Part shown: in pieces, positions 1 to 40,145 of the stretch
Layout: each line of letters opens with the position of its first letter
Numbering within the stretch: the stretch's first letter is position 1
DNA from: a virus
Length of the DNA stretch: 40,145 nucleotides
Reading direction: 5' to 3' (one strand)
IMG/VR virus record: IMGVR_UViG_3300005582_000030
Span: 1 to 40,145 of that record
The notes under the pieces: model-generated
Seen by the model: only the letters and a program-made list of their open reading frames with translations
Databases searched by the model: none
Told to the model about the DNA's origin: nothing
Program-made: the position numbers and the translations under genes

Positions 1-10
1 GGAGACTTAA

Positions 11-1207
11 ATGTCACAAGAACTATTAGAAAGCCGCTGGGGCGAGACCAAAGAAGCATTGCTCGAAGGTTTGAACGGCTCAAAGCGCAACAGCATGGGT
101 GTTATCTTAGAAAACACTCGCAAGTACTTGAAGGAAAACGCTTCCGCAGGTTCAACAGCCGCTGGCAACATCGCAACATTAAACCGTGTGATTCTTCCAG
201 TTATTCGCCGTGTTATGCCAACCGTTATTGCTAACGAGTTGGTTGGTGTACAACCAATGACCGGTCCAGTGGGTCAAATCCACACTCTACGTGTACGTTA
301 TGCACAGAGTTTGACAGACACTTCTGCAGCCGCTACTTCTGTAACAGCTGGTCAAGAAGCATTGTCACCATTCACAATTGCCACAGCATACTCTACAGTT
401 CCTCAAGGTACTGCTACTGCTACCAACTACACAGGCGGTGCTACAGCTACTATGGAAGGTACTGGCGGTAAGCAAATTTCTGTGCAAATCTTGAAGCAAG
501 CTGTTGAAGCTCGCACACGCAAGTTGCAAGCACGTTGGACATTTGAATCTGCACAAGACGCACAAGCCATGCATGGTATTGACGTTGAAGCAGAAATCAT
601 GGCCGCACTTGCTCAAGAAATTACAGCTGAAATTGACCAAGAGATTCTTTTGAGTCTACGTTCATTGGCTGCAACTGAGTTCACATACAACCAAGCTACC
701 GTTTCAGGTACTGCTACATTCGTTGGTGACGAACACGCCGCATTGGCTGTTTTGATCAACCGTGTTGCTAACTTGATCGCCCAACGCACACGTCGTGGCG
801 CTGGTAACTACGCTGTTGTTTCTTCAGCTGCCTTGACAGTATTGCAAAGTGCTACAACCAGCGCATTTGCACGTACTACAGAAGGTACATTTGAAGCACC
901 TACAAACACCAAGTTTGTTGGTACATTGAACGGCGCTATGCGTGTGTTCGTTGACTCTTATGCAAGTGACACAACCCCAGTGTTGGTCGGCTACAAAGGT
1001 TCTTCAGAAGCAGACGCTCCAGCATTCTACTGCCCATACATTCCTTTGATGTCTTCAGGCGTTGTGTTGGATCCAAGCACATTCGAACCAGTCGTGTCAT
1101 TCATGACACGTTATGGTTACATCGAGTTGACAAACACTGCATCAAGCTTCGGCAATGCTGGTGACTATGTTGGCGAGATCGCTGTGTCTAATCTTTCATT
1201 CTCCTAA
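11..1207 (+). CDS. gp23: Major capsid protein, T4 gp23 family
   Basis: This protein builds the icosahedral head lattice. Residues 59-98 carry the family's most conserved stretch: RVILPVIRRVMPTVIANE followed by GVQPMTGPVGQIHTLR, close to the T4 form RRAIPNLIAFDICGVQPMNSPTG. At 398 residues it is much shorter than T4 gp23 (521), as in many marine relatives. A candidate prohead-protease site, YLKE|N, ends at residue 42, just before the conserved core, so the first 42 residues are probably removed during head maturation. The start is fixed by GGAGA at positions 1-5. The gene is followed at once by a strong terminator. Genes 20-22 would be expected to the left of the window. Confidence 0.96.
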   Translation: MSQELLESRWGETKEALLEGLNGSKRNSMGVILENTRKYLKENASAGSTAAGNIATLNRVILPVIRRVMPTVIANELVGVQPMTGPVGQIHTLRVRYAQSLTDTSAAATSVTAGQEALSPFTIATAYSTVPQGTATATNYTGGATATMEGTGGKQISVQILKQAVEARTRKLQARWTFESAQDAQAMHGIDVEAEIMAALAQEITAEIDQEILLSLRSLAATEFTYNQATVSGTATFVGDEHAALAVLINRVANLIAQRTRRGAGNYAVVSSAALTVLQSATTSAFARTTEGTFEAPTNTKFVGTLNGAMRVFVDSYASDTTPVLVGYKGSSEADAPAFYCPYIPLMSSGVVLDPSTFEPVVSFMTRYGYIELTNTASSFGNAGDYVGEIAVSNLSFS

Positions 1208-1238
1208 TCAGAGAATTACCCAGGGATGGGAAGGCAAG

Positions 1239-1262
1239 AAACCTGCTTCGGCAGGTTTTTTG
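1239..1262. terminator. Two-way rho-independent terminator with UUCG loop
   Basis: The stem ACCTGC/GCAGGT (1241-1246 and 1251-1256) encloses a TTCG tetraloop. It is followed on the + strand by a run of T (1257-1261). On the - strand the same stem is followed by TTTCTT. It lies between the convergent ends of gp23 and the glycosyltransferase, so it can stop transcription from both sides. Confidence 0.88.
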
Positions 1263-1266
1263 TTGG

Positions 1267-2415
1267 CTATATTTTGTACCAGGCTAGATATTTTACAATT
1301 TTTTCAGTAACACTAGCCCAATCTCCTCTTGTGGGTTGTCTAAACAATCTAGCACTAGAATACCAAGGGCTAGAATCTCTATCCAGTAACCAGCGCCAGT
1401 CTGTGGCAAAAGCATTGAGCATGACCCATACAGGGCGGCCCAGGGCACCGGCCAAGTGAGTGATAGCAGTATCCACACTAACAATGACATCTAGATGCAT
1501 CATCAAGGCAGCTGTGTCGGCAAAACTGCTGATTGACCCTGGCCAAAGTCTAAGTCCAGCGTCGGCTAGTGCTTGCTCTTCGTCGGGGGTGGCATCCACT
1601 TGTAAACTAACCCATTCATATTCAGGATGGCTCTGGATCATGGACAGCACCTGATCAAACGGCACACCTTTGTGTTGATTGAGCCAGGCATCTCTTCGAC
1701 CACTCCAGGAAATTCCCACACGCATTTTGTATTTGTGTCCCAGTCGATCTTGCCACTGTTTCATCAACTCAGGGTTAGCGTTCATGTAACTTTGTATCTT
1801 GGGCAAGTTATCTAGCGTGACACCAAGTATGCCTGGAATGCTCATGATAGGAACCCAGTAATCAAATTCACCCATGTCGGTGCTATATCCTGCAACTTGC
1901 TGTATAATGTCACTGGTGTTTAACAATGGAATCAGTCCGTCTGTGACTTGCAGTTTGACCCGGGCACCCATCAGGTGTAGATTGTAAACAAATCGCACAA
2001 ACTGAACACAGTCACCGTGGCCTTGCTCGCCAACTACTAGAATAGTCTTGTCTCGGAGATCTTCGCCACGCCAGCGTGGTTGACTAAATTTAGGCTCTGA
2101 TCCAACAAGATGTTCATAGTTCCATCGAGATTCATAAGCAGGCCAACCACGCTGGTAGTCACCACTCAACAAATAACTCACGGCCAAATTAAACTGTGCA
2201 GTCACATTGTTTGGTTCCAACAGTGTGGCATATTGAAGAAACGGTATAGCTCGTTTTGGGTGTCCACATTCACGCATGACATTGCCATAGTTGTTGAATG
2301 CCGCAGCCGAATCAGGATCTTGTACAAATGCCATGGCATAACATTGTAATGCTTGTTCGGGGTTGCCGTCGGCTCTGTGCTGGTTACCAGCTTCAATTAG
2401 TTCATTAGTATTCAT
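1267..2415 (-). CDS. TPR-glycosyltransferase fusion (GT9-like C-terminal domain)
   Basis: A two-part protein. Residues 3 to about 105 form three tetratricopeptide repeats, for example GNPEQALQCYAMAFVQDPDS. From about residue 120 to the end there is a Rossmann-type domain beginning KTILVVGEQGHGD, with the nucleotide-sugar-binding signature SVDTAITHLAGALGRPVW near residues 312-330, typical of heptosyltransferase-like GT9 enzymes. It probably transfers a sugar to a phage structural protein or a host surface glycan; the acceptor is not visible. It is encoded opposite to its neighbours. The TAAATA core ends five bases before the ATG, leaving no room for a Shine-Dalgarno site. The first TPR begins at residue 3, so a much later start is unlikely. 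Confidence 0.85.
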   Translation of the reverse strand: MNTNELIEAGNQHRADGNPEQALQCYAMAFVQDPDSAAAFNNYGNVMRECGHPKRAIPFLQYATLLEPNNVTAQFNLAVSYLLSGDYQRGWPAYESRWNYEHLVGSEPKFSQPRWRGEDLRDKTILVVGEQGHGDCVQFVRFVYNLHLMGARVKLQVTDGLIPLLNTSDIIQQVAGYSTDMGEFDYWVPIMSIPGILGVTLDNLPKIQSYMNANPELMKQWQDRLGHKYKMRVGISWSGRRDAWLNQHKGVPFDQVLSMIQSHPEYEWVSLQVDATPDEEQALADAGLRLWPGSISSFADTAALMMHLDVIVSVDTAITHLAGALGRPVWVMLNAFATDWRWLLDRDSSPWYSSARLFRQPTRGDWASVTEKIVKYLAWYKI

Positions 2416-2420
2416 AAGGA

Positions 2421-2428
2421 TATTTACG
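2421..2428 (-). promoter_or_regulatory. Late promoter motif CGTAAATA at the glycosyltransferase start
   Basis: On the - strand CGTAAATA is followed by TCCTT and then the ATG at 2415. T4 late transcription starts about six bases after this element, so the mRNA should begin at or next to the A of the start codon. Confidence 0.6.
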
Positions 2429-2456
2429 CTCCAGGCGAGTACTATTTTACATTTTC

Positions 2457-2464
2457 GCTAAATA
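2457..2464 (+). promoter_or_regulatory. Late promoter motif GCTAAATA before the adhesin region
   Basis: It matches the TAAATA core of T4 late promoters (TATAAATA). It lies 91 bases before the ATG at 2556, the longest leader in the window. The stretch between holds a weak hairpin (ATGCGG at 2489-2494 with CCGCGT) and an AAGGAGA ribosome site at 2542-2548. Confidence 0.6.
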
Positions 2465-2555
2465 CTTGTCAACACAATAGGGTGTTTTATGCGGCGATTT
2501 AACCCACCGCGTAGCGACTAGAACTCGCATCGGACTTCTTTAAGGAGAAAACAAA

Positions 2556-3305
2556 ATGGGTCGTCCTCTAAAAATACAAAAATCATCAACTGGATCAGGC
2601 AACGGCGGCGCAGCCGTCTCGGTTGACCTTGGCTTTCCTAACTTCAATAGTTTAACAAACCCGGTTTTCAACAGCCCGGTTCAAACTCTAAACGGCACTC
2701 AATATCTTGGTGTTGTTGGCGGCGCAGGTCCTACAGATACCCCTTCTGCAACCAATCCACGTGTTGATGTCACTGTGAACATTGCCAACCCTTCGGGCTC
2801 GGGAATTGGTGTGGCACAAGGCTATATCATCCGTCAAAAAGGTTCTCGCAAATACCTAGTGGGTGATGTAACCGGAGTCAACGACGGAAGTTTTGTTGTT
2901 GGCCAGGCCTATCAAATTGTGTCTGTGGGCACTACTGATTGGACAGCTGCTGGCGCACCCGGTAACTTTGGTGTAGGCACTGTGTTCACTGCCAGTTCAG
3001 TTGGTGGAGCAGGTTCGGGCACTGCTAATTCTGTAGGTGTGTGTGTTTTGACAAATTCTGCAACACCAACAGTGGGATTGATGAGCATAAGCTACATTGA
3101 TGACACTTCATCTGAAGTGTTTATTTCCAAGTTGTCCAACAAATTCTTGTTGGGCTTTGAAGGCGGAAATGGATTCACTGCTGCTGAAGTTGTTGCTGAC
3201 ACACGTCAAGTGGCCAACTTCTTCACAGACGAAGGCACAGTTATCAAGTCAGGTACTGCACAAACCACTATCAACGTGGCATTGATACAGAACGTTACTT
3301 CTTAA
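2556..3305 (+). CDS. Putative virion structural protein
   Basis: The 249-residue protein begins MGRPLKIQKSS, a start I associate with uncharacterised virion proteins of T4-like marine phages. It is rich in Gly, Ser, Thr and Val with little charge, as expected for a beta-rich surface protein. Residues 115 to about 160 look like an inserted module (VGQAYQIVSVGTTDW ... GTVFTASSVGGAGSGTA) of a kind found inside many phage fibre and baseplate proteins. The start is supported by AAGGAGA seven bases upstream. It opens the adhesin cluster after the long leader. Head decoration or fibre accessory are both possible; neither is proven. Confidence 0.6.
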   Translation: MGRPLKIQKSSTGSGNGGAAVSVDLGFPNFNSLTNPVFNSPVQTLNGTQYLGVVGGAGPTDTPSATNPRVDVTVNIANPSGSGIGVAQGYIIRQKGSRKYLVGDVTGVNDGSFVVGQAYQIVSVGTTDWTAAGAPGNFGVGTVFTASSVGGAGSGTANSVGVCVLTNSATPTVGLMSISYIDDTSSEVFISKLSNKFLLGFEGGNGFTAAEVVADTRQVANFFTDEGTVIKSGTAQTTINVALIQNVTS

Positions 3306-3323
3306 TTTATCAAGTGACCGCGT

Positions 3324-3353
3324 CCTCCCAGCTACATACTGGGAGGATTTTTT
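3324..3353 (+). promoter_or_regulatory. Hairpin covering the ribosome site of the next gene; also terminator-like
   Basis: CCTCCCAG (3324-3331) pairs perfectly with CTGGGAGG (3339-3346) and is followed by ATTTTTT and then the ATG at 3354. The 3' arm is the only good Shine-Dalgarno sequence (GGGAGG) for the next gene. The hairpin therefore both looks like an intrinsic terminator and hides the ribosome site. The loop side contains GCTACATA (3331-3338), one base different from the GCTAAATA late motif seen elsewhere. Confidence 0.75.
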
Positions 3354-3941
3354 ATGGGCCCAGCTTTTGTACTTGGTAACGGCATAAGCCGACAACAAAT
3401 TGATTTAAACTTGCTAAAAACGCTTGGGCGTGTGTACGGCTGTAATGCTATCTATCGAGAGTTTGAGCCTGATGTGTTGATCAGCACAGATTTACCCATA
3501 AGCGAACGCATTCAGCACGAGGGCTACGGCCAAACCCATACTCATTATACTCGCAAGCCCCTGCCAAATTCTGGATCAATGCGTATAAGTCAACAGTATT
3601 TTGGCTACAGTTCTGGGCCGGCAGCAGTGGGGCAAGCGGCACTGGATGGCGCAAGAGCAATCTATTTGATAGGGTTTGACATGGGACCAAATCGCACCGG
3701 TAGATTCAACAACATCTATGCTGACACAGAATTTTACAAAAAGAGTTCGGCTAATCCTACATTTACAGGCAACTGGGTGCGACAAATCAAGCAAATAGCC
3801 AAGGACTTTCCCAAAGCAAGTTTTTTTCGTGTGGTCGGTGACACCACAGCAGATTTGTCAGATCTTCGGTCCATAGCCAACATGGCACACATGCCCGTCG
3901 CAGACTTTCAAAACCGTATAAATAACACAAAGGAACTCTAA
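3354..3941 (+). CDS. Conserved phage protein, possible MptE/DUF115-like Rossmann fold
   Basis: The 195-residue protein starts with a short beta-strand and glycine turn (FVLGNGISRQQIDL), then VYGCNAIYREFEPDVLISTD, and later GARAIYLIGFDMGP near the middle. This layout, a GNGxS turn, a YGCNAI strand and a second GFD strand, recalls the Rossmann-like MptE/DUF115 group found near glycosylation genes. I cannot assign a reaction. Its stop codon abuts the ATG of the next fibre gene, and a perfect late promoter lies inside its last codons. Its own ribosome site is buried in the preceding hairpin, which may keep it silent unless transcription starts locally. Confidence 0.6.
   Translation: MGPAFVLGNGISRQQIDLNLLKTLGRVYGCNAIYREFEPDVLISTDLPISERIQHEGYGQTHTHYTRKPLPNSGSMRISQQYFGYSSGPAAVGQAALDGARAIYLIGFDMGPNRTGRFNNIYADTEFYKKSSANPTFTGNWVRQIKQIAKDFPKASFFRVVGDTTADLSDLRSIANMAHMPVADFQNRINNTKEL
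3917..3924 (+). promoter_or_regulatory. Late promoter, exact T4 consensus TATAAATA
   Basis: TATAAATA lies inside the 3' end of the preceding gene, 17 bases before the ATG at 3942, with AAAGGAA (3929-3935) as the ribosome site. It is the only copy in the window that matches the full T4 octamer. Confidence 0.8.
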
Positions 3942-5438
3942 ATGGCTATCTACAAGCGTGTTGCTGGCAATCTCATTATTGAAAGTATTGGTGCGGCCAA
4001 CACTGTGACATTTCAAAATACCACAGGAGTAGCCAACGTTATTATCACTGGCGACCTAAGCGTTTCAGGCAATGCCAGTTTGACCGGTAACATTTCGGGT
4101 GACAAGTTATTCAACGGCACTACATCGATTGAAATTCAAACTGCCAGTGGAAACGCCAACATCACTGTGGGTGGTGTTAGCAACGTGGCAGTATTCACTC
4201 AAACTGGACTCAATCTAACTGGTGCTTACAGCGTGACTGGTAATATCATTGGGGGCAATGTGCTCACAGCAGGACTAGTGAGTGCCACTGGCAATGTCAC
4301 CGGGGGTAATGTAAACGTCACAACCGGTAACATTGTTCTTTCATACACATCTGGAGCAACAACTGCTCAAGTCATTAGATTCACAGATGCCAATACAGCA
4401 GTCACAACACTGGGCGCAAACATTGGTTCTGTGGAATGGGTCACTGCTGATGCCACAGGACTTGGCGCAAGAACAACTGCTGCACTACGAGCAGTCTACA
4501 GCGATGCCAACGGTAATGCCAACATCTTGTTACAAACCAATGCAACCACTAGAATTGCTGTGTTGGGCGCTACTGGCAACGTTGGTATAGCTAACGTGGC
4601 TCCGCTACACACATTTGCTGTGACTGGAAACAGTTATATTTCAGGCACAGAAGAAGTAATTGGTAACATCACAGGCGGAAACATAATCACTGGCGGCAGG
4701 GTAACTGCTACTGGTAACTTGGTGTCTGGGGCCAATTTAGTAGCCTCGGGATATGCCACGATCACTGGCAACATCACTGGCGGCAACATTATTAGTGTGG
4801 GAGTGATTAGTGGTAGTGCCAGCGGCATCTCAGCCACGGGTAACATTCGTGGGGGAAATATCAACAGTGATTCATTTATTTCAGCCACAGGAAATGTCTA
4901 TGCGGGAGGCGGACTAGAAACACAAGGTAATGTCAGTGCCACAGGCTCGGTACTGGCAGCCACAGCTATTCTAGGCAATGCCAATGTCACTGGCAACATG
5001 TTTGGCACAGGCATTGGTGTGGAAAACGTTGTGTGGCAAAGTGTAGCAGCCAACATAAGTTCTGCTAGTATGGCCAACGTTGGTTCTCTGGGATTCTTTG
5101 CGCTGGCAGGGTCCAGCTACAAGTTTGAAGCCTACATGCCAGTAGTGCCTTCAGCAGGAACAACCACAGCATTCAGCACTTATTTTGACGCAGGAACCTG
5201 TAGTTACACAGTAGAATCGCAGACCACTGCTGTGGCAGGTTTTGCCATGGCAACATCTACTACTTCGGCCAGCACAGGAACCACACAGGTCATGACAGGA
5301 ACCACAGCTAGAACTGTGAGAATCACTGGCATAATCTACAGTGCAGGCAATGCAAACGTAGCGGTACAAGCACAAACCAGTGCAGCAAACGTGGTAGTGC
5401 CGTCCGGATCCTATCTCACCTACACTCGAATCGGCTAA
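3942..5438 (+). CDS. Tail fibre or adhesin with SATGN-x-GGN repeats and a globular tip
   Basis: The 498-residue protein has an N-terminal segment (MAIYKRVAGNLIIESIG). Then comes a long, nearly uncharged region of 17-residue-type repeats such as LVSATGNVTGGNV and RVTATGNLVSGANL, as in a beta-solenoid or trimeric fibre shaft. From about residue 361 the repeats stop. A different beta-rich domain follows (VVWQSVAANISS ... YKFEAYMPVVPSAG ... SYLTYTRIG), which I take as the receptor-binding or capping tip. The start follows AAAGGAA. Host-range fibre is the likely role; the receptor is unknown. Confidence 0.78.
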   Translation: MAIYKRVAGNLIIESIGAANTVTFQNTTGVANVIITGDLSVSGNASLTGNISGDKLFNGTTSIEIQTASGNANITVGGVSNVAVFTQTGLNLTGAYSVTGNIIGGNVLTAGLVSATGNVTGGNVNVTTGNIVLSYTSGATTAQVIRFTDANTAVTTLGANIGSVEWVTADATGLGARTTAALRAVYSDANGNANILLQTNATTRIAVLGATGNVGIANVAPLHTFAVTGNSYISGTEEVIGNITGGNIITGGRVTATGNLVSGANLVASGYATITGNITGGNIISVGVISGSASGISATGNIRGGNINSDSFISATGNVYAGGGLETQGNVSATGSVLAATAILGNANVTGNMFGTGIGVENVVWQSVAANISSASMANVGSLGFFALAGSSYKFEAYMPVVPSAGTTTAFSTYFDAGTCSYTVESQTTAVAGFAMATSTTSASTGTTQVMTGTTARTVRITGIIYSAGNANVAVQAQTSAANVVVPSGSYLTYTRIG

Positions 5439-5441
5439 AGC

Positions 5442-5484
5442 GTAATCCTGTTCTTTTGGTAAATACTCCAGAGGAACGGATTAC
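5442..5484 (+). promoter_or_regulatory. Late promoter GGTAAATA inside a hairpin that overlaps the ribosome site
   Basis: The arms are GTAATCC plus GTTC (5442-5448 and 5450-5453, bulged T at 5449) and GAAC plus GGATTAC (5474-5484), giving 11 pairs. The late motif GGTAAATA (5458-5465) is in the loop. The purine-rich ribosome site GAGGAA (5471-5476) runs into the 3' arm. The ATG is at 5487. Late transcripts should begin near 5471, after the 5' arm, and so cannot form the hairpin. Confidence 0.72.
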
Positions 5485-5486
5485 CT

Positions 5487-6329
5487 ATGACACAACAGAT
5501 CATCAACGTTGGCACTGTGGCCAACGATGGCACTGGAGAAGCACTACGCACCGCATTTGAAGCCGTAAATGACAATTTTACGGAAGTTTACGCCGCGGGT
5601 CCTGTTGACAGCAACGTTGTGATTGCCAATAATACCATATCAATCAATGGTACAAATGGTAATTTGATCCTGCAGGGCAACGGAATTGGCAATGTTGTAA
5701 CCAACAGTAGTGTGCGCCCTTCTACAGATGCAGTGTTTGATCTTGGCGCAAGTAACTACAGATACGACACAGTACATGCGGCTTACTTTCAGGGCAATGG
5801 CGCAGGACTAACAGGAATCACAGTCAGTGCCGGTAGTCAAATTCTCAATGCCAACAGCAATGTACGAATTGCTGACATCAACGGTCCGGTTACAATCAGT
5901 GTAAATGGTACTGCCAATGTGGCTAGATTTTTGGCCAATGGAGTATCCGTCACCGGCAACGTTTCAGTGTCAGCGGGCAATTATTATCTAGGTGATGGAT
6001 CACTGCTGACAGGCATCCAGACCAACACCAACACTATCTTCAACGGAACCAGCAACATAACCATTGGGTCTTCAGGCGGCAATGCTAATATTTCCATTGG
6101 CGCCGTGAGCAATGTGGTTGTGGTAACAACCACTGGTTTGACTGCGGTAGGCAATGTCACAGGCGGCAATCTTCAAGCCACAGGCAATATTTTCATTGGC
6201 AACACTGTGTTCACCCGTACATTGGTAGTAGGCACACGAACCACACCAGTCACTGTGGCCCTGGCCAGCAACAATAGTTTTCTTGTGGGCACTAGAAGCA
6301 GTGGAAACATAACCGTGTTTACTACATAA
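5487..6329 (+). CDS. Short tail fibre protein
   Basis: The 280-residue protein opens with QIINVGTVANDGTGEALRTAF and AVNDNFTEVY, an N-terminal motif common in phage fibre proteins and probably an attachment or trimerisation element. The rest is repeat shaft: a DLGASNYRYDTVHAAYFQGNG segment, a GDGSLLTGI turn, and GNVTGGNLQATGN units. It ends in a short beta-strand region with no globular tip. It uses the same building blocks as the giant fibre that follows, so it may be an accessory or partner chain. Its TAA stop is part of the next late promoter. Confidence 0.75.
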   Translation: MTQQIINVGTVANDGTGEALRTAFEAVNDNFTEVYAAGPVDSNVVIANNTISINGTNGNLILQGNGIGNVVTNSSVRPSTDAVFDLGASNYRYDTVHAAYFQGNGAGLTGITVSAGSQILNANSNVRIADINGPVTISVNGTANVARFLANGVSVTGNVSVSAGNYYLGDGSLLTGIQTNTNTIFNGTSNITIGSSGGNANISIGAVSNVVVVTTTGLTAVGNVTGGNLQATGNIFIGNTVFTRTLVVGTRTTPVTVALASNNSFLVGTRSSGNITVFTT

Positions 6330-6332
6330 ATA
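6325..6332 (+). promoter_or_regulatory. Late promoter motif CATAAATA
   Basis: It is 19 bases before the ATG at 6352. The TAA at 6327-6329 inside the motif is also the stop codon of the previous fibre gene. The ribosome site between is weak (TTGGAA). Confidence 0.65.
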
Positions 6333-6351
6333 CAGATATTGGAAAAAAATA

Positions 6352-9300
6352 ATGGCAAATAGAATTCCGTTAATTATTAATTCAGGCTCGGGCCAGATAC
6401 AAGAATTGGCTGCTGGCGATAATTTATCACTGCCTAGTAGCGACATTGTTGGAGTAGGTAACGTCACAGCAGTAGGCAATGTACAAGGTACCTATATTCT
6501 TGGTAACGGTGCGCTGTTGACCGGAGTATCAACCACATCGTCCAACATCAATAACGGAACGTCAAATGTCACTATTGGTACCAGTGGTGGTAATGTAACC
6601 ATTGGTGTTGCTGGCTCTGCCAACGTGGCAGTGATAGCATCCAACAACATCACTGTGGCCGCTAACATTGTGCCTGCGGCCAACATAACCTATGATCTGG
6701 GCACTACGTCACAACGATTCAAAGACCTGTATCTTAGTAACAGCACAATTTATTTAGGCAATGCCACCATCAGCGCCAACGCCACTGCAATTGTAATGAC
6801 AAACCCAGCCGGCGGTCAAACTGTATTGGCCGGAGCGTCAGGCAACACAGCAATCACAGCCACCACAGTGAGTGCGTCAGGCAACATCACAGGTTCATAT
6901 TTCCTGGGCAATGGTTCACAACTGACAGGCTTGCCAGCAACTTATGGCAACTCAAATGTGGCCGCATACTTGCCAACTTATAACGGCAACGTTGGTAATT
7001 TAACTTCAACTGGATCAATAACTGCTATAGGCAATATCAGTGTGATCAACGGTATCTTTAGTGGTAACGGTTCTGGACTTACAGGTGTTGTTGCCAGCGG
7101 CAACGTTGGTGCCGCAAGCCAGTTGATAAACGGCACAACACAATTTAATATCCCCGTGGCCAACGGCAATGTGGTTGGTAATATTGGTGGCGTAACAAAC
7201 GTTTATACTTTTGCCTCAACTGGAATGAGTGTTGTTGGCAACGTGACAGCAAACTACTTGATTGGTAATGGTAGTCAGTTGACAGGATTGCCAGCTGGCT
7301 ATGCTGATTCAAATGTCACAACATTACTGGCAGCACTGGGCGCAAACGTCATCAGCGGCACAGGTAACATAACAACAACAGCCAACATCAGTGGCAATTA
7401 TATTTTAGGTAATGGTAGTCAACTAACTGGACTACCGGCAACATACGGCAACGCCAACGTGGTGGCCAACTTGGCTGCACTGGGAACAAACCCAGTGGTT
7501 ACTACTGGCAACGTGACTGCGGGCTATTTCGTTGGTAACGGCTCACTACTCACAGGTATTGCTGCCAGTTATGGCAATGCTGAAGTGGCCACATTCTTGG
7601 CTGCATTTGGTTCAAACACAATATCAACCACAGGCACAGTCACAGCAGGCAATGTCACTGGTGGAAATTTACTAACAGGTGGCCTGATATCAGCCACTGG
7701 CAACATCACTGGTAATTATATTCTTGGTAATGGTGCATTGCTAACTGGTGTTATTACCAGTGTGGCAAATATTAATTCTGGTAACTCAAATGTAACTGTT
7801 GTGAGTTCAGGCGGTAATGTTGCAGTTGGTGTTGGCGGCACAGCCAACGTGGCAGTGTATGCCACAACTGGTGAATATGTTACTGGTGTAATTTCAGCAA
7901 CTGGCAACATCACTGGTGGTAACGTTACCACTGGAGTAATCACACTCACAAACGGTGCAGTGATAAAAGATACTGCTGGCGATAGTGTGACATTTGGTCA
8001 AAATGCTGGCGAGAATGCACAAGGAGATCTAGCGGTAGCCATTGGCAAAAGTGCTGGCGGGACTGCTCAAGGAGATTATGCAGTAGCTATTGGTCAAGGT
8101 GCCGGTAACGCAACACAAGGTATCGGCGCAGTAGCAGTTGGTAGAACTGCTGGAGTTACTAGTCAAGGTGTGTATTCTGTGGCTGTTGGTTTTGGCGCTG
8201 GTTACACTAGCCAAGGCAATAACTCAATCATTATAAATGCCACAGCTGCCAACTTAGATCAAACCACAGCCAACACGTTTACAGTGGCTCCGGTTAGAAA
8301 TGATGTGGCCAACACGGCCCAGGTCATGTTCTACAATGCCACCAGCAAGGAAATCACGTATGGCAATACCATAAGTGTTGCCGGGAATGTTGCTGGTGGT
8401 AACTTAACCACAAGCGGATTGATCAGCGCAACTGCTACGATTACAGGCGGTAACGTCTTTACAAGTGGATTGATTGTTGCGACTGGTAACGTTACTGGTG
8501 GTAATTTAGTAACTGGCGGTACAGTAAGTGCATCTGGTAACCTTAGTGCAATTGGCAACGTAATTGGCGGAAACCTTGTAACAGGCGGACAGATCACTGC
8601 AACTGGTAACATCACAGGTGGTAACATTGCCACAGGTGGACAGATTACCGCAACTGGTAACATCACAACCACAGCCAACATCTCAGGTGGTAATCTAAGT
8701 GTAAGCGGTGCATTTGCTCCAGCTACAATGACAGCCACAGGCAATGTAGCCGGTGGTAACTTGACAACTGGAGGCGTGGTCAGCGCCGCAGGCAACATTA
8801 TCACAGCCGGTTACTTTGTTGGTAACTTTGCCGGCAACATTACAGGTAACTTGGTTGTTCCTGGATCCAACACACAGGTGTTGTTCAACAATCAAGGCAA
8901 CGCCGGCGCCACAGCTGGCCTAACATTTGACACAGCAGGACCAAACTTACTCACAGTGACAGGCAATGCTCAAGCCGCAAACTTTATTACAACTGGTATT
9001 GTTAGTGCTGGAGGCAACGTAAGTGGCGGCAACATAAACACAGTTGGTGCTGTGGTTGCAACTGGCAACATAAACACTCTGGCCAATGTCAACGGCGCTA
9101 ATTTGGTTGCATCAGGATTGATCACAGCAGTGGGCAACATCACAGGCGGCAACCTGTCAGGTACTAGTATTATTGGTACACTGACTACAGCCGCACAAAC
9201 CAACATTACAAGTGTTGGTACATTAGGCACACTAGCTGTTACTGGCAACATTGGCGGCGGCAACTTGAATGCCACAGGCCTGAGCCTGAGTGGAAACGTT

Positions 9301-12300
9301 GTAAGTGCATTGGTCTCAGCCGCAAATATCACAACCACTGCCAATATCACAGGCGGATACATTTTAGGTAACGGTGCGCTGTTAAGTGGCATCGCAGCAG
9401 GAACACCAACACAGATTGTTAGTGGAACATCAAACGTAAATGTTGTCAGCTCAGGTGGCAACGTCTCAGTCGGAGTTGGTGGAACTGCAAACGTGGCAGT
9501 GTTTGCCACAACTGGGCAGTTTGTAACTGGATTGATCTCAGCTACAGGCAACATCACGGGTGGCAACATACTCGGCGGAGCCAACGTCAACGCCACAACA
9601 CATACAGGTGCTACTGTATCAGTGACCGGAACTGTCACCGGTGGCAACATCAACACAGGTGGCTTTGTAAGTGCAATTGGCAACGTGAGTGGCGGCAATC
9701 TAAACGTCACTGGCAACATCGTTGACACAGGTGCATTGAGTATCATTACTGGCGCCAACGGTAATATTGCACTGTCACCAAACGGCACAGGCATAGTCAC
9801 AGCTTCGGGCGCTTTCAGCGCAGTTGGAAATATAACTGGCGGTAACATCCTAGGTGGCGCCAACGTCAATGCCACAACACACACAGGTACAACTGTATCA
9901 GTAACAGGAACTATCACAGGTGGCAACATAGCCACAGCTGGTACAGCAAGTGCCACAGGCAACATCACAGGTGGCAATCTTAATACAGGCGCTCAAGTTG
10001 TAGCAACTGGTAACGTTACAGGCGGTAACATTGTCACTGCTGGTCAAGTAAGTGCAACTGGCAACATCACTGGTGGCAATATTGTCACCACTGGATCTGG
10101 TGGCAATATCACTGGTGCCAACGTGGTTTCTGCCACAACACTCAGTGCAACTGCCAACGTTACAGGTGGTAACATAACCACAGCAGGTTTGATAAGTGCA
10201 GGTGGCAATATCACAGGTGGCAATTTGTCAGGTACCAACATTACCGGTACATTGGCCACAGCAAGTCAAACAAATATTACCGCAGTTGGTACACTGACTT
10301 CACTCACAGCCACAGGTAATGTGGTTGGCGGTAACGTGACCACAGCCGGGGCAGTATCTGCACTTGGTGTTGTAAGTGCCACCGGCAACGTGATTGGCGG
10401 CAACATTGTGAGTGCGGCCGCAATCAGTGCAATTGGAGCTGTAACCGCAGCAGGTATGACTGCCACTGCTAATATTACTGGCGGCAATCTAGTCACACTT
10501 GGACAGGTGTCGGCGGCAGGTAACGTCACAGGGCAGTATATTTTAGGTAACGGTGCTTTGCTATCTGGTATAGCAGCAGGTACGCCTACAAGAATTGTAA
10601 ATGGTACAAGTGAAGCCAACATTGGCATCAGTGGTGGTAATGCTAATATCTCAATTGGCGGAACATCAAACGTGGTTGTTTATGCCAACACTGGTGTGTT
10701 TGTGTCGGGAATTGAAAGTGTAACTGGCAATGTAGTTGCAGGCAACCTTGTGACAGGCGGCATAGCCAGTGTAGCTGGTAACATCATAGGAGGCAACTTT
10801 GTTACCAGCGGTGCAGTTGTGGCCACAGGCAATGTGAATGGTGGTAATTTTGCAACGCTTGGGCAAGTACAAGCCACTGGCAACGTAGTTGGTGGTAATT
10901 TTAACACCGCTGGCAGCCTCAGTGCCGCAGGCAATGTGTTGGCCACAGGCAATGTGTCAGCTACTGGCAACGTTCTTACTGGCAATTTAATTAGCTCAGG
11001 ATTGGTATTTGCCACAGCTAATGTCTACGCTAGTGGTAATATTGGCACCGCAGGATTGATATTTGCAACAGGCAACATTAGTGGTGCCAACATCAACACA
11101 GGCGGATTAATTTCAGCAACTGGCAATATTACTGGTGGTAACTTGATCACCACAGGATTGCTCACAGTACAAGGCAATGTCAGTGGTGGTAATTTGACCA
11201 CATCAGGTACACTACAAACTGCAAATTTGAGTGCCACTGGCAATGCAGTAATTAACGGCAGTCTCACTGTCAACGGCAATGTGACCTACATGAATGTCAC
11301 AACTTTGGCAGTACAAGATCCAATTATCTCCATGGGTCGTGGCCCTAACGATACACCTCTTGTGGCCGACGATGGCAAGAGTCGTGGTATTGACATGTTC
11401 TACTTTGACGCGGCTCAAGAGAAACAAGCATTTATTGGATGGGACGACACAACAGGCAAGTTGTTTGCTGCAGCCAACGTGGGAATTGCCAATGAAATTG
11501 TATCTGTAAGTCAATACGGTTCGTTTGTGGTTGGTACACTAGAAGCATCTAATGTCAGTGCCACAGTAAACATTTCAACTGGTAACATCATTGGTACAGG
11601 ACAATTTAGTACCACAGGCAATGTAGTTGGTGCCAATGTCAATGCAGGTTCAATAAGCCTAAGTGGCAATGTAATATCTGGATTGCCTGTAACAGGTAAC
11701 ATCACAGGCGGCAACATTACCACAGCGGGATTGATCTCAGCCACAGGCAACATCACTGGTGGTAACATACTTGGCGGAGCTAACGTCAATGCCACAACAC
11801 ATACAGGTACCACTGCTGTTTTGAGTGGTAATGTCACAGGTGGTAACATTGTCACAGCAGGTTTAGTAACTGCCGCAGGCAATATAGTTGGTTCCAATGT
11901 CAATGCTGGGTTGAATGTGTTTGTTGGAACAAACAACACTACCAGAATAGAAATGACTGGGGACACTACTAATCCAGTAATTCAAGCCAATGGCGCAGCC
12001 ACAGCAGGATTAACATTTACCAGTCAAGGCAACGGAAATGTATTATTCCAGCGTTCAGGTAGTGTAACTGAAGGTATCAATACAGGACTCAAGATTGAAG
12101 GATATGGCAACAACTATATCACCATTCAATCAGCCAACGACACAGCAGCAACCATTACTGTAAAGAGTCTGCTCAATGCCAATGTTGATATTGCGTTGTC
12201 ACCAAAAGGCGCGGGCAATGTTACCACTGGTGCCAATCTAAGTGTAACAGGTAATGTTACTGGTGGCAATTTGAATGGCACTAGCATTTCGGGTACCTTG

Positions 12301-13749
12301 ATCACAGCCGCGCAAACCAATATTACTTCAGTTGGTACCTTGACCGCCTTGGCAGTCACTGGAAACATCACCAGTGGCAACTTGTCAGGTACCAGCATTA
12401 TTGGTACACTGACCACTGCGGCTCAGACCAATATTACTTCAGTTGGCACACTGACATCATTGAGTGCTACCGGTAACATCACCGGTGGCAACATCAACAC
12501 ACCAAACTTGGTCAGTACCAACAACATGTTTGCCAGTGGCTATGCCAGCGCAGTTGGTAATGTCACTGGTGGAAACGTGGTGTCCGGTGGACTGGTCACA
12601 GCCACAGGCAACATTGCAGGCGGCAACATAACCACAGCAGGCTTGATTAGTGCAACCGGTACAGTAGTCGCTACGGGTAATATCACTGGTGGTAATGTAA
12701 TCAGTCTTGGTGGCATCAGTGCAGCAGGCGTAATGTCTGCAACTGGCAATATCACTGCACCAAACTTTATTGGTAATCTAATTGGTAACCTTGCAGCACC
12801 AGGATCAAACAGTCAAGTAATTTTCAACCAAGAAGGCAGTTTTAGCACTGACGCTGGTCTGGTATATGATTATTCAGCCAACGCACTCACAGTTGGTGGT
12901 GCAGTGAGCACAGCCAATGGTGGTAATTTAAATGTTAGTGGAAGTGCAAGTGTAACAGGTAACATAATCACAGCTGCCACAGCCAACGTGTCAGCAGGTA
13001 ATGTGTTATCATCAACCTCGGTCATTGCCACAGGCAACGTGATTGGCGGCAACATCAACACAGCAGGATTGATATCAGCCACAGGCAACATTACCGGTGG
13101 CAACATCATGGGTGGTGCTAATGTTAATGCAACAACACTGACAGGTACCACAGTAAGTGTAACAGGCAACATTACTGGTGGCAACATTTTAGGTGGTGCC
13201 AATGTCAATGCAACAACACATACAGGTACAACAGTAAGTGTAACTGGAACTATTACAGGTGGAAATCTAGCCACAAGTGGTACTGCAAGTGCTACTGGTA
13301 ACATCACAGGCGGTAATTTAAGAACAACTGGCCAAGTCAGTGCAACTGGCAACATTACAGGTGGTAACATATTAGGTGGCGCAAACGTCAACGCTACATT
13401 ATTTACTGGTACTACTGTAAGCATGGTTGGCAATGTAACCGGTGGCAACGTGATTGGAACCACGCTGGTACAAGGTGTAACAGTCAGTGCAAGCGGTAAT
13501 GTACAAGGTGGTAACTTACGTACTACTGGTTTGGTATCAGCCACAGGCAACATTACCGGTGGCAATGTGAATGCCGCAGGATTGAGCCTGAGTGGCAACG
13601 TGGTTAGTGCTCTAAATATGATCACAAACATCACCACTACAGGTAATATAACCGCAGGAAACGTGTCAGCTACAGGTAACATAAATATTGCAGGACAGTT
13701 GGCAGCAACCATAGCGGACGCAACAGCACTAGCAATAGCTTTAGGATAA
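6352..13749 (+). CDS. Giant repeat-built tail fibre (2,465 residues)
   Basis: This single open frame of 7.4 kb encodes an almost uncharged Gly/Asn/Thr/Ala/Val-rich shaft. The basic unit is 17 residues, for example QITATGNITGGNIATGG. GNGSQLTGLPA/GNGALLTGV turns are interspersed, as are 37-residue units (GTLTTAAQTNITSVGTL) and GGANVNATTHTGTT modules. Two islands break the shaft. Residues 547-626 are five 16-residue units resembling YadA-type adhesin heads (AVAIGQGAG). Residues about 1636-1732 are a charged globular domain (TLAVQDPIISMGRGP ... AFIGWDDTTGKLF). There is no obvious receptor-binding domain at the C-terminus, which ends ATIADATALAIALG. It is probably a long homotrimeric fibre and the main host-recognition candidate. 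The start after TTGGAA is reasonable but not strong. Confidence 0.85.
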   Translation: MANRIPLIINSGSGQIQELAAGDNLSLPSSDIVGVGNVTAVGNVQGTYILGNGALLTGVSTTSSNINNGTSNVTIGTSGGNVTIGVAGSANVAVIASNNITVAANIVPAANITYDLGTTSQRFKDLYLSNSTIYLGNATISANATAIVMTNPAGGQTVLAGASGNTAITATTVSASGNITGSYFLGNGSQLTGLPATYGNSNVAAYLPTYNGNVGNLTSTGSITAIGNISVINGIFSGNGSGLTGVVASGNVGAASQLINGTTQFNIPVANGNVVGNIGGVTNVYTFASTGMSVVGNVTANYLIGNGSQLTGLPAGYADSNVTTLLAALGANVISGTGNITTTANISGNYILGNGSQLTGLPATYGNANVVANLAALGTNPVVTTGNVTAGYFVGNGSLLTGIAASYGNAEVATFLAAFGSNTISTTGTVTAGNVTGGNLLTGGLISATGNITGNYILGNGALLTGVITSVANINSGNSNVTVVSSGGNVAVGVGGTANVAVYATTGEYVTGVISATGNITGGNVTTGVITLTNGAVIKDTAGDSVTFGQNAGENAQGDLAVAIGKSAGGTAQGDYAVAIGQGAGNATQGIGAVAVGRTAGVTSQGVYSVAVGFGAGYTSQGNNSIIINATAANLDQTTANTFTVAPVRNDVANTAQVMFYNATSKEITYGNTISVAGNVAGGNLTTSGLISATATITGGNVFTSGLIVATGNVTGGNLVTGGTVSASGNLSAIGNVIGGNLVTGGQITATGNITGGNIATGGQITATGNITTTANISGGNLSVSGAFAPATMTATGNVAGGNLTTGGVVSAAGNIITAGYFVGNFAGNITGNLVVPGSNTQVLFNNQGNAGATAGLTFDTAGPNLLTVTGNAQAANFITTGIVSAGGNVSGGNINTVGAVVATGNINTLANVNGANLVASGLITAVGNITGGNLSGTSIIGTLTTAAQTNITSVGTLGTLAVTGNIGGGNLNATGLSLSGNVVSALVSAANITTTANITGGYILGNGALLSGIAAGTPTQIVSGTSNVNVVSSGGNVSVGVGGTANVAVFATTGQFVTGLISATGNITGGNILGGANVNATTHTGATVSVTGTVTGGNINTGGFVSAIGNVSGGNLNVTGNIVDTGALSIITGANGNIALSPNGTGIVTASGAFSAVGNITGGNILGGANVNATTHTGTTVSVTGTITGGNIATAGTASATGNITGGNLNTGAQVVATGNVTGGNIVTAGQVSATGNITGGNIVTTGSGGNITGANVVSATTLSATANVTGGNITTAGLISAGGNITGGNLSGTNITGTLATASQTNITAVGTLTSLTATGNVVGGNVTTAGAVSALGVVSATGNVIGGNIVSAAAISAIGAVTAAGMTATANITGGNLVTLGQVSAAGNVTGQYILGNGALLSGIAAGTPTRIVNGTSEANIGISGGNANISIGGTSNVVVYANTGVFVSGIESVTGNVVAGNLVTGGIASVAGNIIGGNFVTSGAVVATGNVNGGNFATLGQVQATGNVVGGNFNTAGSLSAAGNVLATGNVSATGNVLTGNLISSGLVFATANVYASGNIGTAGLIFATGNISGANINTGGLISATGNITGGNLITTGLLTVQGNVSGGNLTTSGTLQTANLSATGNAVINGSLTVNGNVTYMNVTTLAVQDPIISMGRGPNDTPLVADDGKSRGIDMFYFDAAQEKQAFIGWDDTTGKLFAAANVGIANEIVSVSQYGSFVVGTLEASNVSATVNISTGNIIGTGQFSTTGNVVGANVNAGSISLSGNVISGLPVTGNITGGNITTAGLISATGNITGGNILGGANVNATTHTGTTAVLSGNVTGGNIVTAGLVTAAGNIVGSNVNAGLNVFVGTNNTTRIEMTGDTTNPVIQANGAATAGLTFTSQGNGNVLFQRSGSVTEGINTGLKIEGYGNNYITIQSANDTAATITVKSLLNANVDIALSPKGAGNVTTGANLSVTGNVTGGNLNGTSISGTLITAAQTNITSVGTLTALAVTGNITSGNLSGTSIIGTLTTAAQTNITSVGTLTSLSATGNITGGNINTPNLVSTNNMFASGYASAVGNVTGGNVVSGGLVTATGNIAGGNITTAGLISATGTVVATGNITGGNVISLGGISAAGVMSATGNITAPNFIGNLIGNLAAPGSNSQVIFNQEGSFSTDAGLVYDYSANALTVGGAVSTANGGNLNVSGSASVTGNIITAATANVSAGNVLSSTSVIATGNVIGGNINTAGLISATGNITGGNIMGGANVNATTLTGTTVSVTGNITGGNILGGANVNATTHTGTTVSVTGTITGGNLATSGTASATGNITGGNLRTTGQVSATGNITGGNILGGANVNATLFTGTTVSMVGNVTGGNVIGTTLVQGVTVSASGNVQGGNLRTTGLVSATGNITGGNVNAAGLSLSGNVVSALNMITNITTTGNITAGNVSATGNINIAGQLAATIADATALAIALG
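7990..8229 (+). repeat. Five 48-bp units encoding YadA-head-like repeats
   Basis: Units begin at 7990, 8038, 8086, 8134 and 8182. Each encodes 16 residues of the form A-[IV]-[GA]-x-x-A-G-x-x-x-Q-G-x-x-[AS]-V, the coiled left-handed roll pattern of trimeric autotransporter heads. The same unit reappears in the partial gene at the right end of the window. Confidence 0.75.
8587..8688 (+). repeat. Example of the 51-bp (17-residue) shaft repeat in tandem
   Basis: Two consecutive copies start at 8587 and 8638 (GGACAGAT, then CTGCAACTGG or CCGCAACTGG). The first is complete; the second diverges after GTAACATCACA. Dozens of looser copies fill the gene. The protein pattern is far better conserved than the DNA because synonymous codons vary from copy to copy. 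Confidence 0.7.
9148..9258 (+). repeat. 111-bp fibre module, first copy
   Basis: It encodes 37 residues, GNLSGTSIIGTL to AVTGNIGG. Other copies are at 10219-10329 and as a tandem pair at 12265-12486. Confidence 0.7.
10219..10329 (+). repeat. 111-bp fibre module, second copy
   Basis: It encodes GNLSGTNITGTLATASQTNI and the following 17 residues. It is the most divergent of the four copies in protein sequence. Confidence 0.68.
12265..12486 (+). repeat. Tandem pair of the 111-bp fibre module
   Basis: Copies at 12265-12375 and 12376-12486 abut exactly, and both encode TAAQTNITSVGTLT. This is the clearest tandem duplication in the giant fibre. Confidence 0.75.
13680..13687 (+). promoter_or_regulatory. 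Possible internal late promoter CATAAATA
   Basis: The octamer is identical to three other placed copies and lies 65 bases before the ATG at 13753, but it is inside the giant fibre coding region. A second TAAATA at 13613-13618 shows that chance copies occur here. Confidence 0.35.
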
Positions 13750-13752
13750 AAA

Positions 13753-14088
13753 ATGGCAAATACTTTTACAAGAAAACTCAGCAGACTAGTAGGAACTACA
13801 GCTACCACAGTCGGTACCTACACAGTTCCTTCGAGCACTACCGCAGTTGTGGTTGGACTTTCGTTGACCAACGTCACTTCCAGCGCAATCGCTGCCAACG
13901 TGATTATTTTAGATAACGCGGCCCAAACCACGAGACTATCAGTCAACGCACCTATTTCGGCAGGATCAAGTTTGGTAGTTGGCGGCGGCGATCAAAAGAT
14001 TGTGTTGGTCACAGGTGATCAACTGCAAGTGCAAAGTAGTGCAGCAACCAGCATTGATGCTGTAATGAGTATAATGGAAATCACATAA
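13753..14088 (+). CDS. Small beta-rich fibre-associated protein
   Basis: The 111-residue protein begins MANTFTRKLSRLVGT and is otherwise made of alternating short strands (VVVGLSLTNVTSS, LVVGGGDQKIVLVTGDQLQV). The length and pattern suggest one small beta-sandwich. I recall similar proteins beside fibre genes in environmental T4-like phages, but no function is known to me. It starts three bases after the giant fibre stop, with TTAGGAT as a modest ribosome site, and its own stop overlaps the next start (TAATG). Tight coupling suggests it works with the fibres, as an adaptor, cap or chaperone; this is inference. Confidence 0.65.
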   Translation: MANTFTRKLSRLVGTTATTVGTYTVPSSTTAVVVGLSLTNVTSSAIAANVIILDNAAQTTRLSVNAPISAGSSLVVGGGDQKIVLVTGDQLQVQSSAATSIDAVMSIMEIT

Positions 14089-17000
14089 TGGCTTACATTG
14101 GCTTAAATCCGCAAACGCAACTGCTGAATACCAGTACTGAGACCTTTAGTGGCAATGCGGTAGCGTATCAATTTACTCTGGCTCGGGCAGTTGCATCCGC
14201 ATCTGACCTTGATGTCATGATTGATCAGACTCTGCAACGTCCGTTTACGGATTATGAAGCTGAAAACGTTTCTTTGCTGTTTCAGTCGCCTCCGGGATCT
14301 GGAACAAACAACATCACTGTTACCTATCGTGCTGGCGCACTCAACAGTCTTAATTTAACAGCCAATGCCTTTGGCGCTGGCACAGTTGGTGCACCGAGTG
14401 TGTACTCTGTAGCTGCCAACAACTCAGGTTTTTATTGGTCCAACGCTACCAGTGTAGTGACCACAGTGGCCGGCACAGCTCGACTGGTAGTGAGTGGCAA
14501 TGCAAACTCAACCAGCAATGTAACAGGTGCAGTACAAGTGGTTGGTGGTATTGGTGCTACTGGTAATATCAACACCAGCGGTATAGTTACCATCACTAAC
14601 ACTACAAATAGTGCAAACATCAGCACAGGTGCTCTGGTTGTTGGTGGCAGTATAGGCGTAGCCGGCAACATTACCATTGGACAGAACATCACCTGCGTTG
14701 GCGACTTCACAGTTAATGGAACATTTACCACAACTGGTACTGATAGCTTGGACGTTACTGATCCGTTTATCTTTTTGGCCAACGCCAACCCAGGCGACAC
14801 ATATGACACTGGTGTGATATCTCAATTTTACGACGGTGTAGCAAACCGCTACACAGGTTATTTCCGTGACATCACCGATAACCGATACAAATTATTTGGC
14901 AACCTACTAACACAACCAACTACCACAGTTGACACTAGCGATCCTAGTTTTCAATATCAAGATTTAGTCTTGGCCAATCTAAGTGCAACAGGCAACGTTA
15001 CTGGAAATTTTTTCCAGGGCAACGGTAGTCAGTTGACTGGTATCCTTACCACAGTTTCAAATGTCACAAATGGCACCAGTGGATTGCTAATCCCTGCTCT
15101 AAACGGCAACGTCATTATCAACGTTGGTGGCGCAACAATCTCCACAGTTTCCAGCTCAGTCGGCCTGGCCATAACTGGCAACGTAAATGCCACAACAGGC
15201 ATCAGCGCCGCAGGCAACATTGTGGGCGGTAACATAACCACAGCAGGTATTGCGAGTGCCACAGGTAATATTACCAGCGCAGCAAACATTGCTGGCGGTA
15301 ACTTGTTGGCAGGCGGATTACTCAGCGTTGCAGGATCAGTCACAGCAGGTGCTGGTGCAAGCATCACTGGCGCAATGAGTGCAAGTGGCAACGTCACTGG
15401 CGGCAATGTGCTCACAGCAGGGTTTGTCACAGCCACAGGCAACGTCACAGGCGGTAATGTAAGAACAGGCGGTATTGTTTCAGCCACAGGAGCCATATAC
15501 GGCAATTCTCTAAGTATAGACACCACAATCAACGCAGGTACTGACATTGTCGCCGGCGGAGCCCTTTCAGCAGGAACCACAATCAGTGCCGCAGGTACCA
15601 TATCTAGTGGACTTGAAATCACTGCGGCAGGTAATATCACAGGCAGTTACTTCTTGGGCAACGGTGCAGCATTGACTGGTATTGATGCCACAAGTATTCA
15701 ATTTGGCAGTTCTAATATAAAAATTGTTGCGGCCAATGCCAACGCTACTATTAACATAGCCAACGTAGCCAACGTAGTGGTGTTTTCCTCAACTGGGCAA
15801 ACCACAACTGGATTTGTCAGCGCATCAGGCAACATTATTGGCGGCAATTTGACCACTGCTGCACAGGTATCGGCCTCAGGCAATGTCACAGGCGGCAACA
15901 TCAACACAGGCGGATTGATATCAGCTACTGGTAACATTACAGGCGGCAACATCTTGGGTGGCGCTAATGTCAACGCCACAACACACACAGGTACCACTGC
16001 TGTGCTAAGTGGCAACGTCACTGGCGGCAACATCATCACAGGCGGCGCAGTGTTGGCAACTGGACAAATTTCAGCCACAGCCAACGTCACAGGTGGTAAT
16101 ATAATTACCACTGGTGTAATCAATGCTGGCAGTTCTGGTGTTTCAGCTTCTGGCAATGTGACAGGTGGCAACATCCGCACAGCAGGGTTGATGTCAGCCA
16201 CTGGCAATATCACATCAGCAGCCAACGTGCTGTCTGGTAACGCAATTATTACATCATTGGTGCAGGGTACAACATTAAGTGCAACTGGCAACGTGGTTGG
16301 TGGCAACTTGAATGCTGTAGGATTGAGTCTGAGCGGTAACGTGATATCAGGCCTGAGCATGGTCACAGCAATTACCACAACTGCCAACATCACAGGCGGA
16401 TATATCCTGGGCAATGGCAGTCAGCTGACTGGTATTGATGCCACAAGTATTCAAAATGGCACAAGTAATGTGCGTGTGGTCAGTTCGGGCGGTAACGTCA
16501 CAGTTGGTGTAGGCGGCACAGCCAACGTGGCGGTGTTTAGTACAGGGGGTATGAGTGCTACTGGCAACATCACTGGTGGTAACGTGATATCTGGTGGCGC
16601 CAGGGTTTACAAATACACTGCTTCGGCCTCGGTGCCAAGCAATGGGGTAGCAGGGGATCACTGGTACGCCACTGGTACAGACAAGTTGTACATGTATATC
16701 AACGATGGCACAACCAATCAATGGGTTGATCAAAGTTTCCCCACAAGTATCTCGGCTTTGGCTATCAATGGCAATTTATCAGTAGGCGGAACACTAACAG
16801 CCGCCAATATAACTTTTAGTGGTGGTGCATTTAGTGTTAACAGCCTGCTGAATTCCGGCGCAAACGGTGTGGGCAACATTGGTAACAGTACCACAAGATT
16901 CAACACAGTTTTTGCCACAACATTTAGTGGAGTATCAACCACAGCAAACTACGCTGACTTGGCAGAAAACTATCAAGCAGATGAGGTATACAAGCCAGGT

Positions 17001-17327
17001 ACTGTTGTGGTATTTGGCGGCAAAAATGAAATCACAGTAAGTGACATTGATCATGATACTCGTATTGCAGGTGTGGTATCAACCAATCCTGCTTACTTAA
17101 TGAACAGCTCGCAAGACAATGGAACACCAGTGGCCTTGGCTGGTCGTGTGCCTTGTTTGGTACAAGGTCCTGTGACCAAAGGAGACAGATTGGTAAACGT
17201 AGCTTCAGGTATAGCTGGAAAATTTGATCCAGCCAAAGCAGAACTAGGGTGTGTTGTAGGCAAGAGCTTGCAAGATCTTGCACATGATCATGTAGAACTA
17301 ATTGAAATAGCAGTGGGGCGAACATAA
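14088..17327 (+). CDS. Large tail fibre with adaptor-like N-terminus and conserved C-terminal domain
   Basis: A 1,079-residue fibre. Residues 1 to about 90 (MAYIGLNPQTQLLNTSTETF ... NITVTYRAG) form an N-terminal domain like that of several T4-like fibres. It is followed by a globular island near residues 207-300 (DSLDVTDPFIFLANANPGD ... GYFRDITDNRYKLFG), related in design to the island in the giant fibre. The shaft has SATGNITGGN repeats. Residues about 949-1079 are a non-repetitive domain starting NYADLAENYQADEVYKPG and including AGVVSTNPAYLMN. That domain recalls the Peptidase_G2 self-cleaving intramolecular chaperone family, though I cannot confirm catalytic residues. The start overlaps the previous stop. 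Confidence 0.8.
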   Translation: MAYIGLNPQTQLLNTSTETFSGNAVAYQFTLARAVASASDLDVMIDQTLQRPFTDYEAENVSLLFQSPPGSGTNNITVTYRAGALNSLNLTANAFGAGTVGAPSVYSVAANNSGFYWSNATSVVTTVAGTARLVVSGNANSTSNVTGAVQVVGGIGATGNINTSGIVTITNTTNSANISTGALVVGGSIGVAGNITIGQNITCVGDFTVNGTFTTTGTDSLDVTDPFIFLANANPGDTYDTGVISQFYDGVANRYTGYFRDITDNRYKLFGNLLTQPTTTVDTSDPSFQYQDLVLANLSATGNVTGNFFQGNGSQLTGILTTVSNVTNGTSGLLIPALNGNVIINVGGATISTVSSSVGLAITGNVNATTGISAAGNIVGGNITTAGIASATGNITSAANIAGGNLLAGGLLSVAGSVTAGAGASITGAMSASGNVTGGNVLTAGFVTATGNVTGGNVRTGGIVSATGAIYGNSLSIDTTINAGTDIVAGGALSAGTTISAAGTISSGLEITAAGNITGSYFLGNGAALTGIDATSIQFGSSNIKIVAANANATINIANVANVVVFSSTGQTTTGFVSASGNIIGGNLTTAAQVSASGNVTGGNINTGGLISATGNITGGNILGGANVNATTHTGTTAVLSGNVTGGNIITGGAVLATGQISATANVTGGNIITTGVINAGSSGVSASGNVTGGNIRTAGLMSATGNITSAANVLSGNAIITSLVQGTTLSATGNVVGGNLNAVGLSLSGNVISGLSMVTAITTTANITGGYILGNGSQLTGIDATSIQNGTSNVRVVSSGGNVTVGVGGTANVAVFSTGGMSATGNITGGNVISGGARVYKYTASASVPSNGVAGDHWYATGTDKLYMYINDGTTNQWVDQSFPTSISALAINGNLSVGGTLTAANITFSGGAFSVNSLLNSGANGVGNIGNSTTRFNTVFATTFSGVSTTANYADLAENYQADEVYKPGTVVVFGGKNEITVSDIDHDTRIAGVVSTNPAYLMNSSQDNGTPVALAGRVPCLVQGPVTKGDRLVNVASGIAGKFDPAKAELGCVVGKSLQDLAHDHVELIEIAVGRT

Positions 17328-18022
17328 TGGCATTTCCAGTATCTCCGGTAAACGGACAAACAGCAACAGTCAATGGTGTGATATACACTTATAGTACCGC
17401 TATTGGTGCTTGGACAGTGACTACCAGCAATGCAGGCGACATCTCAGCCAACACAATTTCCAGTTCAGGCGCCATAACCGGCAGCACAACTATAAGTGCC
17501 ATAGGTAACATCACAGGTGGTAACTTGATCACTGGTGGGTCAATTGCCACAAATGGAGTTACCAACACAGGCGGTAACGGCATTGGCAACATTGGCAATG
17601 CCGCAGTGTATTTCAACACTGTGTTTGCCAAATCAACCAGCGCACAATACGCTGACTTGGCAGAATTTTATGTTGCGGATGCTGTGTATGAGCCAGGTAC
17701 AGTGCTGAGTTTTGGTGGCTCAAATGAAGTCACCTTGTCCAGTGTATCTAGTGATGCTCGTGTGGCAGGTGTGGTATCGACCAATCCGGCCCACGTGATG
17801 AATTCTGGCAGTGATCATGAATATGCCACCATAGTGGCCTTGGCCGGTCGAGTACCAACTCGAGTAATTGGCACAGTACGCAAAGGAGACATGATGGTTT
17901 CTGGGGGCAATGGTTATGCACAGGCCAGTAACCAACCTGTAATGGGATCAATACTTGGCAAAGCACTGGAAGATTTTGACGGCACCACAGGCATTATAGA
18001 AGTGGTCATAGGCAAACTTTAA
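17327..18022 (+). CDS. Mini-fibre sharing the C-terminal domain of the upstream fibre
   Basis: The 231-residue protein has a short N-terminus (MAFPVSPVNGQTATVNGVIY) and only one or two shaft repeats (SAIGNITGGNLITGG). Residues about 104-231 then match the C-terminal domain of the preceding 1,079-residue fibre: QYADLAEFYVADAVYEPGTV, RVAGVVSTNPAHVMNSG, VALAGRVP, and a closing LEDFDGTTGIIEVVIGKL. It looks like the larger fibre with most of the shaft removed. Its start overlaps the previous stop (TAATG), so translation is probably coupled. If the domain is a trimerisation chaperone, this protein could supply it in trans or form a short fibre. Confidence 0.75.
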   Translation: MAFPVSPVNGQTATVNGVIYTYSTAIGAWTVTTSNAGDISANTISSSGAITGSTTISAIGNITGGNLITGGSIATNGVTNTGGNGIGNIGNAAVYFNTVFAKSTSAQYADLAEFYVADAVYEPGTVLSFGGSNEVTLSSVSSDARVAGVVSTNPAHVMNSGSDHEYATIVALAGRVPTRVIGTVRKGDMMVSGGNGYAQASNQPVMGSILGKALEDFDGTTGIIEVVIGKL

Positions 18023-18031
18023 GGAAACAAC

Positions 18032-18424
18032 ATGAGTTATGTAGGCAACACACCGCAAATTGGACAGTATCGCAAAATGGATTCGTTGACATTCAACGGG
18101 GTAACAACCTTGTTCAATATCACTGTGGGCGGGGTTAGTTTTTCTCCTCCTACAGCGTTTGCCATGCTGGTATCACTAAACAGTGTGGTACTCAATCCTG
18201 GGGTGGATTTTAGCATAAATGCAGCCACCATAAGTTTTGCAGTAGCACCCGCACTCAACACACCGTTCTTTGCGTTGATGTTCGGAGATACGCTATATAC
18301 AGGTACACCAAGCGATTCCACAGTGATCACAAGCAAAATAGCAACTGGCGCAATCACATACGCAAAGTTTGGTACAGATACACAAGCACGTTTGACAGCA
18401 GGTCAAATTATTTTTGGAGTTTAA
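18032..18424 (+). CDS. Stand-alone fibre N-terminal domain protein
   Basis: The 130-residue protein starts MSYVGNTPQIGQYRKMDSLT. It contains one domain (ITVGGVSFSPPTAFAMLVSL ... SFAVAPALNTPFFALMFGD) like the attachment domain at the N-terminus of the 1,079-residue fibre and of many cyanophage fibres. It ends with STVITSKIATGAITYAKFGT, the linker that normally leads into a shaft, but then stops. It therefore looks like a fibre base without a shaft. AAGGAA is a good ribosome site. It may act as an adaptor between baseplate and fibre. Confidence 0.68.
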   Translation: MSYVGNTPQIGQYRKMDSLTFNGVTTLFNITVGGVSFSPPTAFAMLVSLNSVVLNPGVDFSINAATISFAVAPALNTPFFALMFGDTLYTGTPSDSTVITSKIATGAITYAKFGTDTQARLTAGQIIFGV

Positions 18425-18426
18425 AG

Positions 18427-21400
18427 ATGGCAAGAAAAAGATTATACGAGTATGCGTTTTCACCAGGCACAGCTGGTTTAGGTACTGTAAAGGTTCCCGA
18501 CCGATACAACCTGGCTGACATACTGGCTATCTACGATACCACAACCAATACTGCGATCTACAACTTCGCCGACAACACACTGGGCGGATCAGTTGCCTGG
18601 GCGGCTGGAGTAACAGCCACATTCCCTGCAGCCTACGCTGGTGTGACCACAATTACTTTGAATTACAATACATCTGGGTTATTATCCAGCGACAAACTGG
18701 CAATTTACGTTGAAGACCGTGACCTACGAACCATACCCTGGGACTTTGGCATGGATGCCATTGGCCGTGACCGTGTTTCAAATCCACAATCTCTGATTGA
18801 CGCTGACTTTGAATATGGTTTGCAAAACACCAAGTGGGAAGCAGTTTCAACTACAAACAACATTCCCAGCTTCTACGAAGATATTGGTGCAGACATAGTT
18901 TACAATACCAACGGTTATATTTCGTTGTTGGCCGGCGACGACTTGATCACATCCAACGTTGACACCGCGGTTAGATTGCAAAACCCAGGAACAGCACAGT
19001 GGGTGGCCAATGACTACACGTTGTTGATCAGTCAAACACAAGGCAATGTCACACCACTTACCAGTACCTTTATCACTGCAAACGTAAACAGCTCAGCAGA
19101 ACGCACATTCTCGGTGAGCACATCAAGTGGCATCACAGCCGGCGACAACGTGTTGATTATTGGTCGTCCAACCACAGGTGGAACTACTGTAGCAACTGCC
19201 AACATTACCAGCACCGCAACAACCACAGTCAACTGTGCCAACGTGTCGGCGGCCGGTATTGTGGATGGAAATTACGTGATTGTTCTAACAGACACTGCAA
19301 ACACTTATGAAACAATGGCAGTTACCAACGTTTCTGGCAACGCACTCACAGTCCTTCGTCAAACCAACAACACCAACGGTGCAGCCGGCAATATCTCCAT
19401 TGGCAACCCTGTTTACCCTGTCAGTACCTTGGAAATAGCACAAGTTCAATCAGTAACGGATGGAACCACACTTCAACTCAATCGCGGCTGGTACAACAGT
19501 ACCGCTGCCAATTCGTATGCCACTGGCACAGTGATACAAAAACTCAGCGCCAACGTTGAATTGGTACAACACACCGTGATCAGTACTGCTGTAAACGGCA
19601 CTCAAACAATTGCTCGTGGACAATTTAACACCACAGCCTTGACAGCAGCCGGTGCAGGATCTCCAATGGTCCGTATGACTGGTATGTTCTATGCCACAGG
19701 CGCCAACACAATTCCACAAGTGGGTGTGAACCAAAGTGACACGCCACTTGACGTCAATGAGTATGTGAGCACACAAAATACCAACAACTCCAACACAGAA
19801 GGTGTTGGTCTGGTATTCCAAGCAAACACCAACAACTTCTTCTATTACCCACGTCGTAGTCCAAGCCTGGCGCCTGGATACCCGCTGAACCAAACAGACA
19901 CAATTATTCGTCAGGCATATCCCTACACCGGTGCTGACTTTGATGTAGCAAGTATTGTGAGCGACGGCAACAACCCAAGCACAATCACTGTGACAACAAA
20001 TTATGCTCACGGTCTTGTGCCAGGAACTCCAATCTTGATGAACTTGAGTGCAGGTACTAACTATGAGTATGCTGAAGGTTCATTCACTATCATCAGCATA
20101 CCCAGCACAACAACATTTACATATCAGGCCAAAACTGGTGCCGCGGTCAGTGGCAGTATCTCAGGCCTGGCATTTGTACGAAGCAATGCTGCATTTATAC
20201 CGCGACCATTTGATGGTGGTGTGTTAATGGGCCCAGGCACACCAACTCGTGGTGCAAGTGCAATCCGTGTTACCAAGAAATACTTCCGCTATCAATCTGG
20301 TAAGGGCATTTTGTTCTCCACTGGTACAGTGATGGCCCCAACATTTGACATTACCGCGTTGAGCGCAGATGGCACCATAGTTACCAGTAATATCACTGTG
20401 ACCACAGACGTTGAAAACGGCCTGAACCCCGGTGCCACAGTGACCATTACAGGGGTCACAACATCGGGCTACGACCAATCCAATTATGTTGTAACTTCAA
20501 TTGTGTCAGACACCAGTTTCACAGTACAGGCACAGGCAGTATTGGGAAGCACAACACCTACTCTAGGACAACAACCTCGATTGAATGTCACAGGCTGGCA
20601 CGGCGCAAGTATCCGTGCTGGTATCTTTGACGACCAAAACGGACTGTACTGGGAAAACAACGGTATCACAGTGAATGCTGTGCAACGTTCAAGCACATTC
20701 CAAGTTGCTGGTCTGGTGTCAGTTGGTGCAGGATCTAATCTTGTGACAGGTGACGGCAATTGTCGCTTCCAAGACCAACTCAACAACGGTGATTTACTGG
20801 TAATCAAAGGTATGAGTCATACTGTTACCAGTATCCTTGACAACAACCGCATGACAGTTGTACCTGCCTTCCGTGGCGTTAGCAACCAAAATCGTGTGAG
20901 AACAGCCCTGCGTAACGAACTGCGTGTGCGTCAAGCAGACTTCAACATTGATCCCTTGGATGGCACAGGCGCATCAGGCTTTACTCTAGATCCAAGCAAG
21001 ATGCAGATGTATGGCATTGAATACTCATGGTACGGTGCAGGTTATGTACAGTGGATGATTCGTGGCCAAGACGGTAAGTTTATCATGGCACACCGTAGAC
21101 CCAACAACAACTTGAACAACGAAGCGTATATGCGTTCAGGTAACTTGCCAGCACGTTACGAAGCTATTAATGAAACTCCAGTGACTGGTCTTAACGGCGC
21201 AATTACCAATAGTCAAACCACAATTACCTTGCGTGACGCAACTGACTACCCACCAGCCAGTGTGACATATCCTGTGTTTGTCATGATTGAAAGTGAAATT
21301 ATCAAATACTCAGGCAAGGCAGGCAACGACCTAACAGGTTGCACACGCGGAGCAACATTTACACAATGGGCGGAAGGCCAAAGCCGAAGTTATACATCCA

Positions 21401-22386
21401 GCTCGCCAACCACGCATGCTGATAACACAGGTGTTATTTTGATCTCTAATACTTGCATACCACTGGTTAACCATTGGGGTAGTGCAGTAGTCATGGACGG
21501 CGGATTTGACAATGACCAAGGCTATCAGTTTACATTCAACCGTACCAACTACGGTTTCCCAGCAGTGGTTGGTGACAAAGCAACAGCATTTGTCATGCGC
21601 CTGGCACCGAGTGTATCTAATGGTATCATTGGCAACCTGGGTGTGCGTGACCTTATCAACCGCGCTCAATTGACATTATCAAACTTGAACATTCAGGTAA
21701 CAGCAGGGCGTTACTTGATTGAAGGTATTTTGAATCCCAGCAACATTGACTCTGCCAATACCAGCTGGTCAGGATTGAACAACTTTGGTGGCGGATTTCA
21801 ACCTAGCTTCTCACAGTTCTCAACTTCTCCACGTTACACGTCGGAAGCAACAGGTGGTTTGACGTCAGCGGCATTCAACACCACAGGCGGTATGACACGT
21901 TCAGGTGTTAAAGTAACATTTAGTACTGCTAAAACATTTGGTAACTTGACTCCGATCAACGTGTCCAGTTCAGGCGCCAATGCTGTTATCACTGTGCAGC
22001 TCACTGCCGCAGGTACTGCATACTCAACCACAACCACACAGATCACTGTGCAAACATCTGGCACAGGTTATGCGGTGGGAGATACTATCAAGATTCTTGG
22101 TAACACCATAGGTGGCGCAACCACAGCCAACGACTTGAACATGACCATTGCGGCGATCACAAGTGAACTGCAAGGTGGCGAAAGACTGTTTGCGATACCA
22201 CTCTCAACAACCAACTCGGGTGTGCTGGACTTGGGCTCAGTTAAACAGATTGGCACAAGCTCAATTCCCGGAACAGGAACCTATCCAAATGGTCCAGAGG
22301 TGCTGGCGGTGCAGATCACTGCGTTGTCAACATCAACTACACCAACTGGAGAGATCCAGGTACAGTTCCAGGAAAGTCAGGCCTAA
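18427..22386 (+). CDS. Large virion structural protein, probably baseplate or tail adhesin
   Basis: The 1,319-residue protein starts MARKRLYEYAFSPGTAGLG, close to large structural proteins of marine T4-like phages. Residues about 100-150 hold the conserved segment GRDRVSNPQSLIDADFEYGL followed by QNTKWEAVSTTNNIPSF. The middle carries beta-rich immunoglobulin-like modules (SSAERTFSVSTSSGITAGD, AADFDVASIVSD-type regions). A conserved region around residues 850-910 includes MQMYGIEYSWYGAGYVQWMI. The region near residue 950 (YPVFVMIESEIIKYSG) resembles strand-turn modules of baseplate proteins. It ends the forward fibre operon and overlaps the Nudix stop by four bases. A precise T4 counterpart (gp10-like?) cannot be assigned. 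Confidence 0.7.
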   Translation: MARKRLYEYAFSPGTAGLGTVKVPDRYNLADILAIYDTTTNTAIYNFADNTLGGSVAWAAGVTATFPAAYAGVTTITLNYNTSGLLSSDKLAIYVEDRDLRTIPWDFGMDAIGRDRVSNPQSLIDADFEYGLQNTKWEAVSTTNNIPSFYEDIGADIVYNTNGYISLLAGDDLITSNVDTAVRLQNPGTAQWVANDYTLLISQTQGNVTPLTSTFITANVNSSAERTFSVSTSSGITAGDNVLIIGRPTTGGTTVATANITSTATTTVNCANVSAAGIVDGNYVIVLTDTANTYETMAVTNVSGNALTVLRQTNNTNGAAGNISIGNPVYPVSTLEIAQVQSVTDGTTLQLNRGWYNSTAANSYATGTVIQKLSANVELVQHTVISTAVNGTQTIARGQFNTTALTAAGAGSPMVRMTGMFYATGANTIPQVGVNQSDTPLDVNEYVSTQNTNNSNTEGVGLVFQANTNNFFYYPRRSPSLAPGYPLNQTDTIIRQAYPYTGADFDVASIVSDGNNPSTITVTTNYAHGLVPGTPILMNLSAGTNYEYAEGSFTIISIPSTTTFTYQAKTGAAVSGSISGLAFVRSNAAFIPRPFDGGVLMGPGTPTRGASAIRVTKKYFRYQSGKGILFSTGTVMAPTFDITALSADGTIVTSNITVTTDVENGLNPGATVTITGVTTSGYDQSNYVVTSIVSDTSFTVQAQAVLGSTTPTLGQQPRLNVTGWHGASIRAGIFDDQNGLYWENNGITVNAVQRSSTFQVAGLVSVGAGSNLVTGDGNCRFQDQLNNGDLLVIKGMSHTVTSILDNNRMTVVPAFRGVSNQNRVRTALRNELRVRQADFNIDPLDGTGASGFTLDPSKMQMYGIEYSWYGAGYVQWMIRGQDGKFIMAHRRPNNNLNNEAYMRSGNLPARYEAINETPVTGLNGAITNSQTTITLRDATDYPPASVTYPVFVMIESEIIKYSGKAGNDLTGCTRGATFTQWAEGQSRSYTSSSPTTHADNTGVILISNTCIPLVNHWGSAVVMDGGFDNDQGYQFTFNRTNYGFPAVVGDKATAFVMRLAPSVSNGIIGNLGVRDLINRAQLTLSNLNIQVTAGRYLIEGILNPSNIDSANTSWSGLNNFGGGFQPSFSQFSTSPRYTSEATGGLTSAAFNTTGGMTRSGVKVTFSTAKTFGNLTPINVSSSGANAVITVQLTAAGTAYSTTTTQITVQTSGTGYAVGDTIKILGNTIGGATTANDLNMTIAAITSELQGGERLFAIPLSTTNSGVLDLGSVKQIGTSSIPGTGTYPNGPEVLAVQITALSTSTTPTGEIQVQFQESQA

Positions 22387-22820
22387 CGACTGGCAAGGTC
22401 CTGCTCAACCAGCAGGATTTTGCTTTGTACAGATTCAAGATTCACAGTGTTCCACAACCCAGGGTGCATGGGTCTAGGCCAGGCGCCTTTGTCTATCCAG
22501 GCGTAGCCCAGGTGTTCGTAGTTGAGTCGAGGAGTAAATTCCGTGGCAACCACACACACCCATGTGTGATATTCAAATGCCGAGTCGGCACTTGTGAATT
22601 TTTCTAGTGGAATAAGTCGCAGATAAGTGGGAAAGAACCCCAGTTCTTCAATACATTCGCGTTCCATGCCGCCCAGCAGTGTTTCACCAGTTTCAATTTT
22701 GCCGCCGGGCAGGCCCCAGGCGCCAGGATGCTTGGCGTCATTGCGCAGCAGATACAGATATCTGCCGGTGTCCATGCTCCGGAACCAAACGCCTACAGCT
22801 TTTAGAGCACTAGACTCCAT
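22383..22820 (-). CDS. Nudix hydrolase
   Basis: A 145-residue enzyme with a perfect Nudix box, G-x5-E-x7-RE-x2-EE-x-G, read in GKIETGETLLGGMERECIEE and the residues LGF. Such proteins hydrolyse nucleoside diphosphates linked to another group, for example oxidised dNTPs, ADP-ribose or mRNA caps; the substrate is not evident. The ATG at 22820 is preferred over the upstream one at 22859 because GGGAGGAAC sits just before it and the protein then begins MESSALKAVGVWFRS. The start lies inside the end of the gp15-like gene (19-base overlap), so it is the last gene of the reverse gp14-gp15-Nudix operon. The domain is complete, so there is no sign of decay. Confidence 0.88.
   Translation of the reverse strand: MESSALKAVGVWFRSMDTGRYLYLLRNDAKHPGAWGLPGGKIETGETLLGGMERECIEELGFFPTYLRLIPLEKFTSADSAFEYHTWVCVVATEFTPRLNYEHLGYAWIDKGAWPRPMHPGLWNTVNLESVQSKILLVEQDLASR
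22399..22421 (+). terminator. Probable terminator of the fibre operon
   Basis: TCCTGCT (22399-22405) and AGCAGGA (22411-22417) form a seven-pair stem with loop CAACC, followed by TTTT. It lies 13 bases after the operon's last stop codon and inside the 3' end of the reverse Nudix gene. Confidence 0.6.
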
Positions 22821-24202
22821 GTTCCTCCCGGGTACACTCCTTGATAACTTTTCACCCATGCGTCACCGTTCCATTCGTATTGTATACCAGTAGTGATGTT
22901 TGTGACATACTGACCCCCAGCTTGTCCGGCAGCTCTGAACACCACCCGCCAGTAGTTGTTGTTGTATTCAACAATGTCGTTGGCATCGGCAATCAATGAT
23001 CTTCCGTTGGCGCCTACCCACGCAGTGGCCGGACTCAAGTTGTCTTCGGAGCCAGTGGCTTCGGTTAACAAATAACGTTGTCCTTCCAAGGCTGAATCTA
23101 GACCATCTTGTGGACCACTTGCCAAGGGATTGATCACAGCATCAATAGGATCCAGTGTGTTTTGTGGTGTGGTATCTGAGTCCACATCAAACAGCACAAA
23201 CCGATCATCGTTGGGATCTAACACAATAGTACCAATGACCTCTGAATCATCTGCTTGGACCAATCTAATTTGGCTGATACCAGGTCTGAGCACTCCGTAT
23301 GTGCCAATCACTGTGGTCCACAGCAGGTTGCTGTCACTCACAATCTCTGTAGGTGTCAATGTGCTGTTACTGGGTTCTTCAACGATTGATAGTTGTTGTA
23401 AACATTGCAATCTATTACCAATGAGAACCACCGCCCAGTTATAAGGAGTAATAATTTGTCTAGTGCCCAGGAGCAAGTCATTGTTGGTAACAGCATTGTT
23501 CAGATCACCTTGTGAGTCATACATGGATGCAATCACACGTTCTACTACGCCCAGCTTCTTGACCTTGATTGGTGAGCTGAGCCAAATTGGTATGTTGAAT
23601 TTGATTGTGGCCATGTCAATGGGGTTGTCAGTGCCAATGGGAACTGTGCGCGAAGTCCATACAACTGAATCAAGTTCAACCACAGTCAAGCTGGTCCAGT
23701 CAATAAAGTTGTCAGTACTCTGCACTTCCAAACTGGGATTGAACAAGGTCAACATCTGCTCCAACAACTGCATCTTTTGATTGGTGTTTGATGTCCAAAT
23801 ATCCAGGGTAATACCCATTTTGTAAGGTACAGGCATCAGTCGTTCAATGGTAAATGCATTGCCCTGAGTAGGTTCAAAGGAGTCAGTTGCACTGTCATAG
23901 GTGCGTTGACGCACATTTACCTTGCTCACATGATAAGGCTCTTGCATGCGCGGCCGATCATAGTCTAAACTTGAAATGTAGAAAGTCATCAAGGGACTTG
24001 CTGGCATTGAGTTGCGGCTGTTCTCTTGCATGATCACTTGTGCATTGCGACTGGCATCGCCATAGCGCACAGGCACACGTATCAGTGCGGCTTGGTTAAC
24101 GCCATCAGTTTCATTGCCGTATTCAATTTGAAAGTTGCTGACAATTCTGGTGAATTGTAGCAGGAATCGGCGTAGCTGTTCATCGTAAAAGAATTGTTGC
24201 AT
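22802..24202 (-). CDS. gp15: Tail sheath stabiliser/completion protein, T4 gp15-like
   Basis: T4 gp15 caps the tail and joins it to the neck. The N-terminus here, QFFYDEQLRRFLLQFTRIVS then FQIEYG and ALIRVPVRYGDASR, lines up with T4 gp15 (FYNSSFRRYATLMGDLFSNIQI, IRVPITYA). Further conserved patches are VPYKMGITLDIWTSNTNQKM and LFNPSLEVQSTDNFIDWTS. At 466 residues it is much longer than T4 gp15 (272). The extra part, from about residue 300, is Asp/Asn/Ser-rich and ends in a Tyr/Trp-rich module (VEYNNNYWRVVF ... GGTWSLVL) that may face outward. It starts two bases after gp14 ends and has no strong ribosome site, suggesting coupling to gp14. Confidence 0.82.
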   Translation of the reverse strand: MQQFFYDEQLRRFLLQFTRIVSNFQIEYGNETDGVNQAALIRVPVRYGDASRNAQVIMQENSRNSMPASPLMTFYISSLDYDRPRMQEPYHVSKVNVRQRTYDSATDSFEPTQGNAFTIERLMPVPYKMGITLDIWTSNTNQKMQLLEQMLTLFNPSLEVQSTDNFIDWTSLTVVELDSVVWTSRTVPIGTDNPIDMATIKFNIPIWLSSPIKVKKLGVVERVIASMYDSQGDLNNAVTNNDLLLGTRQIITPYNWAVVLIGNRLQCLQQLSIVEEPSNSTLTPTEIVSDSNLLWTTVIGTYGVLRPGISQIRLVQADDSEVIGTIVLDPNDDRFVLFDVDSDTTPQNTLDPIDAVINPLASGPQDGLDSALEGQRYLLTEATGSEDNLSPATAWVGANGRSLIADANDIVEYNNNYWRVVFRAAGQAGGQYVTNITTGIQYEWNGDAWVKSYQGVYPGGTWSLVL

Positions 24203-24204
24203 TA

Positions 24205-25581
24205 TTAACTCGACTTCTGTCCAGGTTGTGTGTCAGGGTACGGGGCTGGTGGCAAATTGCCGCTTTGATCACCGTTGTCAGCACGTGGTTTAAGGGCTTC
24301 ACTGAGACTCTGACGACTTGGAATGTTGCCCATGTCTGTGGTGCGTGTTGTGTATGTATTGTTAACAAAGCCCGAGCGTAAAGTATTGTTGGTGGATCCA
24401 TTGTTGAGATTGGTACGCACACCATCTTCAATTTTGGCCCAACGGTTCACGGTTGAATTGTATCTAAACAGTCTATTTGGGAAGTAATCTAATCTCAAAC
24501 AATAATCTCCGTCTACAGCACCCAATGGGAAGGCAACCCCAGTTACCACAGGAGCACCGTTGGGCACCGTATCTCCAGTTAGGTACCCTTTGGTATAACC
24601 CGGGCCACTTGGGGTAACACTCATACCACCTTGTGTGCCGTCTACAGTATTATCATCGCTTGTGGTCAACGTGGTTGGGTTGGCCGGACTGCCATCTTCT
24701 AATGTTGGTGCCACATAGTACTGATCGGTAGCGTAGCCACTGAGTGGAACTTCAACATCGGCTTGTGTGAGTATGGCATCGTTGATTTGGGTGTCTTTGG
24801 TGCGAGTACTGAACACATCGCTTTGTGTCAGCGGTGTATACACTTGCCAGTAGGTAGTATTGTTAATGTCTGTACCAGCCGGCACGTTTTGTTTGGCCTG
24901 GTAATACACATCGCCGTAATTGGTAACCCAGCCAGTGGGATAGAAATTACCGTTGTCCCAGATATTTTCGCTGACCACAGGCCGCTTGAGTATGTCCTTG
25001 AACTCCTGATTGTTGGTCATGGGCGTGGCTTTCACACGCCAGGTATGTGGCATCCAGGTTTGACTCATGCCTTCTGTGGCATAGTCAGCATCTTGTACCA
25101 CGTAATACTTGGGCAAGGGTTGTGGTATGGCTGAATTCAGTGGATGATAATCTTTTAAGTTTGGAACTTCGAGCACGTCGCCGTTCATGAGTTTGCGTCC
25201 AAACGTGTCAATCATGTCGTTGTAGTGGAATGTGATAAACAAGGTATCGTTGTTCAAGAACAGGCCAAATTGTGTTAGATCAAAATCCACATCCTGGTGT
25301 GTGTACACCCCACGCATGATGTAAACGTCCTGATCATATACTCTGTCTCGGTTCTCTAACAGCAGCAAGTCTTGGATGTTGAGTGGACTCAGCGCATCGT
25401 AAATGGGTTGTGTAGCATCACCATTGCCCGAAAGAGCAGAATCTTCGCCCCCGGTCTGCGGTCCAGCGTATTTGTGGACAAAAATGTCCATTCCCCCAAC
25501 GGTGTACATTTCGGAGATGGTGCGATCCAAAAACTGATAATCGCGGGTTCGATTTGGGCGGTATAGACTTAGGCGTGGCAT
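24205..25581 (-). CDS. gp14: Neck protein, T4 gp14-like
   Basis: gp14 forms the neck with gp13 and links the filled head to the tail. Residues 1-170 carry the conserved part: LYRPNRTRDYQFLDRTISEM, IQDLLLLENRDRVYDQDVYI, DFDLTQFGLFLNNDTLFITF and GDVLEVP, the last two matching the SKFG ... GDLIYFP layout of T4 gp14. At 458 residues it is far longer than T4 gp14 (256). The extension includes a Trp/Tyr module at about residues 206-250 (WDNGNFYPTGWVTNYGDVYY ... TTYWQVY) like small carbohydrate-binding modules. The start sits seven bases after a CATAAATA motif with no ribosome site. Confidence 0.78.
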   Translation of the reverse strand: MPRLSLYRPNRTRDYQFLDRTISEMYTVGGMDIFVHKYAGPQTGGEDSALSGNGDATQPIYDALSPLNIQDLLLLENRDRVYDQDVYIMRGVYTHQDVDFDLTQFGLFLNNDTLFITFHYNDMIDTFGRKLMNGDVLEVPNLKDYHPLNSAIPQPLPKYYVVQDADYATEGMSQTWMPHTWRVKATPMTNNQEFKDILKRPVVSENIWDNGNFYPTGWVTNYGDVYYQAKQNVPAGTDINNTTYWQVYTPLTQSDVFSTRTKDTQINDAILTQADVEVPLSGYATDQYYVAPTLEDGSPANPTTLTTSDDNTVDGTQGGMSVTPSGPGYTKGYLTGDTVPNGAPVVTGVAFPLGAVDGDYCLRLDYFPNRLFRYNSTVNRWAKIEDGVRTNLNNGSTNNTLRSGFVNNTYTTRTTDMGNIPSRQSLSEALKPRADNGDQSGNLPPAPYPDTQPGQKSS

Positions 25582-25588
25582 AATGTAG

Positions 25589-25596
25589 TATTTATG
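25589..25596 (-). promoter_or_regulatory. Late promoter motif CATAAATA for the gp14-gp15-Nudix operon
   Basis: On the - strand the motif ends seven bases before the gp14 ATG at 25581, so the late mRNA should be essentially leaderless. It lies back to back with the sigma70-like promoter at 25603-25631. Confidence 0.7.
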
Positions 25597-25602
25597 GGCA
25601 GG

Positions 25603-25631
25603 TTGACCAATAAATCCAGAACTGCTATAAT
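25603..25631 (+). promoter_or_regulatory. Strong sigma70-like promoter
   Basis: TTGACC (25603-25608), a 17-base spacer and TATAAT (25626-25631) with TG one base upstream (TGCTATAAT, an extended -10). This is a near-consensus host-type promoter and suggests early transcription of the next gene by unmodified host RNA polymerase. Confidence 0.82.
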
Positions 25632-25658
25632 TACTGCATTAATCCAAAAGGAGCCTGC

Positions 25659-26786
25659 GTGAAACCCATTAAACTGTTAAATCCCCGTAGTTCAGACACC
25701 AATGTTATGGGTGGAGAACCTGTGTGGAAAACACAACCCATAGAAAATCGCATCAGTGCAATGAGTAAGGCATTCTCATGGTACAATTATTTCTACGGCA
25801 AAAAAGATGCCCGCGATATGATCGTGAACTATTTGGAATCACATGATCGCAAGGCAGATGTGCGAGCTCTTAAAAATATTCCAGACTCTTCTATACGTTT
25901 GACCACAGGATGGTTGTGTCGTATGAACATGGTGGGCCTGGAATTGAGCGAAACAGAACAAATCAAACTGGATAACTTGTTAAAAGAAATACTAACCAGC
26001 AAACAAACAGTTGAGGTGGAATCTGACTCTGGGTCAGATGCACTCGCTAAGCCTAACATTCAAGATCGCCTGAGAGAAAAAGTTGGCGAGTGTGCGGCTG
26101 AGCTTGATGGCATGTTTGACGAATTCATGATGGCTGGTGCCAAAATGTCAGCAGACTACAAACCTATCATGGTAATCCGTGGTATGAATGTGGCACCGCA
26201 AATGATCAGCGAAATTGCCAATCGTTGGAAACGTAAATTAGCAGAATTTGAAGAAGCGGTGGAAGGCAAGGACGCATTGCTAGTTGAGGCATATTCCTAC
26301 TTGACCAAGATCCAATTGCGTAATTGTGTAAAGTTTTGCGAAGCAGTGGTCAACGACTGTGGTGCGTATGTGCAGATCAAGAAGGTTGAGCGCAAGCCAC
26401 GCAAGGTCCGGGCAGTTCCCCCAGAAAAACGTGCGGCCAAGTTCAAACACACAGCAGAGTTTGCAGAACTCAAACTCAAGGGTTTGCCAGCCGCAAGCCT
26501 GGTAGACAAGGCCGAAGCCTGGTTGTACGATACCAAGAAACGCAAGCTCATCCACCTTATGGCCGACAGCCATACTCAGGCATTTACCATAAAGAACAAC
26601 AGCATAATTGGATACAGTACTGTGGACACACTACAAAAAACTGTGCGTAAACCAGCAGACATTACCAAAGCCATACAGGCTGCAGGCAAGCCAGCGGCAC
26701 GTAAGGTTTACAAAGATTTGACCACTACAGAAACACCCTGGAATGCTCGCGGAACTGAGAACCTGATCATTCTCAAAGCCTGGTAA
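25659..26786 (+). CDS. Conserved hypothetical protein under an early-type promoter
   Basis: The 375-residue protein starts at GTG 25659 behind a clear AAAAGGAG (25646-25653). I do not recognise its function, though similar proteins seem to occur beside neck genes of marine T4-like phages. It is mixed alpha/beta and charged, unlike the fibre proteins. An N-terminal block includes AMSKAFSWYNYFYGKKDARD. The middle is helical (DELDGMFDEFMMAG-type, EIANRWKRKLAEFEEAVEG). A basic stretch near residues 243-265 (VERKPRKVRAVPPEKRAAKF) could contact nucleic acid. Residues about 285-330 form a strand-rich region (AWLYDTKKRKLIHLMADSHT). Its TAA stop is inside the gp13 late promoter. Confidence 0.65.
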   Translation: MKPIKLLNPRSSDTNVMGGEPVWKTQPIENRISAMSKAFSWYNYFYGKKDARDMIVNYLESHDRKADVRALKNIPDSSIRLTTGWLCRMNMVGLELSETEQIKLDNLLKEILTSKQTVEVESDSGSDALAKPNIQDRLREKVGECAAELDGMFDEFMMAGAKMSADYKPIMVIRGMNVAPQMISEIANRWKRKLAEFEEAVEGKDALLVEAYSYLTKIQLRNCVKFCEAVVNDCGAYVQIKKVERKPRKVRAVPPEKRAAKFKHTAEFAELKLKGLPAASLVDKAEAWLYDTKKRKLIHLMADSHTQAFTIKNNSIIGYSTVDTLQKTVRKPADITKAIQAAGKPAARKVYKDLTTTETPWNARGTENLIILKAW

Positions 26787-26807
26787 ATATAGGGACTGGA
26801 GTCCCTT
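26782..26807 (+). promoter_or_regulatory. Late promoter GGTAAATA followed by a hairpin at the gp13 start
   Basis: GGTAAATA is 26782-26789, and its TAA (26784-26786) is the stop codon of the previous gene. AGGGAC (26791-26796) pairs with GTCCCT (26801-26806) around a TGGA loop, and GGAG (26798-26801) is the ribosome site for the ATG at 26808. A late transcript starting near 26795 would lack most of the 5' arm. Confidence 0.72.
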
Positions 26808-27569
26808 ATGGCTGAAAATACCCTACCCCAACTAAAGCAAGATCTAATAGAATATGTCAAGCTCCAGTTGGGTGATCAAATAGTTGATCTTGAATTAGAC
26901 CCTGCACACTACGAAGCCGCGTATCAAAAAACAATAGGCACTTATCGTCAACGTGCTGAAAATGCTTACGAAGAAGCATACATTTTTATGGAGTTGATTC
27001 GAGATGTAAACATCTATACCTTACCCCAAGAAGTTGCAAGTGTACGTCAAGTATTCCGTAGAACTTTCGGCGATTCAACTGGCCCTTTTGCATCAAACTT
27101 TGATCCGTTTGCACAGGCCTCAATCAACGTTTACCTTATGAACTTTAACGTGGCAGGCGGACTTGCCACTTACGATTTCTACAGCCAGTATGTTGAATTA
27201 GCTGGACGTATGTTTGGCGCTTACATGAACTATACGTTCAATCCTGTAACCAAAAAACTACAGCTGATCCGTGATCCAAAAGGCACCGGCGAAAACGTGT
27301 TGCTTTGGGTGTACCAAGTCAAACCCGAAATTCAATTGCTCAGTGACTACCAAATTCAACAATGGATCAAGGACTATATGTTGGCCAACTGCAAAATGAT
27401 CATTGGTGAAGCACGTGAAAAGTTTGCTACCATTGCTGGTCCACAAGGTGGTGGTACTCTAAATGGTACAGCAATGAAATCTGAAGCCAAAGAAGCCATG
27501 GCTGACCTAATAGAACAACTTAAAATGTACGTGGATGCAAGTCAACCACTGACCTGGGTAATTGGGTAA
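26808..27569 (+). CDS. gp13: Neck protein, T4 gp13-like
   Basis: gp13 completes the head and connects it to the tail through the neck. The 253-residue length is right for the family (T4 gp13 is about 309). Recognisable blocks are LKQDLIEYVKLQLGDQIVDL at the N-terminus, VLLWVYQ and then QQWIKDYMLANCKMIIGEAR near residues 187-206. The C-terminal motif GGTLNGTAMKSEAKEAM (about 217-233) corresponds to the VxLNGxAxxSEGxE element of T4 gp13. Its hairpin leader may block translation on read-through mRNA from the early promoter upstream. Confidence 0.85.
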   Translation: MAENTLPQLKQDLIEYVKLQLGDQIVDLELDPAHYEAAYQKTIGTYRQRAENAYEEAYIFMELIRDVNIYTLPQEVASVRQVFRRTFGDSTGPFASNFDPFAQASINVYLMNFNVAGGLATYDFYSQYVELAGRMFGAYMNYTFNPVTKKLQLIRDPKGTGENVLLWVYQVKPEIQLLSDYQIQQWIKDYMLANCKMIIGEAREKFATIAGPQGGGTLNGTAMKSEAKEAMADLIEQLKMYVDASQPLTWVIG

Positions 27570-27576
27570 CACACGC

Positions 27577-27605
27577 TAGACAAACTATTGCAATTGTGTT
27601 ACAAT
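27577..27605 (+). promoter_or_regulatory. Sigma70-like promoter with extended -10
   Basis: TAGACA (27577-27582), a 17-base spacer and TACAAT (27600-27605) preceded by TGT (TGTTACAAT). The start codon at 27612 is seven bases past the -10, so the transcript would be nearly leaderless. GTAACACA/TGTGTTAC (27566-27573 and 27595-27602) also form an inverted repeat across it, a possible operator. Confidence 0.65.
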
Positions 27606-27611
27606 CATTGA

Positions 27612-28133
27612 ATGCACTTGATGATTGATCTTGAGGGCTTGGCAACAGGCCCTGACACCACTATTCTTACCATAGCCGCTCAAACATTTGATCCGTTTGG
27701 GTCAGGTCACTATGACAAGCATTATTATGCTAGAGTAACTCTAGAAAGCCAGGAAAATCGTGCAATTGACAACAGCACAATTGAATGGTGGGCGACTCAA
27801 CCAGAACATGCTAGAGAAGAAGCATTTGGGGAACAAGATCGTATCCCGTTAGATCAGGCTCTAGATGAACTAGGCCGGCTGATCTGGCACTCCAAACTAA
27901 TTTGGGCCCAAGGTCCAACATACGACATGAATATTCTTGAACATGCCTACAAGAGCTACAACAAACCACTGCCTTGGAAATACTACCAGGTGCGTGACAG
28001 CCGGACAGTGTTTAGTTTATGGCCAGAACAGCCTATTCCTGTCACCAGCCATCATGCACTGGAAGACTGCCGTAGACAGATTGGCATGTTACAAACAACA
28101 CTTCGGCACCTCAATGTAAAGGAACTCAAATGA
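27612..28133 (+). CDS. DEDDh-type 3'-5' exonuclease (DnaQ-like, DUF5051/Rv2179c-like)
   Basis: A 173-residue exonuclease fold with all five expected acidic and His positions: D6 and E8 in MIDLEGLATGPD, D105 in TYDMNILE, and H147 and D152 in HHALED. The short size and the LATGPDTTILTIAAQTFD start resemble the exonuclease VIII/Rv2179c-like group found in phages. It probably degrades DNA or RNA; the substrate is not visible. It shares four bases with the dNMP kinase gene (ATGA), so the two form an operon. No ribosome site precedes the ATG at 27612. A second ATG at 27621 is possible but would still keep D6/E8. Confidence 0.83.
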   Translation: MHLMIDLEGLATGPDTTILTIAAQTFDPFGSGHYDKHYYARVTLESQENRAIDNSTIEWWATQPEHAREEAFGEQDRIPLDQALDELGRLIWHSKLIWAQGPTYDMNILEHAYKSYNKPLPWKYYQVRDSRTVFSLWPEQPIPVTSHHALEDCRRQIGMLQTTLRHLNVKELK

Positions 28134-28792
28134 TCATTGGCATCTGTGGATTTATAGGTTCAGGTAAAGATACCATTGCTGACTATCTTGTTAACTTACA
28201 TCACTTTCGTAGAGAATCATTTGCATCAACCCTTAAAGATGCTGTGGCACAAGTGTTTGGTTGGGACAGGACCATGCTGGAAGGGCGCACAAAACAAGCC
28301 CGTGAATGGCGTGAACAAGTGGATCCATGGTGGGCAGAACGTCTGCACATGCCCACATTAACACCACGTTGGATCCTGCAATACTGGGGCACAGAAGTGT
28401 GCAGAGCAGGATTTCACGATGACATTTGGATTGCCAGTTTAGAAAACAAACTACGCCACAGCCAGGATGATGTTGTTATTAGTGACTGCCGTTTTACCAA
28501 CGAAATCCTGGCTATTAAAAACGCAGGCGGTAAGGTTATTAGAGTGACTCGTGGACCCGAACCTGAGTGGTACAACGCCGCACTGAGTGTAAATCAAGGT
28601 GCCAACGGCAACTCAACCTGGTCAATCAGCCACAGAAAATTAGAAAAATTAAAAATTCATGCCAGTGAAACTGCCTGGGTGGGTACAAAATTTGATGTGG
28701 TACTAGACAACAACGGTACTCTGGATGATTTATATCAACAGGTCAAATCACTGGTCACAAGTCCGGTTCTAGATCACCCAAGCGCCAAGTAA
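28130..28792 (+). CDS. gp1: Deoxynucleoside monophosphate kinase, T4 gene 1 family
   Basis: It phosphorylates dNMPs to dNDPs for phage DNA synthesis. The P-loop GFIGSGKDT (residues 7-15) matches the SGKDT form of T4 gp1. Later blocks also align with it: LQYWGTEVCRAGFHDDIWI, VISDCRFTNEILAIKNAGG then KVIRVTRG, and near the C-terminus LDNNGTLDDLY, like T4 ITNDGSLEELF. At 220 residues it is close to T4 gp1 (241). It is a nucleotide-metabolism gene placed among late structural genes and served by the early-type promoter at 27577. Its 3' end overlaps the reverse HNH-like gene by 38 bases. Confidence 0.9.
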   Translation: MIIGICGFIGSGKDTIADYLVNLHHFRRESFASTLKDAVAQVFGWDRTMLEGRTKQAREWREQVDPWWAERLHMPTLTPRWILQYWGTEVCRAGFHDDIWIASLENKLRHSQDDVVISDCRFTNEILAIKNAGGKVIRVTRGPEPEWYNAALSVNQGANGNSTWSISHRKLEKLKIHASETAWVGTKFDVVLDNNGTLDDLYQQVKSLVTSPVLDHPSAK

Positions 28793-29102
28793 CATCAGTT
28801 TTTTTAATTAATTCAACACAGTTGAGACAAACTGTTTTTAAATTTCGTTGTTCTGAATTGTTGAGATTCCCATCAACATGAAACACCAATAGCTGAGTCA
28901 GTATCTTGGCCTTGAACCCGCACTTGTCACATGCGGGTTTTTTCTTGTAACCAGCACTTTTCCAACGAGGATCTCGTGGACGAAGTCCTCGGGCCTTCCT
29001 GGCACAGTTCTCACACCGTGATCTATAGTGTGTGATATCTTCTTTGCGATAGTTTACAGCACATTGGCGCTGATGACATGACTGACATACGGGTCTTTGC
29101 AT
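28755..29102 (-). CDS. HNH-like zinc-binding protein
   Basis: The 115-residue protein starts MQRPVCQSCHQRQCAVNY and has pairs of Cys-x2-Cys (CQSC, CENC, CDKC, CLNC) plus the core H-x-DGN-x-N ... NL ... C-x2-C (FHVDGNLNNSEQRNLKTVCL). That is the layout of HNH endonucleases, but the last catalytic His is missing (LNCVELIKK), so it may only bind DNA or RNA. The ATG at 29102 is preferred over 29195 because a CATAAATA motif ends four bases before it, because the protein then begins with the conserved Cys pair, and because the longer version would span the gp18 promoter. It is encoded opposite to both neighbours. Confidence 0.72.
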   Translation of the reverse strand: MQRPVCQSCHQRQCAVNYRKEDITHYRSRCENCARKARGLRPRDPRWKSAGYKKKPACDKCGFKAKILTQLLVFHVDGNLNNSEQRNLKTVCLNCVELIKKTDVTWRLGDLEPDL

Positions 29103-29106
29103 GGTA

Positions 29107-29114
29107 TATTTATG
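29107..29114 (-). promoter_or_regulatory. Late promoter motif CATAAATA for the HNH-like gene
   Basis: On the - strand CATAAATA is followed by TACC and the ATG at 29102. The four-base gap again leaves no leader. Confidence 0.65.
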
Positions 29115-29163
29115 ATGGACCTTTGCCAAAGGGTGCTCAACTCCGCTGTTTTTGGCATTCGTC

Positions 29164-29171
29164 AATAAATA
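29164..29171 (+). promoter_or_regulatory. Late promoter motif AATAAATA for the tail sheath gene
   Basis: It ends 25 bases before the ATG at 29197, with AAAAGGAA (29183-29190) as ribosome site. TGG-c-ATTC (29153-29160) can pair with GAATCCA (29188-29194) around the promoter, a weak version of the hairpin leaders seen elsewhere. Confidence 0.7.
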
Positions 29172-29196
29172 TCTATAACTTGAAAAGGAATCCATT

Positions 29197-32100
29197 ATGG
29201 CTCTAGTATCACCAGGCGTAGAAGTAACAGTAATTGACGAGAGTCAATATATCCCTTCAGCCGTCAACACAGTACCTTACTTTGTGGTTGCCACAGCACA
29301 AAACAAAGTATCCAGCGACGGAGTAACCGTAGCAGCAGGTACACTTGCCGCTAATGCAAACAAAACATATTTAATCACCAGTCAGCGTGATTTGGCCGCC
29401 ACATTTGGTGTGCCATTCTTCTACAACACCACAACTGGCACTCCAATCAACGGCTACGAACTCAACGAGTATGGCTTACTAGCCGCTTACTCTGCATTGG
29501 GTGTTACCAACCGTGCGTATGTACAACGGGTTGATGTTGACCTAACTGAACTTACTGCAAGTTTGACCCGCCCAACTGGCGCTCCTGCTAATGGTGATTA
29601 CTGGTTGGATACCACAGTCAGTACTTGGGGAATTTTTGAATGGGATCAAACTACCGCTACATTTACCAATGTAGAACCATTGCAGATCACTGACGCCACA
29701 GACACTGTGAGCGGCAACGATACAGTTGCAGGAAACACTCCCAAGGCCTCTATTGGTTCAATTGGTGATTATGCAGTGGTAGCAGTGGGCACGAATATTT
29801 TTGGCTATTACAAAAAATCCGACAATACCTGGAATCAGATTGGTAGCAATGCCTGGAAAACTTCATGGCCCACAATCACAGGATCTGCAGCTCCTACCAG
29901 CTTGACAGCAGGCAACGATATCTATATCAATGACACTTTGATCACTGTGACCACAGCCACTGTGGCAGGCCTGGCTGCCAACATCAACTCAGCTAGTATA
30001 ACAGGTGTTACTGCCACTGCCACAAACAATGTGTTGCGTATCTATGCAGATTCTACTGCGGCCAACGATAATTCAACACTGAGCAACAATGGTATTGTCA
30101 CAATTGATGCAGGCCCAGTGGGTGGTGGAGCCTTGCTCACTGCACTGGGTATCTCAGCAGGCGAGTATGCAGCTCCGGACTATGAACCAGCTTACAGTTA
30201 CGAACAGCCGCGCTGGAGAACCACAGACACTGACGGTGGTCGTCCAACAGGTTCTGTATGGCAAAACCTTTCCACAGCCAACAATGGTTTAAACTTGAGT
30301 TTCAAATCATACAGTGCCGCTTTAGGTACGTTTGTATCACAAACAGTGCCAGCCTACAGCAGTGACACACCTGCAATCTATGCTCTTGACCCTACCGGTG
30401 GCGGCAAGAATATTCCTGTAGGCACTAGTTTTGTGATCTACAATAGTTTTTTCTACTCAACCACTCCACTGACAACATTTGCATTTGATATTGTAAATCG
30501 TTATGCAACTGGCGCAACAGAAATTACAGGAACCACTGTGCCTGCATCATTCACCGTAGGCAATAGTTTTAGTGTCGTGGCCACTGCTGCTGGACAATCT
30601 ACTACCAATGCTGGAACCGCTACCATAGGTGGCACAGGCACTGTGGCAAATTTCGTTGCGGCTGTATCAGCCGCTAATGTTCCTTATGTGTCAGCCAGTG
30701 TGAACACCGCAGGCAATATTGTGTTTACACACAGTCAAGGTGGTACAATATTTTTGCAAAACATTTCAGGAACTCCTGTCACAGCTGCAGGATTTACTAC
30801 AAGCACAGACAAAGTACGTCAAAGTCCACTTAATTCAACCTTTTTGGTTTTGAGTAATTTTGTAAGTGATCCGTTGTTTACCTACACAGCTAGTTCAACA
30901 GCACCAGATCAAGATCCTGCAGATGGAAGATTGTGGTACTACAGTGCAGTTGACGAAGTAGACATCATGATCCAGGACAATGGCACCTGGCAAGGATACC
31001 AATTGGTGTCTAACGATGTTCGCGGCTATGATTTGACCTTGTGTAATGCTACTGGTCCTATTATTTCAGCCACAGCACCTACTACACAAACCAACACCGC
31101 TGAAAGTGACTTGGTCTACGGCGACTTGTGGGTAGACACATCTGATTTGGAAAACTACCCCAAGCTATATCGTTGGGAAAGCGTGAGTGGACTTGATCAA
31201 TGGGTAGAAATTGACACTACAGATCAGGTCACACAAAATGGTATCCTGTTTGCTGATGCACGATGGGCACCTAACGGCACAACAGATCCTGTGGCAGATC
31301 CGATTCCAAGCATTGAAGATCTACTGGAGAGTGATTATCTTGATCCAGATGCTCCTAACCCAGCATTGTATCCACAAGGCATGTTGTTGTTTAACACACG
31401 TCGTTCAGGCTACAATGTCAAGAGCTTCCAAAGCAGTTATTTCACAACCACTGCCACTGACTATGCTATTGATGCCTGGTCAGCCAGCCAGACCTATGGT
31501 GAAAATGAATTTGTAAGTTACAACAATGGCATCTACGTGTGTATCTTGGCTCCTACTGCCAATCAGAATCCCAGCAATGGCACATACTGGGCCTTGATCA
31601 ATTTGAACACCTGGCTCAGCACCAGTGGCAATAGAGACGACGGCGCCATGTGGTCAGGTCGCTTGGCACAACGTCAGTTGATCATTCAAGCACTCAAGTC
31701 AGGTATTGACACCAGCGTCACAGCACGTGAAGAACAAACACAGTTCAACATTATTGCAACACCTGCTTATCCAGAATTGACACCAAACATGATTGCACTC
31801 AGCAATGAGCGCAACAACACCTTGTTTGTTGTGGGTGACACACCAATGCGTCTAGGACCAGATGGCAACAGCTTAGTAGCGTTTGCTACAGACAACAATG
31901 GCCTGGGACAACCCAACGGCGATGGAAATTCAGCAACCAGCAACTATTGCGGCGTGTTCTATCCAAGTTGCCAGACCACTGATCTTGGTGGAAACACAGT
32001 TGTTCAACCTCCAAGCCACATGATGGTTCGCACAATCCTACGCAGTGATGCCGCAAGTTACCCATGGTTGGCGCCAGCAGGCACACGTCGTGGTGTAATT

Positions 32101-32607
32101 GACAATGCAGCCTCAATTGGTTATATTGATGCCGCAACAGGTGAGTTCAACCAAATTGGTGTGAGTCAGTCAGTACGTGATATCTTGTATGAGCGCAACA
32201 TCAACCCAATTACATTCATCCCAGGTATTGGTATCACTAACTTTGGTAACAAGACAAGCACTATAACTACCACAGCCTTGGATCGCATCAACGTGGCACG
32301 ATTGGTGGCATTCTTGCGTGGACGCCTGGAAGAGATTGGCAAACTGTACTTGTTTGAACCCAACGACACAATCACACGCAATGAAATCACCAACACTTGC
32401 AACAGCTTGATGATTGACTTGATTGCCAAACGTGCGATTTATGACTACTTGGTGGTTTGTGATTTGAGCAACAACACACCAGCACGTATCGATCGTAACG
32501 AACTGTGGGTTGATATTGCCATAGAACCAGTGAAAGCGGTGGAATTTATCTACATTCCGTTGCGTATCAAGAACACTGGTGAAATCGCCGGAGGCGCTGG
32601 AGTATAA
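29197..32607 (+). CDS. gp18: Tail sheath protein, T4 gp18 family, enlarged
   Basis: gp18 forms the contractile sheath. The N-terminus (MALVSPGVEVTVIDESQYI) and the C-terminal 300 residues (LFVVGDTPMRLGPDG, FIPGIGITNFGNKT, RLVAFLRGRLEEIGKLYLFE, WVDIAIEPVKAVEFIYIPLR) are typical. At 1,136 residues it is far longer than T4 gp18 (659). The extra middle holds several Trp/Tyr turn modules: GDYWLDTT near 131, DGRLWYYSAVDEVDIM near 577, GDLWVDTSDLENYPKLYRW near 642. There is also a segment near 760-808 (WSASQTYGENEFVSYNNGIY ... YWALINLNTW) resembling a small carbohydrate-binding module. These are probably displayed on the sheath surface. The frame is unbroken. Confidence 0.93.
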   Translation: MALVSPGVEVTVIDESQYIPSAVNTVPYFVVATAQNKVSSDGVTVAAGTLAANANKTYLITSQRDLAATFGVPFFYNTTTGTPINGYELNEYGLLAAYSALGVTNRAYVQRVDVDLTELTASLTRPTGAPANGDYWLDTTVSTWGIFEWDQTTATFTNVEPLQITDATDTVSGNDTVAGNTPKASIGSIGDYAVVAVGTNIFGYYKKSDNTWNQIGSNAWKTSWPTITGSAAPTSLTAGNDIYINDTLITVTTATVAGLAANINSASITGVTATATNNVLRIYADSTAANDNSTLSNNGIVTIDAGPVGGGALLTALGISAGEYAAPDYEPAYSYEQPRWRTTDTDGGRPTGSVWQNLSTANNGLNLSFKSYSAALGTFVSQTVPAYSSDTPAIYALDPTGGGKNIPVGTSFVIYNSFFYSTTPLTTFAFDIVNRYATGATEITGTTVPASFTVGNSFSVVATAAGQSTTNAGTATIGGTGTVANFVAAVSAANVPYVSASVNTAGNIVFTHSQGGTIFLQNISGTPVTAAGFTTSTDKVRQSPLNSTFLVLSNFVSDPLFTYTASSTAPDQDPADGRLWYYSAVDEVDIMIQDNGTWQGYQLVSNDVRGYDLTLCNATGPIISATAPTTQTNTAESDLVYGDLWVDTSDLENYPKLYRWESVSGLDQWVEIDTTDQVTQNGILFADARWAPNGTTDPVADPIPSIEDLLESDYLDPDAPNPALYPQGMLLFNTRRSGYNVKSFQSSYFTTTATDYAIDAWSASQTYGENEFVSYNNGIYVCILAPTANQNPSNGTYWALINLNTWLSTSGNRDDGAMWSGRLAQRQLIIQALKSGIDTSVTAREEQTQFNIIATPAYPELTPNMIALSNERNNTLFVVGDTPMRLGPDGNSLVAFATDNNGLGQPNGDGNSATSNYCGVFYPSCQTTDLGGNTVVQPPSHMMVRTILRSDAASYPWLAPAGTRRGVIDNAASIGYIDAATGEFNQIGVSQSVRDILYERNINPITFIPGIGITNFGNKTSTITTTALDRINVARLVAFLRGRLEEIGKLYLFEPNDTITRNEITNTCNSLMIDLIAKRAIYDYLVVCDLSNNTPARIDRNELWVDIAIEPVKAVEFIYIPLRIKNTGEIAGGAGV

Positions 32608-32610
32608 TAA

Positions 32611-32633
32611 GGTGGCGGTTTCGACCGCCTACC
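32611..32633 (+). terminator. UUCG hairpin between sheath and tube genes, no T-run
   Basis: GGCGGT (32614-32619), TTCG loop, ACCGCC (32624-32629). The stem is extended by GGT/ACC with one bulged T. No run of T follows, so it is more likely an mRNA end or stability element, or a processing point, than a full terminator. Confidence 0.55.
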
Positions 32634-32639
32634 AATCCA

Positions 32640-32647
32640 GGTAAATA
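32640..32647 (+). promoter_or_regulatory. Late promoter motif GGTAAATA for the tail tube gene
   Basis: It ends 19 bases before the ATG at 32667, with AGGAGA (32655-32660) as a strong ribosome site. Confidence 0.7.
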
Positions 32648-32666
32648 AACACATAGGAGATAACAA

Positions 32667-33299
32667 ATGGCAGTTTCATCATTACAGCGCATGACAGTAC
32701 CTTTAGCTAGCGATCAAAGCTCTAGCGTACAAGGCTTGTTGATGCCAAAACTCAAATATCGCTTTAGAGTGATGTTTGAAAACTTTGGCCTTTCAAAACC
32801 AACAACAGAATTAACCAAGCAGGTTGTGAGCGTGGCTCGTCCTAACTTGACATTCGAAGAAATCACATTGCCAATCTACAACTCAACGTTGAAACTAGCC
32901 GGACGCCACTCTTGGGCAGACGTGGCTTGCTCAGTGCGTGATGATGCAAGCGGTAGCGTAAGCAAGTTGATTGGTGAGCAATTACAGAAGCAAATGGACT
33001 TCTTGGAAATGGCATCTGCCGCTTCTGGTATCGATTACAAGTTCTTGACCAAGATTGAAATCTTAGACGGTGGCAACGGTGCCGCAACTCCTGTGGTTCT
33101 TGAAACTTGGGAATTGTATGGTTGCTACCTAAAAGCCGCAGACTACGGCGAACTGAACTATGGTACCAACGAAGGTGTCACAGTTAACATGACAATCGCT
33201 TACGATAACGCTAACCAAACACCTAACGGTACTGGAGTTGGCACAGCAATTGGTAGAACAGTTGGTGATGTGGTAACTGGTGCTGGTCAAGGCGCTTAA
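32667..33299 (+). CDS. gp19: Tail tube protein, T4 gp19 family
   Basis: gp19 stacks as hexameric rings to form the tail tube inside the sheath. The 210-residue protein includes LMPKLKYRFRVMFENFG near the N-terminus, TLPIYNSTLKLAGRHSW, and the C-terminal ETWELYGCYLKAADYGELNY followed by VNMTIAYDNA. These are the strand-loop-strand elements conserved in gp19-type tube proteins, and the length is close to that of T4 gp19 (163). It follows gp18 directly, as in T4, with its own promoter and AGGAGA ribosome site, fitting the very high copy number needed. Confidence 0.92.
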   Translation: MAVSSLQRMTVPLASDQSSSVQGLLMPKLKYRFRVMFENFGLSKPTTELTKQVVSVARPNLTFEEITLPIYNSTLKLAGRHSWADVACSVRDDASGSVSKLIGEQLQKQMDFLEMASAASGIDYKFLTKIEILDGGNGAATPVVLETWELYGCYLKAADYGELNYGTNEGVTVNMTIAYDNANQTPNGTGVGTAIGRTVGDVVTGAGQGA

Positions 33300-33315
33300 C
33301 CCTTAGTGGGCTAAT

Positions 33316-34464
33316 ATGCCAACATTCGGCCAACAATTTTTACAAGGCTTTACTGGCACCAGCAGCTTGCGTGATTATACTCACGCAAGCAAAGCCTTCA
33401 CAACCAACGCATTTGAACTCAAGCCACGCTACAAGTTCCTGTTTCATGTGAGCTTCACGCTCAACTCGGACATTCCGGCAATTTCCAAAGTGATTGGCAC
33501 ACAGGAAGCACAAAATCTCAGTGTGGTGGTCAAAACTGTGGATCTACCCAAGTATAGTATTGCGACTGAAACTCTCAATCAGTACAACCGCAAGCGTGTG
33601 GTACAGACCAAGATCAATTATGAACCAGTTACACTGACGTTTCATGATGATTCGGGCGACAATGTACGTAACATGTGGTACAACTACTACAGTTATTACT
33701 ACAAAGATCCCAGCCAAAATTATCTAGCACCCAACAGTACCAACGGCAGTCTTGGGCAGTCGGGCAACAAAGCATCAGGATTTGGTTACAATGCTCGAGA
33801 CATTTACGAAAATCAACGACTGGGCAATGTCAACGACTGGGGCTATATTGGTGAAGCATTTAATGATGGCACAAGTTCAGCGTCAGGCAAACCGCCATTC
33901 TTCCGTGACATACGTATCTACGGCATGGACCAACACAAGTTTGCTGAATATGTGTTGATCAACCCAGTGATCACAGCTTTTAATCATGACCAATATTCTT
34001 ATGCTGAAGGTGCTGGCACTATGCAAAACACCATGACCATTGCATACGAAACAGTAAAATATTATTCAGGCGCTGTGGGCAATCAACGACCCGACATCAA
34101 CGTGCAAGGTTTTGCTGATCCTGCACATTACGATACTACCACAAGTCCTATTTCAAGACCAGGTTCGAGAGCCACAGTTTTTGGACAAGGCGGCTTGCTA
34201 GACGCAGGAGGCGGCATCCTGGAAGATTTGCAAAGTGGTGGCTTGCTTGGCGCTATTGGTGCTGTGCAAAAAGCCGGCACAGCCTACAACACATTCAAAG
34301 GCAAAAACATTGCCAGCATTGCCAAGGGCGAAGCAATCACACAAGGAGTCAAGAGTATTCAAGGTGCTATTCCTGGCGCCATACGCAGTATTCCTGGTCG
34401 TTCCAGCGGCATGTACTTTCCCAGCCCACAGAGCCCTGGCAATAACAACACCACAGGTAGATAA
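33316..34464 (+). CDS. Tail-tube-fold structural protein, possibly a baseplate tube initiator
   Basis: The 382-residue protein begins MPTFGQQFLQGFTGTSSLRD. Residues about 35-130 (LKPRYKFLFHVSFTLNSDI, SVVVKTVDLPKYSIATETL, KINYEPVTLTFHDD) follow the same pattern as tube proteins. A Tyr-rich stretch (MWYNYYSYYYKDPSQNYL) and a Gly/Ala-rich C-terminus (GGLLDAGGGILEDLQSGG) follow. T4 has tube-fold baseplate proteins gp48 and gp54 that start tube growth, and this protein could be one; that match is inferred from pattern and position after gp19. Its start has only a weak ribosome site, with a small TTAG/CTAA stem just upstream. Confidence 0.55.
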   Translation: MPTFGQQFLQGFTGTSSLRDYTHASKAFTTNAFELKPRYKFLFHVSFTLNSDIPAISKVIGTQEAQNLSVVVKTVDLPKYSIATETLNQYNRKRVVQTKINYEPVTLTFHDDSGDNVRNMWYNYYSYYYKDPSQNYLAPNSTNGSLGQSGNKASGFGYNARDIYENQRLGNVNDWGYIGEAFNDGTSSASGKPPFFRDIRIYGMDQHKFAEYVLINPVITAFNHDQYSYAEGAGTMQNTMTIAYETVKYYSGAVGNQRPDINVQGFADPAHYDTTTSPISRPGSRATVFGQGGLLDAGGGILEDLQSGGLLGAIGAVQKAGTAYNTFKGKNIASIAKGEAITQGVKSIQGAIPGAIRSIPGRSSGMYFPSPQSPGNNNTTGR

Positions 34465-34466
34465 TC

Positions 34467-34841
34467 ATGTCTACAGTTAATGATACCAACTACCGAATTG
34501 ACCAAACGGTAAGAGTTTTTGATACCTTTTACGACTATGATGTTGACATTCCTGTGGGCGAATATGATGTGGTCAACAGTTATTTTCGATCAATAATGAC
34601 TACCAAGCAAGCAGCAGATAACTTTACTGTGAGCTTGTTCAAAGTAGCCGAAGATACCAAAATTCCAGCCCTGACACTGTTACAGACTTTTCAAGCCAGC
34701 GGCGGCGGAGTTGGCAATTCAATGAGTATAAACTTGAACATGGCCTACTATCTCAACAGCATTCGCAACAGGGCCACTTTGCTAGGCGTGGGCGTGGCTG
34801 TGATACCAAACTATTATGCAGCCAGAAACGTGGTGCAGTAA
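34467..34841 (+). CDS. Conserved hypothetical, probable structural protein
   Basis: The 124-residue protein begins MSTVNDTNYRIDQTVRVFDT. It has Tyr-rich strands (DTFYDYDVDIPVGEYDVVNS) and an alpha/beta tail (MAYYLNSIRNRATLLGVGVA). No family is recognised. It sits between the tube-like protein and gp4/gp50, overlapping the latter's start by one base (TAATG), so it is probably made with virion assembly proteins. Confidence 0.55.
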   Translation: MSTVNDTNYRIDQTVRVFDTFYDYDVDIPVGEYDVVNSYFRSIMTTKQAADNFTVSLFKVAEDTKIPALTLLQTFQASGGGVGNSMSINLNMAYYLNSIRNRATLLGVGVAVIPNYYAARNVVQ

Positions 34842-35272
34842 TGGCTCGTTGGGCACAGGGATACTATGACATTCTGAATCCTGCCAAGTACGTGGGCTCG
34901 GGCAAGCCAAGGTACAGATCTGGTTGGGAACTAAGCTTCATGCGCTTTTGTGATTCAAATGATGCTGTGCTGCAATGGGCCAGCGAAGCAGTACAAATAC
35001 CCTACAGACATCCATTAACTGGCAAGCAAACTGTGTATGTGCCAGACTTTTTGATCACTTATCGCACTCGCAACAACACCATGCGAGCTGAACTGATCGA
35101 AATCAAACCCAAAAAACAAAGTGTAATCGAGTCAAAGATGAACAGCCGTGATCGAGCTGTGGTGGCCATCAACTATGCCAAATGGCAGGCCGCAACCAAA
35201 TGGTGTCAACGCCAAGGACTCACATTCAGAGTGGTCACAGAACAGGACATGTTTCACAACGGTCGAGCCTAG
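34841..35272 (+). CDS. gp4: Head completion protein, T4 gp4 (gp50) family
   Basis: T4 gp4 acts at the end of DNA packaging so that the tail can join. The 143-residue protein has the family start YYDILNPAKYVGSGKPRYRS, then the nuclease-like pattern E30 (SGWELSFMRF), PD at 68-69 (VYVPDFLITY) and E87-x-K89 (ELIEIKPKK), which is a PD-(D/E)xK core of TnsA type. The length matches T4 gp4 (about 150). It begins on the last base of the previous stop codon. The active residues look intact, consistent with trimming of DNA ends, though that activity is inference. Confidence 0.85.
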   Translation: MARWAQGYYDILNPAKYVGSGKPRYRSGWELSFMRFCDSNDAVLQWASEAVQIPYRHPLTGKQTVYVPDFLITYRTRNNTMRAELIEIKPKKQSVIESKMNSRDRAVVAINYAKWQAATKWCQRQGLTFRVVTEQDMFHNGRA

Positions 35273-35275
35273 CCC

Positions 35276-35283
35276 CATAAATA
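35276..35283 (+). promoter_or_regulatory. Late promoter motif CATAAATA for the small terminase gene
   Basis: The motif is followed by only TGGT before the ATG at 35288, the clearest forward-strand example of a leaderless late start. Confidence 0.72.
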
Positions 35284-35287
35284 TGGT

Positions 35288-35794
35288 ATGACGAGAAAAC
35301 TTGAAGAACTGTTTGATCTCCCGCCTACTGAAGAAGAAGTAGACCTTGCTCTACCCGATCTTCCCACCAATAGACAAACCCTACAAGCACTAGACGAAGC
35401 CATTGACAAAGTTGATGGTGCGTTGCCTGCTGTGCGCGGACTTGAAGCGTCTGATGCTGAAATGGACGATCTCAGCGACCTAGCTAAATCCAGTTACAAA
35501 GATCTCATGGACTTGGGCATGCAAGTAGACAGTCGTTTTGCTAGCGAAATATTCTCAGTAGCATCAAATATGCTGGGGCATGCTATCACAGCAAAAACAG
35601 CCAAACTAGACAAAAAGCTCAAGATGATTGATCTGCAGATGAAGAAAATGCGCCTGGATCAACAGCAACAAGTGTTAGATTCAAAAGAAAACGAAGGCTT
35701 GGCCTCCACACAAACAGCACACGGAGTGGTTCTAAGCCGCAATGATTTGCTGGAACGTATTATTGGCAAAGGCCAAAACGCACAAAAAGAATAA
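35288..35794 (+). CDS. gp16: Small terminase subunit, T4 gp16-like
   Basis: gp16 recognises DNA and regulates the large terminase during packaging. The 168-residue protein starts MTRKLEELFDLPPTEEEVDL, a start I associate with gp16 of marine T4-like phages. It has an acidic N-terminal half, a central helical segment (SSYKDLMDLGMQVDSRFASE) and a strongly basic coiled region (KTAKLDKKLKMIDLQMKKMR). The length fits T4 gp16 (164). No ribosome site is present; a late promoter ends four bases upstream. The large terminase (gp17), which follows gp16 in T4, is not here, so the pair has been split. Confidence 0.8.
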   Translation: MTRKLEELFDLPPTEEEVDLALPDLPTNRQTLQALDEAIDKVDGALPAVRGLEASDAEMDDLSDLAKSSYKDLMDLGMQVDSRFASEIFSVASNMLGHAITAKTAKLDKKLKMIDLQMKKMRLDQQQQVLDSKENEGLASTQTAHGVVLSRNDLLERIIGKGQNAQKE

Positions 35795-35797
35795 ATA
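35790..35797 (+). promoter_or_regulatory. Late promoter motif AATAAATA
   Basis: The TAA at 35792-35794 is the stop codon of the gp16 gene. The ATG at 35816 lies 18 bases downstream, with AGGA (35804-35807) between. Confidence 0.68.
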
Positions 35798-35815
35798 TAC
35801 AACAGGATACTGAAT

Positions 35816-36421
35816 ATGAAACCATTTGCAAGATACCTAGCCGAAAGTGAACGTACATACAACTACCGTATCAAGGTAGTGGGTGATGTGCCCACAGGCT
35901 TTTTTAAAGAGCTTGAAGACAAGTGTGCTCAATTTGACATTGTCAAAATGTCAAATGCCAAGAGCACCCCAGTTCGCAAGCAGATTCCAGACTTCCCGGC
36001 ATTTCCCAACCAGTCAATGAACATTGTGGATGTGGAATTCAAGTACCCAGCTATTGAGCCACAGATCAAACAACTGGCACAAATACTGGGCCTGGATCCA
36101 AATCGTATTGTGATGAACACAACAGGGTACGAAGAAAGTTTGACAGACGAAGGCAACAAGATTGAAGATCAAAATAAAGATTTGTTAGATTCACCGTACC
36201 CTGCACCTGATGCTGAACAAAAAGCATTGAAGAAAGATTACGCAACTGGTCCTTATGACCATGAAGTTGTAAAGAACGCTTACAAGAGTAACTTCACAGT
36301 AGCTGGAGGAAAGACGCCCCCAGCAAAAACCACAAACGAATTGCCCATGGGTGACAAGAGTCCATTCAGCAATATCAAACGTCAACCCAAGCCAGCAACT
36401 GGCGCCCAACCTCGAGGATAA
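35816..36421 (+). CDS. Conserved phage protein with capsid-targeting-like N-terminus
   Basis: A 201-residue protein. Residues 1-10, MKPFARYLAE, resemble the T4 capsid-targeting peptide (MKTYQEFIAE) and end in an LxE prohead-protease site. After this is a compact alpha/beta part (YNYRIKVVGDVPTGFFKEL, FPAFPNQSMNIVDVEFKYPA, QLAQILGLDPNRIVMNTTGY). It ends with a polar tail rich in Lys, Asp and Pro. Similar proteins seem common in marine T4-like phages, but I know no function. The likely reading is a head-associated internal protein. It begins the cassette after gp16 with its own late promoter. Confidence 0.65.
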   Translation: MKPFARYLAESERTYNYRIKVVGDVPTGFFKELEDKCAQFDIVKMSNAKSTPVRKQIPDFPAFPNQSMNIVDVEFKYPAIEPQIKQLAQILGLDPNRIVMNTTGYEESLTDEGNKIEDQNKDLLDSPYPAPDAEQKALKKDYATGPYDHEVVKNAYKSNFTVAGGKTPPAKTTNELPMGDKSPFSNIKRQPKPATGAQPRG

Positions 36422-36426
36422 TCCAA

Positions 36427-38523
36427 ATGACATTTTTTTACGATTTAAACAAAAAGCTCGACTCTATTCGCGAGAAGCCAGAAGTCACACACGGTCAATT
36501 AAATGAACGTGACATGAGCCGTGCGGCCAAAGGCTATGAAAAGTATGGCAAACAAGGTATGGAGGCCTTGGCCAAGGCCGGACGTGAAGGCAAGGCGCTT
36601 GACCCAGTTCGCAACCGGTATGACAAATACGACGAAAGCCAACTCAATGAACTAAGTCCTGAACTGCTGAAGAGAGCAAGAGACAAAGCAGGTATGAAAT
36701 ATGCTGATGCTGACGACCGCCGAGATCAAAAAGCATCAGACAAATACAATAGACAAGATGACAAGTTCAACAGTGCCTTGCGTAAAAAACAAAAACAAAA
36801 AGACATGGACGAAGGCATGGGCGATGTAGTCAAGAAAATTGGCGGCATGGCCAAAACAGTCGGCAAGAAAATTGGCAAAGCTGTCACAGGTGGCAACGAT
36901 GTGGAACTGTTGATGCGTTTGCAAAAAGACATGGGTGTTCCACAAACTGGCATGAAGCCTGGTGCTGAACCTAATCCAAAACAAGTTAAAGAAAAAATGA
37001 ATCCTGCCAAGGCCAAGAGTTTTGCAGCATTGGCACCACCCAAAGACAAAATTACTTTTGCCGACAAGATTGCCGGCGCCAAAAAAGAAGTTGATGAGAT
37101 GTTGGGTGACGTGGCTGCTGAAGCAATGAAGTCAGCACTCAGCGGTGGCCAAAAGAAACTGGACAAGAACAACAACGGCCGACTAGATGCCAATGACTTT
37201 GCTATGCTCCGTAAAGGTGCAGGCAAACAAGAAACTGACGAAGGTTGGGACGACATGATGAAGGACACTGAGCGTCGTCGTAGCGCACCTAAAATTGGTT
37301 CTATCACACACGGCTCCAAGCACGATGTTGAAGAGATTCCAGGCGGTCGTAGAGTAACTCGCAGAGTTGATCCCAACACTGGTCACTCAGTTGGTGCAGA
37401 CGATGATGGTCCAGCTGACGGCGAAAAGCGTGGACGTGGTCGTCCAAAGGGCACCAAGGGTGCTATTGGTGCCAAAGGCCCAAGCGGTAAGTCAAAGTTA
37501 ATGAACAAAGAAGCCAGCCATGACGAGAATCCAAATATTGCCAAGGCCAAGGCCATTCTCAAGAAAGCTGGCTATACTGTTACCATGGACGGCGAAGAAG
37601 AGCTAGATGAAAAAGCAGTGAGCAAAAAACAACAACGCTTCATGGGCATGGTACATGCTACACAAAAGGGTGAAAAAGCCCCTTCAAAAGAAGTTGCCAA
37701 GGTAGCCAAGAGCATGGGCAAGAAAGATGCAGAAGATTTTGCATCAACCAAACACAAGGGCTTGCCTGAAAAGAAAAAAACAGAAGGCAAGAAGAAAGAA
37801 AAAACTGAAGAGCAAGGCGGCACAGGTACACCCACAGCCTCAAGTGGTTTCAGCTATGGCAAAGGCATTTATGATTCACTAAATCGTGAACTAGAAGGCA
37901 TGATTTCTGAAGGCATGAACATAAACATGAGCATGAACTCAGACGCCAATGGCGGCCCAAGCAAGAGCTTGACTGTTACTGCCACTGACGAAGATGCAAT
38001 AAAATTAAGTCAACTGTTGAAGAGTGCAGGGCTTGGAGGTGGCAATGATCAAGGCTACGGCGGATCTGGTTATCAATCAGCCTGCGGCTGTGGCACACCT
38101 GACTGCTCATGTGGCGATCAAGAAATGGACGAAGCCTATGGCGACAATGCAGTGAGCCAAAATGCTCCAGACTATCCCACAAACACCGAAACTGCTGAAG
38201 ACAATTTTGAATATGCAGGTGGTTTGAACAAGCCCAAGTCAACTGGTCAGACAACTGTGCCAGTGATCGCCAGCCAAGAAGAACGCCAAGAAAGCTATGC
38301 TGCCGAAGAAGAAGATGCCATCAAGCGCATGATGGAAATGGCCGGCGTTAAAGAAGCCAAGAAGCCTGATGCTAATAAAGATGGTATTCCAGATTACGCT
38401 CAAGACGGAAAAGGTTCGAAAGACCTTGGAAAAGCAAAAGACAAAGAGAAAAAAGTAGACGAAGGTATCCTTGCCTCTACTGCTAATCTTTGGAAAGAAT
38501 ACAAAGGCCAATACGGAGTTTAA
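36427..38523 (+). CDS. Charged mosaic head or DNA-associated protein with AT-hook
   Basis: A 698-residue, very Lys/Glu/Asp/Gly-rich, mostly disordered protein. In order: LNE|R near residue 28; a Lys-rich region (KKIGGMAKTVGKKIGKAVTG); a calcium-loop-like DKNNNGRLDAND at 246-257; an AT-hook RGRGRPKG at 335-342; a DUF3008-like block at about 396-450 (SKKQQRFMGMVHATQKGEKA, DFASTKHKGLPEKK); a Cys cluster CGCGTPDCSCG near 553; and a second acidic loop DANKDGIPDYAQD near 648. Short sites such as MDE|G, LDE|K, ISE|G and VDE|G recur along the chain. An internal head protein that binds DNA and may be cut during maturation is the best guess; this is inference. GAGGAT precedes the start. Confidence 0.65.
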   Translation: MTFFYDLNKKLDSIREKPEVTHGQLNERDMSRAAKGYEKYGKQGMEALAKAGREGKALDPVRNRYDKYDESQLNELSPELLKRARDKAGMKYADADDRRDQKASDKYNRQDDKFNSALRKKQKQKDMDEGMGDVVKKIGGMAKTVGKKIGKAVTGGNDVELLMRLQKDMGVPQTGMKPGAEPNPKQVKEKMNPAKAKSFAALAPPKDKITFADKIAGAKKEVDEMLGDVAAEAMKSALSGGQKKLDKNNNGRLDANDFAMLRKGAGKQETDEGWDDMMKDTERRRSAPKIGSITHGSKHDVEEIPGGRRVTRRVDPNTGHSVGADDDGPADGEKRGRGRPKGTKGAIGAKGPSGKSKLMNKEASHDENPNIAKAKAILKKAGYTVTMDGEEELDEKAVSKKQQRFMGMVHATQKGEKAPSKEVAKVAKSMGKKDAEDFASTKHKGLPEKKKTEGKKKEKTEEQGGTGTPTASSGFSYGKGIYDSLNRELEGMISEGMNINMSMNSDANGGPSKSLTVTATDEDAIKLSQLLKSAGLGGGNDQGYGGSGYQSACGCGTPDCSCGDQEMDEAYGDNAVSQNAPDYPTNTETAEDNFEYAGGLNKPKSTGQTTVPVIASQEERQESYAAEEEDAIKRMMEMAGVKEAKKPDANKDGIPDYAQDGKGSKDLGKAKDKEKKVDEGILASTANLWKEYKGQYGV

Positions 38524-38524
38524 T

Positions 38525-38695
38525 ATGACCAAGAAACTAAATGAATCAGTGTTGACAACACCACCTGTGATGAATCCTCACAGTCCAGCCAACAATGGCT
38601 ACAAGCAACAGCCAGTCGAAATTCCTGGTGTGTTATATCAAACACGCGAGTTGTTTCAGCCGGTGATTGCTATCCCGCCTGAGGACAAGAAATAA
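38525..38695 (+). CDS. Small hypothetical protein
   Basis: A 56-residue protein, MTKKLNESVLTTPPVMNP to the C-terminal PPEDKK. The ATG at 38525 is chosen because it directly follows the previous stop and is preceded by GGAG. An upstream in-frame ATG at 38471 would run inside the preceding gene. It has an LNE|S site at residues 5-7, like the neighbouring proteins. It is Pro-rich and probably unstructured. Its stop overlaps the next ATG. Confidence 0.5.
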   Translation: MTKKLNESVLTTPPVMNPHSPANNGYKQQPVEIPGVLYQTRELFQPVIAIPPEDKK

Positions 38696-39030
38696 TGGCC
38701 GCAATTCAAGTCGTAAACGCTGTGAGTAACACAGCCTGGACAACAGACAAGGTAGAAATTGCCACAACTCTTGCCAACGTAACATTTCAGGTTAGTGCTG
38801 TACAATTAACGTACTCACAGGCCAACGGCGTTGTAGCAAACGCTACAATGACCACTGATGTTGGCAATCTTTATGCCAATGCTATTGTTGTTCCTGGCAA
38901 CTCAGTTCAGCAATACTATGTTGGTGCTGGTAACTATCTCAATATTGTTACTGGTACTGCATTCAGCGCCACTGCAATTGGCTCTGCAACTTCTGCTACC
39001 GCTGGTGAGAATGGCGTAGGCAACGGCTAA
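38695..39030 (+). CDS. Small beta-rich structural protein
   Basis: The 111-residue protein is Ala/Val/Thr/Asn-rich (TTLANVTFQVSAVQLTYSQA, NAIVVPGNSVQQYYVGAGNY) and ends in a Gly/Asn tail. The alternating pattern suggests a small beta-sandwich, as in head-decoration or fibre-cap proteins. No family is recognised. It overlaps both neighbours by one base, so it is translated with the surrounding cassette. Confidence 0.5.
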   Translation: MAAIQVVNAVSNTAWTTDKVEIATTLANVTFQVSAVQLTYSQANGVVANATMTTDVGNLYANAIVVPGNSVQQYYVGAGNYLNIVTGTAFSATAIGSATSATAGENGVGNG

Positions 39031-39395
39031 TGCGAGCGCAAGAGTTCATTGCAGAAGACACAGTTGGCAAGATTAGCAAACGCAATCAAAATGCCACTGT
39101 GGGTCTCAACAAGTTTAGAGATTCTCAGTTTGCAGACCGTGTGTATGAACTCAACAGAATCATGATGGCCGTGGCATCTACTGATGGTACATTTGTCCCG
39201 GAAATTGATAGCGAAAGCTGGGCAGGACGTAACAATGTAGCCGCACCATATACCCCTGAAGAACAGAACATGTTGAAAAAAGCCTATCAAGCAGTTGGCA
39301 GCCATCACGAAGATCTAAATCAAGGTGATCTTAACTCACAAGAACATCCAGCAGTAAACACCACAAGCCCCATGCAGGCGTTCAAAGGTTACTGA
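39030..39395 (+). CDS. Putative packaged internal protein A with capsid-targeting N-terminus
   Basis: The 121-residue protein starts MRAQEFIAEDTVGKISKRNQ. EFIAE is identical to the core of the T4 internal-protein targeting peptide (MKTYQEFIAE) and gives an IAE|D cut site after residue 9. The middle is helical (LNKFRDSQFADRVYELNRIM). The end, VNTTSPMQAFKGY, is nearly the same as the end of the next gene. It is therefore likely to be loaded into the prohead; the effect inside the host is unknown. Start and stop overlap neighbours (TAATG and TGATG). Confidence 0.6.
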   Translation: MRAQEFIAEDTVGKISKRNQNATVGLNKFRDSQFADRVYELNRIMMAVASTDGTFVPEIDSESWAGRNNVAAPYTPEEQNMLKKAYQAVGSHHEDLNQGDLNSQEHPAVNTTSPMQAFKGY

Positions 39396-39775
39396 TGCGA
39401 GCTCGTGAGTTCATCACTGAACAAGCAACTTTGCCTCCAGAGCAAGCAGATCCCATGAATCATGTGTTTACGTTGCCTGGAGTACAGTCCAGCGACCCTT
39501 ATCAAATATATCGCTTGGGTGTGGCCATGGCTCGTGCCCGAAGTGATGCAGGAACAGATGGCCTCACTGATAAATTACCTGCATGGTCAGCAGAAGCTGC
39601 CTTTGGTGAAGACGCTGTGATTGCAGGGTTTGATGCTGGCGTCGAGACAGTTATTGATCAAGCACTAAGCATGGCCGGCTTGCCTGGCAAAAAAGTACAA
39701 ATAAGCTCGCCAAACAGCCTAGAGCCTGGCTCAGTAAATCACACCAGCCCTGTCAAGCCGTTTAACGGTTATTGA
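39395..39775 (+). CDS. Putative packaged internal protein B with capsid-targeting N-terminus
   Basis: The 126-residue protein starts MRAREFITEQATLPPEQADP, with an ITE|Q cut site after residue 9, and ends VNHTSPVKPFNGY. Between these ends its sequence (FTLPGVQSSDPYQIYRLGVA, WSAEAAFGEDAVIAGFDAGV) shows no obvious similarity to the previous protein. Matching ends around different middles suggest a shared targeting frame carrying different cargo. It is translationally coupled to the previous gene. Confidence 0.6.
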   Translation: MRAREFITEQATLPPEQADPMNHVFTLPGVQSSDPYQIYRLGVAMARARSDAGTDGLTDKLPAWSAEAAFGEDAVIAGFDAGVETVIDQALSMAGLPGKKVQISSPNSLEPGSVNHTSPVKPFNGY

Positions 39776-39782
39776 ATTTACA

Positions 39783-39813
39783 GCTAAATATTCCAATAAA
39801 GAATATTTAGATC
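39783..39813 (+). promoter_or_regulatory. Late promoter GCTAAATA inside a perfect 10-bp inverted repeat
   Basis: CTAAATATTC (39784-39793) and GAATATTTAG (39801-39810) flank the loop CAATAAA. The TAAATA core is in the 5' arm, and its mirror copy in the 3' arm faces left. The ATG at 39814 is three bases after the stem. No good ribosome site is visible. Confidence 0.72.
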
Positions 39814-40145
39814 ATGGCGAACCCACCCCCACCATACGACAACATAACCGGCATTTCACGTGCCGCAATGAAGGACAACGCCCAAGTTACCTTGGCTGAG
39901 TACGACGGAAATGCTAGACCAGGCGAACTTGTGGTAGATCAGACCACAAGCATTGTGTATGTGGGCAACGCTCTAGGCGACCTAACAGCAGTGGCCACAC
40001 CAGGTGGTGCAACAACCTGGGCACTGTTGAATGACAAAAACAATGCTAGTGGACCAGCCAGTATTGCTCTGGGAACCAACGCTGGTACCAGTCAAGGAAA
40101 TACTGCCATAGCCATTGGATATGGAACAGCGTATTCTGGCCAAAG
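39814..40145 (+). CDS. Tail fibre or adhesin, partial at the right edge
   Basis: The frame stays open to the end of the window (110 codons read). It starts MANPPPPYDNITGISRAAMK, continues NARPGELVVDQTTSIVYVGN, a display-type N-terminus found in other T4-like fibre genes, and then enters YadA-head-like units (SIALGTNAGTSQGNTA, IAIGYGTAYSGQ) of the same 16-residue kind as in the giant fibre. A second adhesin locus therefore begins here, separate from the 2.5-22.4 kb cluster. The start is defined by the hairpin promoter rather than by a ribosome site. Confidence 0.75.
   Translation, partial: MANPPPPYDNITGISRAAMKDNAQVTLAEYDGNARPGELVVDQTTSIVYVGNALGDLTAVATPGGATTWALLNDKNNASGPASIALGTNAGTSQGNTAIAIGYGTAYSGQ

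Follow-up and report, generated by a model that had tools for sequence, protein, structure and literature searches.

The question raised by this locus is whether the proteins encoded directly behind gp16 are carried inside the phage head, what signal would bring them there, and what they might do if they are delivered with the DNA. The window analysed here is a virus record of 40,145 bases. It opens with the gene for a gp23-type major capsid protein, behind which lie genes for tail fibres, sheath, tube and head closure. The capsid protein is 61-66% identical to its counterparts in large phages that have been cultured, among them Phosso, PA5oct and GAP32, and its YLKE|NAS sequence (E42) lies at about what we take, by analogy with T4, to be the position of the gp23 maturation cut. 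Because related IMG/VR contigs extend up to 364 kb, the window is a piece of a larger genome, that of an uncultured T4-like jumbo myovirus.

Some further features of the window lie outside the block considered below. Between the capsid and fibre genes (1267-3941), a 382-aa ORF on the minus strand is accompanied by a 195-aa protein that weakly matches sialyltransferase family phrog_4603. The tail sheath protein (29197-32607) is unusually long at 1136 aa and has phrog_10581 as its best match. At 39814-40143, a gene with YadA-head-like repeats, probably encoding a fibre or adhesin, runs off the window end.

A gene block behind gp16

The genes and leader segments on which our analysis is based are as follows.

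11..1207, plus strand: gp23-like major capsid protein (phrog_138, E=3.8e-98)
34841..35272, plus strand: gp4-like head completion/closure protein, anchoring the block on its upstream side (phrog_218, E=2.8e-39)
35288..35794, plus strand: probable gp16 (small terminase), upstream anchor, by position (phrog_16202, function not known)
35816..36421, plus strand: p201, 201 aa, with the T4-like 10-residue leader MKPFARYLAE|S (ORF and homologues)
35816..35845, plus strand: p201 leader, codons 1-10 (K2, F4, Y7, L8 and E10 conserved)
36427..38523, plus strand: p698, 698 aa, modular, AT-hook/DUF3008/EF-hand-like ([LIVM]xE sites at module joints)
36427..36507, plus strand: p698 leader MTFFYDLNKKLDSIREKPEVTHGQLNE|R, 27 residues (conserved LNE/LTE/LEE end)
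38525..38695, plus strand: p56, 56 aa, membership doubtful (LNE|S not conserved)
38695..39030, plus strand: p111, syntenic neighbour without a leader (synteny and sequence)
39030..39395, plus strand: p121, 121 aa, with the 9-residue leader MRAQEFIAE|D, paralogue of p126 (ORF and alignment)
39030..39056, plus strand: p121 leader (R2, E5, F6 and E9 fixed in 59/59)
39395..39775, plus strand: p126, 126 aa, with the 9-residue leader MRAREFITE|Q, paralogue of p121 (ORF and alignment)
39395..39421, plus strand: p126 leader (R2, A3, F6 and E9 fixed in 57/57)

The first-pass annotation had proposed that these genes form a block after gp16, and the wider comparison bears this out, as the order gp4, gp16 and then the cassette is syntenic in about 80 IMG/VR loci. 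The name gp16 is itself probable, being drawn from position and from that annotation. In one distant group of loci (L053-L080) the p126 homologue lies upstream of the p121 homologue, and the order of the two is thus swapped. A second family with T4-like leaders (MKSFRDYLAE, MKTLKEYITE and MKSLKDYLAE; about 150-285 aa) is found near the p201/p121 block in L176, L183, L207, L217, L239 and L271, and is not represented in the window.

The starts MKPFARYLAE, MRAQEFIAE and MRAREFITE had been likened to the T4 leader MKTYQEFIAE. We confirmed both the ORFs and the T4 starts: in the T4 record, MKTYQEFIAE|A opens both ipII and ipIII, and the start of ipI is MKTFKEFTSTTTPVSTITEA. A leader expression, M[KR]x{2,7}[FY][ILV]xE, which was defined after the leaders had been seen, fits only three of the 32 window genes (p201, p121 and p126). 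Shuffling residues 2-31 within each protein 20,000 times gave a maximum of two matches, and three were reached 0 times. Given that p121 and p126 are paralogues, the three matches amount to about two independent cases. When applied to the T4 ip region, the same expression picks out ipII and ipIII only, among 25 genes.

The remaining small genes of the block are different in this respect. The sequence of p111 carries no leader. For p56, a cut site at LNE|S had been suggested, and we rejected this candidate on finding that the site is not conserved: the nearest relatives have LNE, LKE or IKE before the Ser, and others have YNEN, FTAG or EVAAE. In AlphaFold models of the tagged proteins, the first ten residues are of low confidence (mean pLDDT of 60 for p201 and 48 for p126), with better-modelled domains downstream. 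For p201, the predicted structure is a ferredoxin-like domain at residues 14-102 followed by a helical or disordered tail.

Conservation, processing and virion evidence

Experiments on T4 IPIII have assigned targeting mainly to residues 4 and 7, and processing to residues 8 and 10 (PMC9026906). The leader of p201 follows this rule, with an aromatic residue at positions 4 and 7, an aliphatic residue at 8 and Glu at 10. Among 56 distinct p201 sequences, F4 is kept in 53 and Y7, L8 and E10 in all 56, and positions 3, 5, 6 and 9 vary. The leaders of p121 and p126 are one residue shorter than that of T4 and have no aromatic residue matching T4 Tyr4. In these proteins (59 and 57 distinct sequences, respectively) F6 and E9 never vary, only [ILVM] is found at position 7, and positions 4 and 8 are free. 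Leader codons vary synonymously while the residues remain fixed (for example, AGA or CGN for Arg and GAG or GAA for Glu in p121), and therefore selection acts on the peptide.

The AT-hook, DUF3008 and EF-hand-like modules of p698 reshuffle between relatives behind a conserved leader. This leader, MTFFYDLNKKLDSI...QLNE|R, is about 27 residues long and was missed in the first-pass annotation; nearly all homologues keep a leader ending in LNE, LTE or LEE even though the body behind it differs. The DUF3008 module is preceded by [LIVM]xE in 29 of 29 cases (PIAE, ELDE, QVDE and PVTE, for example), with differences at the other residues. Within p698, [LIVM]DE is enriched (5 versus 0.7 expected), as is [LIVM][DNTKSQ]E[GAKSN] (7 versus 1.6), and the count of [LI]xE by itself shows no enrichment (6 versus 4.1). 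These sequence patterns make it very probable that p698 is the fourth of the core proteins, its leader being longer and ending in LNE, and we infer a polyprotein of the core that the prohead protease cuts.

A gp21-family prohead protease (PF03420) is present in 12 of 18 related contigs, and the window begins past that locus. In a 300-kb relative (G009) the gene order is portal-like, small gp67-like, a 278-aa protein, gp21, scaffold-like and gp23, where all names except gp21 and gp23 are given by position.

Cultured phages provide evidence from virions. In PA5oct, EST35_0202 is a distant p201 homologue (28% identical) that occupies the same place in the order after gp4 and gp16, and both EST35_0202 and the adjoining EST35_0203 are marked as structural by ESI-MS/MS, a designation that does not distinguish head from tail. 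EST35_0202 starts with MKSFRDYYDAS, in which F4 and Y7 are kept and E10 is absent, as is also the case for the p201 homologue of Phosso (hhalign E=7.5e-10), which starts with MKNFYEYLSS. By analogy, this pattern fits the separation of targeting from processing in T4. Because EST35_0202 is detected in virions and does not have the cutting Glu, cutting appears not to be needed for p201 to be in the virion.

A PA5oct-wide comparison gave no enrichment of leader-like starts among virion-detected proteins (6/90 versus 18/301, p=0.49), and the subset with Lys, Arg, His or Asn at residue 2, which was picked after inspection, gave p=0.052. This test is of little value, since an unrelated control position gave p=0.006. 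Our searches of cultured phages found no relative of p121 and none of L181, a member of the wider p126-type family. Elsewhere in PA5oct (L296; 260677-262300 of the record, minus strand), three adjacent genes start with MRLNEINLIE, MKILEFNLTE and MKLSEICILE, and the first two are marked by ESI-MS/MS; these might constitute an independent leader cassette.

We consider it probable that p201, p121 and p126 belong to the internal (core) proteins of the head and that their T4-type leaders target them to the capsid, where they would be cut and packaged. The capsid-targeting reading of the leaders is well supported, indirectly, by the T4 rule, the residue-specific conservation, the movable tag described below, the protease of the clade and the one virion-detected homologue. 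During prohead assembly, the leader aromatics would dock each protein on the scaffold core, and a T4-type prohead protease would then cut after the conserved Glu at [LIV]xE, with p698 presumably cut at several internal [LIVM]xE sites. The mature proteins would stay in the head with the DNA, might be ejected with it, and could then act in the host.

Core proteins or injected effectors

The first-pass annotation had put forward uncharacterized members of the cassette as candidates for anti-defence effectors, which is unsupported for the proteins of the window. The leader type is common to the T4 internal proteins, among them the GmrSD inhibitor IPI (PMC3012670). Furthermore, some proteins that carry the leader elsewhere in relatives give weak matches to GNAT acetyltransferase, PARP-like and (metallo)peptidase domains, and acetyltransferase, PARP-like and metallopeptidase domains are among the kinds reported in injected polyvalent phage proteins (PMC7824862). 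However, none of these matches reaches the curated cut-off, and all were obtained in genomes other than that of the window.

In contrast to what might be expected of such effectors, p201, p121 and p126 keep their position in almost every relative, and p121 is often 80-94% identical. T4-type internal proteins are described as basic, whereas the full-length pI values are 5.3 for p121 and 4.7 for p126 (7.7 for p201). None of p201, p121 and p126 has a match in the PADLOC defence library, and comparison with Pfam and PHROG gave no meaningful family match for them. Foldseek comparison gave ferredoxin-like or ribosomal S6-like similarity for p201 (TMq of about 0.3), which indicates no function, and nothing for p126. 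Given this conserved position, the lack of basic character, the absence of defence matches and the absence of an informative fold for p201 and p126, core internal-head proteins are the likelier assignment, and we regard it as unlikely that the tagged proteins of the window are injected to counter host defences in the manner of T4 IPI.

An anti-defence role is plausible only for the variable tagged proteins that relatives encode elsewhere in their genomes, and even for these only in view of weak domain matches. The leader analysis separates a core cargo (p201, p121/p126 and p698) from a variable cargo, and the anti-restriction precedent of T4 (IPI and GmrSD) applies better, as a lead, to the latter.

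A movable leader and its known counterparts

The pattern MRAxEF[IV]xE was run at the DNA level on viral contigs, with a scrambled pattern of equal specificity as the control. It occurs in at least 119 stretches of viral contigs, versus 4 for the scrambled control in the whole collection, and the four control ORFs are only 36-77 residues long and spurious. Among the matches listed, 124 of 125 tag occurrences open an ORF that has at least 50 residues or runs off the contig. The 125 tagged ORFs among these matches form 27 body clusters by BLAST single linkage (65, 19, 7, 6 and 3 members, plus 22 singletons), which is an upper bound on the number of kinds in the sample because remote homology may escape single linkage. 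At 21 of the loci listed there are at least three tagged ORFs, several of them in tandem. A Pfam search of the first ten tagged bodies returned essentially nothing.

The tail sheath of the clade is present in 19 of 33 tagged contigs, and gp21/gp23 in only 4-5 of 18, most of these contigs being fragments. A single tagged contig carries a podovirus portal; its tagged ORF, at 28 aa, was rejected as spurious. The spread of the leader differs between large relatives. G009 has eight leader-like ORFs, versus a shuffle mean of 0.3 and maximum of 3, and five MRAxEF[ILV]xE starts lie outside its cassette. A 364-kb relative (G007) has only two leader matches, both within the cassette, and therefore a wide cargo is not universal. 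In this phage group the leader probably serves as a packaging tag of general use, attached to many bodies of distinct sequence.

It is quite improbable that the common N-terminus merely reflects shared ancestry of p121 and p126, as part of a folded protein and not as a tag. These two proteins are indeed homologous and have the C-terminal sequence SPxxxFxGY in common, but the leader opens all of the body clusters noted above (with the same proviso on remote homologies), the searches used showed no relationship of p201 or p698 to p121/p126, and free and fixed leader positions alternate as in the T4 rule. That the leader is instead a conserved DNA or RNA element for translation coupling at stop-start junctions, with no peptide signal, can be given almost no credence: 119 of the 125 tagged ORFs listed have an upstream stop that overlaps or lies within about 12 bases (a loose test without a background rate), but the codons vary synonymously behind fixed residues and hardly any matches are found for a scrambled pattern of equal specificity.

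If the leader is a capsid-targeting peptide, as we favour, a broader proposal can be made, although we advance it tentatively and stop short of preferring it. Freshwater T4-like jumbo phages might use a nine-residue derivative of the T4 leader to mark proteins for export throughout the genome, with dozens of different proteins, some having transferase- or peptidase-like domains, loaded into the head for injection, such that the tag alone would list unknown injected proteins. A searchable, conserved leader in an abundant uncultured clade would reduce the identification of proteins carried into the cell to a sequence search, and the proteins so listed would be candidates for testing against host defences. 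Capsid-targeting leaders are already known in T4 and P1, and, to our knowledge, work on the T4 head leaders has largely concerned a small number of T-even phage proteins. In the open-licence papers searched, we found no description of a shortened T4-type leader that is movable between proteins throughout a clade of uncultured jumbo phages.

Among known systems, EST35_0202 and EST35_0203 of PA5oct, a Pseudomonas jumbo phage of the Arenbergviridae, resemble the block in gene order, and EST35_0203 has a leader-like start ending in VKE|S, whereas EST35_0202 does not have the L8/E10 cut residues. The T4 proteins gp22, gp67 and gp68 are prohead core proteins that are cut to peptides. Like them, p698 has features expected of a cut core protein, namely a leader and several [LIVM]xE sites at module joints; unlike them, it has AT-hook, DUF3008 and EF-hand-like segments that reshuffle, and no sequence similarity to them was found. 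For P1 DarB, a short N-terminal stretch is enough to direct the protein and a reporter into the phage head, although the leader is different, with targeting at residues 6-10 within the first 30, and the head assembly is unrelated (PMC9024508).

Another close parallel is with T4 IPII and IPIII, which are likewise small proteins with an N-terminal segment of 9-10 residues, a basic residue 2, and an aromatic and an aliphatic residue at -3 and -2 from the terminal Glu, in a clade that has a gp21-type protease. Against MKTYQEFIAE, p201 agrees at positions 4, 7, 8 and 10, and p121 has QEFIAE in common. In contrast, no similarity of the bodies to IPI, IPII or IPIII was found with Pfam and PHROG, and p121 and p126 are acidic and conserved. 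Moreover, unlike in T4, the tag is found here on more than two dozen sequence clusters and in tandem runs.
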